Source of the DNA: an uncultured Alphaproteobacteria bacterium
Lineage (GTDB): Bacteria > Pseudomonadota > Alphaproteobacteria > Micropepsales > Micropepsaceae
Assembly: GCA_903857685.1 (NCBI GenBank)
Contig: CAIOFO010000082.1
Location: forward strand, 1 to 36,438
Direction: 5' to 3'
DNA length: 36,438 bases
The first letter of the stretch is position 1, and every line of letters begins with the position of its first letter. Position numbers and translations under genes: made by a program. Of the stretch, positions 1 through 36,438 are shown piece by piece. The notes below the pieces were generated by a model. It ran no database searches and was not told the DNA's origin. It saw nothing but the letters and a program-made list of their open reading frames with translations.

Positions 1-13
1 ATTATTGCCGGCG

Positions 14-27
14 TTAAGCCGGTTTAA
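14..27. promoter_or_regulatory. CtrA-like site, TTAA-N6-TTAA
   Basis: TTAA at 14-17 and at 24-27 are separated by six bases and form a small dyad (GTTAA/TTAAC), about 75 bases before the receiver gene. The usual CtrA site has a seven-base spacer, so this is a weaker candidate than those at 3599 and 23359. Confidence 0.35.
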
Positions 28-100
28 CCAAACATTTCGACCCTTCCTTAATACCGCCGGGCCATTCTGTCGCAAGCTTGCAGAAGGTGGGTGGGGCGGC

Positions 101-1048
101 ATGGCGCGTCTTGCGTATGACAGCGTCGAGGCTTTGGTTTACGATCCGGTTTCGGCAAATCGCACCGCAACCCGCGCGGCTCTCTATGCCCTGGGCTTCC
201 GCCACACCGACGGCGTCGCCACCCTCGAAGCCTGCATGGAAGCCCTCCAGAAACGCGCTCCCGACATCGTGCTGTGCGAAGCGCAGGGCGCCGGCGAGGA
301 ACTTTGCGCCGCGATCCAGGAACTGCGCCAGGGCGGAGGCTGCGACAATCCCTTCATCGTTGTCATCGTCACCGCCTGGGAGAAAAGCACCGGCCTGATC
401 AACCGCGTGGTCAATTCCGGCGCCGACGATCTGCTGCTGCGGCCTTTCTCGACCGCGCTGCTGGGAAGCCGCATCGAGGCGCATATCGAACGGCGCAAGG
501 GCTTTGTCATCACCACCGATTATGTCGGCCCCGACCGCCGCCTGGCGCAGACGCGCGCCAGCAACAGCGCCGACAATTTCGAGCCGCCCAATTCTCTCAA
601 GATGAAGGCCAAGGACAAGATGTCGGCCGAAGCCGTCAGCAAGCGGCTGGATGTCGATCTCAAGACCGCCCGCGAAAAGCTGCACGCGGAAAAGCTGCGC
701 CGCGATTCCTTCCAGATCTGCATCCTGTGGCGGCTGATGCAGGAACAGCGCCCCGGTCTGCCGGCGGTGCAGGTGGATCTGGAGCGGCTGGTCAGCCTGG
801 CGCATTCGGTGCAGCGGCGTTGCCAGGACGGCGACCACGGCGCGGTGGCGGAATGGTGCGAATCCATTCGTGCCGCCACGGCGGGGCTGGAACAGGACCG
901 CAATGCCGCGATGCATCTGCTGGGTCATGCCGCCCTGGAGTTGCACGCGATTTTCCATCCCGAACAGTCGACCGCCGACCGCATTGCCGAGATAGACGCC
1001 ACCGTCGCGATCATCCGGGCTCGCAGCCAGACCGCCATCGCCTCCTGA
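101..1048 (+). CDS. Degenerate CheY-like receiver protein with C-terminal helical region
   Basis: The 315-aa product has an N-terminal receiver-like fold (residues about 8-130) followed by a helical C-terminal part of unknown role. The receiver is degenerate. The usual phospho-acceptor Asp is Glu60 (in PDIVLCE), the acidic pair is reduced to Asp15-Pro, and the conserved Lys is Arg114, while the switch Thr91 (VTAWE) is kept. Phosphorylation by a normal histidine kinase is therefore unlikely, and Glu may mimic the phosphorylated state (inference). The receiver ends in DYVGPDRR, a tail resembling that of the response regulator at 20686-21195. The ATG at 101 was chosen because it begins the receiver strand and follows a GAAGGTGGG stretch; the frame is open back to base 5 without recognisable homology. 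A CtrA-like TTAA pair lies at 14-27. Confidence 0.8.
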   Translation: MARLAYDSVEALVYDPVSANRTATRAALYALGFRHTDGVATLEACMEALQKRAPDIVLCEAQGAGEELCAAIQELRQGGGCDNPFIVVIVTAWEKSTGLINRVVNSGADDLLLRPFSTALLGSRIEAHIERRKGFVITTDYVGPDRRLAQTRASNSADNFEPPNSLKMKAKDKMSAEAVSKRLDVDLKTAREKLHAEKLRRDSFQICILWRLMQEQRPGLPAVQVDLERLVSLAHSVQRRCQDGDHGAVAEWCESIRAATAGLEQDRNAAMHLLGHAALELHAIFHPEQSTADRIAEIDATVAIIRARSQTAIAS

Positions 1049-1055
1049 GCGGCCC

Positions 1056-1104
1056 CGCCCGAACCCTCGATTCGGGCGTTCGCACGATCTTGGCGCCTGC
1101 GAAC
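1056..1104 (+). terminator. Two consecutive stem-loops after the receiver gene
   Basis: CGCCCGAA (1056-1063) pairs perfectly with TTCGGGCG (1071-1078) across a seven-base loop. GTTCGCA (1078-1084) pairs with TGCGAAC (1098-1104). They start eight bases after the stop codon at 1048, as expected for a terminator, but no clear T-run follows, so termination is uncertain. The rest of the 151-base gap to secG shows no gene. Confidence 0.4.
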
Positions 1105-1199
1105 CCCTTGAAAATGCGCGGGTTTCAACCCAGATCCGCCATACGCCTTTCAATTCGAGATGCTTTGATCTAAACACCCGGCCTTCAAGAGATTTGCCC

Positions 1200-1541
1200 A
1201 TGCAGACCCTGCTTGTTTTTCTCGAACTGGTGATCGCGGTCGCCCTTATCATCTTCGTTCTGCTGCAGCGTTCCGAAGGCGGCGCACTGGGCATGGGCAG
1301 CGGCGGCGGCGGCATGGGCGGGCTTTTCTCGCCGCGCGGCGCCGCCGACACCCTGACGCGCACCACCGCCGTCCTGGCCGGTCTGTTCTTCATCATCTGC
1401 CTGGCGCTCAACCTGCTGGCGCTGCGCGGCCATAACGAGACCTCGATTCTCGACACGCCCGCCACCACCGGCTCCGCCCCGGCCAAGCCGGGCACGATGG
1501 TGCCGGCGCCTATCGGTCCGTCCGTTCCCAAGCCTCAATAA
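1200..1541 (+). CDS. secG: Preprotein translocase subunit SecG
   Basis: SecG is the small auxiliary subunit of the SecYEG protein-conducting channel in the inner membrane. The 113-aa product has the family layout: transmembrane helix 1 at about residues 3-22, the LLQRSEGGALG motif directly after it, a Gly-rich loop (GGGG at 35-38), then transmembrane helix 2 at about 55-75. A hydrophilic Ala/Pro-rich tail follows. The ATG at 1200 is preferred over an in-frame TTG two codons earlier because the protein then begins directly with the hydrophobic helix. It precedes pyrG by 90 bases. secG next to pyrG is, from memory, a common order in alphaproteobacteria. Confidence 0.95.
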   Translation: MQTLLVFLELVIAVALIIFVLLQRSEGGALGMGSGGGGMGGLFSPRGAADTLTRTTAVLAGLFFIICLALNLLALRGHNETSILDTPATTGSAPAKPGTMVPAPIGPSVPKPQ

Positions 1542-1551
1542 ATTCGTTCAT

Positions 1552-1590
1552 TTCACGCGATATTTCGCGTCTGAAATATTTTCCATTTTA
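1552..1590 (+). terminator. Possible secG terminator
   Basis: After the secG stop, an ATTTCA..CGCGA arm pairs with TCGCG..TGAAAT around a TATT loop with a two-base bulge, and a T-rich stretch (ATTTTCCATTTT) follows. The shape suits an intrinsic terminator. A leader hairpin for pyrG is an alternative. Confidence 0.4.
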
Positions 1591-1625
1591 GTGCTTGAGG
1601 CGTGCATGGCTTTTCGACATGGTGA

Positions 1626-3526
<1,901 letters not shown>

Positions 3527-3598
3527 ATAAGCACCAAAACCGGGGAAACTATCCCCTTGCCGCCATGAAACTTCGCCCATCTACCCGGTTCCCGGCAG

Positions 3599-3613
3599 TT
3601 AACAGGTCCTTAA
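3599..3613. promoter_or_regulatory. CtrA site, exact TTAA-N7-TTAA
   Basis: TTAA at 3599-3602 and 3610-3613 with a seven-base spacer match the full CtrA consensus known from Caulobacter. The site lies between the divergent genes starting at 3526 and 3668. It sits in the flank GGCAGTTAACAG, which recurs at the site at 23359. Confidence 0.65.
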
Positions 3614-3667
3614 TCCCATCCTTCGGAACGTAGGAATTCAGTAAGCCCGGACCTGTATCCTTCTGCC

Positions 3668-4717
3668 ATGGGCCGGACATTGCCACTTGTCACAAGGGCT
3701 GCCGTCATCGCGTGTGCCTGCGCGATGCTGTTTCTTTTTGTCGTCTCGGCGCATGCCCAGACCCAGAATGACGATCGCTACGGCTTTGTGCCGGTGCCGC
3801 CGCCCACCGGCATCCCCAACATGACAGCGCAGCAGCCGCCGGTTGCCGCGCCCACCATGCCGGTGCAGAGCGCGCCGCTGGGACCGCCGGGCAACATGCC
3901 TGCCTATGCGCAAGGCTATGCGCCGCCGAACCAGGGCTACGCCCCCGCGCCGCCGATGCAACAGGTCCCGCCGCAATATGCGCAGTACAATGCCGCCGTG
4001 ATGCAGCCGCCCATGCCGATGCAAAACCAGGGCTTCGTGCAGCCGCCGCAGCAGCCTTATGGCTATGCCGCCGCTTCGCCGCCGCTGAACCGGGGCGGCT
4101 ATTACGACGCTGCCACCAGCCGCTACGGCACCCAGATGGCGGCCGATCCCAATGCCTATTACATGTCCTCCAGCAACGGCCAGAATATCGTCAGCGGTTA
4201 TACGCTCGGCCCGGGCGACAAGATCCGCGTCAGCGTGTTCGGCGAGGAAGATCTTTCCGGCGAATACCAGATTGACAGTTCCGGCATGGTGCGCCTGCCT
4301 TTGATCGGCACCATGCGGGCGGCGGGCTTTACGTCTCCGGCGCTGGAGAACGCCATCGCCGGCGCCCTGGCGCAGGGCTATCTCAAGAGTCCGCGCGTCA
4401 ATGTCGAGGTCTCGGCCTACCGGCCCTTCTATATCATCGGCTCCGTCAACCGGCCCGGCGAATATCCCTATGTCGCCAACATGACGGCCCTCAACGCCAT
4501 CGCCTTTGGCGGCGGCTTCACCGATGCCGCCAAGACCAGCACCGTCTATGTCCGTCATGAAGGCAGCACCTCGGAAGTGGACATGCCGGCCAGCCAGCTC
4601 ACCATGATCTATCCCGGCGATGTCGTGCGGGTGAAGAACACGCTGTTCTGGGATGCCATGAGCGTGGTCTCGCCGCTGGCCGCGCCCGCCGTCGTGGCAG
4701 CCACGGTCTTCAAATAA
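3668..4717 (+). CDS. Polysaccharide export protein (Wza/ExoF-like, SLBB domain)
   Basis: Periplasmic or outer-membrane export protein for a surface polysaccharide. The 349-aa product has a signal peptide (about 1-30, cleavage after AHA), then roughly 130 residues rich in Pro, Gln, Gly and Tyr with short NQGYAP-type repeats, probably disordered. The Poly_export domain follows, beginning GYTLGPGDKIRVSVFGEEDLSG and running through LPLIGTMRAAGFT, and then an SLBB domain (YIIGSVNRPGEYPY). There is no lipobox Cys at the cleavage site, unlike E. coli Wza. No glycosyltransferase or polymerase gene adjoins it, so its substrate cannot be named. A CtrA-type site lies 55 bases upstream. Confidence 0.88.
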   Translation: MGRTLPLVTRAAVIACACAMLFLFVVSAHAQTQNDDRYGFVPVPPPTGIPNMTAQQPPVAAPTMPVQSAPLGPPGNMPAYAQGYAPPNQGYAPAPPMQQVPPQYAQYNAAVMQPPMPMQNQGFVQPPQQPYGYAAASPPLNRGGYYDAATSRYGTQMAADPNAYYMSSSNGQNIVSGYTLGPGDKIRVSVFGEEDLSGEYQIDSSGMVRLPLIGTMRAAGFTSPALENAIAGALAQGYLKSPRVNVEVSAYRPFYIIGSVNRPGEYPYVANMTALNAIAFGGGFTDAAKTSTVYVRHEGSTSEVDMPASQLTMIYPGDVVRVKNTLFWDAMSVVSPLAAPAVVAATVFK

Positions 4718-4719
4718 TT

Positions 4720-4774
4720 GGTCGCACGGCCGGACGGAAAACCGCGAGGCCGCACTTTTCCTGGCCGATGCTCC
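4720..4774 (+). repeat. Mosaic intergenic repeat, copy A
   Basis: A 55-base element starting GGTCGCACGGCCGGACG and ending CTGGCCGATGCTCC. It is nearly identical to copy B (15514-15567) and shares its ends with copies C, D and E. CGGCC/GGCCG and GGAAAA/TTTTCC can pair to fold it into a hairpin. It begins three bases after the export gene stop and lies upstream of kdsA. Confidence 0.9.
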
Positions 4775-4817
4775 GGTTAAACTTTACGAAAACACCGGGT
4801 AGGCGTAGGGAAGGGCC

Positions 4818-5662
4818 ATGACGGTTCACGCCCCCACCCAGCCCAATGCCGTGGTCAAGGCCGGCAATGTCGAGATCGGCAACGCCAGGAAGCTCTGCAT
4901 CATCGCCGGGCCCTGCCAGCTGGAAAGCCGCGCCCATGCCTTCGACATGGCGGGCGCCCTGAAAGAGGCGTGCGAGAAGGCCGGCGTCGGCCTGATCTAC
5001 AAGACCAGTTTCGACAAGGCCAACCGCACCAGCGCCAATTCCGAGCGCGGCCTGGGGCTGGAACGCGCCCTGCCGATCTTCGCCGACATCCGTTCCAAGT
5101 TCGGCCTGCCGGTGCTCACCGACGTGCATGAGCGCGACCAGTGCGCCGCCGTGGCCCAGGCCGTGGACATCTTGCAGATTCCCGCCTTCCTCAGCCGCCA
5201 GACCGATCTTCTGGTCGCCGCCGCCCATACCGGCCGGATCGTCAATGTGAAGAAGGGCCAGTTCCTCTCGCCCTACGACATGAAGAATGTCATCGCCAAG
5301 ATCACCGGCGCCGGCAATCCCAATGTGCTGGTGACCGAGCGCGGCGTCAGCTTCGGCTACAACACGCTGGTCAGCGACATGCGCAGCCTGCCGATCATGG
5401 CCGGCTTCGGCGCCCCGGTAGTGTTCGACGCCACCCATTCGGTGCAGGCCCCTGGCGGGCAGGGCGACACCTCCGGCGGCGACCGCTCCATGGTGCCCTA
5501 TCTGGCCCGCGCCGCGGTGGCGGTGGGGGTGGCAGCCGTCTTCATGGAAGTGCACCAGGATCCCGACCATGCGCCGTCCGACGGCCCCAACATGGTCAAG
5601 CTCAAGGATTTCCCGGCTTTGCTGCAGCAGCTGGTCGAGATCGACGCGATTGTGAAGAAATA

Positions 5663-5663
<1 letters not shown>
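4818..5663 (+). CDS. kdsA: 3-deoxy-8-phosphooctulonate synthase (KDO-8-phosphate synthase)
   Basis: KdsA condenses phosphoenolpyruvate with arabinose-5-phosphate to give KDO-8-phosphate, the precursor of the KDO sugars of the lipopolysaccharide inner core. The 281-aa length is typical. Family motifs are present: IIAGPCQLES near residue 32, YKTSFDKANRTS, LTDVHE, and a C-terminal DATHSVQ and HQDPDHAPSDGPN. The Cys in AGPCQLES is conserved and the PDHAPSDGPN segment is intact. A good ribosome site (GGGAAGG) stands before the ATG. The stop codon runs into repeat copy D. Confidence 0.97.
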
Positions 5664-7596
<1,933 letters not shown>

Positions 7597-7637
7597 CGCG
7601 TGCTGCAAAGCTTAACGCCGCTCAGGCTAAGTTCCTT

Positions 7638-7703
7638 GAATCCTTAACTGAATCCCTGTTGACAGGGCGAATCAGTGTGTGATTCGTTGCTTGAATGCGA
7701 ATC
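7638..7703. promoter_or_regulatory. Cluster of five GANTC (CcrM) sites before the ftsB-like gene
   Basis: GANTC occurs at 7638-7642, 7650-7654, 7669-7673, 7681-7685 and 7699-7703. A TTGACA hexamer (7659-7664) lies inside the dyad CCCTGTTGACAGGG. The last three sites form the repeats CGAATCA, TGATTCG and CGAATCA, so the middle copy can pair with either neighbour, and the second pairing encloses the ATG at 7695. GANTC is the target of the alphaproteobacterial methyltransferase CcrM, and GcrA reads its methylation state. A cell-cycle promoter is inferred. TTAAC half-sites also occur at 7612 and 7644. Confidence 0.6.
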
Positions 7704-8012
7704 AAGCGTTCGGTCACACGGTTTTTCGGGGCATTGATCCTTCCGGCCATCTCCATCGCCGTGGTTTCCTATTTCGGCGCCTACGCCATCTGGGGCGAAC
7801 GCGGCCTTCTCCAGCTTGAAGACGTCCAGGCCCATCTCGGCATGCAGCAGGAACAACTGGCCCTGGTGCAGGGCGAGCGCGACCGGCTGGCCCATCGCAT
7901 TCAGCTGATGGAGCCGGGTCATGCCGATCCCGACATGGTCGAAGAACTGGCGCGCGGCCAGTTGATGGATGGTGGGCCGGGTCAGGTCGCCATTCCGCGC
8001 GACGCGCATTGA
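7695..8012 (+). CDS. FtsB-like septum formation initiator
   Basis: The 105-aa product has the FtsB/DivIC layout: a short cytoplasmic N-terminus rich in Arg and Lys, one transmembrane helix at about residues 12-34, then a periplasmic coiled coil (about 38-72, LQLEDVQAHLGMQQEQLALVQ) and an acidic/Pro tail with MVEELARGQL. FtsB bridges FtsL and FtsQ in the cell division complex. A position between enolase and the pyruvate dehydrogenase genes is, from memory, common for the alphaproteobacterial member. No Shine-Dalgarno sequence precedes the ATG at 7695. The start lies in a region packed with GANTC sites and a hairpin that could hide the start codon. Sequence conservation in this family is low, so the function rests on architecture and context. 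Confidence 0.82.
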   Translation: MRIKRSVTRFFGALILPAISIAVVSYFGAYAIWGERGLLQLEDVQAHLGMQQEQLALVQGERDRLAHRIQLMEPGHADPDMVEELARGQLMDGGPGQVAIPRDAH

Positions 8013-8067
8013 TCTTGCGCCATACCGCATAGCCCCGACAGGACATTACAAGCGGACAATTTTGCCC

Positions 8068-8107
8068 CGAACACTGTTCGCAGAGTGCGGCGCAACAAAA
8101 TTATAAT
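8068..8107 (+). promoter_or_regulatory. Probable promoter and operator of the pdh operon
   Basis: A perfect -10 hexamer TATAAT lies at 8102-8107, about 70 bases before pdhA. A weak -35-like TTCGCA is at 8077-8082. The dyad CGAACA-C-TGTTCG (8068-8080) overlaps the -35 region and is a plausible repressor or activator site. The rest of the 164-base gap between 8012 and 8177 shows no gene. Confidence 0.45.
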
Positions 8108-8176
8108 CGCTTGCCAACTCCCTAGACGCTCTGCCAAAAAGCCGTCCGGCCTTCCCTTCAAGAGCGCATAAAAAAC

Positions 8177-9163
8177 ATGCCGGAACCCAAAACCGCCCCC
8201 AATATCGCCAACGCCGAATCCCTCAAGAAAATGTATGCGGACATGCTCTTGATCCGCCGTTTCGAGGAGCGGGCGGGCCAGCTCTACGGCATGGGTCTGA
8301 TCGGCGGTTTCTGCCACCTTTATATCGGCCAGGAGGCGGTGGTTGTCGGCATGCAGGCCGCCACCAAGCCGGAAGACCAGGTCATCACCGCCTATCGCGA
8401 TCACGGCCACATGCTGGCCTGCGGCATGGACCCCAAGGGCGTGATGGCGGAACTCACCGGACGCAGCGGCGGCTACAGCCACGGCAAGGGCGGCTCGATG
8501 CACATGTTCTCGTCCGACAAGAAATTCTATGGCGGCCACGGCATTGTCGGCGCCCAGGTGCCGCTGGGCACGGGGCTGGCCTTCGCCAACCGCTATCGCG
8601 GCAACCAGGGTGTCAGCCTGACCTATTTCGGCGACGGCGCCTCCAACCAGGGCCAGGTCTACGAAGCCTTCAACATGGCCGAGCTGTGGAAGCTGCCGGT
8701 GGTCTACATCATCGAGAACAACCAGTACGCCATGGGCACGTCGGTGGCGCGATCCAGCGCCTTGCAGGATTTCTCCAAGCGCGGCGTCTCCTTCAACATT
8801 CCGGGCGTCCAGGTGGACGGCATGGATGTTGAGGCGGTGGAAGCGGCGGGCAAGGAAGCCCTGGCTTATTGCCGCAGCGGCAAGGGCCCCATCATTCTGG
8901 AAATGAAAACCTACCGCTATCGCGGCCATTCCATGTCCGACCCGGCCAAGTACCGGACGCGCGAAGAGGTGGACCAGGTGCGCGAAACCCGCGATCCCAT
9001 CGAGCATTTCGGCAAGAAGCTGATCCAGCGCGGCGTCGCCACCGAGGCCGACCTGAAGATGGTGGACAATGAGATCAAGCAGACCGTCATCGCCTCGGCG
9101 GAATTCGCCACCACCAGCCTCGAGCCGGGTCCCGCCGAACTTTACACGGATATTGTGATCTGA
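8177..9163 (+). CDS. pdhA: Pyruvate dehydrogenase E1 component, alpha subunit
   Basis: This is the thiamine-diphosphate-binding alpha chain of the heterodimer-type E1, which decarboxylates pyruvate and passes the acetyl group to lipoyl-E2. The 328-aa product has the TPP motif [15 protein letters not shown] ... ENNQYAMGT, the E1 alpha N-terminal [12 protein letters not shown], the HGHMLACG segment, and the regulatory-loop-like [15 protein letters not shown]. It is the first gene of pdhA-pdhB-pdhC-lpdA. Its TGA stop overlaps the ATG of pdhB by one base (TGATG), which indicates translational coupling. Loading of the complex from a promoter at about 8102 is inferred. Confidence 0.97.
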
Positions 9164-10527
9164 TGTCCACCCAAATCCTGATGCCTGCGCTGTCGCCCAC
9201 CATGGAAGAGGGCAAGCTTGCCCGTTGGCTGGTCAAGGAAGGCGACACCGTCAAGTCCGGCACCATCCTGGCGGAAATCGAAACCGACAAGGCGACAATG
9301 GAATTCGAGGCGGTGGATGAAGGCCGCATCGGAAAAATCCTCGTGCCCGAAGGCAGCGAAGGCGTGAAGGTCAATTCGCCCATCGCCACATTGCTGGCCG
9401 ATGGCGAGGACGCGTCATCTGCCGCCGCCCCGTCCGCCAAACCCGAAGCGCCCAAGCCCGAAGCAGCAGCGCCGGCTTCCGCCGCGCCCAGCGCTCCGAA
9501 ATTCGAAATCGCCAGCGATCCGTCCCTGCCGCCCGGCACCGAAATGGTGATGACCACGGTGCGCGATGCGCTGCGCGACGCCATGGCCGAGGAAATGCGC
9601 CGCGACGAGCTGGTGTTCCTGATGGGCGAGGAAGTCGCCGAATACCAGGGCGCCTACAAGATCAGCCAGGGCCTGCTGCAGGAATTCGGCGCCCGCCGCG
9701 TCATCGACACGCCGATCACTGAGCATGGTTTTGCCGGTCTTGGCGTGGGCGCGGCCTTTGACGGCCTCAAGCCGATTGTCGAGTTCATGACCTGGAATTT
9801 CGCCATGCAGGCGATGGACCAGATCATCAACTCCGCCGCCAAGACCCGCTACATGTCGGGCGGCCAGATGAGCTGCCCCATCGTGTTCCGCGGCCCCAAC
9901 GGCGCCGCCTCCCGCGTCGCCGCCCAGCACAGCCAGGATTATTCCTCCTGGTATGCCTCGGTCCCGGGCCTGAAGGTGATCGCGCCCTATTTCGCCGCCG
10001 ATGCCAAGGGCCTGCTGAAAGCCGCGATCCGCGACCCCAATCCCATCATCTTCCTGGAAAATGAAATCGTTTATGGCCGCTCCTTCGAGGTGCCCAAGAT
10101 CGACGATTTCGTGCTGCCCATCGGCAAGGCGCGGGTGGTCAAGCGGGGCAAGGATGTGACGCTGGTGTCCTACTCAATCGCTGTCGGCCTGGCGCTGGAA
10201 GCCGCCGAGAAACTGGCGGCGGACGGCATTGAATGCGAGGTCATCGACCTTCGCACTCTCAGGCCGCTCGACATGGAGACTGTGATTGCCTCGGTGAAGA
10301 AGACCAACCGCATTGTCACCGTCGAGCAATGCTGGCCGGTCTGCTCCATCGGCACCGAGGTTTCCGCGCAGGTGGTGGCGCAGGCCTTTGACTATCTCGA
10401 TGCGCCGCCCGGCAAGGTCACCGGCAAGGACGTTCCCATGCCCTATGCCGCCAATCTGGAGAAGCTGGCGCTGCCCACGGTTGACGATGTGATCACGGCG
10501 GTCAAATCCGTCTGCTACAGGAGCTGA
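9163..10527 (+). CDS. pdhB: Pyruvate dehydrogenase E1 component, beta subunit with N-terminal lipoyl domain
   Basis: The 454-aa protein is longer than an ordinary E1 beta (about 330 aa) because it carries a lipoyl domain at residues 1-80, with lipoyl-lysine Lys43 in [12 protein letters not shown]. An Ala/Pro-rich flexible linker (about 85-118) follows, then the E1 beta transketolase-like domains ([54 protein letters not shown]). This lipoylated E1 beta is known from Zymomonas, Sinorhizobium and other alphaproteobacteria. Its lipoyl domain is almost identical, at the DNA level too, to that of the adjacent pdhC. Confidence 0.97.
9175..9408 (+). repeat. Lipoyl-domain direct repeat, copy 1
   Basis: This 234-base stretch of pdhB matches pdhC 10542-10775 without gaps at an offset of 1367 bases. 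Most differences are at third codon positions. Confidence 0.9.
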
Positions 10528-10529
10528 CT

Positions 10530-11894
10530 GTGGCGACCAACATCCTGATGCCCGCGCTGTCGCCCACCATGGAAGAGGGCAAGCTTGCCCGCTGGCTGGT
10601 CAAGGAAGGCGACACCGTCAAGTCCGGCACCATCCTGGCCGAAATCGAGACCGACAAGGCGACGATGGAATTCGAGGCCGTGGACGAGGGCAGGATCGGC
10701 AAGATCCTGGTGCCCGAAGGCAGCGAAGGCGTGAAGGTCAACGCCCCCATCGCCATATTGCTGGACGAGGGCGAGAAACTGGGCGCCATGGATATTCCCG
10801 CCGCCATGAAGGACATCAAGGCGGCGGTGAAGAGCGAAATCGCGCCCCCCGGCGCCGGAGGCGCCCAATCGACAAAGGCCGAAGCGCCCAAAGCGGAAGC
10901 TCCGAAAGCTGCACCCGCACCGTCTGCTCCCGCCGCCCATCCGGCGGGCGAGGGCAATCGCCTGTTTGCCTCGCCGCTGGCCCGCCGCATCGCCGCCCAG
11001 AAGGGCGTTGACCTTGCCGCTTTGGCCGGCTCCGGCCCGCGCGGCCGCATCGTCGCCCATGACGTCGAACACGCCCAGCCGGGGTTGCCCAGGCCTGCTG
11101 CCGCTGCGCCCGCTGCTGCTTCAGGCGGCGGTGCCCAGGGAACAACCGGCTTTGCGGCGCTGCCGGACGCCAAGCTGTTCTACAAGGTTGGCGAATATGA
11201 AGAGATCCCGCACGACTCCATGCGCAAGGCCATCGCCAAGCGCCTGACCGCGGCCAAGGCGCTGATCCCGCATTACTACCTCACCATTGACTGCAACCTG
11301 ACATCGCTGATGGCGACCCGCGAAGCCCTCAACAGCGCTGCGCCCAAGAACAAGGAAAAGCAGCCCGCCTACAAATTGTCGGTCAACGACTTTGTCGTGA
11401 AGGCTTCGGCCATGGCGTTGATCCGCCATCCCGACGTCAATGCCAGCTGGACCGACACTGCCATCCTGCGCCACAAGCACGCCGATGTCGGCATCGCCGT
11501 GGCGATCCCCTCCGGCCTGATCACCCCCATCGTCTTCGCGGCGGAGACCAAGGGCCTGGCCCAGATTTCCAACGAAGTGAAGGAACTGGCGGGCAAGGCC
11601 AAGGACAAGAAGCTCAAGCCCAACGAATATGAAGGCGGTGGGTTCTCGGTCTCCAATCTGGGCATGTTCGGGGTCAAGGAATTCACCTCCATCATCAACC
11701 CGCCCCAGTCCTGCATCATCGCGGTGGGCGCGGGCGAGGAGCGCGCCATTGTCGTGAACGGCAAGATCGAGGTCGCCACCATGATGAGCGTGACCATGTC
11801 CTGCGATCACCGCGTGGTGGACGGCGCCACCGGCGCCAAGTTCCTGCAGACCTTCAAGCAGTTCATCGAAGAACCTGCTTCGATGCTGTTGTGA
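10530..11894 (+). CDS. pdhC: Dihydrolipoamide acetyltransferase (E2 of pyruvate dehydrogenase)
   Basis: E2 is the core of the PDH complex and transfers the acetyl group from lipoyl-lysine to CoA. The 454-aa product has one lipoyl domain (1-80, Lys43), an Ala/Pro-rich linker, a peripheral subunit-binding domain (about 148-183, [19 protein letters not shown]), a second linker, and the catalytic domain (about 220-454) ending with HRVVDG (His427 and Asp431). The start is GTG at 10530, two bases after the pdhB stop, with AGGAGC inside the pdhB end as ribosome site. Length and motifs fit PDH E2; the neighbours rule out 2-oxoglutarate or branched-chain E2. Confidence 0.97.
10542..10775 (+). repeat. 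Lipoyl-domain direct repeat, copy 2
   Basis: Partner of pdhB 9175-9408. Within the encoded domain core, the only changes I see up to the PIA-LL end are Ser to Ala and Thr to Ile. Confidence 0.9.
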
Positions 11895-11903
11895 GTTTGA
11901 TCC

Positions 11904-13304
11904 ATGGCTGACACGAATTTCGACGTGATTGTGGTGGGCGGCGGCCCCGGCGGCTATGTCTGCGCCATCCGCTGCGCCCAGCTGGGCCTGAAAACGGCGG
12001 TGGTCGAGCGCGAACGGCTTGGCGGCATCTGTCTCAATTGGGGCTGCATTCCCACCAAGGCGCTGCTGCGGTCCAGCGAAATCTGGCACCTGATGCACCG
12101 GCTGGGGGAATTCGGTTTCTCCGCCGACAATTTCAAGTTCGACATCGCCAAGATCGTCGCCCGCAGCCGCGCCGTGTCGCAGCAGCTTTCCAACGGCGTC
12201 GGTTTTTTGATGAAGAAGCACAAGATCACAGTGATCGCGGGCGAGGCCAAACTGACCGGCAAAGGCAAGCTCACCGTCATGTCCGGCGGCAAGCCCAGCG
12301 ACTACACCGCCAAGAATATCGTCCTGGCCACGGGCGCGCGCGCCCGCACCCTGCCGGGCATGGAGCCGGACGGACTTCTGATCTGGACCTATCGCGAAGC
12401 CATGGTGCCGCCCAGCTTCCCCAAGTCTCTGTTGGTGGTCGGCTCGGGCGCCATCGGCATCGAATTCGCCAGCTTCTACCGCACCCTGGGCGCCGAGGTG
12501 ACGGTGGTCGAAGTGCTGGACCGCGTGCTGCCGGTGGAAGACGAGGAAATCTCCGCCTTCGCCGCCAAGGCTTTCACCAAGCAGGGCATGAAATTGAAAA
12601 CCGGCACCACCGTGACGGAACTGAAAAAGGGCGCGGACAATGTCACCTGCACCCTCAAGGCCAAGGACGGCAAGCTTGAGACCATCACCGTGGACCGCGT
12701 GATCCTGGCCATGGGCATTGTCGGCAATGTCGAGAATATCGGCCTGGAGGCCGCCGGCATCAAGGTGGACCGCACCCATGTCGTGGCCGGCAAGTTTGGC
12801 GAGACCGGCGTGGACGGCGTCTGGGCGATCGGCGACCTGGTCGGCGGCCCCTGGCTGGCGCACAAGGCGATGCATGAAGGCGTCATCGTCGCCGAAAAGA
12901 TCGCCGGCGTGAAAGGCGTGCATCCCCTCAATACGTCGAACGTGCCGGGCTGCACCTATTGCTGGCCGCAGGTGGCCTCGGTCGGCATGACCGAAGCCAA
13001 GGCGAAAGAGAGCGGCCGCAAGATCAAGGTCGGAAAATTCCCTTTCATCGGCAACGGCAAGGCGATCGCGCTGGGCGAGGCGGAAGGACTGGTCAAGACC
13101 GTGTTCGATGCCACCACCGGCGAACTTCTGGGCGCCCACATGATCGGCGCCGAGGTTACCGAGCTGATCCAGGGCTATGTCATCGCCAAGACCGGCGAAT
13201 TGACCGACGAAGAGCTGGCGCACACCATCTTCCCACATCCGACCCTGTCGGAAATGATGCATGAAGCGGTGCTGGCGGCCGACAACAAGGCGATGCACAT
13301 CTAG
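11904..13304 (+). CDS. lpdA: Dihydrolipoyl dehydrogenase (E3)
   Basis: E3 reoxidises dihydrolipoyl groups with FAD and NAD+. The 466-aa product has the FAD-binding GGGPGGYVCAIR, the redox disulfide Cys43/Cys48 in GICLNWGCIPTKA, the NAD-binding GSGAIGIEFASFY, the second FAD motif VWAIGDLVGGPWLAHKA, and the C-terminal base His445/Glu450 in HPTLSE. All catalytic residues are intact. It is the last gene of the pdh operon, nine bases after pdhC. It has no extra lipoyl domain, unlike some E3 proteins. Its stop lies three bases from the stop of the convergent TPR gene. Confidence 0.97.
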   Translation: MADTNFDVIVVGGGPGGYVCAIRCAQLGLKTAVVERERLGGICLNWGCIPTKALLRSSEIWHLMHRLGEFGFSADNFKFDIAKIVARSRAVSQQLSNGVGFLMKKHKITVIAGEAKLTGKGKLTVMSGGKPSDYTAKNIVLATGARARTLPGMEPDGLLIWTYREAMVPPSFPKSLLVVGSGAIGIEFASFYRTLGAEVTVVEVLDRVLPVEDEEISAFAAKAFTKQGMKLKTGTTVTELKKGADNVTCTLKAKDGKLETITVDRVILAMGIVGNVENIGLEAAGIKVDRTHVVAGKFGETGVDGVWAIGDLVGGPWLAHKAMHEGVIVAEKIAGVKGVHPLNTSNVPGCTYCWPQVASVGMTEAKAKESGRKIKVGKFPFIGNGKAIALGEAEGLVKTVFDATTGELLGAHMIGAEVTELIQGYVIAKTGELTDEELAHTIFPHPTLSEMMHEAVLAADNKAMHI

Positions 13305-13307
13305 CCG

Positions 13308-14909
13308 TCACGCGCCTGGCGCGGCGTTCCTTGCGGATTCGCGATTGCCAAACAGCAGGGTGACATTGATGCGGCGATTCTGGTAACCGCCCTTGAACAC
13401 GATCCTGTCGGTCTTATGGAACAGATCGGAATCGAATATCACCGCCCGGTTGGCGCGATAGGGAATGGTGGTGGACTTCGCGCCATTGCGGAGCAGAAAT
13501 TCGCGGGCCGCGTCGCTGTCGCAATTGTAGCGCTCGAAATCCCAGTCCAGCGGGGCTGCGACATCCCAGACCACCAGCCCGCCGCTTTGGGGATCCAGGT
13601 TGGCGGCATCCGGCGTGATCCAGAAATTGACGTTGACGGCAGCCTCGTCGGCATGAACGTCAATGCCATTGAGCGCGCTGTCATACTTAAACGCCCACAA
13701 GCCGCGCAGATGATGCGCGCCGAAGATCGCGGGATATTTTTCGCGCAGCTCCTGCGAAATCTGCCCCAGCAGCGGGCAGGCGAAGCCGTGCTCGGGAAAG
13801 GCGCCCAGATAGCCGCCCTCATAGGCTTTTCGCCACACATTTGATTGCAGGCAATAGTGCCGCAGGGCGCCCAGCGCCTCCGCCGACAGAAGATCGTCGA
13901 TCACGACCAGCTGCTCCTGGCTTTGGTGCCAGCGCGCAGTGACATCCTCCGCGCCCGCGGCGTTGACCGCCGGCGTGGGCATCCTTGCGCCATGATCGGG
14001 CCGCCCGTCCCCGGTGACGGCGGCCATCAGATATTCCTGCTGCTCCCGGTCATGTTGCGCCTTGTGCGGCAGCTCGCCGGGCTGGGGCTCGCCGCCAGGC
14101 TCCAGTTCGGCGGCGCGCCGGTATGCCGCAAGACCTTCGTCCAGCCGGTCGCATTCGAAAAGCACCTTGCCGTAATTCTTCCATATTCCGGCGTTGGCCG
14201 GATCCATCGCCAGGGCCTTGCCGTAACTCTCCAGCGCTTCCACGGGGCGATGCAATTCCAGCAGGGCGGTGCCGCGATTGTTCAGCGCGTCGGCATAGTC
14301 CGGGTCGAGCGCAAGCGCCCTGTTGTAGCTCGCCAGGGCTTCGTCGTGGCGCTTCAGGCCAAACAGGGTGATGCCGCGATTGTTCAGCGCCTGGGCATTG
14401 TCGGGGCTGATCGCCAGGGCCTGGTCGTAACTCGCCAGGGAATCCTTGAGGAGTCCCATCGCCCAGAGCGTCTCGCCGCGATGGTTCAGGGCATCAAAGT
14501 CCATCCGGATCGCCAGGGCCCGGTCCAGGCTTGCCAGCGCTTCGGGGTGGCGCTTCAGGGCATTGAGGGTGACGCCGCGGCTGACCCAGCTTTCCGCCAG
14601 CCCCGGCATGACCGCCAGGGCGCTGTCGAAACTCGCCAAGGCCTCGTCGAAGCGTCCCAGCGCGTGCAAAGCGAGGCCGTAATTCGACAGGGCTTCGGCG
14701 GCGTGCGGATTTATCTGCAAGGCGGAAGCGATGAGTTGCAGGGCCTCTGTTGTCCTGTCCTGCTGCAAACGCAGCACGCCCAGCGCGTGGCGGGCGGAAA
14801 AACTGTCCTGATGGGTCTGAATGATCTGCAGATACAGTTGCTCGGCCTGTCCCAGAGCGCCTTGGGTGTGGAACCGGACGGCCTGTTGATACAGCAGCGC
14901 AGCGTTCAT
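13308..14909 (-). CDS. TPR protein with C-terminal 2OG-Fe(II) oxygenase-like domain
   Basis: The 533-aa product starts with tandem 34-residue TPR repeats (about residues 1-275), visible in the DNA as a 102-base periodicity, for example LDPDYADALNNRGTALLEL. A low-complexity linker follows, and then a domain with the iron-binding layout of 2-oxoglutarate oxygenases: His419-x-Asp421 (VHADE), distal His498 (DLFHKTD) and a following Arg513 in RRINVT that could bind the 2OG carboxylate. The TPR part may bind a protein or peptide substrate for hydroxylation (inference). There is no signal peptide. It lies 42 bases after the SCO1-like gene on the same strand and probably shares its transcript. The start lacks a clear ribosome site. 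Confidence 0.82.
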   Translation of the reverse strand: MNAALLYQQAVRFHTQGALGQAEQLYLQIIQTHQDSFSARHALGVLRLQQDRTTEALQLIASALQINPHAAEALSNYGLALHALGRFDEALASFDSALAVMPGLAESWVSRGVTLNALKRHPEALASLDRALAIRMDFDALNHRGETLWAMGLLKDSLASYDQALAISPDNAQALNNRGITLFGLKRHDEALASYNRALALDPDYADALNNRGTALLELHRPVEALESYGKALAMDPANAGIWKNYGKVLFECDRLDEGLAAYRRAAELEPGGEPQPGELPHKAQHDREQQEYLMAAVTGDGRPDHGARMPTPAVNAAGAEDVTARWHQSQEQLVVIDDLLSAEALGALRHYCLQSNVWRKAYEGGYLGAFPEHGFACPLLGQISQELREKYPAIFGAHHLRGLWAFKYDSALNGIDVHADEAAVNVNFWITPDAANLDPQSGGLVVWDVAAPLDWDFERYNCDSDAAREFLLRNGAKSTTIPYRANRAVIFDSDLFHKTDRIVFKGGYQNRRINVTLLFGNRESARNAAPGA

Positions 14910-14951
14910 GGGAAAAGCCGGTTGGTCACGAGAGTATGATCAGCATGATAT

Positions 14952-15503
14952 CTAGTTCAGCAGCTTCTGAACATCCTCGGCCATCGCCGCCGGGTTGCCG
15001 GTGTCGGTGGTGACCAGCCGCGCCTTGCCGGCGCGGTCGAAAAAGAACACCGCGTTGGAATGCATCACGGCATAGGGCGGCGCGGAATCGACGCTATAGG
15101 CGACGCGGTAGCGCCGCGCCAGCTCAGCCAGTTGATTGTCGCTGCCGCGCAAACCCTCGATCTGGGGCGAGAAAGCGGCGGCGTATTTGCTCAAGCGTTC
15201 CCCCGTGTCGCGCGCCGGATCCACGCTGACAAACAGAATCCGCAGATCGGGATTTTTCACCCGTCCGGCCATGTCGGCCAGGTTGGCCAGGGTGGCCGGG
15301 CAGACATCGGGGCAATTGGTGTAACCGAAATAAAGCGCCACCACCTTGCCCCGGTAATCCTTTCCCGTGACCGCTGCGCCGTCACTGGCGCGGGTCATGC
15401 GGAAATCCAGCTCGGGCATGGCGCCCGAAATATCGGTCATGTGGAAGCTGGACCTTCCGCAACTGGCCAGCAGCAATGCAAGAAACAGGGCAGTGATACG
15501 CAT
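14952..15503 (-). CDS. SCO1/SenC/PrrC family copper chaperone lipoprotein
   Basis: SCO proteins deliver copper to, or reduce, the CuA site of cytochrome c oxidase in the periplasm. The 183-aa product has a lipoprotein signal with Cys15 in LLASCG, a thioredoxin fold, the copper and redox motif Cys64-P-D-V-Cys68, and the third ligand His in MHSNAVFFFD. The ATG at 15503 is chosen because it starts the signal peptide. An upstream in-frame start at 15548 would add residues encoded by repeat copy B and is rejected. A CtaG-type assembly gene lies nearby at 16223. Confidence 0.92.
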   Translation of the reverse strand: MRITALFLALLLASCGRSSFHMTDISGAMPELDFRMTRASDGAAVTGKDYRGKVVALYFGYTNCPDVCPATLANLADMAGRVKNPDLRILFVSVDPARDTGERLSKYAAAFSPQIEGLRGSDNQLAELARRYRVAYSVDSAPPYAVMHSNAVFFFDRAGKARLVTTDTGNPAAMAEDVQKLLN

Positions 15504-15513
15504 TTTTTCTTTT

Positions 15514-15567
15514 GTCGCGCGGCCGGACGGAAAACCGCGAGGCCGCACTTTTCCTGGCCGACGCTCC
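15514..15567 (+). repeat. Mosaic intergenic repeat, copy B
   Basis: It matches copy A (4720-4774) except at a few positions (for example GCGCGG for GCACGG and GACGCTCC for GATGCTCC). It lies ten bases upstream of the SCO1-like start, so it should form part of that gene's promoter or leader. Confidence 0.9.
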
Positions 15568-15620
15568 CCGCGTCCATATCACGCTTTCGCGGCGAGGGCC
15601 TAGCTGGGTAGAATTACACC

Positions 15621-16226
15621 ATGTACGTCCCCGCCCATTTCCGTGAAGACCGCATTGCCGTGCTGCATGACGCCATGCGGCAATTCGCATTCGCCACCCT
15701 GGTGACCCAGGGGCAGGGCGGCATCGAGGCCAATCACCTGCCGCTGTTGCTCGACGCGCAGGCCGGCATCCTGCGCGGCCATGTCGCCCGCGCCAATCCC
15801 GTCTGGCGCGACTTCAAGCCCGGCGATGCGGTGCTGGCGATCTTCCTGGGTCCGCACGCCTATATCAGCCCGAACTGGTATCCAACCAAGGCTGAGACCG
15901 GCAAGGCCGTGCCGACCTGGAATTACCTCACCGTGCATGCTCGCGGCACTGCCCGGGTGATCGATGACGGCGATTGGCTGCGCGCCCATGTCGCCGCCCT
16001 CAGCGACACCCATGAGGCAGGGCGACCTGATCCCTGGACCATCAGTGATGCCCCGCCCGCCTATGTCGACAGCCTGCTGCGCGCCATTGTCGGCGTCGAG
16101 ATCGCCATCACCGGCCTGGAAGGCAAGTGGAAGCTCAGCCAGAACCGCGCCGCCGATATCGAAGGCGTGCGGGAGGGCCTGAAGCAGGACGGCCAGGCGG
16201 TGCTGGCCGCGCTGATGAAACCATGA
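15621..16226 (+). CDS. PaiB-like FMN-binding split-barrel protein
   Basis: The 201-aa product matches the PaiB family, named after a Bacillus subtilis negative regulator of protease and sporulation genes and structurally an FMN-binding split barrel. Visible family features are the start MYVPAHF, EANHLPLLLD near residue 38, the HAYISPNWYPTK segment and VPTWNY (about 92-111), and IVGVEIAITGLEGKWKLSQN near the C-terminus. There is no HTH, so direct DNA binding is doubtful. No Shine-Dalgarno sequence precedes the ATG, but TAGAAT lies six bases upstream, which could mean a near-leaderless transcript. Its TGA stop overlaps the ATG of the CtaG gene (ATGA). Confidence 0.9.
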   Translation: MYVPAHFREDRIAVLHDAMRQFAFATLVTQGQGGIEANHLPLLLDAQAGILRGHVARANPVWRDFKPGDAVLAIFLGPHAYISPNWYPTKAETGKAVPTWNYLTVHARGTARVIDDGDWLRAHVAALSDTHEAGRPDPWTISDAPPAYVDSLLRAIVGVEIAITGLEGKWKLSQNRAADIEGVREGLKQDGQAVLAALMKP

Positions 16227-17131
16227 GCCGCCAGGCGCCCTGGTTCTGGTATGGCGCGCTGCTGCTGGCGGGTGCGACGCTTTATGTCATTTCGGCCCGG
16301 CTGCCCGCCGACCTGCCGGTCTTCCTGCCCTGGGAATTTCACTGGCCGGAATTTCTCGCCACGGTGCTGGCGCTGGCCTGGTTCACCCGCGGCCTTGCGC
16401 TGGTGGGGGAGCCGCCGCCGCTGTGGCGGCGCATCTGTTTTGTCGCAGGTGTGCTGTCCTTCTATATCGTGCTGCAGACGCGGGTGGATTATTACGCCCA
16501 GCATCTGTTCTTCATGCATCGCTGGGCGCATTTCGTGCTGCATCACGCCGGGGCCTTCCTGATCGCGCTGGGGATGAGCGGCCCGGTGCTCTATGCCGGC
16601 ATGCCGGACTTCCTGAAGCCGCTGGTGACGGCAACGCCGCTTCAACGGACGCTGGATGTTCTGCAGCATCCTGTCGTCGCGCCGGCCCTGTTTGTCGGGC
16701 TGCTTTATTTCTGGCTGATCCCGTCCATCCATAGCTATGTGATGCTGGACGCCGATCTGTACCAGGTCATGAACTGGACCATGGCGATCAATGGCGTGAT
16801 GTTCTGGTCGTTGATCCTGGACCCCAGGCCCAGGCCGCCCGCCCGGCTTTCCAGCCTGGTGCGGGGCGCACTGATCCTGGCGATCGAACTGCCCCAGATG
16901 GTGCTGGGCGCCATCCTGTCGCTGTCCATGACCGACTATTATCCCGTCTACACCATCTGTGGCCGGGTGATGGACATGACCGCCCTGAACGACCAGCATC
17001 TGGGCGGATTGATTATCTGGCTGCCCGGCACCCTGACCAGCTTCGCCGCCATGATCATCGTGCTGGTCAATATGCGTCTCAACGAGGAGCGAGCCGAACG
17101 CCTCAGGAGTTCTGCAACTCGGCAAAACTGA
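16223..17131 (+). CDS. CtaG-type (caa3 type) cytochrome c oxidase assembly factor
   Basis: The 302-aa integral membrane protein fits the caa3_CtaG family (COG3336-like), implicated in CuA/CuB assembly of terminal oxidases. Seen here are about seven hydrophobic helices, the MHRWAHFVLHHAGAF segment rich in His (potential metal ligands), SGPVLYAGMP, an internal IPSIHSYVM, and LNDQHLGGLIIWLPG near the end. The start ATG at 16223 overlaps the paiB-like stop; the frame is open upstream but that part lies inside the previous gene. The last 29 bases overlap the convergent msrA gene. The SCO1-like gene at 14952 supports a role in copper-oxidase assembly. Confidence 0.9.
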   Translation: MSRQAPWFWYGALLLAGATLYVISARLPADLPVFLPWEFHWPEFLATVLALAWFTRGLALVGEPPPLWRRICFVAGVLSFYIVLQTRVDYYAQHLFFMHRWAHFVLHHAGAFLIALGMSGPVLYAGMPDFLKPLVTATPLQRTLDVLQHPVVAPALFVGLLYFWLIPSIHSYVMLDADLYQVMNWTMAINGVMFWSLILDPRPRPPARLSSLVRGALILAIELPQMVLGAILSLSMTDYYPVYTICGRVMDMTALNDQHLGGLIIWLPGTLTSFAAMIIVLVNMRLNEERAERLRSSATRQN

Positions 17132-17594
17132 CGTGGCAAGACCCGCCATGCTTCTCGAAATAGCGCTGGTGATAGTCCTCGGCGGGCCAGAAGGCAGGCG
17201 CGGCCTCGATCTCAGTGACGATCGGCTGCTTGTAGCGCCCTGACGCCGCCGCCGCCTCCAGCCGCTCTTTGGCCACCCGGGCCTGCTCCGGCCCATGGGT
17301 GAAGATCACCGAGCGGTACTGGGTGCCGAAATCCGGTCCCTGGCGGTTCTTCTGGGTCGGGTTGTGCATCTTGAAAAACAGGTCCACCAGGGTTGCATAA
17401 TCCACCTTGGCGGGATCGAAACGCACCTCCACCACCTCGGCATGGTTGGTATCGCCGCCGCAGACCTGCTTGTAGGTGGGATTCTGGATCGTCCCGCCGG
17501 CATAGCCGCTGACGGCGGCTGCCACGCCGGGTACCTGGCGGAAGAAATCCTCCACTCCCCAGAAGCAGCCTGCGCCGAAGAGAGCTTTTTCCAT
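17103..17594 (-). CDS. msrA: Peptide methionine sulfoxide reductase A
   Basis: MsrA reduces methionine-S-sulfoxide in proteins, repairing oxidative damage. The 163-aa product has the catalytic GCFWG motif (Cys10 in FGAGCFWGVED), GYAGGTIQNPTYKQVC, the NHAEVVEV segment, QYRSVIF and the C-terminal HQRYFEKHGG. The ATG at 17594 is chosen because AGGTG stands just upstream and MEKALFGAGCFWG is the usual short start; an in-frame ATG at 17633 would sit within a hairpin. The 3' end overlaps the convergent CtaG gene by 29 bases. Confidence 0.96.
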   Translation of the reverse strand: MEKALFGAGCFWGVEDFFRQVPGVAAAVSGYAGGTIQNPTYKQVCGGDTNHAEVVEVRFDPAKVDYATLVDLFFKMHNPTQKNRQGPDFGTQYRSVIFTHGPEQARVAKERLEAAAASGRYKQPIVTEIEAAPAFWPAEDYHQRYFEKHGGSCHVSFAELQNS

Positions 17595-17627
17595 GTCCAC
17601 ACCTTTTGCCTGGCTCTTCGCTTGCGC

Positions 17628-17701
17628 GTCCATACGCGGTCGCTATGGACCATTCGTTCCTGGAAACGGTCCACCGGACCGTTTCCCCCGCCTGCGGCGG
17701 G
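17628..17701. repeat. Three consecutive perfect hairpins in the msrA/oxidoreductase gap
   Basis: GTCCATA (17628-17634) pairs with TATGGAC (17644-17650) around CGCGGTCGC, the same apex type as in repeats C and D. GGAAACGGTCC (17662-17672) pairs perfectly with GGACCGTTTCC (17676-17686). CCCGCC (17687-17692) pairs with GGCGGG (17696-17701). They fill much of the 210-base gap between two divergent genes. No T-run follows, so terminators are unlikely. Confidence 0.8.
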
Positions 17702-17804
17702 CCGGCACTCACCATACGTCTGACGCGTCCGGAAGTTACAGAGTTGGTGTCACCGGCCCCGGTTTCAAGCTATAGGGGCCCCTGCAGCTTCCGCGGAACC
17801 GGGC

Positions 17805-18911
17805 ATGAAAATTGTCATTATCGGCGCCGGCGTGGCAGGCCTCAGCCTGGGTTGGCGGCTGGCCCAGGCGGGCGCCGAGGTCACGATCCTGGAGCGCGGT
17901 CAGCCCGGCTCGGGCGCGACCAATGCCTCGGCCGGAATGATTGCAGTGACAGCAGAACTGCTGGACGCCCATGCCGTTGAAATAGAATTCTCTCGTCATT
18001 CCAATGCGCTGTGGCCGGAATTTGCCGAAGCGGTTGAAGCGGGCAGCGACCGGATGATCGGCTATTCCCGCAGCGGCGCCCTGCTGGTGGCCAGCGACGC
18101 GGCGGCCCTGGCCCGGCTCGCCAGGCGCGGCGGCGAAGCCGGACTTGAGATGCTGGACGCAGGCCAGGCCCGCGCCCGGGCACCCCTGGTCACGGGGCCG
18201 CTTGCCGGCGCGCTGTGGTCGCCCAAGGAGGCCAAGGTGGACGCCAGGGCGCTGAGCGCGGCGCTCACCCTTGCCTTCCAGCGGGCGGGCGGGCGCCTTC
18301 TCGCCAACGAGGCGGTGGTCCGGATCGAGCGCCGGGGCGGTCGGGCCGCCATCGCCCACACCCCGTTCGGGCTTTATCACGCCGATGTCTTCGTCCTGGC
18401 CGCCGGGGCCTGGAGCGGATTGATCGAGGCGGGCCTGGCGCCCATCACCCCGGTCAAAGGCGAGATGATCGCGCTGGCGCCGCCCAAGGGAGAAAAAAAG
18501 GCGATCGGTAAACTCCTGGGGCCGGTGATCTGGGGCAACGGGGTCTATGCCGTGCCGCGCGGCAACAACCTTCTGATAGGGGCCACCGTCGAAAATGCGG
18601 GCTTCGATACCGCCCTTACCGATGCGGCGCGCGACGGCCTGCGCGCAAAAGCCGAAATTTTGATGCCCTCGCTCAAGGATTGGAGCCTGGTGGATCACTG
18701 GGCCGGGCTGCGCCCACGATCGCCCGACGGCTTGCCGCTGCTCGGTCCCACCGCGCTGGACGGGCTGTGGCTGGCCGGCGGCCAGTTCCGCAACGGCATC
18801 CTCTTCGCGCCCGCCATCGCCGAAAGCCTCTCCGCCCAGCTGATGGGCAAGGCCGCGCCCATCCCCGCCTTCGATCCGCGGCGGTTGCGGAGCGACGGCC
18901 AGAAAAAGTGA
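17805..18911 (+). CDS. FAD-dependent amino acid oxidase (DAO/ThiO-like)
   Basis: The 368-aa product is a member of the DAO superfamily of flavin oxidases, which includes glycine oxidase ThiO and D-amino acid dehydrogenases. The N-terminal FAD motif is KIVIIGAGVAGLSLGWRLA with Glu at the end of the next strand (TILER), followed by GSGATNASAGMIA. FVLAAGAWS in the middle and HWAGLRPRSPDGLPLLG with AGGQFRNGILFAPA near the C-terminus are typical of this group. A ThiO role in thiazole synthesis is possible, but no thi genes adjoin it. The last few codons (from about 18889) lie within repeat copy E, so the C-terminus RRLRSDGQKK is partly repeat-encoded. Confidence 0.88.
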   Translation: MKIVIIGAGVAGLSLGWRLAQAGAEVTILERGQPGSGATNASAGMIAVTAELLDAHAVEIEFSRHSNALWPEFAEAVEAGSDRMIGYSRSGALLVASDAAALARLARRGGEAGLEMLDAGQARARAPLVTGPLAGALWSPKEAKVDARALSAALTLAFQRAGGRLLANEAVVRIERRGGRAAIAHTPFGLYHADVFVLAAGAWSGLIEAGLAPITPVKGEMIALAPPKGEKKAIGKLLGPVIWGNGVYAVPRGNNLLIGATVENAGFDTALTDAARDGLRAKAEILMPSLKDWSLVDHWAGLRPRSPDGLPLLGPTALDGLWLAGGQFRNGILFAPAIAESLSAQLMGKAAPIPAFDPRRLRSDGQKK

Positions 18912-18940
18912 GGAGCGGTTTTGCGTCCGGCCGCGCGACC
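18889..18940 (-). repeat. Mosaic intergenic repeat, copy E
   Basis: Read on the minus strand it starts GGTCGCGCGGCCGGACG and ends CTGGCCGTCGCTCC. It includes the last codons and stop (18909-18911) of the FAD oxidase gene, and ends 13 bases before the HIT gene start. Confidence 0.85.
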
Positions 18941-18953
18941 ATTAGATAGAGCC

Positions 18954-19343
18954 ATGAGCTTCGAACTTCATCCCCGGCTGGCCGCCGACACCAGCTTCAT
19001 CGCCGATTGGCCGCTGTGCCGGGTGCTGCTGATGGAGGATGCCCGCTATTTCTGGCTGGTGCTGGTGCCGCGCCGGGACGGCGTCAGCGAGATCACGGAA
19101 TTGTCGCCCGAAGACCGCGCCGCCTTGATGGAAGAGGCAGCGCGGGCAGGGCGAATAATCAAGGGTGGCGGAAAGCTCAATATCGGCGCCCTGGGCAATC
19201 TGGTGCCGCAATTGCACCTGCATGTGGTGGCCCGCAAGGCCGGCGATCCCGCCTGGCCCGGCCCGGTCTGGGGCCACAGCCCGGCGGTGCCCTATGACGA
19301 TGCCGCGCGGGCGGCGCGCATCGCCCTGGTAAGCTCTCATTAA
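18954..19343 (+). CDS. HIT family hydrolase
   Basis: HIT proteins hydrolyse or transfer nucleotidyl groups, for example on dinucleoside polyphosphates. The 129-aa product has the HIT core but with the triad written Gln86-Leu-His88-Leu-His90 (PQLHLHVVAR). The first His of HxHxH is Gln, while the catalytic middle His88 is kept. The segments FWLVLVPRRDGVSEITEL and KLNIGALGNLVPQLH fit a HIT subgroup I recall from alphaproteobacteria. The ATG at 18954 is used because upstream in-frame codons lie inside repeat copy E. The substrate is unknown. Confidence 0.9.
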   Translation: MSFELHPRLAADTSFIADWPLCRVLLMEDARYFWLVLVPRRDGVSEITELSPEDRAALMEEAARAGRIIKGGGKLNIGALGNLVPQLHLHVVARKAGDPAWPGPVWGHSPAVPYDDAARAARIALVSSH

Positions 19344-19366
19344 CCATAAGGGGTGATCTTCACCCC

Positions 19367-20194
19367 ATGCAGATTGGAGCTCCCGCCGATCCGTCCAATG
19401 TCGTCAGCGCGCTGCGCAATGCCGCCGCCGCCACCGGCTCGGACTTCAACTACCTGCTTGGCACCGCGATGCGGGAGTCCAGCCTCAAGCCCGGCGCGCA
19501 ATCCAGCACATCTTCCGCCACCGGCCTGTTCCAGTTTGTCGACCAGACCTGGCTGGGGCTGGTCAAGAACCATGGCGCAAAGTACGGCCTATCCACCATG
19601 GCCGACGCCATCCATGTCGACGAGGGCGGACATTACCGCGCCGCCAGCGAAAATGACCGCCAGGCCATTCTGGACCTGCGCAAAAATCCCCAGATTTCCG
19701 CCCTCATGGCCGGCGAATACAGCAAGGCCTCCGCCGCCACCATGCAGGCCTCGCTGGGCCGCCCGGTTTGCGGCGGCGAACTCTATGCGGCGCATTTCCT
19801 GGGGCCGGACGCGGCCTGCAAGCTGATCCGCAGCAATGAAACCCAGCCCGGCGCCAGCGCCGCGGCGCTGCTGCCGGGCGCCGCCGGCGCCAACAAGTCG
19901 GTTTTCTTTCACCCCGACGGCTCGGCCAGGAGCGTGCGCGAGGTTTATGACTGGGCCATGCAGCAGCCGGGCGCTGCCGCGCCGGTGCGGGCGCCCGAAG
20001 CCGAAAGCGCGGTCTTCCGCGCGGCCAATGCGTCCTCGGCCAATATCGAAAGCCTGCTTGCAAGCGTGATGAACTGGCAGCCTTCGGGCAATTTTTTCGC
20101 GCCCGCCAGTTCGGCCACGTCCCTGGGTGGCGAAGGCCCGTCCTCGCCGCTGATGCTGACGCCGGGCCTGCTCAATATTTTGTCGGAGAGTTAG
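19367..20194 (+). CDS. Lytic transglycosylase-like protein
   Basis: The 275-aa product has a lysozyme-like SLT fold in its N-terminal 170 residues. Catalytic Glu37 lies in AMRESSLKPGAQ, followed by SATGLFQFVDQTWLGLV, and GELYAAHFLGPDAA later. Such enzymes cleave peptidoglycan, often to make room for flagella, pili or secretion systems. There is no obvious signal peptide, so export may depend on a special system, as for some flagellar rod-associated muramidases (inference). The C-terminal third is Ala/Ser/Pro-rich. AAGGGGTG precedes the ATG. Its stop overlaps that of the convergent HPt gene by four bases. Confidence 0.87.
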   Translation: MQIGAPADPSNVVSALRNAAAATGSDFNYLLGTAMRESSLKPGAQSSTSSATGLFQFVDQTWLGLVKNHGAKYGLSTMADAIHVDEGGHYRAASENDRQAILDLRKNPQISALMAGEYSKASAATMQASLGRPVCGGELYAAHFLGPDAACKLIRSNETQPGASAAALLPGAAGANKSVFFHPDGSARSVREVYDWAMQQPGAAAPVRAPEAESAVFRAANASSANIESLLASVMNWQPSGNFFAPASSATSLGGEGPSSPLMLTPGLLNILSES

Positions 20195-20676
20195 GCTTTC
20201 AAAGCCTCGGCGACGCGCGCTTCCAGCTCAAGGGTCAGCGCCAGCGCCACCTTGTTGGATTCGTCCATCACCTTGTCGCGATAGATCACATGGATGGCGC
20301 TGACATGGGCATCCACCAGGCCCAGCGGCAATTCCTTCTCGGCAGGCAGTTCGCCGATCAGCTTGGACAGCGAACCGGACACCCGCGCGATCAGGGGATA
20401 ATTGAAAGTCGCGGCCTGGCCTTTCATGTCGTGCGCCGCGCGCAGCAACGCCGACCGCGACGGCGCGTCGGGCGTCTTGGCAAAGCGGGCACGCGCCGCC
20501 ATCAGCTTTTCGACATCGGCCGCGGCCCAGGCGGAAAATTCGCTCTTGATCTCTTCCATCGCCGCTTCGGCTCTGCGAATCGCGCCCATGTCCAGGCCGG
20601 CGAAAACGCCGCCGCCGACCTTGGCCTTCAGCATGTTGGGCGGCATGAACAGTTCAATGGGATGTTCGCGGGCCAT
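20191..20676 (-). CDS. Histidine phosphotransfer (HPt) domain protein
   Basis: The 161-aa protein carries one HPt-like helical domain with the phospho-accepting His82 in LRAAHDMKGQAATF and a following helix VSGSLSKLIGELP. HPt proteins relay phosphate between receiver domains. It starts nine bases after the response regulator gene on the same strand, so the two are probably co-transcribed and may be partners. A ChpT-like or chemotaxis-linked role cannot be told from sequence. The N-terminal 30 residues (MPPNMLKAKVGGGVFAG) are Gly-rich and probably flexible. Its 3' end overlaps the convergent transglycosylase gene by four bases. Confidence 0.85.
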   Translation of the reverse strand: MAREHPIELFMPPNMLKAKVGGGVFAGLDMGAIRRAEAAMEEIKSEFSAWAAADVEKLMAARARFAKTPDAPSRSALLRAAHDMKGQAATFNYPLIARVSGSLSKLIGELPAEKELPLGLVDAHVSAIHVIYRDKVMDESNKVALALTLELEARVAEALKA

Positions 20677-20685
20677 TCTGGTCTC

Positions 20686-21195
20686 CTATTCGGCGGCTTC
20701 CGCCGCCGCCTTTTTTTCGCGCCGTTCGGGTCCACGATATTCCTCGGCGCCCCGGCGGCGCCGGCAGGGACCGAAATAGACCTGGGTGCGGACGTAAGGG
20801 CGCGGGCTTTCGATCACCGATACCAGGCGCTGCATCATGGTCTTGACCGAGACCGGCTTGGCGATGAACTCATTGACGCCGGCATCGCGCGCCTGGCGTA
20901 CCTGGTCGATATGGGTGTGGCCGGTGAGCATGATCACCGGCACGAAAGGATTTGGAGTCTGGGGGGCGGTGCGGATTTTGTTGGTGAATTCCAGGCCCGA
21001 CATGCCGTCCATCATCCAGTCCACGACGCAGACATCGGGATTGGATTCGCGCAATACCGCCCAGGCGCGCTCGCCGCTATCGGCTTCATAGATCTGGATG
21101 ACGCCGAATGCCTGCAGGATCGTGGTGACGAGCTTGCGCATATGCGCATTGTCGTCCACGACCAGAATTTTCAGCCTGTCGAACTGGTAACTCAT
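20686..21195 (-). CDS. Single-domain response regulator (CheY-like) with GPxRR tail
   Basis: The 169-aa product has a complete receiver: Asp14/Asp15 (LVVDDN), phospho-acceptor Asp59 (CVVDWMMDGMSG), Thr91 (MLTGHT) and Lys113 (IAKPVS). No output domain follows, only a basic tail with two GPxRR-type motifs (YFGPCRRR and YRGPERR) and an Ala/Glu/Lys end. The same kind of tail follows the degenerate receiver at 101-1048. The ATG at 21195 is chosen at MSYQFDRLKILVVDD; the longer frame from 21240 is Arg-rich without homology. A CtrA-like TTAA pair is at 21251-21264. Confidence 0.92.
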   Translation of the reverse strand: MSYQFDRLKILVVDDNAHMRKLVTTILQAFGVIQIYEADSGERAWAVLRESNPDVCVVDWMMDGMSGLEFTNKIRTAPQTPNPFVPVIMLTGHTHIDQVRQARDAGVNEFIAKPVSVKTMMQRLVSVIESPRPYVRTQVYFGPCRRRRGAEEYRGPERREKKAAAEAAE

Positions 21196-21250
21196 GCCAC
21201 GCCCAGCCTGCCGGCGCCTGCGAGACGCGGGCCCGGTCATGGCAGGCTAC

Positions 21251-21264
21251 TTAACTGCCGTTAA
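21251..21264. promoter_or_regulatory. CtrA-like site, TTAA-N6-TTAA
   Basis: TTAAC at 21251-21255 and GTTAAC at 21260-21265 give TTAA-N6-TTAA, about 55 bases before the response regulator start on the minus strand. The spacer is one base shorter than the CtrA consensus. Confidence 0.4.
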
Positions 21265-21298
21265 CACACCGTGAAATTTTTGAAGCAATCGCAGGTCC

Positions 21299-21338
21299 GC
21301 CTCTCCCCGTGCGCGCGCCAGCGCGCTGACGGGGGAGG
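21299..21338. repeat. GC-rich stem-loop between nadK and the response regulator gene
   Basis: CCTCTCCCCGT pairs with ACGGGGGAGG with one bulge, enclosing a GCGCGC-rich loop. It lies downstream of nadK on the minus strand and may end that transcript, although the T-run is missing. The 191-base gap holds nothing else apart from the CtrA-like pair. Confidence 0.5.
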
Positions 21339-21386
21339 TGCCCGTAGCAGCGCTTGCGATGCGAAGGGCGGAGGGGGAAGCAATAA

Positions 21387-22139
21387 TCAGTCGTTAAACT
21401 GTTCTGCCAGGATGCGCTCATCCAGATTATGGCCCGCGTCATAGAGCATGGTCATGGCGATGGCGCGGTCCTCGGCGACATCCACGCGGGTGACTTCGCG
21501 CACCTCGAAATCATCCGCCACGGCGCTGACCGGGCGCTTGCGGCTTTCCAGGATTTCGAAGCCCACCTTGGCCCGATGGGGCAGAATGGCGCCGCGCCAG
21601 CGCCGGGGCCGGAAGGCGCTGATCGGCGTCAGCGCCAGCAGCGCCGCGTCAATCGGCAGTATCGGGCCATGGGCCGACAGGTTATAGGCGGTCGAGCCGG
21701 CGGGCGTGGACACCAGCACGCCATCGCAGATCAGTTCGGAAATGCGGGCGCGGCCGTCCACCGTGATGCGGATTTTGGCTGCCTGGCGGGTTTCGCGCAG
21801 CAGCGAGACCTCGTTGAAGGCCAGCGCCTCGGTCATGCCCTTGGTGGTATGGGCCTGCATGCGCAGGGGATGCACCACCGCGCGTTCGGCGGCCGCCAGC
21901 CGGGTGAGAAGTTCATCCTGGCGATATTCGTTCATCAGGAAACCGACCGAACCCAGATTCATGCCGTAGATCGGCTTGCCCTTGCCCAGGAAGCTGTGCA
22001 GCGTCTGCAGCATGAAGCCGTCGCCCCCCAATGCGACAATGATCTCGGCCTTGTCGGGGCCGGCATCGTCGTGGCGGGCGCGCATTTCGGTCAGCGCTTC
22101 GGAAGCGTCGGGCGCTGCGGTGAAGTGAAGGGAGGGCAT
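21387..22139 (-). CDS. nadK: NAD kinase
   Basis: NAD kinase phosphorylates NAD to NADP. The 250-aa product has the catalytic GGDG motif (residues 38-41, Asp40) in [31 protein letters not shown], the conserved NE in [10 protein letters not shown], and [19 protein letters not shown] with the Ser/Thr-Ala-Tyr nucleotide site. These match the short alphaproteobacterial NAD kinases. The start MPSLHF at 22139 is plausible, as the family usually starts close to the first strand. Confidence 0.95.
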
Positions 22140-22186
22140 GCAGGGGACCTGAGGGCTGATCTCGCCACTCTAGCAGAGGAAAGCGC

Positions 22187-23284
22187 TCAGGGCATCAGGC
22201 CGGCTTTGAGGGCTTCCAGCGCCGCGGACTTGGTAAAGGTGGCGAAAATGGAATCCACTTCGGCTGTTTCCTGGCGGCCCATCGCCGGCGACTTGTCGCG
22301 CGCCTGGCGCGACAGGTTGAAGACGGTGGCAAACACCGATTTGTCGATGCCGGCGGCGCGGCAGGCCAGGGCGACCAGCCGGACGCCGTCCTTGTAGAAG
22401 AAATTGCGGAAGGTGAGCAGCTCGACGCCGAGCAGCCGCGCGAAAGCCAGGTCGAACAGGTCTATCTGGCCCTGGCTCAGCACCCGCATCAGAAAGCCCG
22501 CCTTGAGCTGGCCCGAAACGGCCAGCTTTTCGATCAGTTTCTGGGCGCTGTCGGCCGGCGGGTCCTTGGGACCCAGCGGCTCGGCCTTGAGGGCCGTGTT
22601 GGCTTCGCTGAGGGCGACGTCGACGCGGCGCGGCGCCATCTGGTAATTGTTCTGGATATAGACCTTGAGCGCGTCCGAAACCCAGCTGCACATGTTGCTG
22701 GCCAGGTCGGTGGGCATGTCGGGGCGGCGGATCAGCGGCTCCTGCAGCCCCTGGAAGGCGCGCGACTTTTCCACCAGCGCCTTGTAGCCGGTATCGGAAA
22801 TCTTGGCGGTGGCATTGCGCACCAGCGCCAGCAGCACCGGTTCATGGTCGCAGGCGACCAGCGCGTCGGTCACTGGAATGCCGATGCCGGGACGTCCGGC
22901 AATGGCTTCGCGGTGCGCCATGCTGGCTTCGGCGATCATGCGGATGGAGTCGGCCTCGGTCAGCAGCGGCGAATGCATGATCAGGGGACGGGCAACCTCG
23001 ATGGAATCATCCACCAGCAGCAATATCAGGTCGTGCGGCACGCTGGCGTCTTCGGCCAGGCGCTGGGCGAGCGCGATGCGGATCGCCATTTCAACGTCAC
23101 GGGTGAGGCGGCGCAGGATTTCGCGCATCAGGTCGCGTTCGCGCTGGTTCAGCCCGGCGCCCTGGATGCGGTAGAGCGAGGCGACGGCGAGGTAGATTTC
23201 CTCGCGGCTGGCGCCGTTCTGCGGATTGATGGCGAGCTGGGCCAGGCGGCCCATGTCGCTCATGTCATACGCGGTCAGTCCCAC
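22187..23284 (-). CDS. DUF2336 family protein
   Basis: The 365-aa, mostly helical product matches the DUF2336 group found in alphaproteobacteria, whose function is not known to me. Helical repeats at about 40-200 contain the recurrent pattern VARPLIMHSPLLTEADSIRMIAE and similar segments resembling HEAT-like repeats. No catalytic motif, signal peptide or membrane segment is visible. It neighbours HPt and receiver genes and has a CtrA-type site 75 bases upstream, shared with glpK in divergent arrangement. A cell-cycle or signalling role is inference only. An alternative start is the Met at 23263 (MSDMG). Confidence 0.85.
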   Translation of the reverse strand: MGLTAYDMSDMGRLAQLAINPQNGASREEIYLAVASLYRIQGAGLNQRERDLMREILRRLTRDVEMAIRIALAQRLAEDASVPHDLILLLVDDSIEVARPLIMHSPLLTEADSIRMIAEASMAHREAIAGRPGIGIPVTDALVACDHEPVLLALVRNATAKISDTGYKALVEKSRAFQGLQEPLIRRPDMPTDLASNMCSWVSDALKVYIQNNYQMAPRRVDVALSEANTALKAEPLGPKDPPADSAQKLIEKLAVSGQLKAGFLMRVLSQGQIDLFDLAFARLLGVELLTFRNFFYKDGVRLVALACRAAGIDKSVFATVFNLSRQARDKSPAMGRQETAEVDSIFATFTKSAALEALKAGLMP

Positions 23285-23358
23285 CTCGGCCTCTCACTGC
23301 GATCCGCATCGGCTGGTTTGCCCCAGCCTCTTGCTGCCGATTTTTACCAGCCCGGCAG

Positions 23359-23373
23359 TTAACAGCGCATTAA
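23359..23373. promoter_or_regulatory. CtrA site, exact TTAA-N7-TTAA
   Basis: TTAA at 23359-23362 and 23370-23373 with a seven-base spacer lie between the DUF2336 gene (start 23284, minus) and glpK (start 23414, plus). The flank GGCAGTTAACAG is the same as at 3599. Confidence 0.65.
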
Positions 23374-23413
23374 GTCTCTTGCGAAAGCGGCCATATCTGC
23401 CCAAATTTGCGGC

Positions 23414-24892
23414 ATGAAGCGGGAATATTTGCTGGCGATAGACCAGGGCACCACCTCGACCCGCGCCATGCTGTTCGACAGCGCCGGCCGCCCGCAAGCC
23501 GCGCATTCGATCCCGCTGAGACAATTCTTTCCCGGCAATGGCTGGGTCGAGCATGACGGCGACGAAATCTGGCGCGCCGCCCTGGCCTGTTGCCGCAAGG
23601 TGATGGGGAAAAGTTCCATCGCCGCCATCGGCGTCACCAACCAGCGCGAAACCACCCTGATCTGGGACAAGGCGACGGGCAAACCGCTGCACCATGCCAT
23701 TGTCTGGCAGGACCGGCGTACCGCAGCGCGCTGCCAGGCGCTCAGGGCCAAAGGCTGGGACAGCAGGATCGCGCGCAAGACCGGCTTGCTGCTGGACCCC
23801 TATTTCTCCGCCACCAAGCTGGAATGGCTTTTGAAAAACGTAAAAGGCGCGCGGGCAAGGGCGGCGAGCGGCGAAATCCTCTTCGGCACCATTGACACAT
23901 GGCTGGTGTGGAAGCTGACCGGCGGCAAGGTGCATGCCACCGATGTCAGCAACGCGTCGCGCACCATGCTCTTGAACCTGAAGACGCTGGACTGGGATGC
24001 CGAACTGCTGAAACTGTTCGGCGTGCCGCGCGCCATGCTGCCGCAGATCCGCGACAGCGCCGGCGATTTCGGCGTCAGCGACAGGAAACTGCTGGGCAAG
24101 CCCATTCCCATCCTGGGTGTGGCGGGCGACCAGCAGGCCGCCAGCATCGGTCAGGCCTGTTTTTCGCCCGGCGACGTCAAGTCCACTTATGGCACCGGCT
24201 GTTTTGTCCTGGTCAACACCGGCGCGAAAATCACGCATTCGAAAAACCGGTTGCTGGCGACGTCGCTGTGGCGCCGGGGCGACACAAGACAATATGCCAT
24301 TGAGGGCAGCATCTTCATCGCCGGCGCGGTGGTGCAATGGCTGCGCGACGCGCTGCAAGCCATTCCCGCAGCCCCCGCAATCGAGGCGCTGGCCAAAACC
24401 GCCAAACACGCTGAAGGACTTTATTTCGTTCCCGCCTTCACCGGATTGGGCGCGCCATACTGGAATCCGGAAGCGCGCGGCGCGATTGTCGGCCTGACCC
24501 GCGATGCCGGCAAAGCCGAGATCGCCCGCGCCGCGCTGGATGCGGTCTGCTACCAGACCCGCGACCTGCTCGAAGCGATGGCGGCGGACATGCGCGGGGC
24601 AGGGCTGACGCGTCTCACGCGTCTGAAGGTGGATGGCGGCATGGTCGGCGACAACTGGTTCTGCCAGCGGCTGGCCGATCTTACCGGCCTTGATGTGGAG
24701 CGCCCGGAAGTGACGGAGACAACCGCGCTGGGCGCGGCCTATCTGGCCGGTCTGGGCGCGGGCATCTTTAAAGACACCAGGGACATCGCCTCGCGCTGGG
24801 CGCTGGACCGGCGCTTTGTGCCGCGCATGAAAAAGCCGGAACGCGACCGGCTTTATGGCGGCTGGCGACAGGCCGTGGCGCGGGTACTATAA
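23414..24892 (+). CDS. glpK: Glycerol kinase
   Basis: Glycerol kinase makes sn-glycerol-3-phosphate from glycerol and ATP. The 492-aa product has the FGGY-kinase start LLAIDQGTTSTRAMLFD, VTNQRETTLIWD, the substrate-binding WQDRRTA, GTIDTWLVWKLTGG, the ATPase segment GDQQAASIGQACF and TYGTGCFVL, and the C-terminal LKVDGGMVGDNWFCQ. The residues look intact. No glpF or glpD lies next to it. No Shine-Dalgarno sequence stands before the ATG at 23414. An exact CtrA-type site lies 41 bases upstream, unusual for a catabolic kinase. Confidence 0.96.
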   Translation: MKREYLLAIDQGTTSTRAMLFDSAGRPQAAHSIPLRQFFPGNGWVEHDGDEIWRAALACCRKVMGKSSIAAIGVTNQRETTLIWDKATGKPLHHAIVWQDRRTAARCQALRAKGWDSRIARKTGLLLDPYFSATKLEWLLKNVKGARARAASGEILFGTIDTWLVWKLTGGKVHATDVSNASRTMLLNLKTLDWDAELLKLFGVPRAMLPQIRDSAGDFGVSDRKLLGKPIPILGVAGDQQAASIGQACFSPGDVKSTYGTGCFVLVNTGAKITHSKNRLLATSLWRRGDTRQYAIEGSIFIAGAVVQWLRDALQAIPAAPAIEALAKTAKHAEGLYFVPAFTGLGAPYWNPEARGAIVGLTRDAGKAEIARAALDAVCYQTRDLLEAMAADMRGAGLTRLTRLKVDGGMVGDNWFCQRLADLTGLDVERPEVTETTALGAAYLAGLGAGIFKDTRDIASRWALDRRFVPRMKKPERDRLYGGWRQAVARVL

Positions 24893-24893
24893 T
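24865..24893 (+). promoter_or_regulatory. Promoter at the end of glpK, probably giving a leaderless transcript
   Basis: GCGACA (24865-24870), a 17-base spacer and TATAAT (24888-24893) form a good sigma-70-type promoter. TATAAT overlaps the glpK stop codon and lies seven bases before the ATG of the next gene, so the RNA would start at or next to that ATG. Confidence 0.5.
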
Positions 24894-24900
24894 CGCAGCC

Positions 24901-25662
24901 ATGAATGCCATTGCGTCCTTGAAAAATTCCGTCAGCGCCGAGGAATGGCGGGCGCGGGTGGATCTTGCCGCGACCTATCGCCTGGTGGCGATGCAGGGTT
25001 GGGACGACATGATCTTCACCCATATCTCCGCCCGCGTGCCCGGCCCCGAGCACCATTTCCTGATCAATCCCTATGGGTTGCTGTTCGAGGAAATCACCGC
25101 CTCATCGCTGGTCAAGATCGACCTGGACGGCAACAAGCTGCAGGAAACCGAATATCCGGTGAACCATGCCGGCTTTGTAATTCACAGCGCCCTGCATATG
25201 AACCGCCCGGATGTGGGCTGCGTCATTCACCTGCACACCACTGACGGCGTTGCCGTGGCGGCGCAGGCCGACGGGCTGCTGCCGCTGGACCAGCACGCCA
25301 TGATGGTGCTGGGCGACCTGGCCTATCATGACTATGAGGGCATCGCCCTCGACATAGAAGAGCGCACCCGCCTGGTGGCGGACATGGGAAACAGAAATTT
25401 CATGTTGCTGCGAAACCATGGCACCCTGGCGGTGGGAAAAAATTGCGCCGATGCCTATTTGCGGACTTACTATCTGGAACGGGCCTGCGCCATGCAGACG
25501 CGGGCGCTGGCCGGCGGCGCCGGAATAAATATTCCCAACCAAGGCGTGCCGGAAAAAACCGCCGGGCAGGGCGCTTTCGGCTTTGACGGTTTCATGGGAA
25601 CGCTGGCCTGGCCCGCGCTTTTGCGAAAAGTTGAGCGCAGCGATCCCGGCTTTAGAAGCTGA
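24901..25662 (+). CDS. Class II aldolase/adducin family protein
   Basis: The 253-aa product fits the class II aldolase/adducin family, zinc enzymes that cleave or epimerise sugar phosphates such as fuculose-1-phosphate and ribulose-5-phosphate. Zinc ligands are visible in CVIHLHTTDGVAVAA (about 106-120), and LRNHGTLAVG lies near residue 165. The N-terminal segment WDDMIFTHISARVPG and LINPYGLLFEEITASSLVKID are typical. The substrate is not evident from neighbours. Many members with this N-terminus lack a proven function. It starts eight bases after glpK, with a likely leaderless start. Confidence 0.88.
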   Translation: MNAIASLKNSVSAEEWRARVDLAATYRLVAMQGWDDMIFTHISARVPGPEHHFLINPYGLLFEEITASSLVKIDLDGNKLQETEYPVNHAGFVIHSALHMNRPDVGCVIHLHTTDGVAVAAQADGLLPLDQHAMMVLGDLAYHDYEGIALDIEERTRLVADMGNRNFMLLRNHGTLAVGKNCADAYLRTYYLERACAMQTRALAGGAGINIPNQGVPEKTAGQGAFGFDGFMGTLAWPALLRKVERSDPGFRS

Positions 25663-25715
25663 TTGCGGCGTCTTGCTGTTGACTTGGGCCATGGGGCGCG
25701 GCGAAAGTGCGCGCC

Positions 25716-26312
25716 ATGAACGGGGCGGTGATACCAATCAAGAAGCGGCCCGACAGCCTGACCAGGCTGAAAGCCTCGGCGCGCAAACTGTTCGTCGAAC
25801 GCGGCTATCACGCCACCAGGCCGCAGGACATTGCCCGCGAGGCGGGCCTGGGCCATGGCACCTTTTATCTGCATTACCCGGACAAGCGGGCCTGCTTTCT
25901 CGCTTTCGTCGAGGATGCGCGGCAGGAGATGAACAGCCATCTTTCCATCGCCCGCACGCCCGACAGCAGCCTTGAGGAGATGATCGCCGCCACCCTGAAC
26001 GCGATCTATGATTATTCCGACAGCCATCCCGGCGTGCTGCGAGCCGCCATGACCGACGAAATGGTGATCGACGCCGAGGGCGCCCAGGCCGTGCCGCTTC
26101 TGGTGCGCTGGGGCGAGGAATGGTCCGCGCTGGTGCTGAGCGCGGCGGAAAAAGGCCAGGCCTGCAAATCCTACAATGCCGAGATCATCGGCCAGGCCAT
26201 TGTCGGCGCGCTGCACCAGACCGGGCGCGAAGCGTCGCGCGGCCAGCTCTGCCGCAAGCAGCTGGTGGACAATTTGACCCGGTTCCTGACCCGGGCATTG
26301 AAGTCGGACTAG
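25716..26312 (+). CDS. TetR family transcriptional regulator
   Basis: The 198-aa protein has a TetR-type HTH at residues about 12-60 (RKLFVERGYHATRPQDIAREAGLGHGTFYLHYPDKRACFLAF), where GLGHGTFYLHYPDK is the recognition-helix region. The C-terminal ligand-binding part is Ala/Leu-rich and not classifiable. It is preceded by the aldolase gene on the same strand and followed by a convergent metallo-beta-lactamase-fold gene. A GTG three codons upstream (25707) is a possible alternative start. Targets are unknown; autoregulation and control of neighbours are inferred from usual TetR behaviour. Confidence 0.9.
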   Translation: MNGAVIPIKKRPDSLTRLKASARKLFVERGYHATRPQDIAREAGLGHGTFYLHYPDKRACFLAFVEDARQEMNSHLSIARTPDSSLEEMIAATLNAIYDYSDSHPGVLRAAMTDEMVIDAEGAQAVPLLVRWGEEWSALVLSAAEKGQACKSYNAEIIGQAIVGALHQTGREASRGQLCRKQLVDNLTRFLTRALKSD

Positions 26313-26314
26313 CG

Positions 26315-26338
26315 GGTTCGCCGCTCGCTGCGCGAACC
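26315..26338. repeat. Hairpin between the TetR and MBL genes
   Basis: GGTTCGC (26315-26321) pairs perfectly with GCGAACC (26332-26338) around CGCTCGCTGC. It lies three bases after the TetR stop and close to the stop of the convergent gene at 26347. It could be a bidirectional terminator, but T-runs are missing. The loop resembles the CGCTG-type apex elsewhere only loosely. Confidence 0.5.
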
Positions 26339-26346
26339 GCGCCTCA

Positions 26347-27111
26347 CTATTTCGCCGCCTTCGGGATCTCGTTGGCGTACCAGTCGAGCAGCCGCACTTC
26401 GATGCCGCTGCCGGCCAGGTCCTTCTGGAACACGGCCGGGTCCTGTCCCTTGTAGTGATAGGGATAGACGATCTTGGGCTTGAAGGTCTTGACCGCGGCG
26501 GCCGCTTCATCGGGCGTCATGGTGTAGGGCAGGTTCATGGGAATGAAGGCGACATCGATATTCTTGAGCGCCGCCATCTCGGGCGTGCCTTCCGTATCGC
26601 CCGCGAAATAGAAATTCTTGCCGCCATAGGAAAGCACATAGCCATCGCCGCGGCCCTTGGTGTGGAAGGCCGTGCCGTTGGGCTGCAGATGGGTGACATT
26701 GTACATCGGCACCGCCGTGATCTTCCATTTGCGCCACATGGTGCTGTCGCCATTGGCCAGCGGCTTGGCGGCGGTGATGGTGGCCTGCACCGAGGCCGGA
26801 GCGATGATGTCGGTGCCCGCCTTGCTCAGCGCCTTGATGTCGTCGGCGTCCATGTGGTCGCCGTGAATGTCGGTGATCAGGACCAGGTCGCCCGGCGGCA
26901 GGCCGCTGATATCGGCCGGCTTGGCGGGGTCAAGATAGATGCGGTCGCCGCCGGCTTCGATCATCACGGCGGCATGATAGATGGGGGTGATCTTCACCGG
27001 CCCGGCGGAGGTGGAAAAGGTCTGGACCGGTCCCGGAGCGGCAAGGGCCGCCAGGGGGACGAAAGCCAGGGACAAGCCCAGCAGGGCAGCCAGCCGCGGC
27101 GAAAGGGTCAT
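26347..27111 (-). CDS. Secreted metallo-beta-lactamase-fold hydrolase
   Basis: The 254-aa product has a signal peptide (about 1-25, cleavage after ALA) and a metallo-beta-lactamase fold. The metal motif reads Asp81-x-His83-x-Asp85-His86 (TDIHGDHMD), that is HxHxDH with the first His replaced by Asp. Further ligands are likely in NVTHLQ, FAGDTEGTPEM and YPYHYKGQDP. The substrate is unknown. A good GAGGA site stands before the ATG at 27111; the longer frame from 27177 lacks a signal peptide. It is divergent from the iron uptake operon. Confidence 0.88.
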   Translation of the reverse strand: MTLSPRLAALLGLSLAFVPLAALAAPGPVQTFSTSAGPVKITPIYHAAVMIEAGGDRIYLDPAKPADISGLPPGDLVLITDIHGDHMDADDIKALSKAGTDIIAPASVQATITAAKPLANGDSTMWRKWKITAVPMYNVTHLQPNGTAFHTKGRGDGYVLSYGGKNFYFAGDTEGTPEMAALKNIDVAFIPMNLPYTMTPDEAAAAVKTFKPKIVYPYHYKGQDPAVFQKDLAGSGIEVRLLDWYANEIPKAAK

Positions 27112-27212
27112 GATTTTTCCTCGGATTTGTTGTTTTTCCCGGAAAACAGGGTCCCTTGTCCGGGCCGGGCTTGTCAATCAGCCCAACCTCCCCGGAATGG
27201 GTGGTTTAGGGC

Positions 27213-27242
27213 TTGCACTTGAGAATTAGTTGCACATATAAG
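27213..27242 (+). promoter_or_regulatory. Probable promoter of the iron uptake operon
   Basis: TTGCAC (27213-27218) and TATAAG (27237-27242) are separated by 18 bases. TTGCAC recurs at 27230-27235, giving a pair of TGCA-containing halves over the promoter that could be an iron-regulator site, although I cannot match it firmly to a Fur, Irr or RirA consensus. A ribosome site AGGAGG (27241-27246) follows but lies about 15 bases from the ATG. Confidence 0.45.
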
Positions 27243-27261
27243 GAGGTGCCCTGAGGTTCTC

Positions 27262-27792
27262 ATGCGCCTTGTGCCTGCCGCCGCCCTGTTGCTTTTCGCC
27301 CCCTTTCTGGCGGGCGCGCCCGCCATGGCGGCGCAGGAATTCTATGTCGGCGAGCCGGTGGTGAGGGAGGGCATGCAGATCGTGCCCAACTACCTGACCG
27401 GGATCGAGATGGACAGGATGCCGTCCGGCATGGGCATGAGCCAGGACCGCATCCATCTGGAAGCCGATGTTCACGCCACCGGCAATGAGAGCCACGGTTT
27501 TGCCGAGGATGCCTGGATCCCCTATCTCGACATTCATTACGAGCTGACCAAGGACGGGGTGAAGACCTACAAGAAGACCGGCATCCTGTTTCCCATGACG
27601 GCCAAGGACGGCCCGCATTACGCCAACGATGTCGATATGGCCGGGCCGGGCACCTACCATTTGATCTACATCATTTCGCCGCCGCCCTCGCACGGCTTAA
27701 TTCGCCATACCGACAAAGCCTCGGGTGTGCCGGACTGGTGGAAGCCGATCAGCCTGAACTGGATCTTTACCTACCCGAGCAAGACCAAATGA
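27262..27792 (+). CDS. ftrA: P19/Tpd-type periplasmic iron-binding protein (FtrA-like)
   Basis: The 176-aa secreted protein (signal peptide about 1-23, cleavage after AMA) fits the P19/Tpd family, periplasmic copper-containing proteins that help ferrous iron uptake. Met and His ligand candidates are visible: YLTGIEMDRMPSGMGM (about 45-60), DRIHLEADVHA, and IRHTDKASGVPDWWKP. It is the first gene of a three-gene operon with a cupredoxin-like gene and an FTR1-type permease, the FtrABC arrangement known from Brucella and Bordetella. Its TGA stop overlaps the next ATG (ATGA). Confidence 0.88.
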   Translation: MRLVPAAALLLFAPFLAGAPAMAAQEFYVGEPVVREGMQIVPNYLTGIEMDRMPSGMGMSQDRIHLEADVHATGNESHGFAEDAWIPYLDIHYELTKDGVKTYKKTGILFPMTAKDGPHYANDVDMAGPGTYHLIYIISPPPSHGLIRHTDKASGVPDWWKPISLNWIFTYPSKTK

Positions 27793-28106
27793 AAAAAATC
27801 CTGCTTGCCACCCTGCTCATCGCCGCCGCGCCGGCCTTTGCCGACGCGCCGATCGCGGTGACGCTGCAGAACCACAAATTCTTTCCCGCCGAGATCCATG
27901 TGAAGGCCAACACCCCCACGGTGATCGCGCTCACCAACAAGGATTCCACCGCCGAGGAATTCGATTCCACCTCGCTGAAGGTGGAAAAGGTCGTGGCGGG
28001 CAATTCCAGCGGCAATGTCCGGCTGCGGGCGCTTGCGCCCGGCAAATATCCCTTCATGGGCGAATATCATTCGGCCACCGCCGAAGGCTTTGTGATCGCG
28101 GAGTAA
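27789..28106 (+). CDS. ftrB: Cupredoxin-like periplasmic protein (FtrB/EfeO N-domain-like)
   Basis: The 105-aa product has a signal peptide (MKKILLATLLIAAAPAFA) and a cupredoxin fold. It carries the segments LQNHKFFPAEIHVKANTPTVIALTN and DSTAEEFDSTSLKVEKVV, the latter resembling the EfeO cupredoxin domain. A His is at KFFPAEIH and another near GEYHSATAEG. There is no classical type-1 copper Cys, so electron transfer through such a site is doubtful. A role in oxidising Fe(II) or passing it to the adjacent FTR1 permease is inferred from context. Confidence 0.85.
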   Translation: MKKILLATLLIAAAPAFADAPIAVTLQNHKFFPAEIHVKANTPTVIALTNKDSTAEEFDSTSLKVEKVVAGNSSGNVRLRALAPGKYPFMGEYHSATAEGFVIAE

Positions 28107-28109
28107 AAC

Positions 28110-28949
28110 ATGTTGTCGGCGCTGCTCATCGTTTTTCGCGAAGTGATCGAGGCCGGCCTGATCGTCGGCATCGTGCTGGCGGCCACCGCCGGGGTGCCGC
28201 GCCGTTCCGCCTTTGTCGCGCTGGGCGTGCTGGGCGGCGTGGTCGGCGCCTGCCTTGTCGCGCTGTTCGCCGGCGAACTGGCGTCGCTGTTCCAGGGCTC
28301 CGGCCAGGAATTTTTCAATGCCAGCATCCTGCTCATCGCCGTGTCGATGCTCACCTGGCACAATGTCTGGATGGCCAGCCATGGCCGCGAAATGGCGCGC
28401 GAACTCAAGGCGGCGGGCCATCAGGTGATCAGCGGCAAGCGCACCCTGGCCGCGCTTTCCATCGTGGTCGGCGTCGCGGTGCTGCGCGAAGGCTCGGAAG
28501 TTGTGCTGTTTCTCTATGGCATCGTGGCCCAGGGCGGCACCTCCAATGCCGCGCTGGCGACCGGCGGCGCGCTGGGTCTTGCGGCGGGCGCGGCGGTGTC
28601 TGCCCTGATGTATTTCGGCCTGCTCACCATTCCGGCGCACCGTTTGTTCACCGTGACGTCCGGCCTGATCACATTGCTGGCGGCGGGCATGGCGGCCCAG
28701 GCGATTCTGTTCCTGCAGAATGGCGGCTACATCAGTGCCCTGACCAACACGCTGTGGAACACATCCTGGCTGTTGCCGGAAGACGGCATTGCCGGGCGGC
28801 TGCTGCACACGCTGGTGGGCTACAGCGAAGCCCCCAATGGCGCCCAGCTGATCGCCTATCTCGCCACCATCGTGCTGATGATCGTGCTAATGCGGACCGT
28901 GGGCAGATCCGCTCCCCGTCCGGTCCGCGCCGCCCAGCCGGCCGAATAA
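28110..28949 (+). CDS. ftrC: FTR1 family iron permease
   Basis: The 279-aa inner-membrane protein has the two REXXE-type iron motifs of the FTR1 family: REVIE (Arg10, in FREVIEAGLIVG) and REGSE (in VAVLREGSEVVLFLYG). Seven hydrophobic segments are visible. It imports iron delivered by the two preceding periplasmic proteins. FtrD, the 4Fe-4S ferredoxin-like partner of the Brucella and Bordetella systems, is not present downstream; the next gene at 29048 is unrelated. Confidence 0.92.
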   Translation: MLSALLIVFREVIEAGLIVGIVLAATAGVPRRSAFVALGVLGGVVGACLVALFAGELASLFQGSGQEFFNASILLIAVSMLTWHNVWMASHGREMARELKAAGHQVISGKRTLAALSIVVGVAVLREGSEVVLFLYGIVAQGGTSNAALATGGALGLAAGAAVSALMYFGLLTIPAHRLFTVTSGLITLLAAGMAAQAILFLQNGGYISALTNTLWNTSWLLPEDGIAGRLLHTLVGYSEAPNGAQLIAYLATIVLMIVLMRTVGRSAPRPVRAAQPAE

Positions 28950-29047
28950 AATCCCCGGCAAATTCGATTAGAATTGCGAACGATTTACAGCGTCTTCCGT
29001 AATTTCCGCCGGATTAGCGTGGCCCCGGAGCAGTTGGGGCGTGAAGC

Positions 29048-30505
29048 GTGGAACCTGCGGAACTTTCGGACGCACAGGCGCATACTGTGTTGCTGGCGGC
29101 GGCGCGGACGCGCATGGTGGCGGCAGCGGATTTCACCATCGCCGGGCTCTTGACCGACACGGGCGTCAGCCGCGCCCAGTTCCGCCGCTGTTTCGCCGGC
29201 AAGAAGCAGATGCTGGCGGCCTTGACGCAAGGCGACGTCAAGGCGCTTGGCGATATCCTTGAGGTGGCGCCGCCCGTCGAGGTCTTGCGCGCCGTTGGCA
29301 GCGATATCACGCCGGCCGCGCCCATCACCGACGCCTGGCTGGAGCGGCGCCTGCGGGTATTCGAGCGCGCCCTGGGCGGTCTGGAAAAACGCCAGGAGAA
29401 ATCCGAGCAGACGCTGGGCCAGCGCCTCGCCCTGATGGAAGAGAAGCTGGCCGGGCTGGCGCAGGCAAAACCGGTTGCTGCGCCCGAACCGGCCTTGCCG
29501 CTGTTTGATCCGTCCGAATTTAATCTTCTGCCCGCGGAAGGGACTACCGCCCATCCGGCGGCGTCCGCGCCGGTCGCATCCGCGCAAACCCTGGCCGATG
29601 CGGCGCCCGGCGAAGCGGCATCCCTGGAACTGGCGCCGAACGTGCTGGCGCATGTCGAGCAGATTGCCAAAAGCGGCCCGGCGGAAGAACCGGTCAGCGA
29701 AAAGGAGATGGCGGATTTTATCGCCCATGCCCGCCAGGTGGCGCGCCGCGCCGTGCCGCCGCCGGCAAAGCCCCGGCGCCGGCGCGGCCCGGTATGGAAC
29801 GGGCTGGTGCTGGCCTCCATCCTGATCGGCGGACTGATGCTGATCGGCGCTGCGCTGCTCCTGGCCAGCGGTGTGCCGCAGGCATCGCCGGTCGCGTCCG
29901 TCAGCCACCGCCAGACCGCGCAAACCGGCATGGCCCGGATCATGGCCCTGGCCGACAGCGGCGATGCCAGGGCGCAAACCTTGCTGGCGCTGGCTTATCT
30001 GCGCGGGCCCGCGGCCAATGCCGGGGCGGCGCGGCGCTGGAGCATCGCCGCCGCATCACAGGGCCAGCCGGTGGCGCAATATCTGCTGGGCACGCTCTAT
30101 CTGGACAGCGACCCGGCCCAGGCGGTGCGCTGGCTGCGCGCCGCGGCGGAGCAGGGCAACGTCAAGGCCATGCACAATCTCGCCATCGCCTTTGCGCAAG
30201 GCCCCGCGCCCGACCCCGCGCTTGCGGTGCAATGGTTCACGCGCGCGGCCGCAAAAGGCTATCGCGATTCCCAGTTCGACCTGGCGGTTCTCTATGAGCG
30301 CGGCCTGGGCGTGCCGCAAAGCGGCGCCGAGGCGCTCAAATGGTACCTGATCGCCGCCGGCGGCGGCGACGCGCCGTCCGCTGGCCGCGCCGCCGTCCTC
30401 AAGGACCAGATCGGCGCCGACGATGTCCGGATGGCGAAGGCGGAAGCGGCGGGATTTGTGCCGCAACCGGCCGCAAGCGCGGCCAATCAAATTCCGGAAC
30501 TTTAA
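29048..30505 (+). CDS. TetR-like HTH, transmembrane and Sel1-repeat protein
   Basis: The 485-aa product has an unusual order of parts. Residues about 15-60 (FTIAGLLTDTGVSRAQFRRC, then FAGKKQMLAAL) read like a TetR-family HTH. A coiled-coil segment (about 100-140, LEKRQEKSEQTLGQRLALME) and an Ala/Pro-rich linker follow. A basic stretch PAKPRRRR precedes one transmembrane helix (about 251-278), and Sel1 repeats (about 295-445, for example AVRWLRAAAEQGNVKAMHNLA) form the C-terminus. The helix would leave the HTH in the cytoplasm and the Sel1 part in the periplasm. This suggests a membrane-bound one-component regulator, or a polarity factor like PodJ with a false HTH. The start is GTG at 29048. 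A GCCCC/GGGGC hairpin (29022-29040) lies just upstream. Confidence 0.8.
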   Translation: MEPAELSDAQAHTVLLAAARTRMVAAADFTIAGLLTDTGVSRAQFRRCFAGKKQMLAALTQGDVKALGDILEVAPPVEVLRAVGSDITPAAPITDAWLERRLRVFERALGGLEKRQEKSEQTLGQRLALMEEKLAGLAQAKPVAAPEPALPLFDPSEFNLLPAEGTTAHPAASAPVASAQTLADAAPGEAASLELAPNVLAHVEQIAKSGPAEEPVSEKEMADFIAHARQVARRAVPPPAKPRRRRGPVWNGLVLASILIGGLMLIGAALLLASGVPQASPVASVSHRQTAQTGMARIMALADSGDARAQTLLALAYLRGPAANAGAARRWSIAAASQGQPVAQYLLGTLYLDSDPAQAVRWLRAAAEQGNVKAMHNLAIAFAQGPAPDPALAVQWFTRAAAKGYRDSQFDLAVLYERGLGVPQSGAEALKWYLIAAGGGDAPSAGRAAVLKDQIGADDVRMAKAEAAGFVPQPAASAANQIPEL

Positions 30506-30518
30506 GGCACGCCCGCGG

Positions 30519-31394
30519 TCATATCGCGTCTTGCTGGCTGCCGTAATGCCGGGCCCAGACCTTGGTGAATTCCGCGCCCAGCAGGAAAATTTGCGCCGTG
30601 TAATACACCCAGACCAGCAGCACGATCACGCCCGCCGCCGCGCCATAGACATTGGCGTAGATGATGCGCGACAGATAGATCGCGATCAGCTCCTGGCCGC
30701 CCTCGAACAGCAGCGCGGTGCCCATGGCGCCCACCATCACGTCGCGCCAGGCCAGCCGGATATTGGGCAGGATCTTGTAAAGCGCCGCGAACAGCAGCGA
30801 CAGCAATCCGAATGACAGGCCCAGATTGATCAGGCTGATGACGAAAAAACTCAGGCTGGTGTACTGGTCCAGGGCGTGGCTGATCACGCCCACGCCGCCG
30901 GCAAAGATCATCGAGATCATCAGCAGGATGCCCAGGATGACCACCAGCGCCAGGCTCAGCACCCGGCCCCGCACCGCCAGATAGAAATAGGATTGCTTGC
31001 GCGGCGCGCTCCAGATCACGTTCAGCGCATCCTGGATTTCCGTGAACACGCCCGAGGCGGTGAAGATCAATGCCAGAAGGCCGATCAGCGTGCCGGCGAG
31101 GGAATGGTGGGCGGCCCCGACACGGACGATGGCATATTGCACCATGTCGGCGCTGGCCGGGCTCATCACCTGGGTCAACTGATAGCGCACCGCGCCGCTG
31201 GCGGCGGCCGGCCCCAGGAAGACGCCGGCGATGGTGGTGGCGATGAACAGCACCGGGGCAATCGCCGTGACGGCATAAAAGGCGATCGCCGCCCCGCGGG
31301 TGAGGGCGCTGTCGTCAACAAAGGCGGTAAAGCCTTCTTTTATGAGCATCCAGGGGTGGATGCGTCCGGGCGCTGGCCCCATCACGATCGTCAT
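30519..31394 (-). CDS. YihY/virulence factor BrkB family membrane protein
   Basis: The 291-aa product is an integral membrane protein of the YihY/BrkB family, whose function is poorly defined and which was once wrongly taken for ribonuclease BN. The segments SALTRGAAIAFYAVTAIAPV, LIFTASGVFTEIQDALNVIW and YANVYGAAAGVIVLLVWVYY are typical, with six hydrophobic helices. The start at 31394 is uncertain: GGAGG lies one base before it, and a Met at 31382 is an alternative. The longer frame to 31640 overlaps the divergent AsmA gene and is rejected. Confidence 0.9.
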   Translation of the reverse strand: MTIVMGPAPGRIHPWMLIKEGFTAFVDDSALTRGAAIAFYAVTAIAPVLFIATTIAGVFLGPAAASGAVRYQLTQVMSPASADMVQYAIVRVGAAHHSLAGTLIGLLALIFTASGVFTEIQDALNVIWSAPRKQSYFYLAVRGRVLSLALVVILGILLMISMIFAGGVGVISHALDQYTSLSFFVISLINLGLSFGLLSLLFAALYKILPNIRLAWRDVMVGAMGTALLFEGGQELIAIYLSRIIYANVYGAAAGVIVLLVWVYYTAQIFLLGAEFTKVWARHYGSQQDAI

Positions 31395-31485
31395 GCCTCC
31401 ACAACGCCCGGAATTGTTCCGTGTTTCGCGCCGCCTTGGGCAGCGCAATTCTGTCTGGTGCGTTACATAGCGGATTGGAACCCCT

Positions 31486-33516
31486 ATGTCTTTGATCGGC
31501 ATCACGGAAAGCGATTCCGCCTTCGGCCGGCTCAGGCGGCGGATAATTGCGGATTTTCGTGACACGCGCTTTACGCCCGCCGGCGCCTTGCGCGGGGGCG
31601 GCACGGTGATCCTGGCGTTCCTGGCCGCCGCCCTGATCATGCTTTATTTCCTGGACTGGAATCAGATGCGCGGTCCCATCGGCCGTTACGCCTCGGCCAG
31701 GGCCGGGCGCGAGGTGCGCATTGACGGCGACCTGAAGGTCGACCTGTTCCGCTGGCAGCCGCATGTCGAGATCGGCGGGCTTTATATCGGCAATCCCTCC
31801 TGACTGAAGGACCGGCCGCAAGGCGCGGCGGTGAAGCATGGCGTGGTGGAATTCCGCCTAGTGCCCGCGATTTTCGGCACCTGGATCCTGCCGCTGGTGT
31901 CGCTGGACCAGGCCGATGCCCTGATCGTGCGGGATGCCAGCGGCCGCACCAACTGGGACCGCGACTCGTCCGGCGCGGCGGCGGGCTGGCATATCCCGCC
32001 GATCAACCGCTTCCTGGTGAAGGACGGGCATCTGGAAATTGATGACCAGGTGCGCAAGCTGAAATTTCTTGGCGCGATTTCCTCGCAGGAGCATGCCGAT
32101 ACGCCCGGCGGCAACGCCTTCCAGCTGACCGGCAAGGGCACCCTCAATGCGGACAGGTTCCTCGCCGATGTCCATGGCGGGCCGCTGATCAATGTGGACG
32201 AGAGCAGGCCCTATGCCTTTGCCGCCGACATCGCCGACGGCGATACCCATGTCGTGCTGAACGGCAGCATCCTGCATCCCTTTTATCTCGACCAGTTCAA
32301 TGCCGATGCCGCCTTCACCGGCAAAAGCATGGCCGATCTTTATTACTTGACCGGCCTGTCGCTGCCGGCGACGCCGCCCTATCACCTCACCGCCCGGATG
32401 ACGCGCGACGCGGCGTTGTACCGGCTGCACAATCTGGCGGGCACGGTGGGCGCCTCCGACCTGCATGGCGACCTGACGGTGGATGCGGCGGGCGTCCGGC
32501 CGCTGCTGCGCGGCGTCTTGAATTCCCGCGTCCTGGATTTTGACGATCTGGGTTCGCTGTTCCGCGGCGGCAAGCCCGCGGCGGCAAGTTCGGCGCTGCT
32601 CCCCGACACGGCGCTGCATACCGAGCGGCTGCGCCAGATGGACGGCGACGTCGCCTATTCCGCCGATTCCGTCCGCAGCCAGGATTTTCCCCTGCGCGGC
32701 TTCGTCACCCAGATCCATCTGGAAAACGGCGTGCTCGATCTCAAACCGCTGGCCTTTGCCTTCAGCCAGGGAAAACTCGCCGGCTCGCTGCGGATTGATG
32801 CGCGCAGTGATGTGCCGGTGACTTCGGTGGACGCCCGCGTCACCGGCATTCACATGGAAAATTTCATCAAGGGCGGCGAAAAGCCCATCAGCGGCAGCGC
32901 CGAGGCCCGCGCCGTTCTCACCGGCCGGGGCAATTCGGTGCACAAGGTGGTGGCCAGCGCCAGCGGCACTGCCACCGCAGTGATCCCCTCGGGCCGTTTC
33001 CGAAAATCGCTGGCCGAATGGCTGGGCATTGATGTGCTGAATGCCCTCAGCCTCACGCTGGCGGGCGACAACAGCGATACCGGCCTGCGCTGCGCCGTGG
33101 CGCATTTCGCCGTCAAGGACGGCGTCCTCACCAGCCAGCAATTCGTCTTCGATACCGATCCGGTGCTGGTGCAGGGCAGCGGCAGCGTGGATCTGGGGCA
33201 GGAAAGCATGAACCTGCGCCTGCAAGGCCAGCCCAAGCATTTCCAGTTCTTCCGCCTGTGCGCGCCGATCACGGTCAGCGGTCCGCTGGAGCATCCCGTC
33301 ATCGGCGTTGCGGCCGGCCCCGCCCTGGTCCAGGGCGCCATCGGGCTGGGGCTTGGCGCCGTCAATCCGCTGGCCGCGCTTCTGGCCTTTATCGATCTGG
33401 GCCTGGCCAGCAACGCCGATTGCGCCGGGTTGATGGATACCGCCAAGGCGCAGGGAACGCCGGTCAAACCCGGCATGACCACGTCGAGGGGCGCACCGGC
33501 GCTGGGCAAAAGCTGA
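31486..33516 (+). pseudogene. AsmA family protein interrupted by one in-frame TGA
   Basis: AsmA-like proteins are large inner-membrane-anchored proteins acting on envelope lipids. The frame runs from ATG 31486 to a stop at 33516, 677 codons, with a single in-frame TGA at 31801-31803 (codon 106). The N-terminal part has a transmembrane helix (about 40-60) and the AsmA start (VEIGGLYIGNPS). The part after the TGA continues with LKDRPQGAAVKHGVVEFRL, so TGG (Trp) to TGA would restore the family pattern NPSW. The long C-terminal half (NGVLDLKPLAFAFSQGKLAGSLRIDARS) is intact. A second start after the stop is not convincing. Nonsense mutation, sequencing error or readthrough cannot be told apart here. 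TGA is a true stop elsewhere in the window (for example pdhA), so recoding of the genetic code is unlikely. Confidence 0.8.
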
Positions 33517-33610
33517 GCAAAGGCAAGGGAGATATTTTCGTTCCCGGCGCTTGCGGTTCCCGCCCGGTTCCCCATCTTCTGCGCATGGGTTAAACGCCGG
33601 AGTGGAGAAG

Positions 33611-34240
33611 ATGAATATTTCCAGACATTTATCGAAGCTGTTCGCAGTTGTCGGCCTTTCGCTGGCGCTGGCGGGCTGCGGCGTGAACGCCATTCCCGCC
33701 AAGGACCAGGCGGTCAAGGCCGCCTTCGCCGACGTCCAGGCCGCCTATCAGCGCCGCAGCGACCTGATTCCCAACCTGGTCGCCACTGTGCAGGGTTACG
33801 CCGCGCAGGAAAAAAGCGTGCTGGAGGCGGTGACGCAGGCCCGCGCCCAGGCGACGCATGTCTCGATTGACGCGTCCACCATCACCGATCCCGCCGCGAT
33901 GGAAAAATTCCAGCAGGCGCAGAACCAGCTCTCCGGCGTGCTGGGCCATTTGCTGGCGATCACGGAGAATTATCCCGACCTGAAATCCAACCAGAACTTC
34001 CTGGCGCTGCAGGCGCAGCTTGAGGGTACGGAGAACCGCATCGAGATCGCGCGGCGCGACTACAACAGCGCGGTGCAGGACTATAACACCGAGCTGGTCA
34101 CCATTCCCGGCTCGCTCTGGGCCGCCACGTTTTATAAGTCCTACAAGCAGGCGACGCCCTTTGCCGCCACCGCCGCCGCCCAAAGCGCCCCGGTGGTGAG
34201 CTTCCCCGGCGCGACTCCCGCAGCACCCGCATCGCCGTGA
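33611..34240 (+). CDS. lemA: LemA family lipoprotein
   Basis: The 209-aa product has a lipoprotein signal (LALAGCGVNAIP) and the LemA helical core: VKAAFADVQAAYQRRSDLIPNLVATVQGYAAQEKSVLEAVTQARA, ENYPDLKSNQNFLALQAQLEGTENRIEIARRDYN and FYKSYKQATPF. An ATG at 33611 after GGAGAAG fits; upstream in-frame codons carry no homology. The C-terminal Ala/Pro tail is variable. LemA proteins are membrane-associated and of unsettled function; here the gene is followed by two TPM-domain genes, a frequent arrangement. Confidence 0.93.
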   Translation: MNISRHLSKLFAVVGLSLALAGCGVNAIPAKDQAVKAAFADVQAAYQRRSDLIPNLVATVQGYAAQEKSVLEAVTQARAQATHVSIDASTITDPAAMEKFQQAQNQLSGVLGHLLAITENYPDLKSNQNFLALQAQLEGTENRIEIARRDYNSAVQDYNTELVTIPGSLWAATFYKSYKQATPFAATAAAQSAPVVSFPGATPAAPASP

Positions 34241-34248
34241 TTATTTTG

Positions 34249-34321
34249 GGTCGCACGGCCGGACGGAAAACCGCGAGGCCGCGCGCATACGCTGTTGCTA
34301 TGCGCTCCTGGCCGATGCTCC
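34249..34321 (+). repeat. Mosaic intergenic repeat, copy C, with a nested hairpin
   Basis: It starts GGTCGCACGGCCGGACG and ends CTGGCCGATGCTCC like copy A, but replaces the middle with a hairpin: GCGCATA (34283-34289) pairs with TATGCGC (34299-34305) around CGCTGTTGC. It occupies the 83-base gap between lemA and the first TPM gene and ends two bases before the ATG at 34324. Confidence 0.88.
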
Positions 34322-34323
34322 CA

Positions 34324-35091
34324 ATGAAATTCCTGGCGGGGCTGTTCGCGTTATTCTTCCTCACGGCGCCCGCGCTGACGTCTTCAGCTCGGGCCGCGGC
34401 GCCGACTTTCCCGCCTCTGACGGGACGGGTGGTGGACAACGCCAATATCCTCAGCCCAGCCACCAGGTCCGATCTCACCGACAAGCTGGCGGCGCTGGAA
34501 GCCAAGACGTCGCGCCAGCTTGTGGTGGTGACGCTGCCCTCGCTGCAGGGCTATGAGATTTCCGATTACGGCTACCAGCTGGGCCGCGCCTGGGGCATCG
34601 GCCAGGCCAAGCTCAACAATGGCGTGCTGCTGATCATCGCGCCCACCGAACACAAGGCGCGCATTGAGGTGGGCTATGGGTTGGAGCCCATTCTCACCGA
34701 CGCCCTGTCGGAAGTGATCCTGCAAAGCACGGTGCTGCCCAAATTCCGCAGCGGTGATTTCAATGGCGGCGTCACCGCCGGCGTGGACGCGCTGATCCAG
34801 CAATTGTCGCTGAGCACCTCGCAGGCCGAAGCCAAGGCGGCCGCGGCGGAGCAGCAGGCTCAGCAGGACCAGGGCAGCGGCCAGTCCGGCTCCATCACCG
34901 GCCTGCTCATCGTCCTGTTCATTGCCTTCGCCATCTTCCGCGTCTTTGGCGGCTGGGGCCTGCTGCCGTTCCTCTTCATGGGCGGCGGCGGACGCGGCGG
35001 CGGCCTTGGCGGCGGCGGCTTCGGCGGCGGTGGCGGTTTTGGCGGCGGTGGCGGCGGCTTCGGCGGCGGCGGCGCCTCGGGGAGTTGGTAG
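34324..35091 (+). CDS. TPM domain protein (YgcG-like) with Gly-rich tail
   Basis: The 255-aa product has a signal peptide (MKFLAGLFALFFLTAPALTS), then a TPM domain (about 30-165) with the core DNANILSPATRSDLTDKLAALE, RQLVVVTLPSLQGYEISDYG, NNGVLLIIAPTEHKARIEVGYGLE and YGLEPILTDALSEVI. A transmembrane helix follows at about 198-215, then a Gly/Phe-rich tail with FGGGG runs, ending SGSW. Such tails are normal for this family. The domain's biochemical role is unclear. The start lies two bases after repeat copy C and has no clear ribosome site; ATGs at 34300 and 34315 are alternatives inside the repeat. Confidence 0.9.
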   Translation: MKFLAGLFALFFLTAPALTSSARAAAPTFPPLTGRVVDNANILSPATRSDLTDKLAALEAKTSRQLVVVTLPSLQGYEISDYGYQLGRAWGIGQAKLNNGVLLIIAPTEHKARIEVGYGLEPILTDALSEVILQSTVLPKFRSGDFNGGVTAGVDALIQQLSLSTSQAEAKAAAAEQQAQQDQGSGQSGSITGLLIVLFIAFAIFRVFGGWGLLPFLFMGGGGRGGGLGGGGFGGGGGFGGGGGGFGGGGASGSW

Positions 35092-35093
35092 AC

Positions 35094-35777
35094 ATGCTCA
35101 CCAGGGCGGATCATGCGCGCATCGCCGATGCGATCACCGAGGCCGAGAGCAAGACCTCCGGCGAGATTTTCTGCGTCCTGGCCCATGAAGTGTCGCGCTA
35201 CCGCGAGGTGCCGCTGGGCTGGGCCGCCATCGTCGCGCTGGCGGTACCGCCGCTGCTGGTGCTGGCGGGGCTGCGCCGGCTGGCGCTGGCCGACATCTTC
35301 TCAAGCTGGACCGATGACAGCCTCGGGATGGTGGAAGACCTGATCCTGCGGGCTCTGTCCACCTATTCGCTGCTCCAGGCTGGATTGTTCCTGATCGTGG
35401 CGCTGGTGGTGGCGCTGCCTATGGTGCGCCGGGTGATGACGCCGCGCTTCCTCAAGCGCCATCGCGTCCGCCAGCTGGCGCGGCATCATTTCGCCGCCGC
35501 CGGCATGCGGCTGTCGCATGCCGAGCCGCATATCCTGATCTACGCCTCGCTCAAGGATCGCCAGGTCGAGCTGGTGGCCCATGACGCCATCCACAAGGCG
35601 GTGGGCGACGGCCCCTGGAACGCGGCGGTGGAAGCGGTGACCGACGGCATGAAAGCGGGCAAGCCCGCTAACGGCTTTGTTCGCGCCATTGAAATCTGCG
35701 GCGCGGCGCTGGCGGCGCACTTCCCCAGCGACGGGCCGCCCGAGAACAGGCTGTCGAACGAAATCGTGGAAGTCTGA
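35094..35777 (+). CDS. TPM domain membrane protein
   Basis: The 227-aa product has an N-terminal TPM-like start (HARIADAITEAESKTSGEIFCVLAHEVSRYREVP) with two transmembrane helices at about 42-62 and 100-120, followed by the rest of the domain (MTPRFLKRHRVRQLARHHFAAAGM, ILIYASLKDRQVELVAHDAIHKAVG). It starts two bases after the previous TPM gene with GGGGAG upstream, so lemA and both TPM genes form one operon. The function of this pair is unknown to me. Confidence 0.88.
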   Translation: MLTRADHARIADAITEAESKTSGEIFCVLAHEVSRYREVPLGWAAIVALAVPPLLVLAGLRRLALADIFSSWTDDSLGMVEDLILRALSTYSLLQAGLFLIVALVVALPMVRRVMTPRFLKRHRVRQLARHHFAAAGMRLSHAEPHILIYASLKDRQVELVAHDAIHKAVGDGPWNAAVEAVTDGMKAGKPANGFVRAIEICGAALAAHFPSDGPPENRLSNEIVEV

Positions 35778-35805
35778 TCCCGCTGCCGTCCGATCATGGC
35801 GGGAT
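35777..35805 (+). terminator. Possible terminator of the lemA-TPM operon
   Basis: ATCCCGC (35777-35783) pairs with GCGGGAT (35799-35805) around a 15-base loop, right at the stop of the TPM gene, and TTGGG follows. The T-run is short. The 100-base gap to the next gene also contains GATAAT about 12 bases before the next ATG. Confidence 0.4.
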
Positions 35806-35883
35806 TTGGGCAGGCTTGAAAACCCCTGCAACTTTTTGTGCGGCGACTCCGTTATCTTCCGGTACGGATAATGGAGAGTGGTC

Positions 35884-36075
35884 ATGACACGCCACACCTT
35901 GATTCTCGGCACCGTCTTCACCGCCGCCCTGGCGGCGTCGGTTTCCGCCCCGGCCAGGACCGCCCTGGAGAAACAGGCCGCCTTTAAAGACAATTTCCAG
36001 CCCGAGCCCGTGCAGGCGGCGCAGGTGCATGATCTGGTCGGCGCATCGTTCCACGCTATTCACGCGGGCTTCTGA
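35884..36075 (+). CDS. Small secreted protein of unknown function
   Basis: The 63-aa product has a signal peptide (TRHTLILGTVFTAALAASVS, cleavage near APA) and a mature part of about 38 residues (KDNFQPEPVQAAQVHDLVG, then ASFHAIHAGF). GGAGAG precedes the ATG at 35884. An in-frame GTG two codons upstream is possible. There is no homology I recognise. Another even smaller secreted ORF follows at 36151. Confidence 0.55.
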   Translation: MTRHTLILGTVFTAALAASVSAPARTALEKQAAFKDNFQPEPVQAAQVHDLVGASFHAIHAGF

Positions 36076-36150
36076 ATTTCACCACAATTGCTTTGCACAC
36101 TTTCGCCTGCAGGCGCGTTGACTCGGCGTGATCATACCGTGGGACAAAAA

Positions 36151-36267
36151 ATGAAACCGTTTGATGTGGTTCTGGCCGTGGCGATCGCCATTTTCATCGC
36201 GGGTGCGTCTGCTTATGCGGGCGAGGATTCGCATCCTGCCGCCATCACGGTTTCGCAAAGCAACTGA
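36151..36267 (+). CDS. 38-aa secreted peptide, too short for standard ORF calls
   Basis: The 38-codon frame MKPFDVVLAVAIAIFIAGAS continues through AYA-GEDSHPAAITVSQSN. It has the shape of a signal peptide with a cleavage site after AYA and a mature peptide of about 15 residues. A weak ribosome site GGGAC precedes it. The separation from the 63-aa ORF is 75 bases on the same strand. Whether it is translated is unproven. Confidence 0.4.
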   Translation: MKPFDVVLAVAIAIFIAGASAYAGEDSHPAAITVSQSN

Positions 36268-36280
36268 GCTTTTGCCTGAC

Positions 36281-36438
36281 GCGCGGCCCTCAAGTCGCTG
36301 GCGCGCGGGGGCCTTGGCATTTCTTGCGCATCCCTCAAGGCGCTGTCGCGCGGGATGCTCGGCATTAATTCAGCGGCCCGTGGCCGCCCTGCCGCGCCGC
36401 TGCTGCTACGCTGCCGCTCGCAGCAGCTTGGCACTGAC
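36281..36438. repeat. Tandem array of variable-stem hairpins at the window edge
   Basis: Three units each have a CGCTG-type apex and a trailing CTTGGCATT-like end. Unit 1 pairs GGCCC (36285-36289) with GGGCC (36309-36313). Unit 2 pairs GCATCCC (36328-36334) with GGGATGC (36352-36358). Unit 3 pairs GCTGCTGCTA (36399-36408) with TCGCAGCAGC (36418-36427), one mismatch. A GCGGCC-CGT-GGCCGC hairpin (36373-36387) lies between units 2 and 3. The array may continue beyond the window. Confidence 0.7.

What the first reader, a model, noticed from the sequence alone, without database searches (positions are those of the whole stretch)
36281..36438. Tandem array of related hairpins running off the window edge
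Three units in about 145 bases each place a CGCTG-type loop on a different stem and end with CTTGGCATT, CTCGGCATT or CTTGGCACT directly after the right arm. The loops of units 1 and 2 share TCAAG-x-CGCTG-x-CGCGC. This looks like a repeat array with variable arms, not described by any category I know. It may be the source or a cluster of the dispersed hairpins.
Basis: seen in the sequence. Interest (0 to 1): 0.75.

Follow-up and report, generated by a model that had tools for sequence, protein, structure and literature searches.

The report
Swappable double-hairpin tails on tRNA genes
The hairpin array is three tandem copies of a small two-hairpin tail that, in one group of mostly uncultured alphaproteobacteria, sits right at the 3' end of many different tRNA genes, keeps its folded shape while its stem sequences change freely, and is present, missing or swapped between close relatives.

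Summary
The array is real, but it reads on the minus strand. Its three units belong to a repeat family ("type A") found in 28 of 69 genomes of one alphaproteobacterial genus and in 0 of 27 genomes of six sister genera. A covariance model trained on other genomes finds all three units (E 4e-10, 3e-9, 9e-7). A full element is a near-perfect palindrome of about 16 bp that starts at the CCA of a tRNA, then TGNCAAG, then a second hairpin with a free stem and a conserved apex. Of 131 units, 73 lie directly after an intact tRNA, all in sense. Pairing is conserved; arm sequence is not (217 double-changed cells against 82 shuffled). Two sister genomes show the same tRNA site filled, empty, or carrying another element type. 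Synteny suggests tRNA-Thr(UGU) just past the contig end. RAYT is not the driver. No Rfam family reaches threshold. Best reading: a genus-restricted tRNA-tail palindromic element, turned over at DNA level by hairpin-driven template switching, and tolerated or used as a trailer that covers the CCA end. Mechanism and function are inferred, not tested.

The parts
36386..36435 (-). Nearest to the contig end. Its hairpin 1 would lie beyond the contig.
   Evidence: R3 match E 4.3e-10; stem
36373..36387 (-). Short hairpin GCGGCC-ACG-GGCCGC between units K and J, in the place of a hairpin 1 for unit J
   Evidence: fold and 6-bp stem
36322..36366 (-).
   Evidence: R1 match; R3 match 36326-36359 E 9.2e-7
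36273..36321 (-).
   Evidence: R3 match E 3.1e-9
36438..36438 (-). End of contig. A tRNA-Thr(UGU) gene on the minus strand is expected just beyond (inferred, not in the window)
   Evidence: orthologous loci of the neighbouring gene; this tRNA is missing among the 41 found in the genome
35085..35777 (+). Neighbouring gene, 230 aa, used as the synteny anchor (name TPM-domain recalled, not searched)
   Evidence: ORF list; matches in 31 of 69 genus genomes

Best explanation
The array is three tandem copies of a small, non-autonomous tRNA-tail element on the minus strand, most likely behind tRNA-Thr(UGU). Shown by sequence: a full element is hairpin 1 (a palindrome of almost any sequence whose base includes the last bases of CCA), the linker TGNCAAG, and hairpin 2 (outer stem TGNC/GNCA, a 2x2 internal loop, a freely varying stem, a conserved apex). 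Shown: elements are present, absent, shortened or replaced by another type at the same tRNA junction between sister genomes. Inferred: copies spread, multiply in tandem and are lost by recombination and hairpin-provoked slippage at the tRNA 3' end, and the arms are re-written by template switching in replication, which restores near-perfect palindromes of new sequence. Inferred and untested: the tail is transcribed with the tRNA and is tolerated, or useful, because a hairpin that covers the CCA end affects 3' processing of the precursor.
For: Three units found by a model without this genome. 73 of 131 units directly after an intact tRNA, 67 of them 26-34 nt from CCA to core, 0 antisense to an upstream tRNA; the model covers only hairpin 2, so the address is not built in. 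Hairpin 1 with at least 8 Watson-Crick pairs in 121 of 131 units; non-Watson-Crick pairs 61 of 1820. Double changes 217 against 82.4 in shuffles and 14 against 4.4 on an alignment not fitted by a model. Arm sequence hardly conserved between orthologous tRNAs. Filled, empty, shortened and type-swapped sites between G095 and G001; filled and empty sites before tig. CCA-anchored hairpins at 8 of 41, 8 of 26 and 4 of 31 tRNAs of three genomes against 0.04-0.06 expected. Long inverted copies of host sequence in single cases. Template switching can create and maintain hairpins (PMC8794818, abstract and outline seen).
Against: Copying of the host tRNA into the right arm beyond CCA is not general: 2.07 own against 2.08 swapped hosts over 71 units. 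No partner enzyme is known and no gain of a new copy was dated; the Pro(tgg) difference is more likely a loss, since other genomes carry it. 17 of 131 units are assigned only to an open frame's stop codon, a weak criterion in GC-rich DNA, and 23 have no assigned host. Covariation alone would also fit ordinary RNA selection. The tRNA next to the window array was not seen. No RNA data.
Confidence: 0.55

Rival explanations
1. A structured trailer RNA under selection: hairpin 1 caps the CCA end and hairpin 2 is a module recognised by a protein or an RNase that sets tRNA 3' maturation or releases a small RNA. Arms co-vary by ordinary compensatory evolution.
For: Sense orientation only and a fixed distance to CCA; conserved apex and 2x2 internal loop (AA/GC 95, GA/GA 10 of 127); strong folds of single elements (z -5.3 to -7.8, four of four tried); GU exceeds AC mismatches in the hairpin-2 stem, 20:6, p 0.009.
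Against: Most tRNAs of a bearing genome lack the element, and it is lost or swapped between sister genomes. GU against AC is 22:12 (p 0.12) in hairpin 1 and 47:36 (p 0.27) when the outer helix is included; a GU excess could also come from C-to-T changes in transcribed DNA. Only 22 of 1820 hairpin-1 pairs are GU, few for drifting RNA helices (recalled).
Confidence: 0.25
2. A classical miniature transposon or site-specific element moved in trans by an unknown transposase or integrase that recognises tRNA 3' ends.
For: Exact presence and absence after CCA; a type B element in G001 at tRNA-Thr whose first 34 bases equal those at tRNA-Leu(tag) of G088; tRNA 3' fragments with elements on contig C50.
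Against: No target-site duplication or fixed termini were seen; hairpin-1 arms differ at nearly every site. RAYT/Y1 transposases: 0 in this genome, 3 of 28 bearing against 15 of 41 element-free genomes. Other enzyme families were not searched.
Confidence: 0.12
3. Transcription terminators of tRNA genes that happen to look alike.
For: A hairpin directly after CCA; the initiator-Met-like trailer of G000 and of G066 and Thr(ggt) of G097 are terminator-like with T runs in the same register.
Against: By eye, most units have no T run after either hairpin. A terminator needs no conserved linker or apex. At tRNA-Leu(tag) the element lies between the tRNA and the start codon of tig, where empty relatives have only about 31-37 nt.
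Confidence: 0.06

Closest known systems
[quoted passage not shown]
   Same: A palindrome at a fixed place 3' of about half of the tRNA genes of one organism; the authors speculate on a role in 3' maturation.
   Different: There the palindrome itself is conserved in sequence (CGTTA N9 TAACG) and stands 10 bp off the gene in an archaeon; here the arms are free, the hairpin starts at CCA, a second conserved hairpin follows, and elements differ between sister genomes.
REP elements with RAYT (PMC3733652, search listing only; the rest recalled)
   Same: Short dispersed hairpin repeats, single or in clusters.
   Different: REPs are known by conserved stem sequence, a tetranucleotide tag and a RAYT transposase; here stems are free and RAYT is absent from this genome.
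Template-switch (quasi-palindrome) mutations (PMC8794818, abstract and outline; PMC7202029 and PMC3820800, search listing)
   Same: A mutational route that creates and perfects inverted repeats.
   Different: A mechanism, not an element family; it does not explain the conserved hairpin 2 or the tRNA address.
tRNA trailer RNAs such as 3'ETS-leuZ of E. coli (recalled; papers seen in a search listing only)
   Same: RNA derived from the 3' trailer of tRNA transcripts.
   Different: A single locus acting as an sRNA sponge; here a repeated structured family with no known target.
Rickettsia palindromic elements (recalled, not searched)
   Same: Alphaproteobacterial palindromic repeats spread over a genus.
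   Different: They are known as insertions inside protein genes; the address here is tRNA 3' ends.

Membership tests
REP/RAYT system | RAYT (Y1 transposase, PF01797) in the genome | tested here: not met
   0 in G000; 3 of 28 element-bearing and 15 of 41 element-free genus genomes
REP/RAYT system | conserved stem sequence | tested here: not met
   47 different 5-nt stem sequences among 127 parsed units; left arms of hairpin 1 at 0.42 identity at the same tRNA type against 0.36 at different ones, nt 5-14
Any Rfam family | covariance match above the gathering score | tested here: not met
   none in the window; in eight loci at E up to 1 only tRNA passes; below threshold a weak istR match (24 of 45 bits, E 0.48, other strand) overlaps one element
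Intrinsic terminator | T run directly after a GC-rich stem | tested here: not met
   by eye in the printed units; Thr(ggt) of G097 is an exception; no terminator program was run
Structured RNA element | covariation that supports the structure | tested here: met
   template switching could give the same pattern
Structured RNA element | transcribed and stable | not testable with these tools
   no RNA data
Mobile element | presence and absence at orthologous sites | tested here: met
Mobile element | target-site duplication or a linked enzyme | tested here: inconclusive
   no duplication obvious in the alignments; only PF01797 was searched

The most novel reading that the evidence does not exclude
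A new class of site-addressed mini-elements: several families (types A, B, C) of two-hairpin modules that settle right at the CCA end of tRNA genes, in sense, with the first hairpin starting on C75-A76, that keep only shape plus a short linker and apex code while stem sequence is free, that replace one another at the same tRNA, and that either control tRNA 3' maturation or are moved by an unknown enzyme that recognises the tRNA end.
Probability: 0.35. Interest if true: 0.88.

Novelty: new variant of a known kind. Interest (0 to 1): 0.72.

Why it matters
Dispersed palindromes in bacteria are usually known by conserved stems. This family conserves shape, apex and address instead, so a plain repeat finder missed the array. 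Many natural replicates at defined tRNA junctions, with filled, empty, shortened and swapped states in sister genomes, would make two open questions testable: how near-perfect hairpins arise and stay so (template switching or compensatory selection), and what a hairpin that covers the CCA end does to tRNA maturation.

Tried and rejected
Considered and dropped: RAYT/REP. A pseudoknot between CAAG of the linker and CTTG of the apex: by eye it does not hold in units with other apices. General copying of the host tRNA into the right arm: negative. Elements inside proteins: open frames run through the element in L122, L123 and L229, but in L123 and L229 a likelier start (MEIHKPKPF) lies downstream, so the element may be a 5' leader; not settled. 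The exact 20-base pattern gave 20 records; 13 match model R2 at E up to 5e-6, one (Chersky.17_24 Proteobacteria) has E 0.007, and six (Solidesulfovibrio, a Mycobacterium, a Hyphomicrobiales, a Gammaproteobacteria, a Prevotellaceae and a Rhodoferax record) have no match up to E 0.01 and are taken as chance. Four literature searches on such elements listed no description of this family; only open-licence papers are held and only listings were seen, except for PMC5217627 and PMC8794818. Alignment A4 has a wrong range in one row and was not used.

Limits: E-values of the home-made models are rough. Scans over 40 genomes used strict filters and scored only part of the candidates (15 per genome), so 'element-free' means none found. 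The genomes are mostly unnamed assemblies. The 131 units are those at E up to 1e-4; weaker and shortened copies (several in G001) are not counted. Alignments A2 and A3 were fitted to the model structure and lean towards it; A1 was not fitted, but its structure was set by me from the same sequences. A3 was made from 85 chosen loci outside G000; other held loci were left out of that call. The 'stop codon' class is mechanical and some of its members look like tRNA relics. The tandem relation was set by distance only.

Full report
What was claimed and what is there. The sequence shows them. The window is the whole of contig C82 of a 3.0-Mb genome in 160 contigs, so the array is cut by the contig end. 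BLAST of the 158 bases found four other places in the genome. Three lie just 3' of a tRNA called by ARAGORN and one 3' of a tRNA 3' fragment, in sense. Read on that strand, which is the minus strand of the window, the tail CTTGGCATT becomes AATGCCAAG and precedes the hairpin.

Anatomy. The 3' flanks of the 41 tRNAs found in the genome and covariance models give this plan, 5' to 3': CCA; hairpin 1, a palindrome of variable sequence; TGNCAAG; hairpin 2 with an outer stem TGNC/GNCA, a 2x2 internal loop (AA/GC in 95 and GA/GA in 10 of 127 parsed units), a free stem of about 6 bp, and an apex with GCGNCAGCG (113 of 131 units), often followed by CTTGA or AGTGA. The third outer pair is C-G in 81, A-T in 26 and G-C in 12 of 127 units. 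Hairpin 1 has at least 8 Watson-Crick pairs in 121 of 131 units, most often 16, with a loop of 3-4 nt in 84 of these 121. Four single elements folded as RNA are far better than shuffles (z -5.3 to -7.8); the window array as a whole is not (z -1.44).

Distribution. With model R2, 28 of 69 genomes of the same genus (this one included) carry at least one unit at E up to 1e-4, 131 units in all, 15 of them here; 0 of 27 genomes of six other genera of the family do. With model R3, 0 of 380 genomes outside the genus drawn from the class do; 3 of the 5 genus members in that sample do. In a tig protein tree of 30 genomes, 24 bearers and 6 non-bearers are divided by a branch with 100/100 support. Named records with the element are unclassified Alphaproteobacteria or Proteobacteria assemblies and Rhizobiales bacterium dw_265.

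Test without this genome. R3 was built from 91 matches in other genomes. It finds the three window units at E 4.3e-10, 3.1e-9 and 9.2e-7; the next window match has E 0.03. One reservation: the rows were aligned with R2, whose training set held the window units.

Address. Of 131 units, 73 follow an intact tRNA in sense within 70 nt (67 of them 26-34 nt from CCA to core; 21 anticodon types, Thr(tgt) 9 and Pro(ggg) 8 first); none is antisense to an upstream tRNA and one also has a tRNA within 70 nt downstream. Ten more follow a T-arm/CCA motif without a called tRNA, 8 are tandem copies, 17 lie 10-60 nt after the stop codon of an open frame of 60 or more codons, and 23 have no assigned host. By eye, several of these 40 keep an ACCATT-like relic of a tRNA end. 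Independent of hairpin 2, hairpins anchored at CCA occur at 8 of 41, 8 of 26 and 4 of 31 tRNAs read in G000, G001 and G066, against 0.04-0.06 in shuffles; 18 of these 20 start at C75 (a start at C74 was not tested). They include type A elements, elements of two other types (B, C) and terminator-like trailers of a tRNA-Met.

Pairing is kept, sequence is not. Over 91 units of other genomes 94.9% of cells pair (73.2% in shuffles) and 217 cells are changed on both sides (82.4 in shuffles); sliding the partner by one to three columns destroys this. The first alignment, not fitted by a model, agrees (14 against 4.4). The left arm of hairpin 1, nt 5-14, is hardly more alike at the same tRNA type in different genomes (0.42) than at different tRNAs (0.36; 66 units). 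Listings for six tRNA types show palindromes of differing sequence in the same place.

Turnover. Of 30 loci read around tRNA-Leu and tig, ten have only about 31-37 nt between CCA and the start codon, seven have type A there (G000, G098, G081, G016, G008, G062, and G092 with two in tandem), G090 and G079 have a type-A-like tail with a longer gap to tig, seven have other or decayed hairpin pairs, and in four the tRNA stands in another orientation. The sister genomes G095 and G001 differ at four tRNAs while the flanks align almost throughout: Pro(tgg) and Leu(tag) are filled in G095 and empty directly after CCATT in G001; Thr(cgt) has type A in G095 and type B in G001 before the same downstream sequence; at Arg(acg) G001 keeps hairpin 1 but has lost most of hairpin 2. 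Because five other genomes carry the Pro(tgg) copy, that case is probably a loss. G001 keeps hairpin 1 with a shortened or decayed hairpin 2 at further tRNAs.

The window array. The gene at 35085-35777 has matches in 31 of 69 genus genomes. Of the 30 loci read, 7 hold tRNA-Thr(tgt). In 6 it is convergent to this gene, as the window array would need; 4 of these carry the element directly after it (G096, G008, G098, G094), and G006 and G067 do not. G066 has it in the other orientation without the element. In G015, G097 and G062 a Thr(tgt) element lies 2-6 kb from this gene on the same contig. tRNA-Thr(tgt) is missing among the tRNAs found in this genome. So the array is most likely the tail of tRNA-Thr(UGU), whose gene lies just past the contig end. 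This is inferred.

How it may work. How arms change: near-perfect palindromes of new sequence fit template-switch mutation, which can create and mend hairpins in one event (PMC8794818, abstract and outline seen). Long inverted copies exist in single cases: 24 bp reaching into tRNA-Ala(ggc) in G013, 25 bp at Thr(ggt) of G097, 21 bp reaching into an open frame of 92 codons in G090 (L256). But a general test that right arms copy the host tRNA beyond CCA was negative (2.07 own, 2.08 swapped, 71 units). GU against AC mismatches, which could show selection on sense RNA, are 22:12 in hairpin 1 (p 0.12), 20:6 in the hairpin-2 stem (p 0.009), 42:18 together (p 0.003) and 47:36 with the outer helix (p 0.27): inconclusive. 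What it does: a hairpin that pairs the CA of CCA should hinder 3' trimming of the precursor; the TG of TGNC can pair with CA of CCA in hairpin 1 or with CA of GNCA in hairpin 2, a possible switch. That is inference from the sequence and the folds; no RNA data were available.

What it is not. No Rfam family reaches threshold. RAYT is absent here and rarer in bearing genomes (3 of 28 against 15 of 41, Fisher p 0.024, confounded by kinship). By eye most units lack the T run of a terminator. [quoted passage not shown] Searches listed no description of this family.

Verdict. The array is one site of a genus-restricted family of tRNA-tail double-hairpin elements with free arms and fast turnover. Identity, address and turnover are shown; the neighbouring tRNA, the template-switch origin of the arms and any role in tRNA maturation are inferred.

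Noticed in passing
window 5714-5738: Perfect palindromic hairpin GTTGCCTA-GCGACAGCG-TAGGCAAC with the same core as the array. The same outer stem occurs in L035 and, with another hairpin nested in it, in L098 of this genome: a second dispersed hairpin family.
   Followed up: partly
L305 (G001, tRNA-Thr(cgt)); L191 (G088, tRNA-Leu(tag)): Type B tail GCCTTCGCTCGC-GAA-GCGAGAGAAGGC-TGCC..: the first 34 bases are the same at two different tRNAs of distant genus members.
   Followed up: partly
L338 and L339 (G066, tRNA-Arg(ccg) and tRNA-Arg(acg)): Type C tail GTTTTTGTTAGCGAGC..GAGCTTACAAAAAC-TGAGCGCCAGTGA..; a second copy lies further along L339, and in G092 (L238) a similar stretch stands directly before a type A element.
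   Followed up: partly
G000 contig C50, 1-2275 (L077, L092): Two tRNA 3' fragments, each followed by an element. They resemble the 3' end of tRNA-Val(cac); perhaps att sites of integrated islands.
   Followed up: no
L061 (G000), L108 (G013), L260 (G066), tRNA-Ala(ggc): The inverted copy downstream reaches through CCA into the tRNA's acceptor and T-arm strand, much like a retroviral primer-binding site in form.
   Followed up: no
L116, L196, L234, L242, L259 (five genomes): An element stands behind protein genes with similar ends (AKFG(E)E, stop), with the stop codon inside the left arm of hairpin 1.
   Followed up: no
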